NCBI RefSeq assembly: GCF_017163755.1
Contig: NZ_JAFIWC010000030.1
Coordinates: 1-61,087 of the forward strand
From: Xanthomonas sp.
Lineage (GTDB): Bacteria > Pseudomonadota > Gammaproteobacteria > Xanthomonadales > Xanthomonadaceae
Direction of reading: 5' to 3'
DNA: 61,087 nt
The translations under genes and the position numbers were made by a program. Every line of letters starts with the position of its first letter. Positions within the stretch are counted from its first letter, which is position 1. The notes beneath the pieces were generated by a model, which was not told the DNA's origin, made no database searches, and was given only the letters and a program-made list of their open reading frames with translations. Below, one piece after another: positions 1 through 61,087 of this stretch.

Positions 1-73
1 CCGTAGCTCAGTTGGATAGAGTACCTGGCTACGAACCAGGCGGTCGGGAGTTCGAATCTCTCCGGGCGCACCA
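1..73 (+). tRNA. tRNA-Arg(ACG), 5' end cut by window edge
   Basis: Identical to the complete copy at 238-314 except that its first four bases lie outside the window. The anticodon loop reads CTACGAA (anticodon ACG). The TTCGAAT T-loop and an encoded CCA end are present. ACG is the tRNA that decodes CGN codons after A34-to-inosine editing. Confidence 0.97.
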
Positions 74-84
74 GTCAGATGAAA

Positions 85-114
85 AACGACAAGCTCGGCT
101 TGTCGTTTTTTTTT
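85..114 (+). terminator. Rho-independent terminator of the first tRNA-Arg
   Basis: A 9-bp stem (ACGACAAGC / GCTTGTCGT) with a 3-base loop is followed by nine T. It starts 12 bases after the CCA end, so the first tRNA is probably transcribed separately from the second. Confidence 0.9.
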
Positions 115-237
115 GCGTCTGCGCATGCGCGCCAGCACCGCGCGTTCGACCGGCGACGTTCGGCTGGCGATACGCATCGCCGCCGCTTCGCGCTGGACGA
201 AACCGCGCGACTCGGGAATAATCGCGCCCCTGACGAC

Positions 238-314
238 GCGCCCGTAGCTCAGTTGGATAGAGTACCTGGCTACGAACCAGGCGGTCGGGAGTTCGAATCT
301 CTCCGGGCGCACCA
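238..314 (+). tRNA. tRNA-Arg(ACG), complete second copy
   Basis: 77 nt with a GCGCCCG/CGGGCGC acceptor stem, discriminator A and encoded CCA. The anticodon ACG sits in loop CTACGAA. It matches the copy at 1-73 base for base, while the spacer between them (115-237) shows no gene. This is a recent tandem duplication or a gene-conversion pair. Confidence 0.98.
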
Positions 315-324
315 GTCACGAAGA

Positions 325-354
325 ACGACAAGCCCTGGCTTGTCGTTTTTTTTT
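325..354 (+). terminator. Rho-independent terminator of the second tRNA-Arg
   Basis: A 10-bp stem (ACGACAAGCC / GGCTTGTCGT) with a 2-base loop is followed by nine T. It is nearly the same hairpin as the one after the first copy, so the duplicated unit included the terminator. Confidence 0.9.
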
Positions 355-431
355 GCCCATCGCTTGCGGCACGCGCTTTGCGGCCTCCGCGCGGCAGCGC
401 CTGCGCATGCCGCCGGCGCACGCACTTGCGC

Positions 432-1430
432 TCACGCGGCGACGTTGCCGCCCGTCGCCGCATCGGCCGGCGACCGCTCGCCCCCGTCCAGCGTCATCAC
501 CGCGTAGCCGGCCGCACGCCAGGCCTCCAGCCCGCCGCGCAGCGGCACCACGTCGTCGTAGTGGTGCTGGCGCAGGCGCATGGCCAGCACCGCCGCGGAA
601 ACCTCGTTCGGGCAGGCGCAATAGATCACGATCTTGCGGTCGCGCGGCAACGCCTGGACGATGTCGTCGATACGCCGGTCGTCGACCGCGCGCGCGCCGG
701 GAATCGCGAGCGGCTCCAGCGCGCGATAGCCGCTCGCACGGATATCCAGCACCACGGGCGTCGCCTCGCCCTGCATCAGCGCGTACAGTTCGTCCACGTC
801 GATGCGCATCGCATCGAGCGACTTCAGCAGCGTGTGCCGCCGCCACCAGCGATAGCCCACATAGGCCGCCAGCAACGCGGCGGCCACCAGCATCGCGCGC
901 GTCCCCATCACGCTCAGCAGATCCAGCAGCTGCTCGACCTGATCGGCGAACAGCAGCCCCAGCAGCAGCCCGGTGCCGGCCCACAGCAGCGCGCCCAGCG
1001 CGTCGTAGCGCAGGAACTGCGCCGTGCGCACATGCATCGCGCCAGCCATCGGCACCGACACCATCGACAGGCCCGGCACGAACTTGGCCACGGTCAGCAC
1101 GCGCACGCCCCAGCGTCCGTAGAAGCGCTCGGTCTTCTTCATGCAGGTATCGCGCGACAACGACAACCGGCACAGCGACTGCAAGGTGCGGTTGCCGTAG
1201 CGGCGCCCGGCCAGGAACCAGACCAGGTCGCCGATCAGGCTCGCCAGCAGCGACACCGCCAGCGCGCACGACAGCGCCAGCCCGACCGAACCGGCATCGA
1301 GCAGCGCGTAGGTCGCGCCGACCAGGACCAGCGTCGGGATCGCCGGCACCGGCAGTCCCAGCGACAGCGCCAACACGTTGACGAACACCAGGCCCAAGCC
1401 GTAGCGCTCGATCAGTTCCTGCAAGGCCAT
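432..1430 (-). CDS. DedA-family membrane protein fused to a rhodanese domain
   Basis: 332 aa from the ATG at 1430, whose product begins MALQELIERYGLG. The N-terminal ~200 residues are a DedA/VTT-type membrane domain with several hydrophobic segments and the typical KFVPGLS-type core. The C-terminal ~100 residues form a rhodanese domain (VVLDIRASGYR, then a catalytic-loop cysteine in YCACPNE, then PLRGGLEAW). DedA proteins act in membrane lipid and proton-motive-force homeostasis; rhodaneses carry persulfide sulfur. The fusion suggests sulfur or redox chemistry at the inner membrane, which is inference. The upstream in-frame extension is rejected because it lacks a recognisable domain. It stands alone, with the convergent tRNA terminator just beyond its stop. 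Confidence 0.88.
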   Translation of the reverse strand: MALQELIERYGLGLVFVNVLALSLGLPVPAIPTLVLVGATYALLDAGSVGLALSCALAVSLLASLIGDLVWFLAGRRYGNRTLQSLCRLSLSRDTCMKKTERFYGRWGVRVLTVAKFVPGLSMVSVPMAGAMHVRTAQFLRYDALGALLWAGTGLLLGLLFADQVEQLLDLLSVMGTRAMLVAAALLAAYVGYRWWRRHTLLKSLDAMRIDVDELYALMQGEATPVVLDIRASGYRALEPLAIPGARAVDDRRIDDIVQALPRDRKIVIYCACPNEVSAAVLAMRLRQHHYDDVVPLRGGLEAWRAAGYAVMTLDGGERSPADAATGGNVAA

Positions 1431-1567
1431 GTCCGTGCCGCAAGTGAGGGGATGGCCATTATCCGCCCGCGCGCGGCGCAGCGGACGGCAGACCACGGGC
1501 CACCGACGGAACGCAGCCGCCCATCGGCCGCAAGGTTCCGCGCACCGCAAGCCGCCGCGCGCGGCGG

Positions 1568-2494
1568 TCAGCCCAACGCGGCCAGCAGCCGCGCGATCCA
1601 GGCATCGAAGACCCCGGGCCGGCGCATGCGCGCTCGCCACCACGCCAGCGCGGCGCCCTCCTCGCCGCTGCGCCAGGCCAGCTGGAACACCTCGTCGGCC
1701 TTCGGCTCCTCGACCGCCTTCTGCACCAGCCTGCCGTCGGCCAGCGCGGCGCGCGCGTACGGCTCGGGCAGGAAGCCGAAGCCCAGCCCGGCCAGCTGCA
1801 GGCGGTACTTGTTCGGCATGTCGGGCACGGTCAGGGTGTCCTGGCCGAACAGCAGGCCCACCGTGCGCGGCAGCAGCCGCCGCGCCGAATCGGCGACGGC
1901 GATGGCGCGGTGCTCGGCGAGCTGGGCGCGGCCGAGCGGCTCGGCCGCCTGCGCCAGCGGATGCGCGGGCGCGACCACGAACACGAACGGCAACGTGCCG
2001 AACGGCTCGGCGACATAGCCGCCACCGCTGGGACCCTCGCCCGCCGCGCCCACCAGCAGGTCCACGCGGCGGTCGAGCAAGGCCTCCCAGGTGCCGGACA
2101 GGGACTCCTGCAGCACCCGCAGCCGGGTCTGGTCGGTCACCGCATAGAACGCGGCGATGTCCTCGGCCAGGCAGTCCGGCGCGAACACCGAATCCAGGCC
2201 GAGCACGAACTCGGTTTCCCAGCCGGAGGCGACGCGGCGCACGCGCAGTTCCAGGTCGCCGGCGGCGCGAAGCAGGTGCCGCCCTTCGCGCAACAACTCG
2301 GCGCCGGCGGCGGTCAGCGCCACCTTCGGCCCCAGCCGCTCGAACAGCTGCACGCCCAGGTCCTGCTCGAGCTTGGCCACGGTGTAGGAGATCGTCGACG
2401 GCACCTTGTACAACGCCTTGCCGGCCGCGGAGAAGGAACCGCGGCGGTCGATGGCGTCGATGATCTGCAGCGCGTCGAGACTGATCTTGAGCAT
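1568..2494 (-). CDS. LysR-family transcriptional regulator
   Basis: 308 aa. The N-terminal winged helix-turn-helix (about residues 5-60, FSAAGKALYKVPSTISYTVA) is followed by a LysR-type effector-binding domain. The length is typical. It is divergent from the pirin gene with a 162-bp gap, the standard LysR arrangement, so the pirin gene is the likely target. The gap holds an AT-rich imperfect palindrome just upstream of this gene (around 2494-2510, TTCGATTTTTTCGA) that could be its operator. The effector cannot be told from sequence. Confidence 0.93.
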   Translation of the reverse strand: MLKISLDALQIIDAIDRRGSFSAAGKALYKVPSTISYTVAKLEQDLGVQLFERLGPKVALTAAGAELLREGRHLLRAAGDLELRVRRVASGWETEFVLGLDSVFAPDCLAEDIAAFYAVTDQTRLRVLQESLSGTWEALLDRRVDLLVGAAGEGPSGGGYVAEPFGTLPFVFVVAPAHPLAQAAEPLGRAQLAEHRAIAVADSARRLLPRTVGLLFGQDTLTVPDMPNKYRLQLAGLGFGFLPEPYARAALADGRLVQKAVEEPKADEVFQLAWRSGEEGAALAWWRARMRRPGVFDAWIARLLAALG

Positions 2495-2656
2495 TCGATT
2501 TTTTCGATGATAGGAGCCGAATCTATCCGTTTTTCAAACCGGCGGCCAGCCTGGATACTTGCCGGCAACAGGAAGGCAGCGGCAAATCGATCGAACACCG
2601 CCGCGGCCGACCTTGTCGAAATGTTTGCACATCCATGCCATCACCAGGAGATTCCC

Positions 2657-3358
2657 ATGCTTCAGATCCGCAAGAGCGATACCCGTGGCCGCGCCGAGCA
2701 CGGCTGGCTGTCCTCGCGCCACACCTTCTCCTTCGGCCACTACCACGATGCTCGGCACATGGGCTTCGGCCCGCTGCGGGTGATCAACGAGGACCGCGTG
2801 CAGCCGGGCCAGGGTTTCGGCACCCATGCGCACCGCGACATGGAGATCATCTCCTACGTGCTGGACGGCGCGCTGGAGCACAAGGACAGCATGGGCAACG
2901 GCTCGGTGCTGCGCTACGGCGACGTGCAGCGCATGAGCGCCGGCGCCGGCGTCAGCCACAGCGAGTTCAACCATTCGGCCAGCGAGCCGGTGCACTTCCT
3001 GCAGATCTGGGTGATGCCGGAGCAGGCCGGTATCGAGCCCAGCTACGAGGAGAAGCATTTCGCCCCGGAAACCAAGCGCGGGCAGCTGCGCCTGATCGCC
3101 GCGCCGCGCGGCGAGGACGGCGCGGTGCTGATCCACCAAGACGCGCGCATCTATGCGGCGATCCTCGACGGCGACGCGCCGATCGTGCATGCCTTGGCGA
3201 ACGGACGCGGCGCGTACGTGCAGGTGATCCGCGGCTCGCTGACGGTCGATGGCCAGGCGCTGCAGACCGGCGATGCGGCACAGATCGTCGACGCGGCGCA
3301 GCTCACGCTCGCCGATGCGAAGGATGCGGAGATCCTGCTGTTCGATCTGCCGCGCTGA
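2657..3358 (+). CDS. Pirin-family protein (cupin), possible quercetin dioxygenase-like
   Basis: 233 aa; the start is fixed by AGGAG seven bases before the ATG. The N-terminal cupin carries the pirin metal motif: His residues in FGTHAHRDMEII and a later His/Glu pair in GVSHSEFNHS. The region RHTFSFGHYHD near the N-terminus is also diagnostic. Bacterial pirins such as E. coli YhhW bind a metal and can show quercetin 2,3-dioxygenase activity; others modulate metabolism by protein contacts. It is divergently paired with a LysR regulator and followed by a strong terminator, so it is a monocistronic unit. Confidence 0.93.
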   Translation: MLQIRKSDTRGRAEHGWLSSRHTFSFGHYHDARHMGFGPLRVINEDRVQPGQGFGTHAHRDMEIISYVLDGALEHKDSMGNGSVLRYGDVQRMSAGAGVSHSEFNHSASEPVHFLQIWVMPEQAGIEPSYEEKHFAPETKRGQLRLIAAPRGEDGAVLIHQDARIYAAILDGDAPIVHALANGRGAYVQVIRGSLTVDGQALQTGDAAQIVDAAQLTLADAKDAEILLFDLPR

Positions 3359-3387
3359 TCCGCCGCCGCGGACGCCGGCTGCAACGG

Positions 3388-3414
3388 AAAAACCCGCCTT
3401 TCCGGCGGGTTTTT
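3388..3414 (+). terminator. Rho-independent terminator after the pirin gene
   Basis: AAAAACCCGCC and GGCGGGTTTTT arms with a short loop, about 30 bases after the pirin stop. The A-run and T-run make it usable in both directions. Confidence 0.9.
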
Positions 3415-3589
3415 CCACATGCACGATGCGGATCGGCCGATGCGACGGCCTGCGCACCAGGTGCGCACTGGCCGCTTCCCACTCGCCAACGCTCGCGCAC
3501 ATGGCATGGATCGACACAATGCAACGGCGCTGCAACGTGCCGGCATCACACTGGGCTGTGTTCTCCTCCTTCCCAGGAACACACGAAAC

Positions 3590-6178
3590 ATGATGTCCAA
3601 GCGTGTCCGAGCTGCGTCCGGCAAGCCCCTCGTTTCGATGCATCGACCACTGGCGGCCGGCATCGGCATCGCGCTGATGCTGGCGGCGGCCCAGGCCGCC
3701 GCGCAGGACGCCTCACCGGCAACGCAAGCCGCTCCCGCGGCGCAAGCGAGCGGTACCGGGCAGGCCGCGACGACGGCATCGGGCCGCAAGAGCGACGACG
3801 GCATCTTCTCGATGGACAAGCTCATCGTCACCGGCACCGGACAGGCGCAGAGCCAGTTCGAGGCGTCCTACGCCATCACCTCGATGAGCGCCGAGCAGAT
3901 CGACAAGCTCGCCCCGCTGAGCCTGGCGAGCCTGGTCGGCTCGATGCCCGGCATCTACGCCGAATCCACCGGCGGCGAAGTGCAGAACGTCTATCGCATC
4001 CGCGGCATTCCCGACGAAGGCTCGTTCACCGTGATCCAGGAGGACGGGATTTCGCCGTACCCGGACAACAACGGCTACTTCTACAAGACCGAGGGCCTGG
4101 TGCGCCCGGACCTGATGACCGAATCGGTGGAGACGGTGCGCGGCGGGCCCTCGCCGGTGTTCGCCTCCAATGCCGCGGCGATCATCAACTTCGTCACCCG
4201 GCAAGGCGGCGACACGCCCGAAGGCGCGGTGCGCACCACCGTCGGCGACACCGGCCTGTACCGGCTGGACGGCTACTGGGCCGGCCCGGTCGGCAAGGAC
4301 ACCTACCTGGCCGCCGGCGGCTTCATCCGCCGCAACGATGGCTATCGCGACGTGGACTTCCCGGCCGACGAAGGCGGGCAGTTCCGCATGAACCTCACGC
4401 GCAAATTCGAAAACGGCAAGGTAACGTTCTCTTTCAAGCACCTGGACGACAAGAACGCGTTCTACATGCCGATCCCGCTGTACGACCCGCGCGACACCTC
4501 GGTGTCGCTGGACCCGCTGATCGACCGCTTCACCGGCACCCTGAGCACGTCCGCGCTGCGCCATGCGAGCATCGTCGCCAGCGATGCCGCCGGCCAGCCG
4601 TTCGCCGAAACCCGCGACCTGTCCGACGGCCGCCACATGAAGTTCAACCACGCCGGGGTGAACCTGGATCTGGCGCTGGACAGCGGCTGGAACCTGTCCA
4701 ACAAGTTCGTCATCAACCGCCTGGACATGACCTTCGACGCGCTGTATTCCAGCAACGCGCCGCAGGATGCGCAGGCCTACGCCAACAGCCGCTTCGCCGC
4801 CGCGTCGCGCGCGTTTGCCGGCACCGCCTCGCTGCGCTACGTCTACACCGACGACGGCAGCGCGTTCGATCCGGCCAGCAGCAACGGCCTGGTCATCCAG
4901 GGCCAGTACCGGGCGATGAACGTGCGCGCTGATTCGTTTGCCGACGACCTGCGCATGACCCGCAGCTTCGACTGGGGCGGCGACAAGCACGACGTCACCC
5001 TCGGCCTGTACGGCGCGTATTACGCGCGCGCCTACGATTCGCGCTACCAGAGCTACCTGTTCGAGACGCGGCAGAACCCGCGCATGATCGACCTGGTGGC
5101 CTACGATGCCGCCGGCAACCGCGTCGGCGGCGTCACCCGGGACGGCGTGGTGATCTACGGCGCCGACCGCACCCAGGGCAAGGCCTATACCAGCATGCTG
5201 GCGCCATACATCGCCGACACCTGGCAGGTGACCGACAAGCTGCGCCTGGAAGGCGGCGTGCGCTACGAGCGCTACCGCTTCCGCGCGTGGAGCATGGACC
5301 GCGCGACCGGCAATCTCGACATGGCCGATACGCTGGCCGACGACGCCGCACGCGTGTTCACCGGCACGCGCACGCCGACCGCGCTCGATGTCGGCGTGAC
5401 CAACTGGACCGCGGGGCTGAACTACGACCTCACCGACACCGTCGGCCTGTACGGGCGCGTGTCGCGCGCGCATCGCGCGCCTTCGGAAGGCGCCAACGCC
5501 GGCAACGTCAACATTCCGATGGCCGAGCAGTACGAGCTGGGCGCCAAGCTCAACTTCGATACCCTGGACGTGTTCGCCACGGCGTTCTACACCAAGTATT
5601 CGCCCTACAACATCAGCACCAGCGCGGTCGACCCGGCCACCGGCGCGGCCCAGTCCAAGGACTACCGCGGCAGCGTGACCAACCCCGGCATCGAACTGGC
5701 GGCGGTATGGACGCCGGCGTCCTGGCTGCGTTTCGATGCCAACCTGACCTACAACGACACGCAGGTGTCCAGCCTGTCGGAGGTCGTCAACAACGGCGCG
5801 GTGGCCAGGGTCGACGTCGACGGCAACCGCCCCAACCGCCAGCCCAAGCTCTACGGCAACGCCGGGCCGACGCTGTACTTCAGCACCGGCGCGCTGGACT
5901 GGGAGGCGTCGCTGCGCTACGCCTACGTCGGCAAGCGCTACGCGGACCTGGAGAACACCACCGAACTGGCCGCCTACCAGACGCTGGCGGCGAACCTGAT
6001 GGCGCGCACCGGCCCATGGGACTTCCAGCTCGCGGTCGACAACCTGACCAACGAGTTCGCGCTGACCGAAGGCAATCCGCGCACCGACACCATTTCCGGC
6101 CAGGGCACCCGCGAGCCGATCTATGGCCGGCCGATCTTCGAGCGCAACACGCGGCTGGTGGTCACCTACCATTTCTGA
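3590..6178 (+). CDS. TonB-dependent outer-membrane receptor
   Basis: 862 aa from the first of two adjacent ATGs at 3590. A basic N-terminus and hydrophobic stretch ending AAAQAAAQ form a signal peptide. A low-complexity Ala/Gln linker precedes the TonB-box-like DKLIVTG. The plug domain follows (YRIRGIPDEGSF, ESVETVRGGPSPVFASNA, FVTRQGGD), then a long beta-barrel ending in aromatic YHF, the usual outer-membrane C-terminal signature. The plug resembles generic carbohydrate or organic-nutrient receptors more than siderophore receptors; the ligand is not known. The next gene, 54 bp downstream with its own ribosome binding site, is a secreted S1/P1-type phosphoesterase, so the two probably process and import the same phosphorylated substrate. 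Confidence 0.93.
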   Translation: MMSKRVRAASGKPLVSMHRPLAAGIGIALMLAAAQAAAQDASPATQAAPAAQASGTGQAATTASGRKSDDGIFSMDKLIVTGTGQAQSQFEASYAITSMSAEQIDKLAPLSLASLVGSMPGIYAESTGGEVQNVYRIRGIPDEGSFTVIQEDGISPYPDNNGYFYKTEGLVRPDLMTESVETVRGGPSPVFASNAAAIINFVTRQGGDTPEGAVRTTVGDTGLYRLDGYWAGPVGKDTYLAAGGFIRRNDGYRDVDFPADEGGQFRMNLTRKFENGKVTFSFKHLDDKNAFYMPIPLYDPRDTSVSLDPLIDRFTGTLSTSALRHASIVASDAAGQPFAETRDLSDGRHMKFNHAGVNLDLALDSGWNLSNKFVINRLDMTFDALYSSNAPQDAQAYANSRFAAASRAFAGTASLRYVYTDDGSAFDPASSNGLVIQGQYRAMNVRADSFADDLRMTRSFDWGGDKHDVTLGLYGAYYARAYDSRYQSYLFETRQNPRMIDLVAYDAAGNRVGGVTRDGVVIYGADRTQGKAYTSMLAPYIADTWQVTDKLRLEGGVRYERYRFRAWSMDRATGNLDMADTLADDAARVFTGTRTPTALDVGVTNWTAGLNYDLTDTVGLYGRVSRAHRAPSEGANAGNVNIPMAEQYELGAKLNFDTLDVFATAFYTKYSPYNISTSAVDPATGAAQSKDYRGSVTNPGIELAAVWTPASWLRFDANLTYNDTQVSSLSEVVNNGAVARVDVDGNRPNRQPKLYGNAGPTLYFSTGALDWEASLRYAYVGKRYADLENTTELAAYQTLAANLMARTGPWDFQLAVDNLTNEFALTEGNPRTDTISGQGTREPIYGRPIFERNTRLVVTYHF

Positions 6179-6232
6179 TCGGTCGCGCGGCCACGCCGTG
6201 CGCCGGCGTGGCCGCAGCGCCAAGGAGCTTCG

Positions 6233-7252
6233 ATGAAACCGTATCGCCTTGCCTGGGCCGTGCTCGCCGCGGCCTGCTCGATGTCCCCCGACGCCTTGGC
6301 CTGGGGCCAGCGCGGACACGCGGCGATCGACCGCGCCGCGGTGCAGGCGTTGCCCGCCGACGGCCCGCTGTTCCTGCAGGCCTATGCCGACGTCATCGCC
6401 GACGGCGCCACCCTTCCCGATGGCTGGCGCAGCGAATCCGAGCCGTTCCTCAAGATCGAGGAGGATCCGAACCACGGCTGGTTCCGCGAGCAATTCGCGT
6501 TCATGCGGCATCCACCACGCTCGCGCTATGCGTTCGTGATCGCGCTGTACAAGGAACAGCAGCGCATCGCCGCGAGCGACCCGGAACGCGCCAAGCTGAT
6601 GAACGTGCGTTGGACCGGCACCCTGCCCTACGCGGCGGTGGAAGGCTACGAACGCCTGGTCGCGACCATGCGCCAGATCCGTGCGCTGCGCGAGAAGGGC
6701 CAGGACAGCACCGAACTGGAGCGCACCTGCGCGTTCTACGTGAGCTGGTTCGGCCATTACATCGGCGACGGCGCGCAGCCGCAGCACGACAGCATCCATC
6801 ACGATGGCTGGCAGGGCGACAACCCGCACGGCTACACCCGCGATCCCAAGGTGCATGGCCGCTACGAGTCCGAGTTCGTGGACCGCATCGAACTGGGCGC
6901 CGACGACCTGATGCGGCGCATGCCGGCGCTGGCGCGGCAGCAGGGCGACGTGTTCGAGCTGATCCTCGCCTACCTGGATGTCGGCACCAGCCGGGTCGAG
7001 AAGCTGTACCAGCTGGAGAAGGCAGGCGCGTTCACCGGCGCCGGCAGCCAGGCAGGCCGCGAGATGGTCTACCTGACCGCCGGAGACGGCGCCGCGATGC
7101 TGCGCGACCTGCTCTACCGCGCCTGGCAGGAAAGCGCCCGGCCCAGCCCGAAGGCCGGCTCGCCACGCACCACCGATCCCGGCCACCCCGGCTACGATCG
7201 CGAGACCGGCAGCGCCCCGGCCGCACGCTCGCCCGCACCCGCACAACGCTGA
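6233..7252 (+). CDS. Secreted S1/P1 nuclease-like zinc phosphoesterase
   Basis: 339 aa; AGGAG lies seven bases before the ATG. The signal peptide ends ...DALA and is followed by WGQRGH. In S1/P1 nucleases and bacterial phospholipase C the mature N-terminal Trp and a nearby His bind the zinc cluster, and both residues are in place. A second zinc region is HYIGDGAQPQHDS followed by HHDGW, matching the H-D-x4-PQHD-type signature. The family cleaves single-stranded nucleic acid 3'-phosphates or phospholipid head groups in the periplasm or outside the cell. The C-terminal ~30 residues are Pro/Ala/Ser-rich and disordered. It is most likely co-transcribed with the receptor upstream. Nuclease versus phospholipase specificity cannot be separated by eye. 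Confidence 0.85.
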   Translation: MKPYRLAWAVLAAACSMSPDALAWGQRGHAAIDRAAVQALPADGPLFLQAYADVIADGATLPDGWRSESEPFLKIEEDPNHGWFREQFAFMRHPPRSRYAFVIALYKEQQRIAASDPERAKLMNVRWTGTLPYAAVEGYERLVATMRQIRALREKGQDSTELERTCAFYVSWFGHYIGDGAQPQHDSIHHDGWQGDNPHGYTRDPKVHGRYESEFVDRIELGADDLMRRMPALARQQGDVFELILAYLDVGTSRVEKLYQLEKAGAFTGAGSQAGREMVYLTAGDGAAMLRDLLYRAWQESARPSPKAGSPRTTDPGHPGYDRETGSAPAARSPAPAQR

Positions 7253-7432
7253 AGCCGCCGCGTGCCGCCTCGGCACGGCTGTTCCACGCGTTTCTCCTTA
7301 CCGCTGGTCGCACCACGTCGCCGACACTGAAGTTGCCCAGCATGTGGGCGCCGGGCGCCGGGCGCCGGCAGCGGGTTGGCTGGAGCTTTCGAAGCCTTGG
7401 ATCTCTCGTACCAAGGAAGGCCCCGCGCGCAA

Positions 7433-7461
7433 AACAAAAAGGGAGGCGCCGCGCGCCTCCC
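7433..7461 (-). terminator. Rho-independent terminator on the minus strand
   Basis: Read leftward, the stem GGGAGGCGC / GCGCCTCCC with a 3-base loop is followed by TTTTTGTTTT. No minus-strand gene lies directly upstream: arr is on the plus strand and the next minus gene ends at 8117. The terminator therefore either serves a short untranslated transcript or is a relic. Confidence 0.7.
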
Positions 7462-7515
7462 CACCATGAATTTATACAACGCAGGGGGACTTGCGGCAAG
7501 GCCCCCTGCGTGGCG
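7433..7515 (-). ncRNA. Candidate small RNA: two hairpins ending in a terminator
   Basis: Read leftward from about 7515, the DNA would give an ~80-nt RNA. It would have one hairpin with 10-bp arms (7511-7502 / 7488-7479), a short AU-rich linker (TTGTATAAATTC), then the terminator hairpin with a U-run. This layout is common for bacterial regulatory RNAs. No promoter was identified with confidence and no known family is claimed. Confidence 0.3.
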
Positions 7516-7557
7516 CAGCATCGCCGGCCTGTCGAAACGGCAGGAACCGGAGCAACG

Positions 7558-7956
7558 ATGATGGACGGGCAAACGTATTACCACGGCACAAAGGCCGACC
7601 TGAAGGTCGGCGAGCTGATCGAAGCGGGCTACGCCTCCAACTATGGCAACAGGAAACAGGCGACCTTCGTCTACCTGACCGCCACGCTCGATGCGGCCAT
7701 CTGGGGCGCCGAGCTGGCCGTTGGCGAAGGTCGCGGCAGGATCTACATCGTGGCCCCTACCGGGCCGATCGAAGACGATCCGAACCTCACGGACAAGCGC
7801 TTCCCCGGCAACCCCACCCAGTCGTACCGCTGCCGGCAGCCATTGCGCATCCTGGGCGAGGTCGCCGATTGGAACGGCCACGCCCCTGAGCGGCTCAAGG
7901 AGATGCGGGACCATCTCGAGAACCTCGAGCGACTGGGCGTGGAGGCGATCGAATAG
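7558..7956 (+). CDS. arr: Rifampin ADP-ribosyltransferase
   Basis: 132 aa from the first of two consecutive ATGs. Nearly every block of the Arr family is present: YYHGTKADLKVGELI, GYASNYG, VYLTATLDAAIWGAELA, GRGRIYIVAPTGPIEDDPN, TDKRFPGNPTQSYR. The family transfers ADP-ribose from NAD+ to rifamycins and inactivates them in the cytoplasm. The length matches chromosomal Arr proteins. It stands alone; no integron integrase or attC site is seen nearby, so it looks like a resident chromosomal gene rather than a cassette. It converges on the ABC gene to the right. Confidence 0.95.
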   Translation: MMDGQTYYHGTKADLKVGELIEAGYASNYGNRKQATFVYLTATLDAAIWGAELAVGEGRGRIYIVAPTGPIEDDPNLTDKRFPGNPTQSYRCRQPLRILGEVADWNGHAPERLKEMRDHLENLERLGVEAIE

Positions 7957-8116
7957 CGGCTAAGGTTCGGCCACTGGCACTCATCAAGCCGCGCCCAGGC
8001 GAGCAATGCATGGCCTCGACGCAGCGCATCCAGCATCACCGCCGGGGTGCCCGCAGCCATGGCAGCGGTTTTCCATTCGATGGTACGCCCGGCAAGCTCT
8101 CCAGGCGCGCCCATCT

Positions 8117-9835
8117 TCAACCGTCCAACGCTGGCCCTGAAAACGCCTGCGCTGACCGCGCCGCTGTTCCGTTCCACGCCACCGTCACCGTATGGAACCG
8201 CCCCAAGCTGGGCCGATGGGCGACGCTGACGACCGCGCAGCCAGGCATGCGCTCGACCAGGAGCGCATACAGCATCGCCTCGGCGTCCAGATCCAGCGCC
8301 GAGGTGGTCTCGTCCAGGAAAAGCACATCGGGCTTCCGCAGCAGGATCCGGGCGAATGCCAAGCGCTGCTGCTCGCCCGGAGACAAGCGTCGCATCCAGT
8401 GCTCCCGCCGCGGCAGCTCCGCGACCAAGCCTGCCAGCCCGACTGCGGACAAGGCCGCGACGGCATCGGGATACGCCAGCGAATCCTCCACCGCCGGATA
8501 GGCCAGGCAGGCGTGCAGCGTCCCGCTCGGCAAGTAGCTGCGCTGGGGCACGAACATCACCTTGCCCTGCGGCAACACGATGTCGCCCCTGCCGTGGCGC
8601 CAGAGGCCGGCCACGGCGCTGAGCAGCAGCGACTTCCCCGACCCCGAGGGGCCGTGAACCAGCACACGCTCTCCCGGGGCGATCTGCAGATGGCCGACAT
8701 GGCCCAGCGGCTCGCCGTCCGGCAACGCGAGCGTGAGGTCGCGGATCTGCAGGGTATCGCCCTCGCCAACGCTGACGCGAATGCCGGTGGGGTCCTGGCC
8801 CTGGCTCCCTGTCGCCCGTTCGAACTCGACCAACCGCTGGAACACCGACCGCAGCAGCGCCAGGTCCTTGTAGCGATAGACGAACCAGGACAAGGCGCCG
8901 CGGACCCGGTTGAACAGGCTGTTGAGCTGCATCACCGTTCCTACCGTGATCTCGCCGGCGAAATAACGCGGGCCGGTGATGAGATAGGGCAGCACCATCG
9001 AGCTTTGCACGTAAAGCGCATTCATGGCCGTGATGCGCTTGGTATAGCCCATCACCCACCGCCAGTTGCTGCGTATCGCCCCGAATGCCTGCTTGAGACC
9101 GGCCGACTCCGCGGGCTCGCCGCGCATCATCGCGACCTGGGCGGCATGCTCGCGGACCCGCACCAGCAGGTGCCGGAAATCCGCTTCCCGGCGCTGCTGC
9201 TCGTAGTCCACCGCGACCAGCCCACGGCCGATCCACTCGATCAGCACCGACCCGGCGACGGCGTAGAGCACGGCCGCCCACAGCATGTACGCCGGAATAT
9301 GGACATCGAACCCCGCCAGCGTAAAGGACAGCGCGCCGGACAAGCCCCAGATCATGGCGGCGAACGTAAAGAAGTCGACCGCATAGTGGAGCGCGCCCAC
9401 CGACAGTCGAAGGGTATCGCTGGCCATGAGCCTGAGATCGTCGGCGATGCGCTGGTCGGGGTTGTCCACCAGGCCTTCGCTTTCGATGCGCCAGTAGGCC
9501 GTGCCACCGAGCCAACGATCAAGGTAGACCGTGGTCAGCCAGTGTCGCCAGCGCATCTCCAGGGCCTGCTCGAACCAGACCCTCGCGGTTCCGGCGCCCA
9601 CGATACCGGCCACGATGAACACCAGTTCCAGCATCTGGCGCCAGAACGCGTCCAGATCCCGCTCCACCAGCGCATCGAAGAAGTTCTTCTGCCAGTACGT
9701 CTGCCGGACCCCGACGTAGGTCAGCAAGGCGTCCAGCCCGACGATCGTCGCAAGCAGGCCGTAGGCACGCCAACGGTCGTCGGACACCCAGTACGGTCGG
9801 ACCAGGCACCAGACGTCCCGGGCGGTCAGCGTCAT
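8117..9835 (-). CDS. SbmA/YddA-type ABC transporter, fused membrane and ATPase domains
   Basis: 572 aa. An N-terminal membrane domain of the ABC_membrane_2/SbmA_BacA type (about residues 20-330, including WRHWLTTVYLDRWL and NPDQRIADDLR) is followed by a complete ATPase: Walker A GPSGSGKS, signature LSPGEQQRLAFAR, Walker B VLFLDETTSALD and a switch His in VAHRP. Relatives such as E. coli YddA, BacA-like proteins and Rv1819c act on peptides or cobalamin-sized hydrophilic solutes. It starts 15 bp after the receptor upstream, so the two form one transcript. The pair suggests uptake of a metal chelate, with this protein moving it or a processed form across the inner membrane. Direction of transport is not decided. 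Confidence 0.9.
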   Translation of the reverse strand: MTLTARDVWCLVRPYWVSDDRWRAYGLLATIVGLDALLTYVGVRQTYWQKNFFDALVERDLDAFWRQMLELVFIVAGIVGAGTARVWFEQALEMRWRHWLTTVYLDRWLGGTAYWRIESEGLVDNPDQRIADDLRLMASDTLRLSVGALHYAVDFFTFAAMIWGLSGALSFTLAGFDVHIPAYMLWAAVLYAVAGSVLIEWIGRGLVAVDYEQQRREADFRHLLVRVREHAAQVAMMRGEPAESAGLKQAFGAIRSNWRWVMGYTKRITAMNALYVQSSMVLPYLITGPRYFAGEITVGTVMQLNSLFNRVRGALSWFVYRYKDLALLRSVFQRLVEFERATGSQGQDPTGIRVSVGEGDTLQIRDLTLALPDGEPLGHVGHLQIAPGERVLVHGPSGSGKSLLLSAVAGLWRHGRGDIVLPQGKVMFVPQRSYLPSGTLHACLAYPAVEDSLAYPDAVAALSAVGLAGLVAELPRREHWMRRLSPGEQQRLAFARILLRKPDVLFLDETTSALDLDAEAMLYALLVERMPGCAVVSVAHRPSLGRFHTVTVAWNGTAARSAQAFSGPALDG

Positions 9836-9850
9836 GGACCGGCAGCCCGG

Positions 9851-12046
9851 TCAAAAAGCGCTGCGCACGGTGACCATGACGTTCCGCGGCTCTCCCGGCG
9901 TGTTGTAGGTGTTCAGCCCGCCAACGCGTTCGTAGTAATGGCGATCGAAAACGTTGTTGACCGCCAGCGTCACCCGCAAGCGGTCGGTGAACCGATACCC
10001 GGCATGGGCGCTAGCGACCGCGTACCCGCCCTGCTCCCTCACCCCTTCCACCCCCGTGCCGACGGTGCCGCTGGATACCTGGGCGCCGCCGCCGAGGGAC
10101 AGCCCGGCCAGCACGCCTTCCTCGAAACGGTAATGGGCGAACAGCTTGAACGAATGCCGCGGCTCGAAGAGGCTGAAGCGCGCGCCCTCCGGGAATGACT
10201 GATGCGCCACGTACCGTGTGCGCAGCTGGGTGTAGCCGGCGGTCAGCTGCAGATTGGGCAGCGGGCTGCCGCTCGCATCCAGTTCCCACCCCTTGACCTC
10301 CACCTCTCCGGCCTGGAGGAAAAAGCCGGGGTTGGACGGGTCCGGGTAGGAGCGGTTCACGTCCCGGGTCTTGAATACCGCGGCAGACAGGTTCAACGCG
10401 CCCCCGCGAAGGCTCGCCTTCGTCCCCAGTTCCATCTGTTTGCCAACGCGCGGATCGATGGCTTCGCCGGACACCTTGCGTTGCGTCTGCGGAATGAAGG
10501 TGTCGGCGTAACTGCCATAGGCGGTCAGACGCTCCGTGACGTGATAGACCGCACCCGCGTAAGGCGTGAACTCGCCATCGACCTTGGCGCCGTCGACCCA
10601 GCGGGTGAGCGGTTGCGGGGCGACCGACCGGTTCTTCACCGAGAACTCGCTCCACCGTCCTCCGGCCACGCCCGTGAGCCGGTCGGTCAGGGCCAGGCGC
10701 AGCTGGCCATAGGCGCCGCCTTGCCGGGTGATGGAGTTGAAGCCGGAGGTGTAAGCGATGGGAATGTTCTCGACGAGATCGGGGTCGGCGATCGGAACAT
10801 TGCGTATCGGGGCGCCCTGGCCCGAGCGCGTCGTGCTCTCGTATTCCTCGACGTTGGCGCCGACCAGCGCCTGGTGCTCGCGCCCCCACATCATGAAAGG
10901 GCCTGCGGCGAATACGTCCAGGCCATGCCGGACTTCGCCGTTGTCGCTTTGTCGGCGCGCATAGCTGGCCACGGTTCCGGTGGCGGGGTTGACGCCGGTG
11001 GTCGGGTAGCTGTCCTTGTAGTACCAATCCAGCGTCTGGCGGCTCGCGCGCGCCTTGAGCGACCAGCCGCCCTCGAAGCCATGCTCCAGATCCAGGGACA
11101 GCGAATCCTTGTCCCACTTCTGGATGACCCAGTCTGGGTAGACGTAGGTGGAACGGGGCACGTCCAGGAACTGCTGGTTCGTGTACGCCGGCAAGCCCGA
11201 ATACGGCATGACGTCGTCTTTCTGCTGCGTCGCCGACAGCGACAACGTGGTGTTGGCGCCCAGGTCGTAGTCCAGGGTGCCGTAGAACAGATGTTTGCTC
11301 GAATCGGCCTGGTCGTAGAAATATTCGCGACGGTGGGAGGACACGACCACACGGCTTCGCAACGAGCCGCCGTCGTTCAATGGGCCGCCCACGTCCACTT
11401 CGCCGCGGTAATTGGACCAGGAGCCCGCCGACACGGCCAACGAGCCGCCGAACGCGTCGCGCCCACGCTTGCGGACGAAATTGGCCACGCCCCCCGGTTG
11501 GCTGGAACCTTGGAAGATGCCGCCAGGCCCCCGCAGCACTTCCACCCTGTCGTAGATCGCCAGGTCGAACTGCTGGAACGCGGACAGGGCCCCGTATGCC
11601 GGAATGCCGTCATAGGACCCTTCCAGGTTGTAGCCGCGCGAACGGATCTGGCTGGTCGCGCCATCCCAGGGCGTGACCGTGACCCCGGTGACCTCGCGAA
11701 GCGCGCTTTCGACCGTGACCAGATTCTGGTCCTCGATACGCTGTCGCGTGATCACGCTGACCGAATTGGGGATGTCCAACACCGCGACGGGCGCTTTGCC
11801 GCCCCAGGTGACGACCGGGCTCGTGTAGGAACCGGTTCCCTCCGTGGTGCCCTCGCGCTTGCCGCGCACATTGACCGTGGAAAGCTCCGAGACGTCCCCT
11901 TGTTTCTCGTCCGGCTCCGGCTCTTGGGCGCCAACCTCGCCCGCGAATGTGAGCGCGGCGGAAAGCACGCCTAGTTGAAGGACCCCACCCTTTCCGGAGC
12001 GAAGGTGGAACCAGCCGATGCCGGAACGAAAACGGGTTTTGATCAC
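9851..12046 (-). CDS. FhuE/ferric-siderophore-type TonB-dependent receptor
   Basis: 731 aa from the proposed GTG at 12046. Signal peptide VLQLGVLSAALTFAGEVGAQ, TonB-box-like LSTVNVRGK, and a siderophore-receptor plug: SVSVITRQRIEDQNLVTVE, IRSRGYNLEGSYDGIP, YDRVEVLRGPGGIFQGSSQPGG and FVRKRG. The barrel ends in F. The plug wording is that of the FhuE/FpvA/PupA hydroxamate class. An open frame reaches a TTG at 12130, but that TTG overlaps a TACAAT hexamer and lies six bases from a palindromic operator, so an internal GTG (12046 or 12094) is more likely. No signalling extension for a sigma regulator is seen. It forms an operon with the ABC protein downstream. The Zur-like operator argues for zinc- rather than iron-controlled expression. 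Confidence 0.9.
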   Translation of the reverse strand: MIKTRFRSGIGWFHLRSGKGGVLQLGVLSAALTFAGEVGAQEPEPDEKQGDVSELSTVNVRGKREGTTEGTGSYTSPVVTWGGKAPVAVLDIPNSVSVITRQRIEDQNLVTVESALREVTGVTVTPWDGATSQIRSRGYNLEGSYDGIPAYGALSAFQQFDLAIYDRVEVLRGPGGIFQGSSQPGGVANFVRKRGRDAFGGSLAVSAGSWSNYRGEVDVGGPLNDGGSLRSRVVVSSHRREYFYDQADSSKHLFYGTLDYDLGANTTLSLSATQQKDDVMPYSGLPAYTNQQFLDVPRSTYVYPDWVIQKWDKDSLSLDLEHGFEGGWSLKARASRQTLDWYYKDSYPTTGVNPATGTVASYARRQSDNGEVRHGLDVFAAGPFMMWGREHQALVGANVEEYESTTRSGQGAPIRNVPIADPDLVENIPIAYTSGFNSITRQGGAYGQLRLALTDRLTGVAGGRWSEFSVKNRSVAPQPLTRWVDGAKVDGEFTPYAGAVYHVTERLTAYGSYADTFIPQTQRKVSGEAIDPRVGKQMELGTKASLRGGALNLSAAVFKTRDVNRSYPDPSNPGFFLQAGEVEVKGWELDASGSPLPNLQLTAGYTQLRTRYVAHQSFPEGARFSLFEPRHSFKLFAHYRFEEGVLAGLSLGGGAQVSSGTVGTGVEGVREQGGYAVASAHAGYRFTDRLRVTLAVNNVFDRHYYERVGGLNTYNTPGEPRNVMVTVRSAF

Positions 12047-12135
12047 GAAGGAGGCCGCAAGTTGGGTGGGTGCGCGAATTGGGTCGTGAGGCACCGCGCT
12101 TTGCCCATCCCTTGAGGGAACCCGTCTCAATTGTA

Positions 12136-12152
12136 ACGTTATTTCATAACGT
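12136..12152 (-). promoter_or_regulatory. Zur-box-like operator before the FhuE-type receptor
   Basis: ACGTTATTTCATAACGT is a perfect inverted repeat with 7-bp arms and 3-base spacer. It contains GTTAT-N3-ATAAC, the core of the gammaproteobacterial Zur consensus ATGTTATANTATAACAT, and matches 12 of the 16 defined consensus positions. A TACAAT -10-like hexamer (12135-12130, read leftward) follows at once, so a bound repressor would cover the promoter. Confidence 0.55.
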
Positions 12153-12490
12153 CAATCGACCAGCGTCTGCCTCCGGGACACGGCGTCACTGTTCGTCCGG
12201 CTCGTCCCAGGCGCGGATCCCTGCAGCGCTTGCCGTGTCGCGCCGGTGCGGCCGGACAACGCCACGTCAGCGATGGATGGCGTGGCCCGGATACGCACGC
12301 ATCCGAAGGCTCAGGGCGCCGAGCAACCGACCCCAGGCCAGCAACAGGCGACGTGCACAACGGCGCGCCTCTCGGTTCGCAGTACATGCCCTTGTTTCCG
12401 AAACACGCCAAGGACCGAGCATCCGACCCAAGCGACAGCCAACTCCTTTCGAGGCCGCCGGCTGCACCAGCCCTGGCGACCATTATTGTT
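12153..12490. other. Intergenic region between the two Zur-like sites
   Basis: About 340 bp of GC-rich sequence with no credible gene on either strand. Short frames exist but none has a recognisable product. It separates the divergent receptor promoters. Confidence 0.6.
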
Positions 12491-12507
12491 ATGTTATAAA
12501 GTTACAT
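12491..12507 (+). promoter_or_regulatory. Zur-box-like operator before the znuD-like gene
   Basis: ATGTTATAAAGTTACAT matches the gammaproteobacterial Zur consensus ATGTTATANTATAACAT at 13 of 16 defined positions; the left half is perfect. The wider element TTATGT...ACATAA (12489-12509) is also an inverted repeat. It lies about 130 bp before the start of a receptor with a metal-binding His/Asp loop, and is an AT-rich patch in GC-rich surroundings. Confidence 0.65.
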
Positions 12508-12639
12508 AAGCCTGAGGCACTCCTTGCAATCACGGCATGTGCCGAACGCGTTGCAGCGATGCAGCGCGGTGCGCGAAGCGTCCAGGCGCTCGTAGACCCA
12601 CTCGCCACTGCCGGCCTTTACTGAAGCCATGGAATCCGC

Positions 12640-14748
12640 ATGACGACCAACCGCAACGCCCTCGCCGCCAGCATCGCCACCGCCCTGCTGGCCACCGCTC
12701 TGTTCCCGCAGCACGCGCGCGCCGAAACTTCGCCCGCGTCTGCCTCCACCCTGGACACCCTCCACGTCACCGGCATGGCCGAGGACGCCAGCAAGGTCGC
12801 CTCGCCGGTCAGCGTCATCGGCGGGGACAGGATCTTCCAGCAAGGTGGCGGCACCCTGGGCGAAGTGCTCGACGGGCTGCCCGGCGTGCGCGCCGACAAT
12901 TTCGGCGCCGGCGCCGGCCGCCCAGTGATCCGCGGCCAGACCGCCCCGCGCGTCAAGGTGCTGTCGGACAGTTCCGCCGTCCTGGACGCATCGGACATCT
13001 CGCCGGACCACGCGGTCACCGTCGATCCGCTGCTGGGCGAACGCATCGAAGTGCTGCGCGGCCCGGCCACCTTGCTCTATGGCGGCGGCGCGATCGGCGG
13101 CGTGGTGAACGTGCTGGACAACCGGATCCCGAACCGGCTGCCGGACAACGGCCTGGAGGGACGCCTCCTGATCCGTGGCAACAGCGTGGCCGACGAGCGC
13201 GTCGGCGCCGCCGCCGTCACCGGCCAGGCGGGCGCCAACCTGGTGCTGCACGCCGAGGGCTCATACCGCGATACCGACGACTACCGCGCGCCGGACCTGG
13301 ACGAATCGCGGGTGGACGGCACCTTCAGCCGTTCAAGCAATGGCAGCGTCGGCGCCGCGTGGGTCACCGACAACGGCTATGTCGGCCTGTCGTACTCCTA
13401 CCGCGACGATCACTACGGCCTGCCCGGCCACAGCCACGAATACGAAGGTTGCCACCCGCACGGCAGCGCCTTGCACTGCGGCTCGCACGACCACGCCGAC
13501 GGCGACGACCACGACCACGACCACGACCACGAACATGATGATGAGCACGTGGCCGCCATCGACCTGAAGAGCAAGCGCATCGACCTGCGCGGCGAATACC
13601 GCGATCCGTTTCCCGGCATCCGCCGCATCCGCTTCCGCGCCAACCACACCGACTACCGCCACGACGAACTGGAAGGCGCAGAGGTCACCACCACGTTCGC
13701 CAACAAGGGCTACGACAGCCGCGTCGAGCTCGAGCATGTGCCGCTGGGCGGCTGGACCGGCATCTTCGGCGTGCAGCACGCCGACGCCACGTTCAGCGCC
13801 TCCGGCGTGGAGGCGTTCCTGCCGACGGTGGACACCCGCTCCACCGGCCTGTTCCTGGTCGAGCACCTGGAAGTCAACGACCGGTGGCACTTCGAACTGG
13901 GCGGCCGCCACGAATGGCTGAGCCACCAGCCGCGCGACGACGCGCGGAATCGGCCGAAGTTCGACGACACCGCCAGTTCGTTCTCCGGCGCGGCGATCTG
14001 GTCGTTCCGTCCGGACCTTTCGCTCACCTTCTCGCTGTCCCGCTCCCAGCGCCTGCCGCATGCGCAGGAACTGTATGCGCGCGGCATCCACATGGCGACC
14101 AATACCTACGAATGCGGCCTGCTGCGCAGCGCGCTCACGTGCGGGGGCACCGCCAACGACGCCGGCTACGGCGAGGAGACCTCGAAGAATGCCGAGCTGA
14201 TGCTGCGCAAGACCGAAGGACCGCTGACCTTCAGCCTCGGCGCGTTCGCCAACGACGTGGACGACTACATCTACGCGCGCACGCTGGACCAGTTCGAAGC
14301 CTTCCGGCTGATCAAATACACCCAGGCCGACGTGGAGTTCCGCGGCGTGGAAGCCGAACTCGGCTATCAGTTCAACGAGCGGCTGTCCGGCACCTTGTTC
14401 GGCGATCGCACGCGCGCACGCTTCGCCGATGGCGGCGGCGACGTGCCGCGCATTCCCGCCGCACGCTTCGGCGGCCGCGCCAACCTGGCCATGGGCCGGT
14501 TCGACGGCGAGCTGGAACTGTACCGTGTCAACCGCCAGACCCACATCGCCGACTATGAAACACGAACCCCGGCCTACGACATGCTCAACCTGACCGTGGC
14601 CTACGCGTTCGCCGGTGGCAGCAGCCGCGTATTCCTGCGCGGCAGCAACCTGCTGGACGAGCAGGTCTGGAACCATGCCTCGTTCCTGGCCGACACCGTG
14701 CCGCAACCGGGGCGCAACGTCAGCGTCGGCTTCAGCTACACGTTCTGA
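12640..14748 (+). CDS. znuD: ZnuD-like TonB-dependent zinc receptor
   Basis: 702 aa. Signal peptide ending QHARA, then a TonB-box-like LDTLHVTG and a plug (GGGTLGEVLDGLPGVRADNFG, RPVIRGQ, RIEVLRGPATLLYGGGAIGGVVNV). The barrel ends in SYTF. Residues ~264-306 form an extracellular-loop insert rich in His and Asp with two Cys (HSHEYEGCHPHG, then DHDHDHDHEH), like the zinc-binding loop of neisserial ZnuD. A Zur-like box precedes the gene. In the family, ZnuD imports free zinc across the outer membrane under zinc starvation. The DNA encoding the loop is a GAC/CAC repeat tract around 13500-13545 that could vary in length. A methyltransferase-like gene starts 13 bp downstream in the same transcript. 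Confidence 0.88.
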   Translation: MTTNRNALAASIATALLATALFPQHARAETSPASASTLDTLHVTGMAEDASKVASPVSVIGGDRIFQQGGGTLGEVLDGLPGVRADNFGAGAGRPVIRGQTAPRVKVLSDSSAVLDASDISPDHAVTVDPLLGERIEVLRGPATLLYGGGAIGGVVNVLDNRIPNRLPDNGLEGRLLIRGNSVADERVGAAAVTGQAGANLVLHAEGSYRDTDDYRAPDLDESRVDGTFSRSSNGSVGAAWVTDNGYVGLSYSYRDDHYGLPGHSHEYEGCHPHGSALHCGSHDHADGDDHDHDHDHEHDDEHVAAIDLKSKRIDLRGEYRDPFPGIRRIRFRANHTDYRHDELEGAEVTTTFANKGYDSRVELEHVPLGGWTGIFGVQHADATFSASGVEAFLPTVDTRSTGLFLVEHLEVNDRWHFELGGRHEWLSHQPRDDARNRPKFDDTASSFSGAAIWSFRPDLSLTFSLSRSQRLPHAQELYARGIHMATNTYECGLLRSALTCGGTANDAGYGEETSKNAELMLRKTEGPLTFSLGAFANDVDDYIYARTLDQFEAFRLIKYTQADVEFRGVEAELGYQFNERLSGTLFGDRTRARFADGGGDVPRIPAARFGGRANLAMGRFDGELELYRVNRQTHIADYETRTPAYDMLNLTVAYAFAGGSSRVFLRGSNLLDEQVWNHASFLADTVPQPGRNVSVGFSYTF

Positions 14749-14761
14749 GCGGGGCTCACGG

Positions 14762-15511
14762 ATGACGCTGTACGAGCGCGTCGGAGAACTCCACGGCCAC
14801 CGGCCGTGGGGCTCCTTCCTGGATGCCGGGACCGGACCGTCTTCGATCCGCTGGCTGGAAACCCTGGCCACCGAACGCTGGACCGCCGTGACCGGCTCGC
14901 CGCAGATGCGCGAGAAAACCGCGCAGGCCATGGCCGCACCGCCGCGAGCGCAGGATCGGCTGGTGGTCGGGAACTGGATGGATCCGGAGCTGCTGGGCGG
15001 CGAGCGCTTCGACACGGTGCTGGCCGATTACCTGCTGGGCGCCGTCGAGGGCTTCGCGCCCTATTGGCAGGGCCAGCTGTTCGGGCGGCTTCGGCCGCTG
15101 GTCGCCAAGCGCCTGTACGTCATCGGCCTGCAGCCGTATATCCACGGGAGGCCCGATACGACTGCCGGGCGCATCGTCAACGAGATCGGTCGCCTGCGCG
15201 ACGCCTGCCTGCTGCTGGCCGGCGACAGCCCCTACCGCGAATACCCTCTCGACTGGTCGCTGCGAAGCCTGGAGGCAGCCGGCTTCCGCATCGTGGACGC
15301 ACGGCTGTTGCCGATCACCTACGGCCCGCGTTTCATCCACAGCCAGTTGGCCATGTGCATGCGCGCGATCGACAAGCTCCCCGACCGCGGCCTGGCCGTT
15401 GCCCTGCACCGGCATGCGGCCGACGTCCAGGCCCGTGCCCTGGCCACCTGCAAGCAACTCGGCGGGCTGCGTCACGGCGACGACTATCTCATCGTCGCCG
15501 AACCGAACTGA
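14762..15511 (+). CDS. SAM-dependent methyltransferase-like protein in the znuD operon
   Basis: 249 aa. The N-terminal motif FLDAGTGPSSIRWLE is a class I SAM-binding Gly loop, and FDTVLADYLLGAVEGFAPYW is at the motif IV position. No transmembrane segment or signal peptide is seen, so it is cytoplasmic. It lies 13 bp behind the zinc receptor, so expression should follow zinc supply. The substrate is unknown. Because nicotianamine/staphylopine synthases also use SAM on a related fold, a role in making a metallophore is a possible alternative to plain methyl transfer, but no specific motif for that was recognised. Confidence 0.75.
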   Translation: MTLYERVGELHGHRPWGSFLDAGTGPSSIRWLETLATERWTAVTGSPQMREKTAQAMAAPPRAQDRLVVGNWMDPELLGGERFDTVLADYLLGAVEGFAPYWQGQLFGRLRPLVAKRLYVIGLQPYIHGRPDTTAGRIVNEIGRLRDACLLLAGDSPYREYPLDWSLRSLEAAGFRIVDARLLPITYGPRFIHSQLAMCMRAIDKLPDRGLAVALHRHAADVQARALATCKQLGGLRHGDDYLIVAEPN

Positions 15512-15594
15512 TTCAGGCCTGCGCAGACGCGGCAAAGGGCTCTTTGCGCCGGCCGCCGCCGGATGCGGCCATTGGCGTCGATCTGCCCTGTCGG

Positions 15595-17382
15595 TTACTT
15601 CGGTGGGGCGACGGTCTGCGCGTAGGTGCCCACCGTTTCGCCTTTCGCCAGAACATGGCCCGCCACAGCGGCAAGCACCTCATCCCGGGTCGCGCCAGGC
15701 TTCACATCCAGCATCGTGTCGAGTGCAAGGACCTGGAAGTGATAATGGTGCGGAGGATCGCCCACCGGCGGATGCGGCCCGTAGTAGCCAACGGAACCCC
15801 GGCTCGTCACGCCCTGCATCACCCCGTCAGGTTCGGTCAGGCGCATCTGCTCCTGCAGGCCTTCGGGCAGCTGGGTGACCTTCGCGGGAATGTTCCAGGC
15901 GACCCAGTGGACGAACGGCGTGATCGGCTTGGCGTCGGGATCTTCCACGATCACGACATAGGACTTGGCGTTGGCAACCGCGTTCCATGACAGTGCCGGC
16001 GAGACGCCGTCCGCGTAGTCGCTGAAGCGCTTGTCCATCGCAGCGCCGCTCGCAAAGGCGGCGGCAGTGACGGCGAGCGCGCCCTTGGCGCTCGTTTCAG
16101 GGCGAGCCAGGGCAAGCGGCACGCCGTTGCCCTGGTTGACCTGCTTCTCGAGCGAGGCTGCCGGCGCTGGATCGGGTTGCGCAGGCGCAGCGCCTCGCGC
16201 AGGCGCGCCCGTCGCCGAGATGCGGTAGATGACGCCATTGGCGTCGTCGGAGACCAGCAGCGCACCGCTGGCCGTTTCTGCCAGACCTACTGGCCGCGCA
16301 AAGTGCTTCGTGCCGCCCTCGGTCAGGAATCCCGTAACGAACGGTTCGAACGAGACAGGCTTGCCGTTCTCGAACTTCAGTCGCACCACCTCGTAGCCGG
16401 ATGCCGGCTTCCGATTCCACGACCCGCGGAAGGTGATGAAGGCATCGCCCCGGTAATCGGCCGGGAAGGACGCGCCACGATAGAAGTGAAACTGCATGGC
16501 GGCGGCATGGGCGGTGTAGCCCAGGACCATCGGTTCGCTGATGGCCGCCCACTGCTGCTTCGTCATCTCGCCCTGCGGCGTGCTCTGCGGGTTGGCCCCG
16601 TCCTTGCCCCAGATATGGGGCCAGCCGTATTGCTTGCCCTTGACGATGTGGTTGAGTTCCTCGGGCTGGACCTCATCGCCCAGAAAATCCATGCCCTGAT
16701 CCATGCCCCACAGTTCACCGGTGGTGGGATCCCAGTCGAAGCCGATGGTGTTGCGCAGGCCGTTGGCGAAGATGGTGCGGGACTTGCCGTCCGGGGACAT
16801 GCGCAGCAGCGTCGCGTGCTCGGGATTGGTTTCATTGCACGCGTTACAGGTCGAGCCGATGCTCAGATAGAGCATGCCGTCAGGACCGAACGCCATCGTC
16901 CGGTTCGGGTGCTGCCCGCCATCCGGCAGGTCGCCCACCAGCAGTTTGAGCGGCCCAAGGGTTCCGTCCTTCAGGATCGGGGCGACGAACAGTTCCTTGA
17001 CCGTGACCAGGTAGAGCTGGCCGTCGCGGACAGCCAGTCCATGTGCACCGGATCTGTTGGCCACCACCTTGGGAGGCGCATCGGGCGTGCCGTCGTCGTT
17101 GGCATCCTTCAGGAGCAGGACGTCGCCCTGCTCGCGGCGGGAGACGTAGATATTGCCGCCGGGGGCCACCGCAATGATGCGCGCGTTCTTCAGCCCGGTT
17201 GCAAACGTCCTGATTTGAAAGCCTGCCGGAACCTTCAGCCCAGCGATTTGACTGGGCGTGGCGTCCACCTTGCCGGGTTTGAACGTGTGGACCTGCGCCG
17301 GCACGTCGGTGCCGTCCCCTTGCTGCGCGTGTGCGTGACCCACTAACAACCCGAGCAGTGCTACGGACAAGATGCTGCGCAT
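15595..17382 (-). CDS. Secreted sorbosone/glucose dehydrogenase-like propeller fused to a PEBP (YbhB-type) domain
   Basis: 595 aa; the start is fixed by GGGAGAGCGAC before the ATG, followed by a clear signal peptide (MRSILSVALLGLLVGHAHAQ). Residues ~45-390 form an L-sorbosone dehydrogenase-type six-bladed propeller with repeated GPDGMLYLSIGS, NGLRNTIGFDWDP and ADYRGDAFITFRGSWNR motifs. After a Pro/Ala linker, residues ~430-595 are a phosphatidylethanolamine-binding-protein domain (Raf kinase inhibitor-like, YbhB/YbcL) with VIVEDPDA, FVHWVAWNIP and GYYGPHPP ligand-pocket motifs. A CNACNE pair of Cys is not a CXXCH haem site. It is a periplasmic oxidoreductase-like protein with a small-molecule-binding tail; the substrate is unknown. 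It stands alone. Confidence 0.88.
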   Translation of the reverse strand: MRSILSVALLGLLVGHAHAQQGDGTDVPAQVHTFKPGKVDATPSQIAGLKVPAGFQIRTFATGLKNARIIAVAPGGNIYVSRREQGDVLLLKDANDDGTPDAPPKVVANRSGAHGLAVRDGQLYLVTVKELFVAPILKDGTLGPLKLLVGDLPDGGQHPNRTMAFGPDGMLYLSIGSTCNACNETNPEHATLLRMSPDGKSRTIFANGLRNTIGFDWDPTTGELWGMDQGMDFLGDEVQPEELNHIVKGKQYGWPHIWGKDGANPQSTPQGEMTKQQWAAISEPMVLGYTAHAAAMQFHFYRGASFPADYRGDAFITFRGSWNRKPASGYEVVRLKFENGKPVSFEPFVTGFLTEGGTKHFARPVGLAETASGALLVSDDANGVIYRISATGAPARGAAPAQPDPAPAASLEKQVNQGNGVPLALARPETSAKGALAVTAAAFASGAAMDKRFSDYADGVSPALSWNAVANAKSYVVIVEDPDAKPITPFVHWVAWNIPAKVTQLPEGLQEQMRLTEPDGVMQGVTSRGSVGYYGPHPPVGDPPHHYHFQVLALDTMLDVKPGATRDEVLAAVAGHVLAKGETVGTYAQTVAPPK

Positions 17383-17689
17383 GTCGCTCTCCCGATGCGT
17401 GAATACAGCTCTCAAGGCTCGCCCTGTTGGATCGTTGGGCGGCAGGAGCTTTTTGCACGAGGCTGCGTGATGGGAACAGCAAGAACGAACGCTGTGCGCC
17501 TCCCACCCCCAGCTTTTGCGCTTTGCGTGAACAGGACGTCGGGCAACTTGCGCTACAGCCAAGGGCTGCTCAACCAGTTCAGGAGCTATTCGCTGGATCC
17601 CGCCCGGCTTCTCCATACGGAGTTCCCTTCACGAGTTCCGCCCCACGATCACCGCCAAGCGTCACCCACCGCAACGTGCCCAAGAAGGG
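17383..17689. other. Intergenic region left of the ghost integrase
   Basis: No credible gene. It separates the dehydrogenase-PEBP gene from an integrase remnant and is probably what is left of an older element after deletion. Confidence 0.5.
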
Positions 17690-17861
17690 ATCGCCCTCAT
17701 CACCGCGCATCCGCCGAGCAAGACGTACCGGCCTTGCAGGACCAGTCGGCGGGACTGGACTCCGGTGGCAGGCGCGAAGCGCGTTCGCAGGTCCGCAGGA
17801 ATGCGCAAACGAACGTACAAGCAGCCGGGCGTGCCGCGGGTGAGTGGTGCGCTACTCGCAT
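17690..17861 (-). pseudogene. Remnant of a tyrosine-recombinase N-terminus (older element)
   Basis: Read leftward from the ATG at 17861, the product starts MRVAHH, then needs a one-base shift to read LTRGTPGCLYVRLRIPADLRTRF. This matches the start of the second integrase (MRVAHYLTRGETGRYYVRLRIPADLQACF, 30706 leftward). After that both frames degrade and nothing of the catalytic domain remains. It sits immediately left of the duplicated tRNA-Ser end, just as the other integrase sits next to the real tRNA, so it marks an earlier integration at the same site. Confidence 0.75.
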
Positions 17862-17902
17862 GGAAGTGTCCAAGTGAGCGTCCAGGGCCAGGAAAGAAAA
17901 AC

Positions 17903-17927
17903 GCCCGCAAATCGTTGATTTGCGGGC
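17903..17927. terminator. Bidirectional hairpin of the left attachment region
   Basis: A perfect 11-bp stem (GCCCGCAAATC / GATTTGCGGGC) with loop GTT and T-runs on both sides. The same hairpin occurs at 30749-30773 behind tRNA-Ser, so it was duplicated with the attachment site. Confidence 0.85.
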
Positions 17928-17929
17928 GC

Positions 17930-17957
17930 TTTTTGACAACTGGCGGAGTGAGAGGGA
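17930..17957. repeat. Left attachment site of the genomic island (copy of the tRNA-Ser 3' end)
   Basis: 28 bp identical to 30775-30802. It includes TGGCGGAGTGAGAGGGA, the last 17 nt of tRNA-Ser(GCU) on the minus strand, plus TTTTTGACAAC. The match stops at 17957, where the left copy runs into non-tRNA sequence. This is the usual outcome of tyrosine-recombinase insertion into a tRNA 3' end. Confidence 0.9.
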
Positions 17958-18189
17958 CACAATTTAGAATCCTCTAACCCATTGATTCCGATCGTCTTTT
18001 CCCACCTGGACACCCGCAATTTGTGCCCAAGGGATGGTCCTGCCTCCGGGATCCTAGCCGAGGCGGCATGCAATGTGGATCCCCGCCGAAGCCGACCCGA
18101 CGGTTCATGAGTTCGGCCCGACATAGTCCTGTCGCGGATAGCGAGACTGGCGCCTTTCAAAATGAACGGCCCCATTTCTGGACCACCAC

Positions 18190-18849
18190 ATGAATGCTCT
18201 GAGCTACGTCCCCATTCCCAGCACCTTGGCCTTCCTAGACAAGCTCAAGCGGCCCTCTAGGCCCCCGAGCGTGTTCGACAGGATTCAGCGCGGTGTCTTC
18301 AAAGTGACCTTGGTGCCTGCGGGCTTGATGCTCGTCGCGGCAGGTCTGGGCGCCCTCGGCTTGCTTTCTAAGGACGTCACTCGCTTCCTCACGATGTCCC
18401 CGCTCATCGCAGTTCTAGCTCTCTTTCTGGTATGGGCTATCAGCCAGATCGTTGAAATGCTGCTGGCACTGCGAACGGGCTACCGCCGTGCAGCCAACAG
18501 CGTGGATCAGGACATCGAGCAGGACGACGTCATCGTCCAGGAGCTGACCGGGTGCGATCCGTTCAAGTTGCGCGAGCGGTCCAGGCACATGGAAGCCAAG
18601 GCCAAGCGACTGACTCGCCGAGCCGGAATGGGATCTGTGATAGCCACAATCGGAGCACTTGTCATCAATTTCCAAACCTCAGCTGAAAAGGCTGAAATGC
18701 TTGCCCAACTAAAAGATTTGCCACCCTTCGTCTACGCTGGAAGCCTCGGCGTCCTGCTGGGAGCCGCAGCGCTGACGTTCTTCGCCTCCAAGTTGGAGCA
18801 CATCGCTGCGCTCTTGGCCCTCGCAGCGGACAGGATCGACCGGAAATAG
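18190..18849 (+). CDS. Hypothetical multi-pass membrane protein
   Basis: 219 aa. Two hydrophobic hairpins (about residues 38-90 and 145-205) flank a charged central region with VDQDIEQDDVIVQELTG, giving about four membrane segments with most charge in the cytoplasm. It is the first gene inside the left island end. No family was recognised. It is not obviously part of an operon: the next ~770 bp hold no confident gene. Confidence 0.65.
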   Translation: MNALSYVPIPSTLAFLDKLKRPSRPPSVFDRIQRGVFKVTLVPAGLMLVAAGLGALGLLSKDVTRFLTMSPLIAVLALFLVWAISQIVEMLLALRTGYRRAANSVDQDIEQDDVIVQELTGCDPFKLRERSRHMEAKAKRLTRRAGMGSVIATIGALVINFQTSAEKAEMLAQLKDLPPFVYAGSLGVLLGAAALTFFASKLEHIAALLALAADRIDRK

Positions 18850-19623
18850 CAGCGCTTTCGATAGACCGTGACCGAAGCCTGTTTGCTCCACTGTTCCAGC
18901 TCTTCGTTGGCGGTGGTGACCTCAGCCTCACACGCCACCTCCTTCGAAGCCGCCGCCCGCGCAGCTCGCAGTTCCATGGTGAGCTGTCGCGCGTCGCATC
19001 GGCCAACAGCTGCGCGATGGACGGCGGTGGGGCCTTCTCCGTCTCGCTGCTCTGGCCTTTGCCAAATAAGCTGAACGGTCCGACCCCGGTCAGCCCATGG
19101 ATCTCCAGACCCGGCACCGGCGTCACCAGTGCTTTCACCGGTGGCGCCCCCCACGCGGCTCCGGGCGCCCGAGGTCCACCCAATGGGGGCGCGGGAATCT
19201 TGCGATTCCGGAGCCCGCCATGACCGACATTTCGTTTCTCCTGTTTTTATCTGCCCCCCCTAGGATCTCGCTCCTGGCAAACCGCTGTGCCTACGGCTAG
19301 ACACCCAGCTACGACCAAAGCCAACTTGCTCAAACTGATCTTATTCAGCACTTCGTGCTCCTGGCCGTTATGGTTTCAGCGCTAACACCGCTGAGGTGGC
19401 ACGTCAGTTTTGTCAGACGCTCAGCCCAATCCCGCCAGATGCGCCGTTGCGCATTCTCTATATTTGCGCATGCATTTATGCCAGCACGAGTTGATGCTGA
19501 TCGGTGGAATATTTATTGACAAACGGCATCGCATTCAAACCAGCATCATTATTTCTAAGTGGCGGCATTGGCATACCATTCTGTGTTTGGGCACGCGAAT
19601 GAACTGCTCAATGGTGGGGAGAA
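18850..19623. other. Island region without an intact gene; possible decayed minus-strand ORFs and a diverged repeat
   Basis: On the minus strand a frame starting near 19183 reads sensible protein (GLEIHGLTGVGPFSLFGKG, then PSIAQLLADATR). A frame shifted by one continues with MELRAARAAASKEVA, then EAEVTTANEELEQWSKQ near 19000-18880. The two pieces look like one frameshifted gene or two overlapping small genes, of no recognised family. The right part (19358-19490) holds a repeat that recurs at 28637-28775. Confidence 0.35.
19358..19490 (+). repeat. Diverged direct repeat, left copy
   Basis: Pairs with 28637-28775. Shared blocks in the same order and spacing include CCTGGCCGTTA (CCTAGCCGTTA), GGTGGCA, TTGTcAGACGC (TTGTaAGACGC), GCCAGAT and TTTGCGCATGCATTTATG (TTTGCGGCATGCATCTATG). 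The two copies flank all the intact island genes from the P460 gene to the cupin. Confidence 0.6.
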
Positions 19624-20331
19624 TCACTCGCCCAAAGCTGCGGCCAAGTTATGCATCGCGTCATCGCCTTCTCGGCCCAGACCGGGCTGGTTGACCGAGA
19701 AAACATAGTCGTCCTTCTCGCCGACCTTGTCGATGTGACATTGCGCGCATCGCGCAGTTGCATGTGGCGCTGAGAACGGCTTGTAGGGCGGCTCTTGGTG
19801 ACCATACGAAAAGTATGCCCATCCACCGGCCTCCGCGGGGTAGCGTTTTGTGTCTTTCAACATCACAGCTACGCCAGTGTATCCGTGCTGGAATATGGCT
19901 TTACCAAACCATACGTTGCAAATATACGCTGGAGGACCGTCGCAGCTTTTCGGATCTGTACTCGTAAAACTAAATTCTTTAACGATCAAGGTTCCTTCCG
20001 GCCATTTTCCAGTTTTCATGAAGGTCCTGTACGCATTGGGTTCAATATAGACGTTGTGATATTCCGGAGTGTCTGTCAGCTTCTCGTCCAAAAGCGATAG
20101 GGCAATCGGCTCCCACGCCGTGTAAGCGTGCACCCAGGTTCGGTAGCCCTTGGGGACTGCTGCCTCGCCCTTTTTGTTGAACGACATCTTTGCGACAGGC
20201 AATGGTAGGCCGTTGGCATCCAAGTTCGAAGCGGTGGCAGGTGGTGAAGCCACAGCAGGCACTGGGTTCTCAGAACACCCACTCAAGAGCGCGACGCCTA
20301 GGAACAAGAGAACTGCGGCTGACATCTTCAT
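19624..20331 (-). CDS. Cytochrome P460-family lipoprotein
   Basis: 235 aa. Lipoprotein signal peptide with lipobox LLSGC. The mature part has the P460 layout: GYRTWVHAYTAWEPIALS, FMKTGKWPEGTLIVKEF, VAVMLKDTKRYPAEAGGWAYFSYG and a single haem-binding CAQCH near the C-terminus. P460 proteins are periplasmic c-type haem proteins that can oxidise hydroxylamine or bind NO; relatives outside nitrifiers have poorly known roles. It is divergent from the RclC-like gene with a 341-bp gap. The island setting suggests redox or nitrogen-oxide defence, which is inference. Confidence 0.85.
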   Translation of the reverse strand: MKMSAAVLLFLGVALLSGCSENPVPAVASPPATASNLDANGLPLPVAKMSFNKKGEAAVPKGYRTWVHAYTAWEPIALSLLDEKLTDTPEYHNVYIEPNAYRTFMKTGKWPEGTLIVKEFSFTSTDPKSCDGPPAYICNVWFGKAIFQHGYTGVAVMLKDTKRYPAEAGGWAYFSYGHQEPPYKPFSAPHATARCAQCHIDKVGEKDDYVFSVNQPGLGREGDDAMHNLAAALGE

Positions 20332-20672
20332 AAGGCGTGCGCTCTCTATCGGAAAAGTGGCCCAATGCTCATGCGTTTATTTCAGATCGATCAAATAGCA
20401 TCTGACACGCTGAGCACGATGGTGCCATTGAATTGCCGAACGTATTCCTTTCGGTTTCGGCATAACGCTATGCGCAATTAACACCAATCAGCTTCAGCGT
20501 TTGACGAATACTGTTCCGGCATTGATGCGAAGCGGGTATGGGGTGGATCTGGAAAAGCACCTGTCCTGGCACTCCAAACCGCTTATTCCTAAATTTCATT
20601 GCGCTAAGCGTGTATTTTTCCCTGATTCAACATGTGCTTGGCGCACACATTGTCCCCAATAGGAGGTGCTAT
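20332..20672. other. Divergent intergenic region between P460 and RclC-like genes
   Basis: No gene of its own. AT-richer than the core genome, it must hold the two divergent promoters. A strong AGGAGGT ribosome binding site for the rightward gene lies at 20661-20667. No operator was recognised. Confidence 0.6.
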
Positions 20673-21128
20673 ATGAACGCGCTCTACAACCTGCAGCCTA
20701 AACTTGCCAATGTAGGCACGTTTGTTCTTCGTTACAGCCTAGTCCTGATCTTCCTCGGCTTTGGTTTGTTCAAGTTCACCGCCTATGAAGCCGCTGCCAT
20801 TGCTCCTCTGATCGAAAACAGCCCCTTCTTCTCTTGGATCAATGCTCTGGGCAGGCAGGGCGCATCTAACCTGATTGGCACTATTGAAGTGATTACGGCA
20901 ATTCTTATTGCCCTTCGCAAGCCGTTTCCCAAGCTATCGGCGGTAGGCAGCTTGATGGCCTCCTTTGCTTTGGTGGGAACCCTGAGCTTTCTCTTCACAA
21001 CCCCAGGCATTGATCCAAAAACGACCACTGCGGGCTTCTTGTTCAAAGACCTTGTCCTGCTCGGTGCAGCGCTCTGGACAGCTTCCGAGGCCCTGCTCGG
21101 CGCCAAGCAGCGCGACAACCCGCTCTAG
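20673..21128 (+). CDS. RclC/YkgB-family (DUF417) inner-membrane protein
   Basis: 151 aa; AGGAGGT six bases before the ATG fixes the start. Four hydrophobic helices. Shared family wording with E. coli RclC includes LRYSLVLIFLGFGLFKFTAYEA, the motif APLIENSPF, then LSFLFTTPG and LFKDLVLLGAALW. RclC belongs to the reactive-chlorine resistance set rclABC of E. coli, although its exact activity is unclear. No rclA or rclB homologue is present here; instead it is followed 45 bp downstream by a PaiB-like gene, probably in the same transcript. Confidence 0.85.
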   Translation: MNALYNLQPKLANVGTFVLRYSLVLIFLGFGLFKFTAYEAAAIAPLIENSPFFSWINALGRQGASNLIGTIEVITAILIALRKPFPKLSAVGSLMASFALVGTLSFLFTTPGIDPKTTTAGFLFKDLVLLGAALWTASEALLGAKQRDNPL

Positions 21129-21173
21129 CCGCTCCCCTGCTCATTGACTGACATCCGGGCGGAGATACGATTC

Positions 21174-21857
21174 ATGCACTATGGCGAATACAAACATCGC
21201 GACCCATCGCTGATTAGGGAAATAGTTGAAACTTTCCCGTTTGCGGCAGTAATGGTAAACGGCCCCCTCGGGCCTCGAGTGGCTTTAGCGCCGCTCACCT
21301 ACCGAACCGGTGAGACTGAGAACGGCGCGATCCAATTTCACTTGGCATTGATCAACCCCATTACGCCTTCGATGACTGAGGGCACTCTCATTACAGTGTT
21401 GGTCCAGGGCCCTGGGTCTGGCATTTCGCCCAGCTGGTATGATAAGAGCTTCCCAACTGCGGGATCGGATCGCAGTCAGACGGCACCTACCTATAACTAC
21501 CTGAGCCTGGTGCTGCAAGGCGAGCTGAGGCACATGGACGATGCGACGCTGCAAGCGCAGATCGCAACCCTTGTGCTGGCGCATGAGCCATCGAGCGGCT
21601 GGCAACTCGACGAGCTTGCACCCAATCTGTGGTCCGAATGGCGACGGCAGATACGCGGATTTCATTTTGAGATTGGCCAATTCGATCTCACCGCGAAAAT
21701 AAGCCAAGGGGATTCCCCTGGAGATCGATCTGGCGTGGCCGCCGGCCTGCGTGATCGCGGCCTGCTAGACGATCAATCAATGGCTCGCATTGTCGAAAGA
21801 TATGACGGAACGCCCGAATCGCTGAAAGCAGCAATACGTTCCTTGCATGTCAAATAG
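21174..21857 (+). CDS. PaiB-like FMN-binding negative transcriptional regulator family protein
   Basis: 227 aa from the ATG at 21174, preceded by GGAG. A TTG 30 bases upstream is an alternative start. Family features: an N-terminal HYGEYKHRDPSLIREIVETFPFA-like region, a split-barrel flavin-binding core, GISPSWYD, then TAPTYNYLSLVLQGELRHMDD and a C-terminal FHFEIGQFDLTAKISQ. PaiB proteins bind flavin or haem-like cofactors; the original Bacillus PaiB represses sporulation and protease genes. Here it most likely acts as a cytoplasmic flavoprotein in the redox cluster. It follows the RclC-like gene closely. Confidence 0.85.
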   Translation: MHYGEYKHRDPSLIREIVETFPFAAVMVNGPLGPRVALAPLTYRTGETENGAIQFHLALINPITPSMTEGTLITVLVQGPGSGISPSWYDKSFPTAGSDRSQTAPTYNYLSLVLQGELRHMDDATLQAQIATLVLAHEPSSGWQLDELAPNLWSEWRRQIRGFHFEIGQFDLTAKISQGDSPGDRSGVAAGLRDRGLLDDQSMARIVERYDGTPESLKAAIRSLHVK

Positions 21858-22038
21858 GTCCTTCTATTTGATAGTTCGGGACGATCGAGTGTTCCTACTC
21901 CGACGCAACGCGAAACAAAATCAATGTCTATATGAGCATGGATAGTAACTTCTTCAATCGACCAGATTCATCCCCAGAGGAGCCCGGTCCTCAGGCAGCC
22001 CGTGGTAGGGAAGGGCTGCGGAACTGTCGAGTAATCTG

Positions 22039-22980
22039 GTGATCGCGGTGCTTGCCACGGCCCTTGCTTTTTGGCTCGGCTATTCCGTTAACCAAAGCGG
22101 AACCTGTCTCGTTTCGGCGGCGCACGAAGTCGTTCATCATCGCCGCGCGCGACGAGTAGTGGGATTGACCGTTGCCTCCTTGGCAGCCGGGTTAGTTACC
22201 GTGCCCTTAGCCTGGTCGCCAGTTGGCACGATGTTGGCGGGCTCCACAGGCATCAGTCTTGCGCTGCTCTCGGGGGCAGTCGCTTTTGGGCTAGGAGCGC
22301 TAATCAATGATGCATGCCTACTGGGCTCTTTGGGGCGCTTGGGCAATGGAGAGTCCAGATTGCTAGCCCTGCCGCTAGGTCTAGCGACAGGCTTTCTACT
22401 GACGCTTGGCCTCTATAGGCCAAATTTTGAAGTCCAGCCGAGTGTCCTCAGCTCGCCAAGCCCGGTGAACCTCCTCGTTCTGGCAAGCTTTCTACTAGCG
22501 CTGGTCGTGCTCATCGCCTTTCTCCGTAGGAGCGCGCAGAAAGCAATGGGTGCGCGCACAGCGGCGATGAGCATGGTCGTTCTTGGCCTCTCCGGTGGCG
22601 CGCTCTATGCCCTTATGCCCGCGTGGGCTTATACAGACCTACTGCTTGCCCACCTACCCTTTGGCCTTGGCAAGACCAAGGATGTGGCTTTGGCCACTGT
22701 CCTAGCAGCCATCGCCGGCGCCATCTTCTCTGCATATCGCAAACGCACCTGGCGTCCTCGGGGAGCTTCCCTGCGTCAGCTGGGAAAAACGTTCACCGGA
22801 GGAGTCCTGATGGGTACCGGCGCCGCCTTGATCCCAGGCGGCAACGACAGCCTCATCCTAGCGGCCATTCCCGCACTTTCCTCCAGCGGCATCATCGCTT
22901 ATCTAGTGATGTTTCTTGTCATTAGCTTGGCAATGATGTTAGCTCGGCCAAAGTCCGCTTCACACCTGGGTGTGGGCTAA
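22039..22980 (+). CDS. YeeE/YedE-family membrane protein (sulfur-compound transport family)
   Basis: 313 aa from a GTG start; the gap to the previous gene is 181 bp. About nine hydrophobic helices. Conserved cysteines sit in SVNQSGTCLVS and NDACLLGSLGRLG, and a late GGNDSLIL loop is typical of the family. Characterised YeeE members import thiosulfate through such cysteines. Transport of thiosulfate or another reactive sulfur species is the best guess. No TusA-like partner gene is adjacent. Confidence 0.8.
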   Translation: MIAVLATALAFWLGYSVNQSGTCLVSAAHEVVHHRRARRVVGLTVASLAAGLVTVPLAWSPVGTMLAGSTGISLALLSGAVAFGLGALINDACLLGSLGRLGNGESRLLALPLGLATGFLLTLGLYRPNFEVQPSVLSSPSPVNLLVLASFLLALVVLIAFLRRSAQKAMGARTAAMSMVVLGLSGGALYALMPAWAYTDLLLAHLPFGLGKTKDVALATVLAAIAGAIFSAYRKRTWRPRGASLRQLGKTFTGGVLMGTGAALIPGGNDSLILAAIPALSSSGIIAYLVMFLVISLAMMLARPKSASHLGVG

Positions 22981-23240
22981 CAGACTCTGATAGAGCACCG
23001 TCACGGCTTGAGAGGCCGTGAGATGGGATTTCCCCGGCTATGCATAACTTCATGCCAAGCATTTCCCGTAGTGGAACTGGAATAAATAGACATACATTGA
23101 TGCAAGTTGCGAACCTAATGCGCCGCTCTTTTCTCGCCTATTCGCCCTGCAACTCCGGAGGCAATATGGCGGTCGTTGCCACAAAGACGGCAAACGAATT
23201 CGTCAGATCGCACTTGATGAAGTTGTTGCTATGGGCTTGA

Positions 23241-24398
23241 CTAGGACGACCGCAAGGGCCGAAAAAACGCCCGTATCTCTTCGGCCAACAGTTCGGGCTG
23301 CTCTAAAGCCGCAAAATGCCCACCCTTGGGCATGGAGGTCCATCGGCGGACTTCGAATACCCGCTCCACCCAGGACCGCGGCGGTGTCGGCAGCTCCTTG
23401 GGAAACAGTGCCATGCCCATTGGCGGCGTAACGCGCTCCCTCGCGGCGAACGCCAACGGCTCGGCCCGATTTTCCTTGTAGATCCGCAAGGTGGCATCCA
23501 CGTTCCCGCTGAACCAATAGATCGAAATCTCGGTAAGAAGCTCGTCCAAGCTGAAAACGAGCTCGACATCGCCCTTGCAATCACTCCAACTGCGAAATTT
23601 CTCTGCGATCCACGCTGCTAATCCGACGGGTGAATCTGACAGGGAATACGCCAAGGTCAAAGGCTTGGTGCCCTGCTGGGCGGCGTAGGACCCCTCACTA
23701 CCCACCCACGCCGCCGCCTTGGCCAGGAAGGCTTCTTCCTCCGCTGACGCCGGTGCGATGCCTACGCCCAGCGCAGGCTTGAAGCTGCCAGGAATGTAGT
23801 TCAGTTGTAGACCTATCAGACGCTCCGGATAAAGCCTGGCGAGCCAGGTCGAAACCCCGGCACCAATGTCTCCGCCCTGAGCGGCAAAGTTGTCATACCC
23901 AAGTCCGCTCATGAGCTCCGCCCACATCTGCGCTATGCGTTTCGAGCTCATTCCTGGTTGCGTCGGAGCCTGAGAAAACCCAAATCCCGGCAGCGAGGGC
24001 ACCACGACGTCGAAGGCATCCTCAGCGCTTCCCCCATGCGCCGCCGGATCGGTGAGCAGGGGCAAGATCCTCTCAAACTCAAGGAATGACCCTGGCCACC
24101 CGTGAGTCATCACGAGCGGCAGCGGCTCCGGACCGTTGCCCCTTTGATGCACAAAATGCACATCCAGCCCATCAGCGTTTGCCAGAAACTGGGGCATGAG
24201 ATTCAAACGTGCCTCGTGCTCTCGCCACTCGAAGCGGTGTCGCCAGTGATGCACCAGGCGCTGCATGAAGGCCAAGCTCGCTCCATCTTCCCAACTCGCG
24301 GCACTCATCGCATTAGGCAATCGAGTGGCGTCCAAACGCTGGTGCAACTGATGGATCTGCTCGTCAGCGATGGCAATCTTGAACGGTCGGAGATTCAT
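23241..24398 (-). CDS. Epoxide hydrolase (EHN domain plus alpha/beta hydrolase)
   Basis: 385 aa; AGGAATAGAG directly before the ATG fixes the start. The N-terminal EHN domain (FKIAIADEQIHQLHQRLDATRLP) is followed by an alpha/beta-hydrolase fold with oxyanion HGWPGS, nucleophile Asp in QGGDIGAGV and catalytic His in KGGHFAALE. The architecture is that of microsomal-type epoxide hydrolases, which open epoxides to diols. No signal peptide. An open frame continues upstream to 24608 and reads like a piece of a LuxR-type helix-turn-helix, but it is outside the family's usual length. The AraC/GlxA-type regulator gene lies upstream in the same direction and may control it. Confidence 0.9.
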   Translation of the reverse strand: MNLRPFKIAIADEQIHQLHQRLDATRLPNAMSAASWEDGASLAFMQRLVHHWRHRFEWREHEARLNLMPQFLANADGLDVHFVHQRGNGPEPLPLVMTHGWPGSFLEFERILPLLTDPAAHGGSAEDAFDVVVPSLPGFGFSQAPTQPGMSSKRIAQMWAELMSGLGYDNFAAQGGDIGAGVSTWLARLYPERLIGLQLNYIPGSFKPALGVGIAPASAEEEAFLAKAAAWVGSEGSYAAQQGTKPLTLAYSLSDSPVGLAAWIAEKFRSWSDCKGDVELVFSLDELLTEISIYWFSGNVDATLRIYKENRAEPLAFAARERVTPPMGMALFPKELPTPPRSWVERVFEVRRWTSMPKGGHFAALEQPELLAEEIRAFFRPLRSS

Positions 24399-24748
24399 CT
24401 CTATTCCTACGGAGGACGCGCAGGCGCTCCCCAATTCTGCGGAGCCATGGACAGCTGCGCCTTGGGAGAAGTGTCCCTTAGCCGCTAACCCAAGCAAGGC
24501 TAGCAAAGCTTGTCTCTCGCGCCGCGACAGAACACGTGCCGATCGAACCTCTAACTGGCCTGGGTAGAGCGAGCCCGCCTCGTTTCGGTGCGGAGCCGAA
24601 CTATCCACATTCGGTATAACACGATTCGTATGAGCATGAATCGACTGGCACCAAGTTACATTCTGTGCTTGGGCCTCACCTACATGGCGCGATGCCGGCA
24701 GGTTAGGTTAATATCCACAACCTCGGGACTGACTAACTGTTAGGAAGC
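24399..24748. other. Intergenic region with a possible fragment of a LuxR-type helix-turn-helix
   Basis: In frame with the epoxide hydrolase on the minus strand, 24608-24399 reads RSARVLSRRERQALLALLG, which recalls the start of a LuxR-type DNA-binding domain. The recognition helix is missing. The rest holds AT-rich DNA that probably carries the hydrolase promoter. Confidence 0.3.
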
Positions 24749-25825
24749 TCACGCAGACTGGTCGAGCGATTTCTTGTCGCTGCGGATCCCGAATCGCCGC
24801 CTGTATTCGCTCGGGGATAGGCCCACGAGTCGAACGAAGAGCCGCCTGAATGCGGCTACGTCGCTGTAGCCAATCGCCCATGCGATGCGGTCGATCGGGT
24901 CATTGGTGAACTGCAAATGCTCTCGCACTTTGCCGATCCTCAGATGCTGGACATACTCTGTGGGTGTCATATCGGTCGCCGCCTTGAAGCGGCGTAGAAA
25001 TGTGCGCTGCTCCATACTGACTTCCCGTGCCAGATCTGGCACGGTGATAGAGCGGCCGGGGTCTGCCTGTAGCTTGTGCTGCACCTTCAAGATCGCTTCA
25101 TCACCGTGAGTCAGCCGGGGAGCAAAAGTGCTGTAGTGCCGCTGCTCCCGTCCTGCAGGGTCAATCAGAAAGAACTGTGCTGCTTCGATCATGATGGTTG
25201 GACCGAGAATGCGGTCTATCAATCGCAGTCCTAAGTCTGTCCAAGCCATCATGCCGCCGGCGCTGAGTATGTCGCCGTCTTCAATGAGGACCTTTGACGC
25301 GTCAACTTTTGCATCCGGAAAACTCGCTTGAAGCTGATCTGCCTTGGACCAATGAGTAGTCATTGAGCGACCCGACATCAGGCCCGTCGCCGCCAACACG
25401 AAAGCGCCACAACCTGAGGAGGCTAGCGTCGCACCCTCTGCATGCCGCTCCACCAGCCACTTTGCAAACGGTGCGGCCTCCTCGTCATCCAAAATGCGAT
25501 GCGTCGGACCCGGCGCTAATGCAGGGGCGATAAGAACGTCGGGGCTGCGGTCCGTTCCAGGGTGCGTGTCGTGGCAGCGAGTGATAGCGCCAGCACTATC
25601 CATTTTCCAGTGGGTCAGACGCAGAGGCGGCCCTCCCCGTGCCACCGAGAAGCCGCTGGCGACCCCCAGCAGGTCGGTCATTCCATGAACCATCGCCGGA
25701 TGGTAACGCGGGTAAAGCAAGAGCCCCACCTCGACCGTATGGGCCGATGATCCCGTTCGGACGGCGTGGCGGCCTCTTGGACCAGCTGTAGTGTTCATGA
25801 GCCGATTGTCGTTTTTGGCGCGCAT
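24749..25825 (-). CDS. GlxA-family transcriptional regulator (DJ-1/PfpI plus AraC domain)
   Basis: 358 aa. Residues ~30-200 form a DJ-1/PfpI-like domain; the elbow position reads LASSGCGAFVLAATGLM and contains a Cys. Residues ~250-345 hold the two AraC helix-turn-helix motifs (VPDLAREVSMEQRTFLRRFKA and AWAIGYSDVAAFRRLFVR). Such regulators often sense small metabolites or electrophiles. Starts at 25825 and 25798 are both possible; neither has a strong ribosome binding site. It is divergent from the LysR gene and lies upstream of the epoxide hydrolase on the same strand. Confidence 0.9.
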   Translation of the reverse strand: MRAKNDNRLMNTTAGPRGRHAVRTGSSAHTVEVGLLLYPRYHPAMVHGMTDLLGVASGFSVARGGPPLRLTHWKMDSAGAITRCHDTHPGTDRSPDVLIAPALAPGPTHRILDDEEAAPFAKWLVERHAEGATLASSGCGAFVLAATGLMSGRSMTTHWSKADQLQASFPDAKVDASKVLIEDGDILSAGGMMAWTDLGLRLIDRILGPTIMIEAAQFFLIDPAGREQRHYSTFAPRLTHGDEAILKVQHKLQADPGRSITVPDLAREVSMEQRTFLRRFKAATDMTPTEYVQHLRIGKVREHLQFTNDPIDRIAWAIGYSDVAAFRRLFVRLVGLSPSEYRRRFGIRSDKKSLDQSA

Positions 25826-26157
25826 TTTGTCGGATGTAGCAGTTCCAAACCTATATCAACGGCGGCATGCTGAATGCCAGAGGCGCTTGTAATCACCAAC
25901 GGCCCATCGAGCTGGCAGTAGCCGTTAAGCGGAATAATGATCCTCCTCAAACTATCAAAAAGAGAATTTGGCCGCTATACGAGGCTGTCATCGCAGTGAG
26001 TTTTAACCGCCCACTCGTCGCTGACAATTATAGCAGTTTTTGACAGGCACTGAGTAGGTTTATCTACCCTCCACAAAGGGGAGCTGTTCGCACTCAATTG
26101 GTGCGCTCCCGCGTGTCAGTAGATCACCTTGACCATTTCTTAGCATACGGAGCGGCA
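25826..26157. other. Divergent regulatory region between the two regulators
   Basis: 332 bp, AT-rich (for example ACAATTATAGCAGTTTTTGA around 26025-26045), no gene. It must hold promoters for the GlxA-type and LysR-type genes. No operator is claimed. Confidence 0.55.
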
Positions 26158-27147
26158 ATGACACTGCGGATGGACGACCTGGCCGATTTGATTGCGCTGT
26201 CAGCGGTGGCTGAGCTGCGCAGCTTCACCCGCGCCGCTCTCAGACTCTCCATCTCTCAGTCCGCACTAAGCAGGACTATTCGCAGCCTAGAAGAAAGGTA
26301 TGGAGTAACCCTGCTCGCTCGAACAACCCGTAGCGTGTCCGCCACAGAAGCGGGTCAAGCGCTTTTGGAAGCAGTTCGGCCTTCGCTCGAAGTTATTGAG
26401 GATCAGTTGTCGCACTTGGAGAGATGGCGCAAGCGCCCTGTCGGTCGTCTTCGGGTAAGTGCGGCTCGTCAAGCGGCGCTTACCGTGCTTTGGCCAGTTC
26501 TACCCAAGTTCCTAGCTGAGAACCCAGAGGTTGAGATCGAAATTTGCGCTGAGGGCGGCGCTGCCGATCTGGTAAGCAACCGTCTCGACGCCGGCATCCA
26601 ATTCGGCATGGATATAGACAAGGACATGGTGGCAATCCCGATTGGAAGACCGATGCGAGCCGCAGTAGTCGCGGCCCCTTCCTATTTTGCATTGGGATCG
26701 ATCCCGCTAACCCCATCTGAATTACTGGAACACCGATGCATCAACTATCGAATGACCGATAATGGACCCAGCCGGCCCTGGCGCTTTAGTTCAGATGGAA
26801 TGCACAGAGACATAAAAGTGAACGGCGGGCTGATTTTCAATGATGATCAGCTTGTCGTGAACGCGGCCCTCGCCGGCATGGGTTTAGCGTATGTATTTGA
26901 AGACCAAGTGGCAGACTACATTCGTGAAGGTCGGCTCCAACGCGCACTGGAAGATTGGTGCGCGCCTTTCCCTGGCTACCATCTCTACTATCCCACGCGC
27001 CGCCAAGTTCGACCAGCCTTAAGGCGGCTGATTGACGTCCTGAAAGATGCCGAACGCACGAGTTCCGAATCAGACCCTACGCACCTAGTGAACGCTCATC
27101 CCATCGACGTGCCCGCCCGCGTCGTGGAGGCCGCAGCGAGCAATTAA
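26158..27147 (+). CDS. LysR-family transcriptional regulator
   Basis: 329 aa from the ATG at 26158, preceded by GGAG. The helix-turn-helix spans about residues 15-65 (SFTRAALRLSISQSALSRTIRSLEERYGVTLLARTTRSVS), then the effector domain (RLRVSAARQAALTVLWPVLPKFLAENPEVEIE). The 20-residue upstream extension is not needed. It converges on the metallo-beta-lactamase-fold gene with a 23-bp gap, and may control the cupin/hydrolase pair or its divergent neighbour. Confidence 0.92.
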   Translation: MTLRMDDLADLIALSAVAELRSFTRAALRLSISQSALSRTIRSLEERYGVTLLARTTRSVSATEAGQALLEAVRPSLEVIEDQLSHLERWRKRPVGRLRVSAARQAALTVLWPVLPKFLAENPEVEIEICAEGGAADLVSNRLDAGIQFGMDIDKDMVAIPIGRPMRAAVVAAPSYFALGSIPLTPSELLEHRCINYRMTDNGPSRPWRFSSDGMHRDIKVNGGLIFNDDQLVVNAALAGMGLAYVFEDQVADYIREGRLQRALEDWCAPFPGYHLYYPTRRQVRPALRRLIDVLKDAERTSSESDPTHLVNAHPIDVPARVVEAAASN

Positions 27148-27170
27148 AGCAGATCGCCCCAGTCAGGCAC

Positions 27171-28160
27171 TTAGTCGCGATTCCTATACTCTGCCGGCAG
27201 CCAATCGTAGCCATCACCGTTACGGCGAAGATGGCCTATTCCCGGGAAAGGCAGATGGCCCACCGCGACCAATTGGCGTTCGTTAGTGGCCTGGGCAAAT
27301 TGTTGGATGCGCTGATCGCGTGCTGCGTCCTGATCGACATCGAAAGTGATCGTGACGCTTGGTTTAGCGAATTGCACCTTGCCCACGTGCATGATGTCGC
27401 CCCAAAATTCGATACTTTCGTCGCCACTCTTGACTAGGTAGAAGCTATGGCCTGGCGTGTGTCCAGGCGTGGGGATCGCGGTGATGCCAGGCAGAATCTC
27501 AGTGCGGCCTTTAAAAGTTTTGACCTTTCCAGCGCGTAGGTAAGGGCCCACTGTCGCCAAAGCCTCTTTTACGAACTTTCCGACCGCCTCATTCTGGAGC
27601 TTGCTTTTGTCCAAAAAGTAGTCAACATCTTCCTTTGCCACGTGCACAGTTGCATTGGGAAAAAACATGCGCTCGGCACGCACAAGCCCTCCTGAGTGAT
27701 CGGTATGAATGTGAGTGATCAAGATATCCGTGATTTGTTCCGGCTTATAGCCGGCCGCTTCAAGACTTGCCGGCAGTTTCCCGCCTACCGGGCCAAATAG
27801 CTCGCCAGCACCCGTGTCGACCAGCACGACACGCTCACCCGACGCAATTACATAGGTATTGATAGACGTTTCCAGCGGATTCTTCGCAAAGCCATCCTGT
27901 AGAAGCGTGTCCACTTCTTCGGGCTTGATGCCGCGTAGGAGCTGATGCAGATCCAGAGGCACCGTCCCGTCGCTCAGCGCACTAATTCGCAGACTTCCGA
28001 CACTAAACCGATACACACCCGGCACTTGGGGGAGGGAGCGCAGATCGGTGGAGGGGGCCATGTCCCGCTTTGCATCGGCCTTAGCGATGCCACCCGCAGC
28101 CAATGCGGTCAACATAGCCAGAAAGAAAACGGCAATCTCTGAGCGGGCGAACGTCTTCAT
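27171..28160 (-). CDS. Periplasmic metallo-beta-lactamase-fold hydrolase
   Basis: 329 aa. Signal peptide MKTFARSEIAVFFLAMLTALAAGGIAKA. The zinc motif THIHTDHSGG (HxHxDH), a later PTPGHTPGHS histidine, the Asp in FWGDIMH and a final GHLPFPGIGH histidine complete the binuclear site. The fold is that of lactonase-type enzymes such as AHL lactonases; the exported location is unusual for AHL lactonases. The substrate is unknown. It lies 56 bp behind the periplasmic cupin and is probably co-transcribed with it. Confidence 0.88.
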   Translation of the reverse strand: MKTFARSEIAVFFLAMLTALAAGGIAKADAKRDMAPSTDLRSLPQVPGVYRFSVGSLRISALSDGTVPLDLHQLLRGIKPEEVDTLLQDGFAKNPLETSINTYVIASGERVVLVDTGAGELFGPVGGKLPASLEAAGYKPEQITDILITHIHTDHSGGLVRAERMFFPNATVHVAKEDVDYFLDKSKLQNEAVGKFVKEALATVGPYLRAGKVKTFKGRTEILPGITAIPTPGHTPGHSFYLVKSGDESIEFWGDIMHVGKVQFAKPSVTITFDVDQDAARDQRIQQFAQATNERQLVAVGHLPFPGIGHLRRNGDGYDWLPAEYRNRD

Positions 28161-28216
28161 CTCGTATTCCTGGCAGCTAAATTAGGTCAGCGCAGTCGTG
28201 GCGCGTCGGAGCAAAC

Positions 28217-28630
28217 TCAGTTCGGCGGCTCGGCCAAAGGCTTGTCGGTATCTACGATGTAGGTAACGAGGACCTTCATTGGAACCTTACCGGTATTGGT
28301 AGCGGCATGAGCCGTTTTAGGCGCGATCTTGAAGCTCTCGCCCGCCCGCAATGTGCGATCAGGCTCTCCACGCGTTTTGAGCAGGAACTCGCCCTCAAGC
28401 ACATAGCCGACTTCGTAGTCTTCATGGATATGCAAACCCGCCGTGGCACCCGGAGCAATGTTGGCGATGCCCAAGATCTCATGCTTACCCGGCGCGTCTG
28501 CAAGAACGACCTTTTGCAGCTCCGTCCACTTGATACCTTCGATTCCGCCGGGATCCCGGTCCTGGGCGACTACTGTGCCTACGGCAACGCCTACAGCGAC
28601 GATTAAAGCAACCTTGCTGATCTGTCGCAC
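28217..28630 (-). CDS. Periplasmic cupin-domain protein
   Basis: 137 aa. Signal peptide (ALIVAVGVAVGTVVAQ), then a single cupin barrel with metal ligands in GLHIHEDYEVGYVLEGEF and a second His in PKTAHAATNTG. It is the first gene of a two-gene unit with the metallo-hydrolase. Such small exported cupins are common near stress-response hydrolases; the function is not known. Confidence 0.85.
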   Translation of the reverse strand: MRQISKVALIVAVGVAVGTVVAQDRDPGGIEGIKWTELQKVVLADAPGKHEILGIANIAPGATAGLHIHEDYEVGYVLEGEFLLKTRGEPDRTLRAGESFKIAPKTAHAATNTGKVPMKVLVTYIVDTDKPLAEPPN

Positions 28631-28636
28631 TTCATT

Positions 28637-28775
28637 CTCCTAGCCGTTAGCGGATTGAACGCGAGCGCTGCCCAGGTGGCATGCCACTCTTGTAAGACGC
28701 GGAGGCCAAGCCTGCCAGATCTGCCACTTCTCAGTTCCTTCATTTGCGGCATGCATCTATGTGCACACGCGATAA
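28637..28775 (+). repeat. Diverged direct repeat, right copy
   Basis: Partner of 19358-19490, with about two thirds of positions matching over ~100 bp and conserved spacing. It begins directly upstream of the cupin start and ends before the histidine-kinase remnant, so it marks the right border of the intact cargo. Confidence 0.6.
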
Positions 28776-28811
28776 TGCGGACATGTCGAGAAATGAGCTT
28801 GAATCGCGCTG

Positions 28812-29046
28812 CGTGGCGACCGCGACCATGCCTGGTTCACGGTCGAGGATTCCGGCCCCGGCATCGCCGAGGCAGCGCGTGAGCGCGTGTTCGAACGTTT
28901 CCACCGCGAGCTTGGCAGCGGCGTGGACGGCAGTGGGCTTGGCCTGGCAATCGTGCGCGAGGTGGTGAATGCGCACGCCGGCGCCATCGTGCTCGATGCC
29001 TCGCCGACCCTGGGCGCTGCGCGTCAGCGTCCGCCTGCCGCTATGA
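28812..29046 (+). pseudogene. C-terminal fragment of a sensor histidine kinase
   Basis: Reads RGDRDHAWFTVEDSGPGIAEAARERVFERFHR (G1 and F boxes), then GSGLGLAIVREVVNAHAG (G2 box): the ATP-binding end of a two-component kinase. No start, sensor or dimerisation domain is present. Near the end, DASPTLGA runs into a frame change. Restoring two bases would give an ordinary ...LRVSVRLPL ending at the TGA 29044-29046. The GC-rich codon use resembles the core chromosome, unlike its island neighbours. Confidence 0.8.
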
Positions 29047-29333
29047 GCAAGATGAAAGAGAACATATTGCCAAACTCGACGTAGGCAATGTCGAACAACG
29101 GCGATCTGAGTTGATCGCACACTGGCATATCTCCGCTTCTTCCAATGCTCCAATTCCAACTGGGGCTTCCATCTTTGGGCGAGAACATCCAGGCAGCCAC
29201 GGATTCAGGAGCGACGAGCCAGCACTTGATTTTGCTGCTTACCCGGCTTGCAAGCTTGCCGCTTCGTCGTTGACCAAGAGCAGCGGTTGCGCCGCAGCCG
29301 AGCCGATTGGCAGGCGGGATTCGGCGCCCGGGG
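29047..29333. other. Region between kinase remnant and integrase remnant
   Basis: No gene could be supported on either strand; short frames have no recognisable product. It is probably rearrangement debris of the island's right end. Confidence 0.5.
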
Positions 29334-30706
29334 TCACGACGATGCCAACGCCTTCGGACTGAACTCCGTCTCATAGCTCCTGCCGGTCTGACAGCTCGTG
29401 TCCCGTGTATTCCTCCCGCATCTCCCGATGGACCCCAGCCGCCTTCAGCGCGCCGATGACCGTATCCCGGAAGCTGTGGTGCCCCACCCTGCCGCCGCCG
29501 CGCGCCTTGATGCCCAGCTTGACCAGGTAGCGTGAAAACGCGTGCTGGGTCCGGCCTGCCGGGCCGTTCTTGGCATCGAAGCTGAGCTCGGGGAAGAGCT
29601 TCGTCTCGCCGGCCGCCCTCAGCCGCTCCACACGCTCCCACAGGCCCAGTTTGATGAGATCCCGGTGCACGGGGGTCTTCCGCTCGCTGGCGTCCGTTTT
29701 CAGGCTCTTGTCCTCGCCCATCCAGGTGAAGTGGAAGATCGGGATGCGTCCTCCTCCCTGCAGTCCTCCAGCTCCAGCCTGGCCACCTCGTTGGAGCGGG
29801 CGCCGGTGTAGAGCAGGATGAGCGGGAGCCACCGGGCAGCGTCGCCTTTCAACTGCTTGAAATTCTCCGGGTCGAGATGCGCTTGACCTGGTCGGGGGTG
29901 AACGCCTGCGAGCCATGGCTCTTCGCCCGCTGCTTCTTCAACGGAGGCGTGACCGGAGGCCGGGTTGTCGCCCTGCGGGTAGTGCCCAGCGGTCTGCGCC
30001 CACTTGATGAAGTCTGCGCAGGCCGAGAATCGGTTGGTGATGTAGGTGATGACCCGCTTCTGCGCGGTCTCGTGCAGGAACCATTCCGAGAGTCGGTCCG
30101 CGTCAGCACCTTCAGCAACACGGGACTCTTGCCCTTGCGCAGGCTCGCCACGAAGACCTCCAGGTCCTTCAGGGCCCGGGGTTTCTGAACGATGGTCTTG
30201 GCGGTGTTCTTGTCCTGGATGCTGACCAGATACTTGTCGCGGGCGTCGGCGAGGGTCAGGCCGGCGGGCCGGGCCTCGCCGATGGGCTTGACGACCCTGC
30301 GCGGCGGGAACGGTGCGGCGACGGCACGGGCACCGAATGCCGCGCGGCCAGTTGCCGGAACAGCGACAGGTCCTTGTCGTCGTTGATCTCCACCTGCCCG
30401 AACGAGGCCCCGCCTGGCAACTTCACTTCCTTGAGGATCAGTTCAAGCGCCGACGTGCCCTCCAGGCTCCTCAAGAGGCTCATCCAGCTCCTTCCCCATG
30501 CTGCCGTTCCTGATGATGGCTGCGAAGGCTCGAGCATAGCGCTGCTGCATCAGCAACGCGTAGCCAAGCGCCGTGCGATCGCACGTCGTGCCGGTGCTGC
30601 GCTTGACGACTTTGCGCCCGAAGCACGCCTGCAAATCGGCCGGAATGCGCAAACGAACGTAGTAGCGGCCGGTCTCGCCGCGCGTGAGGTAGTGCGCTAC
30701 TCGCAT
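29334..30706 (-). pseudogene. Tyrosine recombinase (phage-type integrase, DUF6538-like N-terminus), frameshifted
   Basis: Begins at the ATG at 30706 (MRVAHYLTRGETGRYYVRLRIPADLQACFG). The frame changes near 30470 (SLLRSLEGTSALELILKEV continues), again near 30310, and more than once between 30130 and 29760. The catalytic part resumes with TWMGEDKSLKTDASERKTPVHRD and has HHSFRDT (H-x-x-R box) and YTGHE. A last one-base shift puts a stop before the nucleophile; in the next frame GRSYETEFSPKALASS supplies a plausible catalytic Tyr (codon 29375-29373). The gene starts 80 bp from the tRNA-Ser end and runs away from it, as island integrases do. It is inactive as sequenced unless the shifts are assembly errors. 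Confidence 0.85.
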
Positions 30707-30748
30707 GGAAGTGTCCAAGCGAGTGTCCAAGGTCGAGAAAAGAAAAGC

Positions 30749-30773
30749 GCCCGCAAATCGTTGATTTGCGGGC
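30749..30773. terminator. Hairpin terminator behind tRNA-Ser(GCU)
   Basis: An 11-bp perfect stem (GCCCGCAAATC / GATTTGCGGGC). On the minus strand it is followed by GCTTTTCTTTTC, so it ends the tRNA-Ser transcript. The integrase start lies just beyond it. Confidence 0.85.
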
Positions 30774-30774
30774 G

Positions 30775-30802
30775 TTTTTGACAACTGGCGGAGTGAGAGG
30801 GA
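30775..30802. repeat. Right attachment site of the island, overlapping the tRNA-Ser 3' end
   Basis: 28-bp copy matching 17930-17957. The intact tRNA gene is kept on this side, so the island entered downstream of the tRNA and restored it. Confidence 0.9.
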
Positions 30803-30878
30803 TTCGAACCCTCGATAGAGCTTTTGACCCTATACTCCCTTAGCAGGGGAGCCCCTTCAGCCGCTCGGGCATCACTCC
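30786..30878 (-). tRNA. tRNA-Ser(GCU)
   Basis: 93 nt. Acceptor GGAGTGA pairs with TCACTCC, discriminator G, encoded CCA. The anticodon loop is CTGCTAA (anticodon GCT); a long variable arm (ATAGGGTCAAAAGCTCTAT) is typical of serine tRNAs. It lies behind csrA in the alaS-csrA-tRNA-Ser order and serves as the integration target of the island. Confidence 0.97.
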
Positions 30879-30963
30879 GGATCTTGCTGCGCTGTTGCGG
30901 TCTTCCGCGACAGGCCGCGAAGGATACCGGTTTGTGGTGCCTCAGGTAAACCCTTTCAGCGTA

Positions 30964-31179
30964 TTAGTCCGAAGAATTCTCGGTATGGCCGCCGGAACCG
31001 TGCGAGGTGGGTTCATCGCCGCGCTGGATGCGCTGGTAGATCTCTTCGCGATGCACCGCGACGTCCTTGGGCGCGGTGATACCGATACGCACTTGATTGC
31101 CTTTGACCCCAAGCACCGTCACGGTGACCGAATCGCCGATCATCAAGGTTTCGCCTACGCGGCGAGTCAGGATCAACAT
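30964..31179 (-). CDS. csrA: Carbon storage regulator CsrA/RsmA
   Basis: 71 aa starting [16 protein letters not shown], then [15 protein letters not shown] and [16 protein letters not shown], all CsrA signatures. The homodimer binds GGA motifs in mRNA leaders and controls translation of metabolism, motility and, in Xanthomonas, type III secretion genes. The C-terminal tail ([12 protein letters not shown]) extends past the E. coli length, as in xanthomonads. The start at 31179 is chosen over an upstream extension because Met-Leu-Ile-Leu-Thr is the universal N-terminus. It lies 136 bp behind alaS. Confidence 0.97.
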
Positions 31180-31315
31180 TTTTTGAATTCTCCAGAACCG
31201 GTGACTTCCCACCGGTACGGCGTCCCGGACAAGGGCGCCTCACGACCAAAGGGAAAAAGAAGATCGATGTTAAGGGAAGCCGCGCCCTGCCAGCAAGGCT
31301 AGGCGGCTTCAGTGT

Positions 31316-33964
31316 TCAGGGGAGATGTTGCTTGACCCAGGCGGCGACGCCTTCCAGGGCTAGGGCAAGGGCGGGCCCGTCCTCGCCACCACCCTGGGCG
31401 AGATCCGGGCGGCCGCCGCCCTTGCCCGATATCTGACTGGCGATATGGCTCAACAGTTCCCCCGCCTTGACCCGTCCCATTGGGCTGCCGTTCACGCCGG
31501 CCACCAGGGCGGCCTTGCCGCCGCTGGCCCCGGCCAGCACGATCACGCTGTCGCCCAGCTGCTGCTTCAGGCGGTCCATCGCCTCGCGCAGGGCCTTGGC
31601 GTCGAAGCCTTCCAGGCGTACCGCAAGCACCTTCACCCCGGCCACGTCGACCGCCGAGGCGCCCAGGTCGGCGGTGGCGCCGGAGGCCAGCTTGGCCTTC
31701 AGCGCCTCCAGTTCGCGTTCCAGGCGCTTGGACCTGTCGCCGAGTTGGCGGATCTTCTCGACCACGTCGCCGGCGCTGCCGCCGAGCAGCTCGGCAGCCT
31801 CGTGCAGCCTGGCCTCTTCGCCGGCCACATGGTCCAGCGCGCCCTGCCCGGTCACCGCCTCGATGCGGCGCACGCCGGCGGACACGCCGCCTTCGCTGGT
31901 GATCTTGAACAGGCCGATATCGCCGGTCCGCGACACGTGGGTGCCGCCGCACAGCTCGGTGGAGTAGTCGCCCATCTTCAGCACGCGCACGCGCTCGCCG
32001 TACTTCTCGCCGAACAGCGCCATGGCGCCGAAGTCCAGCGCCTCCTGCATGCCCATGTGGTGCACTTCCACGGCGTGGTTGGCGCGCACCTGCGCGTTGA
32101 CCTTGCGTTCGACCAGCGCCAGTTCCTCGGCGCTCATCGGCTGAAAGTGCGAGAAGTCGAAGCGCAGCCGGTCCGGCGCGACCAGCGAGCCCTTCTGCTG
32201 CACATGGGTGCCGAGCACCTCGCGCAGCGCGGCGTGCAACAGGTGGGTCGCCGAGTGGTTGAGGATGGTGGCGCCGCGGCGATCGCTGTCGACCTGCGCC
32301 GACAGCACCGAGCCCAGGCGCAGCTGCCCGCTGCGCAGGCGACCGACGTGGCCGTGGAACTGGCCGGCGAACTTCTGCGTCTCGCCCACATCGAATTGCG
32401 TATCGTCGGCGCCGAGCTGGCCCAGGTCGCCGACCTGGCCGCCGGACTCGGCGTAGAACGGGGTGCGGTCGAGTATCACGATCGCCTCGTCGCCGGCCTC
32501 GACCGACTCCACCGGGCGCCCGTCCTTGAGCAGCGCGATCACCTTGAGCCCATCGGCCTGCAGCGCGTCGTAGCCCAGGAACACGGTCGGGGTCAGCTGC
32601 GCCACCAGATCCGCCGGCAGCGTGGTGCCGCCACCGAACTTGCCCGCCGCGCGCGCGGTCTCGCGCTGCCGCTCCATCGCCGTCTCGAAACCGCCCATGT
32701 CCACGTCCATGCCGCGTTCGCGGGCGATGTCGGCGGTCAGGTCGACCGGGAAGCCGTAGGTGTCGTACAGGCGGAACGCGTCGGCGCCAGGAATGGTGGC
32801 GCCGGTGCGCGCGGCGATCTCGTCGAAGATCTTCATGCCAGCGTCGAGGGTCTCGGCGAAGCGCTCCTCCTCGGCCTTCAATGCGCGCTCGACGGTGGAC
32901 AGCGCCGCCGGCAGTTCCGGATACGCCTCGCCCATCAGCGACGACAGCGTGGCCGCCATCTTGTGGAAGAACGGCTGGCGCACGCCGAGCATCCAGCCAT
33001 GGCGCAGCGCGCGGCGGATGATCCGGCGCAGCACGTAGCCGCGGCCTTCGTTGGACGGCAGCACGCCATCGACGATCAGGAACGAGCAGGCGCGGATATG
33101 GTCGGCGATCACGCGCAGCGACTTGTTCTCCAAGTCGGCCATGCCGGTCAGCTCGGAGGCGTGCCGGATCAGGGTCTGGAACAGGTCGATCTCGTAGTTG
33201 CTGTGCACATGCTGCAGGATCGCGGCCAGCCGCTCCAGGCCCATGCCGGTGTCCACGCACGGCGCCGGCAGCGGCACCAGGGTGCCGTCGGGCTGACGGT
33301 CGAACTGCATGAACACCAGGTTCCAGATCTCGATGAAGCGATCGCCGTCCTCGTCCGGCGAACCGGGAGGACCACCAGCCAGATGCTCGCCGTGGTCATA
33401 GAAGATCTCGGTGCACGGACCGCAGGGGCCGGTGTCGGCCATCTGCCAGAAGTTGTCCGACGCGTACGGCGCGCCCTTGTTGTCGCCGATGCGCACGATC
33501 CGCTCCGGCGGCACGCCGATCATGTCGCGCCACAGCTCGTAGGCCTGCTCGTCGGTGTGGTAGACCGTGACCAGCAGCCGCTCCTTGGGCAGCTTCCAGA
33601 CCTCGGTCAGCAGCTCCCAGGCCCAGGCGATGGCGTCCTTCTTGAAGTAGTCGCCGAACGACCAGTTGCCGAGCATCTCGAAGAAGGTGTGGTGGCGCGC
33701 GGTATAGCCGACCGAATCCAGATCGTTGTGCTTGCCGCCGGCACGCAGGCAGCGCTGGACGTCGGCCGCGCGCACGTAGCTGCGCTTCTCCGCGCCCAGG
33801 AACACGTCCTTGAACTGCACCATGCCGGAATTGGTGAACAGCAGCGTCGGGTCGTTGCCCGGCACCAGCGGGGCGGACGGCACGATGGTATGGCCCTTCC
33901 CGGCAAAGAAATCGAGGAAGTCGCTGCGGATCTGGGAGGTGGAGAATTTGGCGGGTGAGTTCAT
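31316..33964 (-). CDS. alaS: Alanine--tRNA ligase
   Basis: 882 aa from the ATG at 33964 ([20 protein letters not shown]). Class II catalytic core (residues 1-~250; [34 protein letters not shown]), tRNA-recognition region, editing domain with zinc ligands in [16 protein letters not shown] and [11 protein letters not shown], and a C-terminal DHH-associated C-Ala domain ([29 protein letters not shown]). The length equals the family norm. It charges tRNA-Ala and edits misacylated Ser/Gly. It sits between recX and csrA in the usual xanthomonad order. Confidence 0.98.
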
Positions 33965-34068
33965 GGGCTGGCTATGGACGAGCGGACGGGCCTCCGGGTG
34001 GACGCCCGACATGAGGGCGCACGCAAACCGGACAAGACAATCCGCCAAGGGTAGCAGGCCCGGCCCGC

Positions 34069-34563
34069 TCAGTCCTCAGGGTCGTAGCGCGTTGCGGCGC
34101 GGATGCTGTCGCCGTCGAAGCCGCGCCGCGCCAGCAGGTCGGCCGCCTTGCGCCGCTGCGGCAGGTCCGCCGGCCCGGCCTCGCCGAAACGGCGTTGCAC
34201 CAGATCGCGGGCGTTCTCGGCCCAGTCGCCGTCGAAGGCCTCCATGGCCACCGCCACCGTTTCGCTGTCCAGCCCGTGGATGCCCAGTTCCGCACGGATA
34301 TGCAGCGGGCCATAGCCGGTACTGGCACGGCTGCGCACCAGCAATTCGGCGAAACGGACGTCGTCCTGCCAGCCCTCGCCCGCCAGCCTGGCCACGGCGG
34401 CCTCGGCTTCGTCGCGCTCCACACCGCGCGCCAACAGCTTGTGGGTCAATTCCTTGCGCGAATGCTCGCGCCGGACCAGCAGGCCCAGCGCCCGTTGCAA
34501 TGGGGTCTGTTCTTTCTGCCGGCGCCTGCGGCGCGGGCCCTGCGATGCTTCGTTGTCACTCAT
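34069..34563 (-). CDS. recX: Regulatory protein RecX
   Basis: 164 aa from the ATG at 34563. Three-helix repeats of RecX are visible: [55 protein letters not shown] and [19 protein letters not shown]. RecX binds RecA filaments and limits their growth. It follows recA by ~117 bp on the same strand. Arg-rich N-terminal extension RRRRRQKEQ. Confidence 0.94.
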
Positions 34564-34680
34564 GGGGGATGACCGCCACGGTTCAATTGTGCCGTCCCTG
34601 GCACCTGCCCTCCTGGCTTGCATAGGACTACCGAGGGAGACGAGCGGCACTGACTCCACCGCTCCCCCGGTAGAAGACCG

Positions 34681-35724
<1,044 letters not shown>

Positions 35725-35916
35725 TTTGGTGTCCTTCGGAGGTGAGGGTGTTTTGCGGGGTAGGTTCAATTTAGCGGCCAGGTATCGCACAGGCTGAGAC
35801 GGTGCGAGGCAAAGAAAAAATAATTCGTTCGAGGCGATGTACGGCAGCGGCGAATGGCGATGGAAAATGTCGGAAAAACCCGCTCGGCGCTGTGGCGAAC
35901 CCCTTCAGCATCCGGT

Positions 35917-36552
35917 TCAGCGGTTGGGCCGCAGCAGGCCGCAGTACAGCCCTTCGATCGCGAAGTCCTGATCCGGCAGCACTTCGATCGGCGCGTAGTC
36001 GGGATTGCGCGGCAGCAGGCGGATGCGGTCCTTGCCGATCTTCAGCAGCTTGACCGTGACCTCGTCGTCGATCCGCGCCACCACGATCTGCCCGGAGCGC
36101 GCGTCGCGGGTTCGGTGTACGCCGATCAGGTCGCCGTCGAAGATGCCTTCGTCGCGCATCGAATCGCCCTGCACCTTCAGCAGGTAGTCCGGCGCCGGCG
36201 AGAAGAACACCCGGTCCAGCACCACGAAGTCGTCGGAGCCGATGTCCGCGCCGATCGGCACGCCGGCGGCGACCCGTCCCAGCACCGGCAGGCGCAAGAT
36301 GTCCGCCGCCTCCACCATCGGCGCGGCAGGCGGCTGCGCGGCGCCGGCCACCAGGCGGATGCCGCGCGCCTGCCCGGGGACGCGGCGGATCGCGCCGGCC
36401 TGCTCCAGGGCCTCCAGGTGGTACTGGGCGGCGCGCACACCCTTGAACCCGAACGCGCGCGCGATTTCGGTCTGCGAAGGCGGCGCGCCGTCGTGCTCGA
36501 TGCGCTCGGCGATCAGGTCGAGGATGGCTTGCTGGGTTTCGGTCAGTTCCAT
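35917..36552 (-). CDS. lexA: SOS repressor LexA
   Basis: 211 aa. The N-terminal winged helix (LTETQQAILDLIAERI, PPSQTEIARAFGFKGVRAAQYHL) is followed by the S24 peptidase domain: Ala-Gly cleavage site in GRVAAGVPIG, catalytic Ser in VQGDSMRDEG and Lys in DEVTVKLLK. It represses SOS genes and cleaves itself when RecA is activated. A perfect palindromic operator lies directly upstream (36555-36573), so it represses itself. It lies upstream of recA and recX on the same strand. Confidence 0.97.
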   Translation of the reverse strand: MELTETQQAILDLIAERIEHDGAPPSQTEIARAFGFKGVRAAQYHLEALEQAGAIRRVPGQARGIRLVAGAAQPPAAPMVEAADILRLPVLGRVAAGVPIGADIGSDDFVVLDRVFFSPAPDYLLKVQGDSMRDEGIFDGDLIGVHRTRDARSGQIVVARIDDEVTVKLLKIGKDRIRLLPRNPDYAPIEVLPDQDFAIEGLYCGLLRPNR

Positions 36553-36554
36553 GG

Positions 36555-36573
36555 TTAGTAGTAATACTACTAA
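36555..36573 (-). promoter_or_regulatory. LexA operator (SOS box) of lexA
   Basis: TTAGTAGTAATACTACTAA, a perfect 19-bp palindrome two bases upstream of the lexA ATG. It contains TTAG-N6-TACTA, the LexA motif established in Xanthomonadaceae. Binding would block translation start and promoter alike. Confidence 0.93.
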
Positions 36574-36621
36574 ATTCCGGAACAGGCAAGCCTTGCGGCT
36601 TCGCGCGAGCGGAGTGCAGCG

Positions 36622-38310
36622 CTAGCGGCCGCTGCGCCAGATCGAGAACAGGATCCACACCCCCGACAGCGCGGCGCCGATGAAGCCGGCGACGCCGATC
36701 GCCAGCAGCCAGCGGCTGGAGATGCCGCCGACGCTGTTCATCACGATCGACGAGCCGATGATCAGCGCCGCGGTGACGATGCCGAGGGTGAGCCGGTTGG
36801 CGGCGCGATTGACCTGGTCGCCGAAGCCCTTCAGCGAGGTCGTCTCCACGTTCAGCTGCAGGCGCCCGCGCCGCGCCGCCTGCAGCAGCCTGCGCGCGTC
36901 GCGCGGCAGGTCGCCGAGCAGCTCCAGCGCGCCGAGCACGGTGCGGCGGCTGCGCCGGGCCATCGCCCGCGGCGCGAACCGCTGCAGCATCACCCGCTCC
37001 AGATACGGCCCGGCGGCGCCGGCCATGTCGAAGTCGGGATCGAGCTGGCGCCCCACCCCTTCCAGGGTCAGGAACGCCTTGATCATCAGCGCCAGGTCGG
37101 CCGGCAGCGCCAGCGCGTGCTCGCGCAGGATCGCGGTGACGTCGCCGAGCATCGCGCCCATGCGCAGTTCCTTCAGCGGCACCCCGCGGTACTGGTCGAC
37201 GAAGCCGGCGATCTCCAGCTGCAGGCGCGCCTCGTCCACCTCCGCATCGCCGTTGGTCCATTCCAGCAGAACGTCGGTGACCGCCTCGGCATCCTGCGTC
37301 ACCAGTCCGTGCAGCAGCTGCACCACCTGGTAGCGGCGCTGGTCGGAGATGCGCCCGACCATGCCGAAGTCGATCACCGCGATGCGCGCGCCGGGCAGGT
37401 AGAAGATGTTGCCCGGATGCGGATCGGCGTGGAAACAACCGTCCTCGAGCACCATCTTCAGCACGATGTCGGCGCCCACGCGCGCCAGCTGCCGCCGGTC
37501 CAGGCCGGCGGCGTCGACCGCGGCCAGGTCGCGCCCGCCGATGCCGGCGACGAAGTCCTGCACGTTGAGCGTCTCGCAGGTCCACTGCCAGTGCACGCGC
37601 GGGATCACGATCTCGTCGTGGCCTTCGAAGTTGGCGGCGATGCGCTCGGCGTTGCGGCACTCGCCGGCGAAGTCCAGCTCGCGCCGCAGCGACAGGGTGA
37701 ACTGGTGCACCACCTCGGCCGGGTGGTAGCGCTTGAGGTCCGGCGCGCGCGCCTCGACGATCTCCGCCAGCCGCGCGAGCAGGCGCAGGTCGGCCTCGAT
37801 GACCTCGCGGATGCCGGGACGGCGCACCTTCATCACCACCGGGGTGCCGTCTTCCAGCCAGGCGCGATGGGTCTGCGCGAGCGACGCGGCGGCCAGCGGG
37901 GTTTCGTCGATCTGCGCGAAGATCCCGTCCGGCGCCTCGCCCAGCGCGTCGACCAGCTGCGGCAGGATCTGCGCGTACGGCAGCGCCGGCGCCGAATTCT
38001 GCAGCTCGCTCAGTTCGGCGATCCAGTCCGGCGGCAGCAGGTCCACGCGCGTGGCCAGCACCTGGCCGAGCTTGACGAAGGTCGGCCCCAGGTCCTCCAG
38101 CGCGCGCCGCACCCGCTGCGGCGCCGACATGCGCAGCAGTTCCTCGGCGTTGTGCCAGTGCAGCAGGCGCCCGGCGCGCTCCAGCACGTCGGCCATGCCG
38201 ATGCGCCGGACCACGTCGCCGAAACCGAAGCGGATCAGCACCGAGGCGATTTCCTGCAATCGCCCCAGGTCGCGAACGGTGCTCAGCGCCTCCCACATGG
38301 TGGCCGCCAC
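36622..38310 (-). CDS. ABC1-kinase-like protein of the UbiB/AarF family
   Basis: 562 aa. Family motifs: the KxGQ-type segment FVKLGQVLATR, the Lys in PVVMKVRRPG, HADPHPGNIFYLPG (catalytic loop) and VIDFGMVGRI. Two C-terminal membrane helices (LTLGIVTAALIIGSSIVMN and SRWLLAIGVAGFIGAALSG) are typical of UbiB. UbiB supports ubiquinone synthesis or lipid handling at the inner membrane. No ubiE or ubiJ neighbours are present, so this may be a second family member rather than the ubi-operon copy. Confidence 0.9.
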   Translation of the reverse strand: MAATMWEALSTVRDLGRLQEIASVLIRFGFGDVVRRIGMADVLERAGRLLHWHNAEELLRMSAPQRVRRALEDLGPTFVKLGQVLATRVDLLPPDWIAELSELQNSAPALPYAQILPQLVDALGEAPDGIFAQIDETPLAAASLAQTHRAWLEDGTPVVMKVRRPGIREVIEADLRLLARLAEIVEARAPDLKRYHPAEVVHQFTLSLRRELDFAGECRNAERIAANFEGHDEIVIPRVHWQWTCETLNVQDFVAGIGGRDLAAVDAAGLDRRQLARVGADIVLKMVLEDGCFHADPHPGNIFYLPGARIAVIDFGMVGRISDQRRYQVVQLLHGLVTQDAEAVTDVLLEWTNGDAEVDEARLQLEIAGFVDQYRGVPLKELRMGAMLGDVTAILREHALALPADLALMIKAFLTLEGVGRQLDPDFDMAGAAGPYLERVMLQRFAPRAMARRSRRTVLGALELLGDLPRDARRLLQAARRGRLQLNVETTSLKGFGDQVNRAANRLTLGIVTAALIIGSSIVMNSVGGISSRWLLAIGVAGFIGAALSGVWILFSIWRSGR

Positions 38311-38342
38311 CTAGTGCGCGCTGGCGCGGTGCGCAGCGCCGC

Positions 38343-38837
38343 TCACAGCAGTGCACCCAGGCCGTGCAGCGCCGCGGCGACGGTCTGCCGGCGCACCGCG
38401 TCGCGGTCGCCGTCGAACTGGAACAGCTGCGCGCTGGCGTAGCCGCCGCGACGCTTCCAGCCCACCCACACCGTGCCGACCGGCTTGTCGGGGCTGCCGC
38501 CGCCCGGGCCGGCGATGCCGGTGACCGCGACCGCGATGCTGGCGCCGGAGTTGACCAGCGCGCCGGACACCATCTCGATCACCGTCTCGCGGCTGACCGC
38601 GCCGTGCTGCTCCAGGGTCTGCGGACGCACCCCGAGCAGCGCCTGCTTGGCTTCGTAGCTGTAGGCGACCATGCCGCAGTCGAACCACTCCGAAGAGCCG
38701 GTGATGTCGGTCATCGCCTTGGCGATCCAGCCGCCGGTACAGCTCTCGGCGGTGACCAGGCGCTCGCGCGCGGTGCGCAGGCGCTCGCTCAGCGCGACGG
38801 CGAGCTGCAGAAGTTCCTGGTCGGTGGGGGCGGTCAT
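38343..38837 (-). CDS. pncC: CinA-family nicotinamide-nucleotide amidase
   Basis: 164 aa. Complete CinA C-terminal-type domain: RLVTAESCTGGWIAKAMTDITGSSEWF, VAYSYEAKQALLGV, GAVSRETVIEMVSGAL and AVAVTGIAGPGGGSPDKPVGTVWVGW. It deamidates nicotinamide mononucleotide to nicotinate mononucleotide in pyridine-nucleotide recycling. The N-terminal MoaB-like domain of long CinA is absent, as in E. coli YgaD, which also sits near recA. Confidence 0.94.
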   Translation of the reverse strand: MTAPTDQELLQLAVALSERLRTARERLVTAESCTGGWIAKAMTDITGSSEWFDCGMVAYSYEAKQALLGVRPQTLEQHGAVSRETVIEMVSGALVNSGASIAVAVTGIAGPGGGSPDKPVGTVWVGWKRRGGYASAQLFQFDGDRDAVRRQTVAAALHGLGALL

Positions 38838-38938
38838 GGCGCTGCTTCTGGAAAACCAATGCGCTTTGTAGCCGAATTCGCCGTGGCTGTCGCGCATGCA
38901 CGGCAGCGCGGCGATGAGGCGCCGGCAGGCGCACCGGG

Positions 38939-39526
38939 CTACCTGAAAGGTGCGGGCAGGCGACGGGTCAACGGCCGCAGCATTTCGCGATCCGTCCACA
39001 GCCCCGGGAAGACTTCGAACTTCAGGTCGTCGCGATCGAGTCCAGTGTCGAAATAGCGGCACAACCTGTCGCTCACGTCTTCGCTGCCCCACATGTTGGT
39101 GAGCTCGCGCCTTTCGATGATGTCGCGATCTTTCGCAGGCTTCAGCTGCTTTCGAAGCGGCGGCACCAGGCTGTAGTCGGCTGCGCAATCCCTGCCGATA
39201 TCGATCAGTTCGGCGCCTTTAAACGGGAAACCGCCCTCGAAGTTCACGTGCGGCCTCAACCAGTAGCGTTCATGGTCCGACAGGACCAAGGGGCGCGCCG
39301 GCGGCAGCTTGTCCACGGTGAGCCGCTGGACGACGTCCCGGCCGACGAAGCCGCTGAACAGGATTGGCGCCTCATCCAGTTCGGGGACGCTCCAGACGCC
39401 ATCGCGGCTGCTCACGTCGTGGAACCGCATGATCGAGCTCCTGGCCATCCGGCCCACGGTATACAGCCCGTCGCGCAGCCTGAGGCTGACCCAGTCGCCC
39501 TCCTTCCAGGCCATGCGCTTGGCCAC
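38939..39526 (-). CDS. Imm26-like immunity-family protein, orphan
   Basis: 195 aa, no signal peptide. The N-terminal half (WKEGDWVSLRLRDGLYTVGRMARSS, then FSGFVGRDVVQRL) fits the Imm26 immunity family, whose members start with a W/K-x-GD-hydrophobic-DG-x-Y-x-x-GR pattern. The C-terminal ~60 residues are not recognised. Imm26 proteins usually neutralise toxins of contact-dependent or type VI/VII systems. No toxin gene is adjacent: it stands between pncC and hflX. Assignment rests on pattern only. Confidence 0.55.
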   Translation of the reverse strand: MAKRMAWKEGDWVSLRLRDGLYTVGRMARSSIMRFHDVSSRDGVWSVPELDEAPILFSGFVGRDVVQRLTVDKLPPARPLVLSDHERYWLRPHVNFEGGFPFKGAELIDIGRDCAADYSLVPPLRKQLKPAKDRDIIERRELTNMWGSEDVSDRLCRYFDTGLDRDDLKFEVFPGLWTDREMLRPLTRRLPAPFR

Positions 39527-39540
39527 CAGGCGCGTGCCGG

Positions 39541-40860
39541 CTACTGCCAGTCCTCGGCCTCACGCGCCGGCAGCAACGCGCGGATCGGCGCGCCGTCGGC
39601 GCTGGCCGCCAGCCGCTCGGCCTCGGTGATCGGGATGTCCACCTCCAGCAGCCAGCCATGCTCGTCGGCCTGTTCGCTGCGGATCACCTGCAACTGGTGC
39701 AGCTGCGAGCGCAGCCGGCCCGATTCCGGTCCCAGCCGCAGGCTGCCCTGCACATGCTGCAGGCCCAGGCGCTGGCCGAGCACCGCCTGCAGGATGTCCA
39801 GGCCGCGTCCGTCGCGCGCCGAGATCCACACCCGTTCGCGGCGCGCCTGGTCGGGCACGCCGTCCTGCGCGTCGTGGCGCGCCTCGGCGCCTTCGATGCG
39901 GTCGATCTTGTTGAACACCAGCAGCTGCGGCAGGTCGCCCGCGCCCACCGCGTTCAGCACCTCGTCGACTTGCGCGATGCGTTCCTCGCGCAGCGGATCG
40001 GCGGCGTCGACCACGTGCAGCAGGAAGTCGGCCTCGCGCGCCTCGGACAGGGTCGAGCGGAACGCGGCGACCAGTTCGTGCGGCAGGTCGCGGACGAAGC
40101 CGACGGTGTCGGCCAGCATGGCGTTGCCGCCAGGCAGCGCGATGCGGCGCACGGTCGGGTCGAGCGTGGCGAACAGCTGGTCGGCGGCGTAGGCCTCCGC
40201 GCCGGTCATCGCATTGAACAGGGTCGACTTGCCGGCATTGGTGTAGCCGACCACCGCAATCCGCGGCAGTTCGCTGCGCACCCGTGCGCGGCGCATCTGG
40301 GTGTGCTGCACCTCGACCTTCTCCAGCCGCTTCTGCAGCTGCTCGACCCGCTTCTGCAGCAGGCGGCGGTCGGTTTCCAGCTGGGTTTCGCCGGGGCCGC
40401 GCAGGCCGATCGAGCCGCCGCGCTGGCGCTCCAGGTGGGTCCAGCCGCGGACCAGCCGCGTGGCCATGTGCCGCAGCTGCGCCAGCTCCACCTGCAGCTT
40501 GCCTTCGTGGCTGCGCGCGCGCTGGGCGAAGATGTCCAGGATCAGGCCGGTGCGGTCGATCACGCGCCGCTCTAGGTACTTCTCCAGGTTGCGTTCCTGG
40601 CCCGGGGTCAGCGCGTGATTGACCAGGATCAGGTCGGCGCCGGTGGCGTCGGCGGCGGCCTTGACCTCCTCCAGCTTGCCGCTGCCGATCAGCGTCGACG
40701 GGCTGGGCTTGTCGATGCGCGCGGTCAGTGTCGCGGCGATGCTCGCGCCGGCCGAGCGCGCCAGGTCGACGAACTCCTCCAGCACGTCTTCCTCGACCGG
40801 GCCGCCGGCATGGGTCTGGATCAGCAGCGCGTGTTCGCCGCGGCGGGAACGGTCAAACAC
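39541..40860 (-). CDS. hflX: GTPase HflX (ribosome-splitting factor)
   Basis: 439 aa from a GTG start (VFDRSRRGEHALLIQ). The N-terminal HflX domain includes TLIGSGKLEEV and ALTPGQERNLEKYL, and a coiled-coil linker carries GLRGPGETQLETDRR. The G domain has GYTNAGKST (G1), DTVGFVRDLPHELVAAF (G3/switch II) and NKID (G4). It dissociates stalled ribosomes under stress. It is downstream of hfq with a 26-bp gap, as in E. coli hfq-hflX. Confidence 0.96.
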   Translation of the reverse strand: MFDRSRRGEHALLIQTHAGGPVEEDVLEEFVDLARSAGASIAATLTARIDKPSPSTLIGSGKLEEVKAAADATGADLILVNHALTPGQERNLEKYLERRVIDRTGLILDIFAQRARSHEGKLQVELAQLRHMATRLVRGWTHLERQRGGSIGLRGPGETQLETDRRLLQKRVEQLQKRLEKVEVQHTQMRRARVRSELPRIAVVGYTNAGKSTLFNAMTGAEAYAADQLFATLDPTVRRIALPGGNAMLADTVGFVRDLPHELVAAFRSTLSEAREADFLLHVVDAADPLREERIAQVDEVLNAVGAGDLPQLLVFNKIDRIEGAEARHDAQDGVPDQARRERVWISARDGRGLDILQAVLGQRLGLQHVQGSLRLGPESGRLRSQLHQLQVIRSEQADEHGWLLEVDIPITEAERLAASADGAPIRALLPAREAEDWQ

Positions 40861-40886
40861 CCGCGGCTCCGCCCTGCATCGTGTCG

Positions 40887-41162
40887 CTATTCGGCTTCGT
40901 CATCGCCTGCACTGCTACCCTCGTTCTGCTGCACATAGCCGCCGCCCGGCCCGACGCGCACGTTGCGCGCAGGCACCACGGTGGAAATGGCGTGCTTGTA
41001 GACCATCTGGCTGACAGTATTGCGCAACAGCACCACGAATTGGTCGAACGACTCGATCGTGCCCTGCAGCTTGATGCCGTTGACCAGATACACCGACACC
41101 GGAACCCGCTCGCGACGCAGCGCGTTCAGGAAAGGATCCTGTAAGGACTGTCCCTTGGACAT
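40887..41162 (-). CDS. hfq: RNA chaperone Hfq
   Basis: 91 aa. Sm1/Sm2 motifs: [37 protein letters not shown] and [13 protein letters not shown]. The hexamer binds small RNAs and mRNAs. The C-terminal tail is short and Gly/acid-rich ([12 protein letters not shown]). It lies between miaA and hflX, the common gammaproteobacterial order. Confidence 0.98.
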
Positions 41163-41282
41163 GATTCACTCCCGTTTATAGTTTTTATGTGCCCGGGACG
41201 GCACTACCGCTCCCCTGCCGCGCCCCCGGACCGGTGATGTTACACAACCGCGGGCACCAGCACAGTGCGGCAGGTAGCCAAT

Positions 41283-42233
41283 TCAGCCGAGGAAGGCCGA
41301 AACCGCCGCGTCGATGGCGTCGGCTTGGCGCTCGGGGTCGAACCAGCGCGCGTCGAGCTCGCCGCGCAGCCAGGTCAGCTGCCGCTTGGCCAGCTGGCGG
41401 GTGGCGAAGATCGCGCGGTCGCGGAACGTGGCCGCGTCGCTGGCGCCGTCCAGGTGCTCCCAGGCCTGCCGATAGCCGACCGCGCGCACCGCCGGCAGGT
41501 CCAGCGGCTGCGGCACCTGGCGCATCGCCGGCAAGGCCCGCAGCGCACGCACCTCGTCGAGGAAACCCTGCGCCAGCATCGCGTCGAAGCGCTGTTCGAT
41601 GCGCCGGTGCAGCACGGCCCGGTCGGCCGGCGCCAGCACCAGCTTGAGCACCCGCAGCGGCAGCCGCGGCGGCCCGGGCAGGGCCTGCCATTCGCTGATC
41701 GGCCGTCCGCTGAGCCGGAACACTTCCAGCGCGCGCTGGATGCGCTGCGGGTCGCTGGGCCGGATCCTGCGCGCCGCCAGCGGGTCGACCTGCTGCAGTT
41801 GCGCATGCAGCGCCGCCCAGCCTTCGGCCTGCGCCTGCGCGGCGATCGCCGCGCGCAACTGCGGATCGGCCGGCGGCATCGGCGCCAGGCCTTCGAGCAG
41901 CGCCTGGAAGTACAGCCCGGTGCCGCCGGCCAGGATCGGCAGCCGGCCGCGCGCGACGATCGCATCGATCGCATCGCGCGCGTCGGCGGCGAACTCGGCG
42001 GCCGAATAGGTCTGCCACGGGTCGCGCAGGTCCAGCAGGTGATGCGGTACGCGCGCCAGCTGCGCCGGGTCCGGCTTGGCCGCGCCGATCGCCAGCCCGC
42101 GGTACACCAGCGCCGAGTCGACGCTGACGATCTCCCCGCCGCAGCGTTCGGCCAGCGCGATGGCGGCGGCGGTCTTGCCGGAAGCGGTCGGGCCCATCAG
42201 CGCGATCGCGCGCGGACGGCGGTCGGCCGGCAT
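41283..42233 (-). CDS. miaA: tRNA dimethylallyltransferase
   Basis: 316 aa. P-loop [11 protein letters not shown], substrate motif [27 protein letters not shown] and [14 protein letters not shown], with the tRNA-binding [13 protein letters not shown] and the late [13 protein letters not shown]. It adds the dimethylallyl group to A37 of UNN-decoding tRNAs. Its ATG overlaps the folP stop (TGATG), so it is translationally coupled. Confidence 0.97.
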
Positions 42234-43132
42234 CAGTCCTCGTCCGGCCAGCGGATGGCCGGCGCCGCCGACGCCGCGCGCGGCACCGGCACCGCGTTCA
42301 CCGCCTGCCATACCTTCAGCGCGTCCACCGTCGCGGCGACGTCGTGCACGCGCAGCAGCAGCGCGCCGCGCTGCGCCGCGAGCAGGTGCGCGGCGACCGA
42401 GCCGGCCACGCGTTCGGAAGGCATGTCGCGCCCGGTCAGCTCGCCGATGCTGCGCTTGCGCGACAGCCCGGCGAGCACCGGCACGCCCAGTTCGGTGAAC
42501 CGCGCCAGCTGCGCGAGCAGCAGCAGGTTGTCGGCGGTGCCCTTGCCGAAGCCGAAGCCCGGATCGATCAGCAGCCGGCGCTTGTCGATCCCGGCCATCT
42601 CGGCGGCGAACAGGCGTTCGGCCAGGAAGCGGTGCACGCTGCCGACCACGTCGTCGTAGTGCGCTGCCTCGCCGGCGGCGTAGGCGTCGCCCGGCATGTG
42701 CATCAGCACCACCGGCACCTGCAGTCCGGCCGCCGCATCCAGCGCGCCCGGATGCCGCAGCGCCTGGATGTCGTTGATCATGCCGGCGCCGGCGGCGACC
42801 GCCGCGCGCATCACCTCCGGCTTGAAGGTGTCGATGCTCAACGGCAGCGAGGTCTGCGCCGCGAGCCGCTCGATCACCGGCAGTACGCGGCGCAGCTCCT
42901 CCTCCACCGGGACCGGCGCGGCGCCGGGGCGGGTCGATTCGCCGCCGATGTCGAGCAGGTCGGCGCCCTCGGCGGCCAGCTGCAGGCCATGCGCGACGGC
43001 CGCCTCGACCGTGGCGTGCGCGCCACCGTCGGAGAACGAGTCCGGGGTGACGTTGACGATGCCCATCACCTGCGGGCGGTCCAGGGTCAGGCGGCGTCCG
43101 CCGCAATCCAGCACGGGCGAAGTATCGAACAT
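42233..43132 (-). CDS. folP: Dihydropteroate synthase
   Basis: 299 aa. [16 protein letters not shown] (pterin and diphosphate site), [49 protein letters not shown] and [13 protein letters not shown]. It condenses p-aminobenzoate with the pterin diphosphate in folate synthesis; target of sulfonamides. Overlapping stop/start signals couple it to the small gene upstream and to miaA downstream. Confidence 0.97.
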
Positions 43133-43308
43133 CAGCGGCCTCCCGGGCCTTTGCGCATCTTGAACACGCTGAGTATGGCGCCCAGCGCGATGCCGACGCC
43201 GATCCCGATCGCCAGCCGGTCCAGCACCACGCCCACCGCCACGCCGACCGCGGTGGCGATGACGATCTCCATGGTGAACGACGGCGGCGGATCGGGCTGG
43301 GACGACAT
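43132..43308 (-). CDS. Small membrane protein in the ftsH-folP-miaA block
   Basis: 58 aa, starting [20 protein letters not shown]. One long Gly/Val/Ile-rich hydrophobic stretch ([29 protein letters not shown]) with a glycine-zipper look, then a basic end KMRKGPGGR. Its stop overlaps the folP start (TGATG), which supports real translation. No family function is known. Confidence 0.65.
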
Positions 43309-43557
43309 GCAACGGCGGGGGCGAATGAAGGCGGCCATTGTCGCGCAGTCCGGCGGCCGCGTCGCGGGCTGCGCATGCGCGCATGCCGGTCCACCCGGCA
43401 ACGGCCCTCGCCGTCGCTGCCGGGCTTCCGCCGAGCGCTTGCGGTCGGCGCAATGCCGTGTAGATGCCGCCGACGAACAGACGAGACACGCTCGCTACGC
43501 GGCGTGCTGCATCCATGCCCCTGGGAGCGGCACGGTTCGGCGCCACCTGCCGCCACA

Positions 43558-43592
43558 ACGAGAAAAGCCAGGGATCGCTCCCTGGCTTCTCG
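43558..43592 (-). terminator. Rho-independent terminator after ftsH
   Basis: Stem AGCCAGGGA / TCCCTGGCT with a 4-base loop, flanked by A/T runs on both sides (TTTTCTCGTT read leftward). It lies ~20 bases beyond the ftsH stop and separates ftsH from the folP unit. Confidence 0.85.
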
Positions 43593-43611
43593 TTTTGCGG
43601 ATGCCGCGCGG

Positions 43612-45546
<1,935 letters not shown>

Positions 45547-45605
45547 CCTCATTGGCTCCGGTGTCCCTTCAACTCATTCTCGATGCGATATGCGACGGGG
45601 GCAGC

Positions 45606-46238
45606 TTACTTGATCTGGGTGCGCTTGCCCTGTCCCAGGACATAGACTTCCGGCGAGCGCTTGCGCGACGCGGCCGGCTTGCGGATCGACACCTTGTCAT
45701 AGCGGCGGCGCAGCTGGCGAATGTAGTCGTCGGAGCCCACGCCCTGGAACAGCTTGATCAGGAACGCCCCGCCCGGCTTCAGGTGCCGGTCGGCGAACTC
45801 CATCGCCAGTTCCGCCAGGTGCATCATCCGCGGTTGGTCGACCGCATCCATGCCGCTTTTATTGGGGGCCATATCCGACAGCACAAGGTCTACCGGCTGA
45901 TCGCCGAGCATCGCCTCGAACTGGGATAGCACCGCGTCCTCCCTGAAGTCGCCGTGAAGGAACTCCACGCCGGCCAGCGGCGGCATCTCCAGGATGTCCA
46001 GCGCCAGCACCCGGCCGCGCTCGCCCATCGACTTGCGGATCTGCTGCGACCAGCCGCCCGGCGCGGCGCCCAGGTCGACCACGACCATGTCCGGGCGCAG
46101 CAGCCGGTCGCGCTGCAGCAGCTCCTCCAGCTTGTAGGCCGCGCGCGAACGCATGCCTTCGGCCTGGGCCTTCTTGACGAAGGGATCGGCGAAATGCTCT
46201 TTGAGCCAGCGCTGGCTGCTTTTGCTGCGGGTGACCAT
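45606..46238 (-). CDS. rlmE: 23S rRNA 2'-O-ribose U2552 methyltransferase
   Basis: 210 aa. SAM motif [23 protein letters not shown] and FLIKLFQG give the K-D-K-E catalytic pattern of RrmJ enzymes. It methylates U2552 in the large-subunit A loop. The start at 46238 ([16 protein letters not shown]) matches the family. It is first in the rlmE-ftsH unit and divergent from yhbY, 66 bp apart, as in E. coli. Confidence 0.97.
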
Positions 46239-46304
46239 GGGATCGGAGGCGTGATGGGCGACCATGATACCCTGATCACCCTTCTCCACCGCGTTCCCGC
46301 CTGC

Positions 46305-46610
46305 ATGTCCATTAGCCTTACCTCGTCCCAGAACCGCTTCCTGCGCGGCCTGGCGCACGATCTCAAACCGCTGCTGCAGATCGGCAGCAAGGGCGTGACG
46401 CCGGCGTTCCTGGCCGAACTGGACGAGGTGCTGGAACGCCACGAACTGGTCAAGGTGAAGGTCGGCGGCGACGACCGCGAGGCCCGCGACGCGGCGATCG
46501 CCGCGCTGGTGGAGCAGTCGGCCAGCGCGCTGGTGCAGCGCATCGGCCACACCGCGATCCTGTACCGCCCGGCCAAGGAAGACCGCCAGATCGTGCTGCC
46601 GCGCGGCTGA
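46305..46610 (+). CDS. yhbY: Ribosome assembly RNA-binding protein YhbY (CRM domain)
   Basis: 101 aa. CRM signatures: [35 protein letters not shown] and [10 protein letters not shown], ending GHTAILYRP. It binds the pre-50S particle. Divergent from rlmE, it is followed 17 bp later by the Mth938-like gene. Confidence 0.96.
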
Positions 46611-46627
46611 CGCTCCCGGAGGCGACG

Positions 46628-47002
46628 ATGCAGCTGACCCAGGACCTTCCCGACTACGCCTACACCCTGCGCATGGCCGACGGCCGCCAGGCCAAGGTGA
46701 ACGACCGCGTACTGACCCGGAGTTTCGTGCTCACGCCCGACACCCTGGTCGAGACCTGGGACGCGGCGCCGGCCGCCGAGCTGCGCCCGGACCACCTGCA
46801 GCCGTTGCTGGAGCTGAATCCGGCGCTGGTGATCCTGGGCACCGGCCAGCAGCAGGTGTTCCCGCCGGCCGCCGCGCTCGCCGCCTGCCTGACCCGCGGC
46901 ATCGGCATCGAGGTGATGACCAACGCCGCCGCCGCGCGCACCTACAACGTGCTGGCCGCCGAAGGCCGCCGCGTGGTGGTCGGGTTACTGCTCGAGCCGT
47001 GA
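46628..47002 (+). CDS. Mth938/NDUFAF3-like domain protein
   Basis: 124 aa. Typical core: [68 protein letters not shown]. The fold is known from archaeal Mth938 and mitochondrial complex I assembly factor NDUFAF3; the bacterial role is not settled. It lies 17 bp behind yhbY, so probably one transcript. Confidence 0.88.
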
Positions 47003-47255
47003 TCGGCCGGCGGCCGGGTATCGCGCCGCGCCTTGGTCTGCTTCTTGCGTTCAGGCGACGGCCTCACAGTGACCGCGCGACACGCAGCTTCGCCCGCTCG
47101 GCTCCATACGCCACGCCGTACGACTGGGCTGAAGTGCTTCATCCCGTGAACCGTTAGCCGAGTCGTACGCGGCGATCGCCTGTTGCAGCGGACGCTTGCG
47201 GCCCACCGGAGCGCATGCGCCGCGCCGCGCCGGATCTGCCGCTCGCCGGCGCCGG
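47003..47255. other. Convergent intergenic region with an imperfect inverted repeat
   Basis: No gene. Arms GTACGACTGGGCT (47118-47130) and AGCCGAGTCGTAC (47156-47168) form a long imperfect hairpin between the convergent Mth938-like gene and nlpD. It has no T-run, so it is not a standard terminator. Confidence 0.5.
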
Positions 47256-48053
47256 TTACTTGTTCGGCAGGTACAGCAGCGGGTCGACCGGCTTGCCGTT
47301 GTAGCGGATCTCGAAGTGCAGCATGTCGCGCGCGGCGCCGCTGCGGCCCATCTCGGCGATCTGCTCGCCGGCCTTCACGTTCTGGCCTTCGTTGACCAGC
47401 CGCTTGCGGTTGTGGCCATAGGCCGACAGCCATTGCTCGTTGTGCTTGATGATGATCAGCTCGCCGTAGCCGACCAGGCCGGCGCCGGAATACACGACCA
47501 CGCCATCGGCGGCGGCGCGTACCGCCTGACCGTTGCTGCCGGCGATATCCACGCCCTGCTTGGTCGCCTCGCCGCCGACGAAGCGGCCTACCACCACGCC
47601 TTCGGCCGGCCAGCGCCAGCTGAAACCGCTGCTGACCGGCGGCGTGGGCGCCGCCGGGGTCGGACGCGCGCTGGCACCGGTGCTCGGCGGCGCCGGCACG
47701 GGCGCGGTGCCGCCGCGCGGCGCGGTGGACGCGCTGCCGCCGCTGGCGCCGGGCGGATACAGCTTGAGCGATTGCCCCGGGTAGATCGTGTACGGCGGCG
47801 CCAGGCGGTTCCAGGCCGCCAGGTCCTGCGGATTGACGTTGTTGTTGCGCGCGATGGCGTAGAGCGTGTCGCCGCGGCGCACGGTGACGCTGGCCCCGGG
47901 CTTGCCCGCCGAGGCGCGCGGCGCCGTCGACGCGCCCGGCGCGCCGGAGGTACGCACCACGGTGGCGCTGCTGCACGCGCCCAACGCCACTGCCGCCAGC
48001 AAAGCCACGCAGCAGCGCAAGGCGCTGCCCATTCCCCGATCGCCGCCGCTCAT
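47256..48053 (-). CDS. nlpD: NlpD-like lipoprotein (LysM plus degenerate M23 domain)
   Basis: 265 aa from the ATG at 48053, which overlaps the yqaA stop (ATGA). Lipoprotein signal with LGAC; LysM repeat (VTVRRGDTLYAIARNNNVNPQDLAAWN); Pro/Ala linker; M23/LytM domain (residues ~155-265). The first zinc His of active M23 enzymes is replaced (TKQGVDIAG where HxGxD is expected), so the domain should not cut peptidoglycan itself but activate an amidase, as NlpD/EnvC do during cell separation. It is last in surE-pcm-yqaA-nlpD; the rpoS that follows nlpD in enterics is absent. Confidence 0.92.
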   Translation of the reverse strand: MSGGDRGMGSALRCCVALLAAVALGACSSATVVRTSGAPGASTAPRASAGKPGASVTVRRGDTLYAIARNNNVNPQDLAAWNRLAPPYTIYPGQSLKLYPPGASGGSASTAPRGGTAPVPAPPSTGASARPTPAAPTPPVSSGFSWRWPAEGVVVGRFVGGEATKQGVDIAGSNGQAVRAAADGVVVYSGAGLVGYGELIIIKHNEQWLSAYGHNRKRLVNEGQNVKAGEQIAEMGRSGAARDMLHFEIRYNGKPVDPLLYLPNK

Positions 48054-48664
48054 CCGAATTTCGCTCTCCATATCACCCATACCACCAGCAGCGCCAGGAT
48101 CGCCATTGCGACCCAGCCGAGCGGTTCGATCCAACGGCGCAGCGCCGCTTCCGCGCGCGGGCCGCCGAGACGGATCGCGCCGGCCACCAGATACACGCGC
48201 TTGCCGCGCCCCACCAGCATGCTCGCCAGGAACGGTAGCAGCGGTATTCCCACGATGCCTGAGGCCCAGGTAAATATCTTCAGCGGGATCGGCGTGAATC
48301 CGGCCAGCACCAGCAGCCAGAACGCGCGCCAGGGCGACTCGGCTACCACTTCGCGCAAATGGCTCACCTGCGCGTCGATCTTCTGCGTCCAGCCCAGCCA
48401 TTCGATCAGCGGCTGCACCGCGGCGAAGGCGAAGTGGCCGAGCATGTAGCCGACCAGCGCGCCGGCCAGCGAGCCCATCAGGCTGAGCGTGGCGAACCAC
48501 AGCGCGCGCCGCGGCTGCGCCAGCGACATCGGCGCCAGCATCACCTCCGGCGGTACCGGGAACACGATCGCCTCGGCGAAGCTGAGCCCGGTCAGGAACG
48601 CCGGCGCGCGGCGGTGCCGCGACCAGGCGATGGCGCGCTCGTACAACGGCCCGAATATCTTCAT
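48050..48664 (-). CDS. YqaA-family (DedA/VTT-related) membrane protein
   Basis: 204 aa. Motifs FAEAIVFPVPPEVMLAPM and GFTPIPLKIFTWASGI are typical of YqaA/DedA-like proteins (re-entrant helices with conserved Pro and Arg/Lys). About five membrane segments. It is inserted between pcm and nlpD and overlaps nlpD by 4 bp, so it belongs to this operon. The molecular role is probably lipid or small-solute handling at the inner membrane. Confidence 0.88.
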   Translation of the reverse strand: MKIFGPLYERAIAWSRHRRAPAFLTGLSFAEAIVFPVPPEVMLAPMSLAQPRRALWFATLSLMGSLAGALVGYMLGHFAFAAVQPLIEWLGWTQKIDAQVSHLREVVAESPWRAFWLLVLAGFTPIPLKIFTWASGIVGIPLLPFLASMLVGRGKRVYLVAGAIRLGGPRAEAALRRWIEPLGWVAMAILALLVVWVIWRAKFG

Positions 48665-48683
48665 CCCATGCGGCTCCGGCGGT

Positions 48684-49361
48684 TCAATCCAGCATGCCCG
48701 ACAGCAACGGGACGAAGGTCACCGGCGCCAGGACGTCTTGTTCGATCTGCCCGTCGGCGTCGCGCAGCAACCGCACCAGCGACTGCGACGACGGGCCGCC
48801 GACCGGCGCCACCAGGCAGCCGCCCGGCGCCAGTTGCGCGACCAGCGCATCGACCAGCGCCGGCGCCGCGGCGGTGACCACGATCGCATCGTAGGGGCCG
48901 TGCTCGGCCCAGCCGATGCGGCCGTCGTCGTGCTTGCTGCGCACGTTCATGCCGAGCTGGCGAAAACGCTTGCGCGCCTGCCGCAACAGGTCGCCGATGC
49001 GCTCGACGGTATAGACCTCCAGCCCCAGCGCGGCGAGGATCGCGGCCTGGTAGCCGGACCCGGTGCCCACTTCCAGCACCTTCTTCGGCGCGCGTTCGAG
49101 CACGGTCTCGGTCATCCGCGCCACCACCCACGGCTGCGAGATGGTCTGGCCGTGGCCGATCGGCAGTGCAGTGTCCTCGTAGGCGCGCGATGCCAGCGCC
49201 TCATCGATGAACAGATGCCGCGGCACGGTGCGCACCGCGTTGAGCACGGATTCGTCGCGGATGCCCGACTCGCGCAGGCGCTCGACCAGACGGTCGCGCA
49301 CGCGCTGCGAGGTCATGCCGATCCCGATCGCTTCTGGTTGCAGGCGCAGCCTCGGCGTCAT
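48684..49361 (-). CDS. pcm: Protein-L-isoaspartate O-methyltransferase
   Basis: 225 aa. Regions [49 protein letters not shown] (SAM loop) and [11 protein letters not shown] are diagnostic. It repairs isoaspartyl residues in aged proteins. Its ATG overlaps the surE stop (ATGA). Confidence 0.96.
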
Positions 49362-50137
49362 GCCGGGTTGTCCAGCGCCGCGGTGAGGCCGCCGACCCAG
49401 CTGGCGACCTTTTCCAGCGCCTGGTAGCGGGTCAGGTCGACCTGGATCGGGGTGATGGAGATGAAGCCGGTACGCACCGCGTGGAAATCGGTGCCGGGGC
49501 CGGCGTCCTGCTCCGGGCCGGCCGGGCCGATCCAGTACACCGTGCCGCCGCGCGGATCGCGCTGCGGCAGGCACGGCTCGGAACGGTGGCGATTGCCCAG
49601 GCGGGTGACCTCGAAGCCCTTGACCTCGCCCCACGGCAGGTCCGGCACGTTGACGTTGAGGATGGTGTCGGCCGGCAGCGGATCGGCCTTCAGCCGCGCC
49701 ACGATCTCCACCGCCGCACGCGCCGCGGTCTGGAAGTGCTTGGGCTCGTGGTTGTGGGTGACCAGCGACATCGCCACCGCCGGCAGGCCCAGGAAGCGGC
49801 CTTCCATCGCCGCCGACACGGTGCCGGAATAGATCACGTCGTCGCCGAGGTTGGCCGAGTTGTTGATCCCGGACACGACGATGTCCGGCTCGTATTCGAG
49901 CATGCCGGTCAGCGCCAGGTGCACGCAGTCGGTCGGCGTGCCGGCGACGCTGCAGGTGTTGTGGTCGATGCGCTTGAGCCGGATCGGCAGGTCCAGGGTC
50001 AGCGAATTGCTGGCGCCGGAACGGTCGCGGTCGGGCGCAACCACGGTGACTTCGTGGCCGGCGCTGCGCAACTGCTCGGCAAGCATCTTGATGCCGGGGG
50101 CGTCGACGCCGTCGTCATTGGAAACCAGTACGCGCAT
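49358..50137 (-). CDS. surE: 5'/3'-nucleotidase SurE
   Basis: 259 aa from the ATG at 50137. The start [15 protein letters not shown] supplies the metal-binding Asp pair, followed by [26 protein letters not shown] and [26 protein letters not shown]. It dephosphorylates nucleoside monophosphates in stationary phase. First gene of surE-pcm-yqaA-nlpD; divergent from the Smr gene. Confidence 0.97.
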
Positions 50138-50233
50138 GGTGCTCCTCGGAAACCCCGCCATGATACCGGATGCGTCCGTCCGGGTCGCTGACAGGAAGGT
50201 TGCGTGACGGCGGTGACCGGTTAGGCTGTACCC

Positions 50234-50770
50234 ATGTCGCATCCCGAAGACGAAGATCCCGGCGCGTTGTTCCGCGCGGCCATCGGCGAGGTCAAGCCGA
50301 TCCGCAGCGTGCCGGCGCCGACCAATGCCAAGCCGCGGCCCAAGCCGCGCGCGCGCATGGCCGAGCGCGACGACGCCGAGGCGCAGAGCGAGTTCCAGCG
50401 CCTGCTTCGCGATGCCTCGCCGCTGGAAGCCGGCGATGTGGCCAGCTATCGCCGCGAGAACGTGCCGGCACGCGTGTTCCAGCGCCTGCGCCGCGGCCAG
50501 TTCTCCGCGCAGGACGAGCTCGACCTGCACGGCGCCACCGCCGCGCAGGCCGAGGCCATGCTGCGCCAGTTCATTGCCGAGGCGCACGCGCACGAATTCG
50601 GCTGCGTGCGCGTGGTCCATGGCAAGGGTCTGCAGTCCGGCGGCATCCCGTTGCTGAAGAACCTGGTCGACCGCCTGCTGCGCCAGCGCAACGACGTGCT
50701 GGCGTTCCACTCGGCCCCTCCCACGCAAGGCGGCACCGGGGCGATGCTGGTGCTGCTGGCGCGACGCTGA
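50234..50770 (+). CDS. Smr-domain protein (putative DNA/RNA endonuclease)
   Basis: 178 aa. A charged N-terminal region ([20 protein letters not shown]) leads to a Smr domain: [40 protein letters not shown] and [14 protein letters not shown]. coli SmrA/SmrB-type proteins cut nucleic acids; SmrB cleaves mRNA at collided ribosomes. It resembles the short YfcN/SmrB class. Alone on the plus strand, divergent from surE. Confidence 0.92.
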
Positions 50771-51110
50771 ACGGGTGGTACGGCCGCATGCGGCGGCGGA
50801 GCGAGGCGGCGCAGGGTCGAGCATGTGGGAGCCCCGCCCATCATCATGGCGAGGCCCACGCAAGCGGCGTCCCGGCGACACATCCGGCATGCCGTTCCTG
50901 TGCCGGGAGCTAGACTTCGGGGGATTCCATGCCACCGCCTGAAGTATTGAGGCAAGCGGCGACCAGGGCAGCGCCAGGAACTCGGACCATCCGCCGCGGA
51001 GATTCCGGCGAGGCCGTCGCGACCGAGGTCGCTCCTACAGGTTTGGTTGCCTGCAAACGCACCGAGCAAAAAAGTTCCTAGGCGTCGCCCGGCGCAGCGC
51101 GCGTCGCCGA
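50771..51110. other. Intergenic region with one REP-like element
   Basis: No gene in 340 bp between the convergent Smr and truD genes. It contains the palindromic element at 51015-51039. The rest is GC-rich without recognisable signals. Confidence 0.6.
51015..51039 (-). repeat. REP-like palindromic element
   Basis: Read leftward, TGTAGGAGCGACCTCGGTCG continues as CGAC; the GAGCGACC/GGTCGCGAC halves fold into a hairpin. The core TGTAGGAGCGAC...GTCGCGAC is a short repeat frequent between genes of Xanthomonadaceae and pseudomonads. Confidence 0.7.
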
Positions 51111-52175
51111 CTACTCCCCCGCGACACGTTCGGCCGGCCGGCCGTGCTCGGCGTCGCCGACCTCGCCCAGTTCATGCAGCATCGCGGTGGCGTAGCTGCC
51201 GGGCGGCAGCGCGAAGCTCAGCTCCAGCGCATCGCCCCGAGCGTCCAGCCAGCGCCACTGCAGGTCGGTGGCGCGCAGGCGCGTCGCGCGCCGTTCCTGC
51301 TTCAGTCCGGCCTGTTCCAGGCCCTCGCGCAGCGCCAGCGCGGACGCATCGGACAGCGCGGACAGCTCCAGTTGCTGCGCCTGCGCTGCGCTGCGCAGTT
51401 CGCCCGCGCCCCACAGCGGCGCCGATGGATGGATGTCGAAGCGATTCAGGCGCTCGGCCAGCGCGTCGGACCACGGCTCGGGACCGAACACGCTGCGGCT
51501 GCCATCGAGCACCCATACCTCGCCCTCCAGCGCACGGTCCCAGCTGCCGCCGGCGACGCGCGCGGACAGCACCCGGTTGAACAGTTCCGAACGTGCCGCC
51601 GACAGCAGCAGCGAGCGCTGCTCGCGCTTGACCCGGCGCCCGCCGAACATCGCCAGCGCCGCGGCGACGTTGCCGCCGTCGCGCCCGAAACGCTGCTCGC
51701 CGAACCAGTTGGGCATGCCGCGCGCGGCGACCTGCGCCAGGCGCGCCTCGATGGCCTCGCGTTCGCCGCGCACCTGGCGCAGCACCAGCACGAAACGGTT
51801 ACCGGCCAGCGCGCCGCGCGGCAGCTTGCGGTTGTGCCAGTGCGACTGCAGCACCTGCAGCGCTTCGTCGTCCAGCGTGGACGGCTCCGGCGCCACGCGC
51901 TTGGGCAGATGCACCGAAAAGCGCTGGGTGGTGACGGCGTGGCGGTCCTTCATGCCGGCGTAGCCGATGCCCATTTCCGCCACGCCCGCCCATTGCGCCA
52001 GGCGCCGCGCGACCGCCGCGGTGTTCATGCCGCGCTTGCGCACGGTCAGCAGCAGGTGCTCGCCTTCGCCCGTCGGCTCGAACGCCGGCAGCTCGTCGAC
52101 CTGGAAATCCTCCGCCGCGCTGCGCATGCGCGCCTGCAGCACCGGCTCGCCGAAGGCGCGCGGCAGTTCGCTCAC
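51111..52175 (-). CDS. truD: tRNA pseudouridine(13) synthase
   Basis: 354 aa from a GTG overlapping the ispF stop (GTGA). Catalytic Asp in [14 protein letters not shown]; also [29 protein letters not shown] and [15 protein letters not shown], with the TRUD insertion domain and the late [14 protein letters not shown]. It makes pseudouridine 13 in tRNA-Glu. The ispD-ispF-truD-surE-pcm-nlpD order of enterics is kept apart from the Smr insertion. Confidence 0.96.
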
Positions 52176-52669
52176 AGCGCCACCAGCAGCGCCACCGCCT
52201 GCGCGGCGATGCCTTCGCCGCGGCCGGTGAAGCCGAGCTTTTCGCTGGTGGTGGCCTTGACGCTGACCCGGTCGATATCGATCTGCAGCGCCTCGGCCAG
52301 GCGTTCGCGCATCGCCAGCGCGTGCGGTCCCACCTTGGGCCGCTCGCAGATCACGGTGACGTCGGCGTTGCCGAGCTGCCAGCCGCGTTCGCGCAGCAGC
52401 GCATCGCAGTGGCGCAGGAACTGCACGCTGTCGGCGCCCTTCCAGCGCGGGTCGGACGGCGGGAAATGCACGCCGATATCGCCCAGCGCCAGCGCGCCAA
52501 GCATCGCATCGCACAGCGCGTGGATGACCACGTCGCCGTCGCTGTGCGCCAGTACGCCGCATTCGTGCGGCACGCGCACCCCGCCAAGCATCACATGGTC
52601 GCCCTCGCCGAAGGCGTGGACGTCGTAACCCTGGCCGATGCGGAAGGGAGGAAAGTCAGGCATGGGCAT
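52172..52669 (-). CDS. ispF: 2-C-methyl-D-erythritol 2,4-cyclodiphosphate synthase
   Basis: 165 aa from 52669, or 163 aa from the ATG at 52663. Metal ligands in [69 protein letters not shown]. It cyclises the MEP-pathway intermediate to give MEcPP for isoprenoids. It lies 75 bp behind ispD. Confidence 0.97.
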
Positions 52670-52744
52670 CGAAGGATCGCAGGAAGGAAAAGAAGGGGCG
52701 TGCGCGCCGCGACGGCGCGGCATCCGCAGTGCAGCGCAGCCGGT

Positions 52745-53446
52745 TCACGGCTGCCGCGCGCGCAGGAACAGCTCGAACTCGAACCGCGCCAGATCCGCCG
52801 GCGTGGTGACCTTGAAATTGTCCTCGGCGCCTTCCACCAGCAACGGACGCAGTCCCAGGCGCTCCATCGCCATCGCATCGTCGGTGACCTCCACGCCGGC
52901 CGCCGCGGCCTGCTGCAGCGCGCGGCTGAGCTGCATGCGCCGGAACAGCTGCGGGGTCAGCGCACGCCACAGGCGCTCGCGCGGTTCGGTGGCATCGATG
53001 CCGCCATCGTCGCCGGCGCGCTTGAGCGTGTCGCGCACCGGCGCGGCCAGGATCGCGCCGACCGGATCGCCGCGCCCGGTTTCCAGCAGCCGGTCCAGGT
53101 CGGCCAGCGCCAGGTTCGGGCGCGCCGCATCGTGGACCAGCACGAAGTCGTCCGGTTTCACCGTGTCCGGCAGCGCGTCCAGCGCCGCCAGCACCGACGC
53201 GGCGCGGCTGGCGCCGCCGACGCAGGTCAGCAGCGGCTTGCCGGCCAGCTCGGTCCAGCCGGGCCAGTCGGCGTCGTCGGCGCCGACCGCGACCATCGCC
53301 CCGGCCACCGCCGGATGCGCGAGCAGCGCAAGCAGCGCATGCGCGATCAGCGGCTGTCCGCCGGCCTGCAGGTACTGCTTGGGCGTGGGGCTGCCGAAAC
53401 GGGTGCCGCGGCCGGCGGCGGGAACGACCGCCCATACCGTGGCCAT
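52745..53446 (-). CDS. ispD: 2-C-methyl-D-erythritol 4-phosphate cytidylyltransferase
   Basis: 233 aa. Nucleotide-binding [31 protein letters not shown], and the late [33 protein letters not shown]. It transfers CMP to MEP in the isoprenoid pathway. Its start overlaps the ftsB stop (TGATG), the usual ftsB-ispD coupling. Confidence 0.97.
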
Positions 53447-53808
53447 CAGGGCTGCTCGCTCGGCGGCGCCGGCTCGGACACCGGCGCCGGCGCGGCATCG
53501 GCCGCCGCCGACACCGGCGGTACCGGCGCGTCCTCGACCACGCGATAGAACTTCTCGCCCGGCTTGATCATGCCCAGTTCGCTGCGCGCGCGCTCCTCGA
53601 TCGCCGCCTCGCCGTCCTTGAGGTCCTTGACCTCGGCGGCGAGCGCGGCGTTGCGCTGGCGCAGGCCTTCGTTGTCGCGCTTTTGATGTTCCACCTGGCT
53701 TTCCAGCACCATCACCTCGCCGGAATTGCCCGGACCGAGCCAGAAACGGTACTGCAGCCATGCCAGCAGTACCGCCAGCACCAGCAGCAGCCAGCGCCAG
53801 TTGCGCAC
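53446..53808 (-). CDS. ftsB: Cell-division protein FtsB
   Basis: 120 aa. Short cytoplasmic start, one membrane helix ([18 protein letters not shown]), then a coiled coil (residues ~35-70) and the FtsB end [20 protein letters not shown] Pro/Ala-rich tail of ~30 residues extends past the E. coli length. It joins FtsL and FtsQ in the divisome. It follows eno by 3 bp. Confidence 0.95.
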
Positions 53809-53811
53809 GGC

Positions 53812-55583
<1,772 letters not shown>

Positions 55584-55603
<20 letters not shown>

Positions 55604-56417
55604 AGCCGTTGCGCTTGGTGATCGAATCCAGCGCCATCAGCGTCTCCAGCAGCGCTTCCATCTTGTCCAGCGGCCAGGCGTTGGGACCGTCGGACAGCGC
55701 CTTGGACGGATCCGGGTGGGTCTCGGCGAACACGCCGGCCACGCCCACCGCCACCGCCGCGCGCGCCAGCACCGGCACGAACTCGCGCTGGCCGCCGGAG
55801 GTGCTGCCCTGCCCGCCCGGCAACTGCACCGAGTGGGTGGCGTCGAACACCACCGGGCATCCGGTCTGGCGCATCACGCTGAGCGAGCGCATGTCGCTGA
55901 CCAGGTTGTTGTAGCCGAACGAGGCGCCGCGCTCGCAGACCATGATCTGCTCGTTGCCGGTGGACTTAGCCTTGTCGACGACCGGCTTCATGTCCCACGG
56001 CGACAGGAACTGGCCCTTCTTGATGTTGACCGGCTTGCCGGCGGCGCAGACGTTGCGGATGAAATCGGTCTGCCGCACCAGGAACGCCGGCGTCTGCAGC
56101 ACATCGACCACCGCGGCCACTTCGTTCATCGGCGTGTATTCGTGCACGTCGGTCAGCACCGGCACGCCGATCTGCCGCTTCACCGCTTCCAGCACCTTCA
56201 GCCCTTCCTCCAGGCCCGGGCCGCGGAAGCTGGTGCCGGAGGTGCGGTTGGCCTTGTCGAAACTCGACTTGAAGATGAAGTTGATCCCGAGCTTGCCGGT
56301 GATCTCCTTGAGCCTGCCGGCCACGTCCAGCTGCAGCTGCATCGACTCGATCACGCACGGGCCGGCGATCAGGAACAGCGGCTGGTCCAGCCCCACATCG
56401 AATCCACACAGTTTCAT
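55584..56417 (-). CDS. kdsA: 3-deoxy-8-phosphooctulonate synthase
   Basis: 277 aa. [102 protein letters not shown]. It condenses PEP and arabinose 5-phosphate to KDO 8-phosphate for lipopolysaccharide. Same strand as pyrG upstream, with 200 bp of repeat DNA between. Confidence 0.98.
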
Positions 56418-56429
56418 CAGGTCACCTAT

Positions 56430-56620
56430 TGGGTTGAGCCCCTCTCCGGATGGGAGAGAGGTGGGCGCGAAGCCCTGCGGAATTCAAGCCCCTCTCCCAC
56501 CGGGAGAGGGGTTGGGGTGAGGGTGCGGGCGACGCCTGGCGGGTCAGATGCGCGAGGCTTCGTCCGTACCCTCATCCGGCGCTTCGCGCCACCTTCTCCC
56601 GGTGGGAGAAGGGGAGCGGG
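56430..56620. repeat. Xanthomonas-type intergenic repeat pair (kdsA-pyrG gap)
   Basis: Contains CCCCTCTCCCACCGGGAGAG...GGTTGGGGTGAGGGT and, further right, CCCTCATCCGGCGCTTCGCG followed by CCACCTTCTCCCGGTGGGAGAAGGGG. The two halves resemble each other's reverse complement, and each holds its own small hairpin (CTCCCaccGGGAG, TTCTCCCggtGGGAGAA). The same units recur at 60857-61087. Confidence 0.8.
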
Positions 56621-58751
<2,131 letters not shown>

Positions 58752-58917
58752 GGCGTACTCCTGGGTAAGGCTGCAACGACAATGGGGATGCCGTCGCGGT
58801 TTTTCCAGAGCCAGGCTAGCCCGCCGCCCTTGCACTGGCCCTGAACACCGGCGGCGTGCAAAAAGCCGCCGTACACCGCACACTTCCGGATCTGCTTCGC
58901 GCCACCTGTTGAGACGT

Positions 58918-60807
58918 ATGAATACCCGCTACAACGCCGCCGACATCGAAGTTCTCTCTGGCCTGGACCCGGTCAAGCGCCGGCCGGGCATGTACACCGA
59001 CACCACCCGCCCCAACCACCTGGCCCAGGAAGTCATCGACAACGCCGTCGACGAGGCGCTGGCCGGCCACGCGCGGCAGATCGAGGTCACCCTGTTCAAG
59101 GACGGCAGCTGCGAGGTGTCCGACGACGGGCGCGGCATGCCGGTGGACATCCACCCGGAGGAGAAGATCTCCGGTGTGGAACTGATCCTGACCCGGCTGC
59201 ACGCCGGCGGCAAGTTCAGCGACCGCAACTACACCTTCAGCGGCGGCCTGCACGGCGTGGGCGTCAGCGTGGTCAACGCGCTGTCGAAGAAGGTCGAGCT
59301 GTTCATCAAGCGCGACGGCAACGAGTACCGGATGGAATTCGCCGACGGCCATGCCGCCTCCAAGCTGGAGATCGTCGGCAGCGTCGGCAAGAAGAACACC
59401 GGCACGCGCCTGCGCTTCTGGGCCGACCCGAAGTACTTCGACACGCCCAAGTTCGCGGTGCGCGCGCTGCGCCACCTGCTGCGCGCCAAGGCGGTGCTGT
59501 GCCCCGGGCTGACCGTCAAGCTGCACGACGAGGCCACCGGCGAACAGGACACCTGGCACTTCGAGGACGGCCTGCGCGACTACCTGAAGGGCGAGCTGGC
59601 CGAGCGCGAGCTGCTGCCGCCGGAGCTGTTCGTCGGCAACCTGAAGAAGGACCGCGAGATCGTCGACTGGGCGGTGGCCTGGGTCGCCGAGGGCGAGCTG
59701 GTGCAGGAAAGCTACGTCAACCTGATTCCGACCGCGCAGCATGGCACCCACGTCAACGGCCTGCGCAGCGGTTTCACCGACGCGCTGCGCGAGTTCTGCG
59801 ACTTCCGCAACCTGCTGCCGCGCGGGGTGAAGCTGGCGCCGGAAGACGTATGGGACCGGGTCGCCTTCGTGCTGTCGCTGAAGATGACCGATCCGCAGTT
59901 CAGCGGCCAGACCAAGGAACGCCTGTCCTCGCGCCAGGCCGCCGGTTTCATCGAAGGCGCCGCGCACGACGCCTTCAGCCTGTGGCTGAACCAGAACGTG
60001 GATATGGGCACGCGCATCGCGCAGATCGCCATCGACCGCGCCAGCACGCGGCTGAAGACCGAAAAGCAGATCACCCGCAAGAAGGTCACCCAGGGCCCTG
60101 CGCTGCCCGGCAAGCTGGCCGACTGCATCAGCCAGGACCTGTCGCGCACCGAGCTGTTCCTGGTCGAGGGCGATTCGGCCGGCGGCAGCGCCAAGCAGGC
60201 GCGCGACAAGGACTTCCAGGCGATCCTGCCGCTGCGCGGCAAGATCCTCAACACCTGGGAAGTGGCCTCGGGCAGCGTGCTGGCCTCCGAGGAAGTGCAC
60301 AACCTGGCGATCGCGATCGGCTGCGACCCGGGCAAGGCGGAAATCGACGGCCTGCGCTACGGCAAGGTGGTGATCCTGGCCGACGCCGATTCCGACGGCC
60401 TGCACATCGCCACGCTGCTGACCGCGCTGTTCCTGCGCCATTTCCCGTCGCTGGTGAAGGCCGGGCACGTGTTCGTGGCGATGCCGCCGCTGTTCCGCGT
60501 CGACGTGGGCAAGCAGGTGTTCTACGCGCTGGACGAGGAAGAGAAGCGCTCGCTGCTGGAGAAGATCGAGCGCGAAAAGATCAAGGGCCAGGTCAGCGTG
60601 ACCCGCTTCAAGGGCCTGGGCGAGATGAACCCGCAGCAGCTGCGCGAATCCACCATCCACCCGGACACCCGCCGGCTGGTGCAGCTGACCGTCGACGAAG
60701 GCGACGAGACCGGCTCGCTGATGGACATGCTGCTGGCCAAGAAGCGCGCCGGCGACCGCAAGCAGTGGCTGGAGAGCAAGGGCGACCTGGCGTCGCTGGA
60801 AGTGTGA
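58918..60807 (+). CDS. parE: DNA topoisomerase IV subunit B
   Basis: 629 aa. GHKL ATPase: EVIDNAVDEALAGHA, DDGRGMPVDIHP, FSGGLHGVGVSVVNALS. TOPRIM: ELFLVEGDSAGGSAKQARDKDFQAILPLRGKILNTWE and VILADADSDGLHI. End: FKGLGEMNPQQLRESTIHPDTRRLVQL. The length and LPLRGKILNTWE distinguish ParE from GyrB. With ParC it decatenates daughter chromosomes; quinolone target. No parC nearby. Confidence 0.98.
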   Translation: MNTRYNAADIEVLSGLDPVKRRPGMYTDTTRPNHLAQEVIDNAVDEALAGHARQIEVTLFKDGSCEVSDDGRGMPVDIHPEEKISGVELILTRLHAGGKFSDRNYTFSGGLHGVGVSVVNALSKKVELFIKRDGNEYRMEFADGHAASKLEIVGSVGKKNTGTRLRFWADPKYFDTPKFAVRALRHLLRAKAVLCPGLTVKLHDEATGEQDTWHFEDGLRDYLKGELAERELLPPELFVGNLKKDREIVDWAVAWVAEGELVQESYVNLIPTAQHGTHVNGLRSGFTDALREFCDFRNLLPRGVKLAPEDVWDRVAFVLSLKMTDPQFSGQTKERLSSRQAAGFIEGAAHDAFSLWLNQNVDMGTRIAQIAIDRASTRLKTEKQITRKKVTQGPALPGKLADCISQDLSRTELFLVEGDSAGGSAKQARDKDFQAILPLRGKILNTWEVASGSVLASEEVHNLAIAIGCDPGKAEIDGLRYGKVVILADADSDGLHIATLLTALFLRHFPSLVKAGHVFVAMPPLFRVDVGKQVFYALDEEEKRSLLEKIEREKIKGQVSVTRFKGLGEMNPQQLRESTIHPDTRRLVQLTVDEGDETGSLMDMLLAKKRAGDRKQWLESKGDLASLEV

Positions 60808-60856
60808 TCCGCCGAACCGGTATCGGCGAACTGGCGGCCGTGCACGAGGCCGCGCA

Positions 60857-61087
60857 CGTACCCTCATCCGGCCCTTCGGGCCACCTTCTCCCGATGGGAG
60901 AAGGAACAGCCGCAGTGTTAAGCACCTCTCCCATCGGGAGAGGGGTTGGGGTGAGGGTACGGCGCAGCGCACATACTCCCGCGATCCGCGCGCACGAGGC
61001 TGCGCACGCACCTCATCCGGCCCTTCGGGCCACCTTCTCCCGATGGGAGAAGGAACAGCCGCAGTGTTAAGCCCCTCTCCCACCGGG
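60857..61087. repeat. Tandem array of Xanthomonas-type intergenic repeats, continuing past the window
   Basis: A unit of about 155 bp occurs twice: CCTCATCCGGCCCTTCGGGC, CCACCTTCTCCCGATGGGAG, AAGGAACAGCCGCAGTGTTA, then CCTCTCCCATCGGGAGAGG and GGTTGGGGTGAGGGT. The second unit starts near 61012 and is cut at 61087. The first 82 bases of the two units are nearly identical, so the duplication is recent. Related single units are at 56430-56620. Confidence 0.85.

Follow-up and report, generated by a model that had tools for sequence, protein, structure and literature searches.

Annotation of the window, i.e. the whole analyzed stretch of 61,087 nucleotides from the draft genome of Xanthomonas sp. 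(5.07 Mb in 75 contigs), revealed two divergently oriented gene pairs, each preceded by a predicted Zur-type operator. The identity and order of the genes, the putative operators and their conservation are evident from sequence comparisons. The following features were distinguished:

8117-9835, minus strand: full-length ABC protein of the SbmA/BacA, YddA and Rv1819c type, composed of a membrane domain and an ATPase (PF06472, PF05992, PF00005)
9851-12046, minus strand: siderophore-class TonB-dependent receptor, on the FptA/FauA side (TIGR01783, 1xkw)
12128-12155, no strand: predicted left Zur-type operator, a pair of overlapping dyads shifted by 5 bp (24.3 and 22.5 bits)
12483-12510, no strand: predicted right Zur-type operator, again a pair of overlapping dyads shifted by 5 bp (27.4 and 26.4 bits)
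12640-14748, plus strand: TonB-dependent receptor of ZnuD-like type, containing a stretch rich in His and Asp (NF038289, PDB 4rdr)
14762-15511, plus strand: small protein encoded directly behind the ZnuD-like gene, perhaps a class I methyltransferase (sub-threshold matches to Methyltransf_12/25)

The receptor and ABC genes of the left arm are separated by 15 bp and are presumably cotranscribed. Alignment with the Stenotrophomonas rhizophila protein indicated that the likely start of the receptor gene is the GTG codon at 12046, not TTG at 12130.

The ABC protein matched the profiles PF06472 (E 1e-43), PF05992 (E 4.5e-33) and PF00005 (E 4e-17), all above the cut-off, and its membrane domain (PF05992/PF06472) bears out the label “SbmA/YddA-like” given in the preliminary description. 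Its top solved relative was 6tqe (E 1.4e-77), which we take to be Rv1819c. Since a nucleotide-binding domain (PF00005, at positions 382-512) is present, a domain lacking in SbmA proper (SLiPT), the protein was placed on the YddA/Rv1819c side. The function of YddA-type ABC proteins is called unknown in a 2026 structural paper (PMC13316013).

The left-arm receptor had been described as FhuE-type and siderophore-class, and the second of these labels was retained. The protein scored 333 bits against TIGR01783 (TonB-dependent siderophore receptors; cut-off 223.5), its plug (PF07715) and barrel (PF00593) were both above the cut-off, and it matched the Fe(III)-pyochelin receptor 1xkw with E 9.7e-106. 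The FhuE type did not hold, as the receptor reached 290 bits against the FhuE equivalog NF007447 (ferric-coprogen receptor; cut-off 666) and its nearest solved relatives were FptA, FauA and FpvA, with FhuE ranked lower; the cut-off of the FauA equivalog was not reached either. The protein is nearer to FptA (358 bits) than to CntO (138 bits). The named relatives of this receptor carry iron chelates, which counts against a zinc reading.

The right-arm receptor was recognized by the profile NF038289 (Zn_piracy_ZnuD) over its full length (E 4e-201), and its score of 670 bits is below the curated cut-off of 950 bits, so it was filed as ZnuD-like and not as a strict ZnuD. The solved structure of ZnuD (PDB 4rdr; E 7e-107) matched as well, in agreement with the original designation. 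The name “SAM-dependent enzyme” for the product of the following gene is weak: methyltransferase matches were sub-threshold (E 0.03 and 0.07) and the predicted model (mean pLDDT 52) was too poor for a fold search. Another genome (G043) encodes an ortholog of the right-arm receptor (85% identity) with an operator scoring 29.8 bits, this locus being part of the training set of the matrix described below. A 78% identical small protein is encoded there in the same place behind ZnuD and is followed by a Fur-family gene.

Both palindromes were found where they had been reported, i.e. ACGTTATTTCATAACGT at 12136-12152, enclosed by the left operator (centre at 12144, 98 bp 5′ of the likely receptor start), and ATGTTATAAAGTTACAT at 12491-12507, enclosed by the right operator. 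Without mismatches, the pattern RYGTTAT-N3-ATAACRY occurs at two places in the whole genome, the left palindrome and the region upstream of merC on contig C22; with up to two mismatches it occurs at 15 places, versus 8 for the reversed control pattern. A symmetric 23-bp weight matrix, seeded with the known-type consensus, was fitted to the sequences preceding the genes at 34 znuD/zrgA loci from other genomes, with the window excluded (39 loci were scanned; L026, the window, L057/L058, with the site of L056, and L061/L062, with the site of L060, were omitted). The top four positions of the 61-kb window were 12488 (27.4 bits), 12483 (26.4), 12133 (24.3) and 12128 (22.5), and the fifth scored 13.4. 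When the window was shuffled 60 times by a first-order Markov model, the maximum was 15.0 bits, and none of 20,000 permutations of the 76 bases around each site scored as high as the actual sequence. A matrix built solely from 18 znuD sites (18 of the 20 loci; L027 and L030 omitted) placed the identical four positions in the lead (28.7, 24.3, 24.0 and 19.2; next 12.4). In the training set, for which the scores are circular, the best site had at least 18 bits in 20/20 znuD and 9/14 zrgA loci, and no match of at least 18 bits was present in a control of 226,412 bases, composed of loci other than L085 and those with candidate sites.

The left operator agrees with RNNNYRNNRYNNYRNNNY at 8/8 positions and the right one with the two-dimer purine/pyrimidine skeleton at 7/8. 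By itself this skeleton is weak evidence for an operator, with 254 full matches in the window versus about 239 expected. No Fur-like site above 10/19 was found in region 12050-12640 when scored against a Fur consensus, and a sigma-70 promoter scan of 12040-12660 gave no hit. The window-excluded matrix, the shuffles and the permutations all set both palindromes apart as Zur-box-like, as originally proposed, and control of both arms by the predicted Zur is strongly supported at the sequence level.

A Fur-family protein (PF01475) is encoded at C12:41782-42150, behind a gene named by eye as gltX-like. We assigned it as the putative Zur of this genome because it is 67-75% identical to the products of genes adjoining znuD in three training loci, and in 8 of the 20 znuD loci a gene of this kind, whole or truncated by the locus edge, is found no more than 1.5 kb from znuD. 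The genome has no match to ZnuA (PF01297), ZnuB (ABC-3, PF00950) or ZrgA, the last found in 18/149 family genomes. It does contain a Zur-boxed ABC-2 operon fitting the description of Caulobacter ZnuGHI, as well as a ZIP protein. ZnuA is missing from 19 of 20 Xanthomonas genomes, the studied one counted (18 of the 19 others), and the left-arm receptor, searched at E 1e-120, is absent from all 19 others. Missing ZnuA/ABC-3 proteins were consequently rejected as proof of ZnuABC replacement, ZnuA absence being the norm of the genus. The suggestion that the inner-membrane step uses an SbmA-like protein rather than ZnuABC was weakened, since most genus mates lack ZnuA, none of the 19 has the receptor, ZnuGHI-like and ZIP proteins are present, and the Luteimonas locus does without the ABC gene; the protein is not simply a stand-in for ZnuABC.

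Orthologous receptors (70-73% identity) were found in S. rhizophila and Luteimonas, and according to the matrix the left operator is conserved at both of these loci (2/2), each in another genus. S. rhizophila keeps the receptor-ABC pair, the two proteins being 73% and 68% identical and their genes 19 bp apart (15 bp in Xanthomonas); its operator has GTTATGAAATAACGTTAC in common with the left operator and is centred 100 bp 5′ of the start, compared with 98 bp in Xanthomonas. The operator of the Luteimonas receptor scored 26.8 bits, and the gene lies about 4 kb from a zinc operon (merC//ZrgA-ABC-MacB-type genes) with a box of 35.4 bits. Within this 18-kb locus no SbmA/YddA-type ABC gene accompanies the receptor. 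No metallophore synthase was detected among seven scanned window proteins, and none was recognized by eye in the two ortholog loci (L023, L024).

More distant relatives were inspected at Comamonas, Acidovorax, Methylocystis and Paracoccus loci, which represent 6 of the 15 plasmid matches listed. The Comamonas receptors (54%) are located behind a Fur-family gene and, by eye, a Fur-like stretch precedes them; the highest Zur-type scores in the whole loci were 5.8 and 7.2 bits. Their Fur-family genes show 30% and 24% identity to the Xanthomonas Zur, in a comparison confined to this protein, the third Fur-like protein of the same genome and the Zur-like protein of G043. The Acidovorax receptor (38%) and ABC protein (46%) are encoded behind sigma/FecR genes (best Zur score 13.6 bits), and in one Methylocystis and two Paracoccus loci no Zur-type site exceeded 11.6 bits. 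The low Zur-type scores of these relatives count against Zur-controlled chelate import. The Zur-type operator before the left-arm receptor suggests that control of one receptor type has shifted between the iron type and the zinc type.

YddA-type ABC relatives of 40-44% identity (7/369 class genomes at E 1e-125, Xanthomonas sp. itself counted) were considered as extra zinc operons and rejected: five of the six other loci have no box above 13 bits, and the sixth, L085, was not used, its box of 31.3 bits being placed about 560 bp upstream, directly before a different gene. Family relatives of 36-39% identity (4/149 genomes at E 1e-60, Xanthomonas sp. itself counted) were likewise discarded, with no box above 5 bits in any of the three loci (L072-L074). 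By eye, a receptor gene lies upstream in these loci, with a weak 25% match to the left-arm receptor in two of the three.

We consider it fairly probable that Zur represses both operons and that the left arm imports a borrowed chelate of zinc, or of cobalt as a metal that spares zinc. Zur, probably as two dimers, would bind at both operators and repress both operons, and zinc shortage would release this repression. The right arm would then supply the ZnuD-like receptor, while the left-arm receptor would bring a small-molecule chelate of zinc, or of a zinc-sparing metal such as cobalt, into the periplasm, from which the YddA/SbmA-type ABC protein would move the chelate, or its ligand, across the inner membrane. 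As no synthesis gene was recognized nearby, other organisms probably supply the chelator. The cargo may be the zinc chelate originally proposed, or else a cobalt or iron chelate. Tentative and somewhat doubtful is the proposal that, under Zur control, the YddA-type protein itself passes a zinc (or cobalt) chelate intact through the inner membrane. If true, the YddA family would gain a defined cargo, and this genome, in a genus mostly devoid of ZnuA, would gain a further inner-membrane route. A predicted Zur-type operator before the receptor and the YddA-type protein links the latter to zinc starvation and bears on zinc import in bacteria without ZnuABC.

An iron (or mixed) xenosiderophore importer might merely have been brought under Zur, with iron as the cargo and zinc starvation as the signal only. 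The FptA/FauA-like class of the receptor and the Fur-family or sigma/FecR genes accompanying the Comamonas and Acidovorax relatives would fit this, as would the E. coli yddA-yddB-pqqL operon, which is upregulated by mutation of fur but not by iron level alone (PMC3855560). We regard this explanation as rather improbable, given the lack of any Fur-like site above 10/19 in region 12050-12640, the Zur-type operator kept in three genera and the position of the Luteimonas receptor near a zinc island. Far more improbable is a chance origin of the palindromes as AT-rich dyads, or their use by another regulator. The Zur sites are predicted from sequence, the matrix fit was seeded, and L085 scores high despite having no known zinc role; the shuffle and permutation controls, the conservation across genera and the presence of the same motif before znuD, merC and the ZnuGHI-like genes argue against both possibilities.

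Zur control is also compatible with a different task of the ABC protein, namely export of the emptied chelator or excess chelate, the metal entering the cytoplasm via the ZnuGHI-like or ZIP protein, both encoded in this genome. The mycobacterial relative BacA reportedly moves cobalamin in both directions (PMC10960864), in P. aeruginosa the Zur-controlled importer has a MacB exporter, likewise controlled by Zur, as its counterpart (PMC11481552), and the Luteimonas receptor occurs without such an ABC gene in its locus. This alternative nevertheless seems somewhat unlikely, as receptor-ABC pairs recur in S. rhizophila, Acidovorax and E. coli (yddAB), and SbmA itself is an importer (PMC13316013).

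The proposed Zur-repressed importer and its neighbour can be compared with several known systems. Neisseria ZnuD is matched by the right-arm receptor in both profile and solved structure, but the latter scores below the NCBIfam cut-off (670 of 950 bits) and has a small methyltransferase-like partner. The pseudopaline system of P. aeruginosa (cntOLMI/zrmABCD) combines Zur control with a siderophore-class receptor, as the left arm appears to do, whereas none of the scanned window proteins is a synthase and the left-arm receptor is nearer to FptA than to CntO. The Zur regulon of Caulobacter crescentus comprises znuK, znuL, znuM and znuGHI, including Zur-repressed TonB receptors, and Zur binding to the znuL promoter was observed by gel shift, with a zinc and Zur response of lacZ fusions (PMC4176598). 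The znuL operator equals the left operator at 15/19 positions, and the counterpart of znuGHI in Xanthomonas sp. was likened by description; the published excerpt describes no SbmA-type ABC protein beside the Caulobacter receptors (PMC4176598). The E. coli yddA-yddB-pqqL operon likewise unites a YddA-type ABC protein with a TonB receptor, but differs in its response to fur mutation and in the peptidase PqqL, and zinc control is not described in the corresponding excerpt (PMC3855560). A precedent in control is PA2911-PA2914 of P. aeruginosa, a Zur-controlled receptor and ABC importer for pyochelin-cobalt, proposed to relieve zinc shortage (PMC11481552). Both systems share Zur-type control, predicted for the left arm, and combine a siderophore-class TonB receptor and an inner-membrane transporter within one operon; this transporter is a classical multi-gene ABC importer in Pseudomonas and a single full-length SbmA/YddA-type protein in the left arm. 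A Zur-controlled receptor with an importer is already known from Pseudomonas, and what is new in the left arm is the partner of YddA type.

Both palindromes of the preliminary description, at 12136-12152 and 12491-12507, were confirmed in the sequence of the window, which is contig C23 of a draft genome (G000) of 5.07 Mb, rated 100% complete. They lie between two divergent arms, composed as follows:

8117..9835, minus strand: YddA/SbmA-type ABC protein, left arm
9851..12046, minus strand: siderophore-class TonB receptor, left arm
12128..12155: left operator
12483..12510: right operator
12640..14748, plus strand: ZnuD-like receptor, right arm
14762..15511, plus strand: small protein, right arm

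A symmetric 23-bp Zur matrix was trained on sequence upstream of znuD-like and zrgA-like genes at 34 loci of other genomes, with the window excluded; the fit was seeded with a consensus of the known type and is not a de novo discovery. Its consensus, nnAnTGTTATAnTATAACAnTnn, corresponds to the usual Zur form. The four best positions in the window form two pairs with a 5-bp offset within each, 12488/12483 (27.4/26.4 bits) and 12133/12128 (24.3/22.5 bits). The fifth-best position scored 13.4 bits, and the maximum in 60 Markov shuffles of the window was 15.0 bits. Local permutation reached the observed score in 0/20000 trials at either site, and a separate matrix, built from 18 znuD sites only, placed the same four positions on top. 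In the E. coli Zur structure two dimers occupy overlapping sites with the skeleton RNNNYRNNRYNNYRNNNY, whose two dimer motifs can be read as offset by 5 (PMC4219657). This skeleton, which is common by itself, fits the left operator at 8/8 and the right operator at 7/8 positions. A third TonB-dependent receptor gene (3419-6178, plus strand) has no Zur-type site nearby among the ten best matrix positions.

Six peptide patterns were used to look for orthologs of the left-arm receptor across 84,980 species genomes. This search, which detects close relatives only, yielded two, in Stenotrophomonas rhizophila DE0483 and Luteimonas sp. FCS-9. The left operator is kept upstream of both. In S. rhizophila (receptor 73% and ABC protein 68% identical, gene order unchanged) the operator scores 30.9 bits, has an 18-base core in common with the left operator and is centred 100 bp upstream of the start codon, vs 98 bp in the window. 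In Luteimonas (receptor 70% identical, operator 26.8 bits) there is no such ABC gene at the locus; a second TonB receptor, 34% identical to the left-arm receptor, adjoins, and a merC//zrgA operon (ZrgA, ABC and MacB-type permease) with a 35.4-bit box follows about 4 kb further. Since only the own genome passed the receptor thresholds among 149 family genomes (1e-150) and 20 genus genomes (1e-120), the receptor-ABC pair is rare and patchy, and it looks acquired. The end of its ABC gene and a gene without a Pfam match flank an Arr-like rifampin ADP-ribosyltransferase gene (7558-7956, plus strand; PF12120, E 2e-49).

The left-arm receptor, initially described as FhuE-type, exceeds the siderophore-receptor subfamily cut-off and reaches none of the tabulated equivalog cut-offs. 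Its siderophore class thus stands, but FhuE ranks below the Fe(III)-pyochelin receptor (the best match), FauA and FpvA among its solved relatives. Its partner is, as proposed, SbmA/YddA-like: an SbmA/BacA-type membrane domain is joined to an ATPase, and the nearest structure is 6tqe, that of Rv1819c. E. coli YddA, namesake of the side of the SbmA/BacA family to which this protein belongs, is stated to be of unknown function in PMC13316013. Profile and structure comparison also supported the ZnuD-like nature of the right-arm receptor. The small gene behind it, proposed to encode a SAM-dependent enzyme, is indeed present, but its product resembles methyltransferases only weakly; such a gene follows znuD in 2 of 21 loci (flanks up to 1.5 kb).

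Among wider relatives (1126 records matched), six loci were fetched from the 15 plasmid matches listed. A Fur-family gene precedes the Comamonas receptors (54%), and sigma/FecR genes precede an Acidovorax receptor-ABC pair; neither these nor the three further loci (one Methylocystis, two Paracoccus) carry a Zur-type box. The module may therefore serve iron-chelate uptake elsewhere and have been brought under Zur in this genome's family. By analogy, the cargo of the left arm need not be zinc itself, because a Zur-controlled receptor-importer of P. aeruginosa may transport pyochelin-cobalt (PMC11481552).

The preliminary description had an SbmA-like protein replacing ZnuABC at the inner membrane. 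ZnuA and the ABC-3 permease are indeed unmatched in the own genome, but ZnuA is missing in 19 of 20 genus genomes, this one included, so its absence is uninformative on the left-arm ABC protein. The single ZIP protein has no box above 11 bits in its locus. A 28.5-bit box precedes an ABC-2 operon (L068, G000:C75:36000-52000) encoding an ATPase, two DUF3526 permeases and, last, a TonB receptor, which agrees with the description of Caulobacter ZnuGHI; with a Zur-type box of its own, this operon more probably provides the general route across the inner membrane. At a distance of 8 kb, a 20.7-bit site is shared by an AraC gene and a further TonB receptor gene, which stand on either side of it. The core of this site resembles, by eye, the Caulobacter znuM operator.

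The matrix also scored 37.0 bits upstream of merC in the own genome. A high score by itself is no proof, because a 31.3-bit site (L085:9170-9192, a locus from the genomes scanned) precedes a small gene without a known zinc role. By eye, this gene is carboxymuconolactone-decarboxylase-like, and a YddA-type ABC gene (41% identity) lies immediately downstream. In support of Zur as the regulator, genes resembling the own Zur, whole or partial, occur within 1.5 kb of znuD in 8 of the 20 znuD loci used. In genome G043 (L070, G043:C10:28000-46000), ZnuD (85%) and the methyltransferase-like small protein (78%) are followed by a divergent, Zur-like Fur-family gene, whose product is 39% identical to the own Zur. 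A third Fur-family protein of the own genome (L003, G000:C4:111418-111591) matches only half of the family profile, and its neighbour is siderophore-interacting-protein-like by eye.

Among the literature matches listed (titles and abstract starts, most subscription papers lying outside the coverage), none described Zur control of an SbmA/YddA-type ABC protein, and in one set of 125 matches the 20 listed make no mention of SbmA. The Zur targets of X. campestris comprise znuABC and two TonB receptors according to a review (PMC6103462). In Caulobacter, the znuL promoter was bound by Zur in a gel shift (PMC4176598), and the left operator is identical to the znuL operator at 15 of 19 bases.
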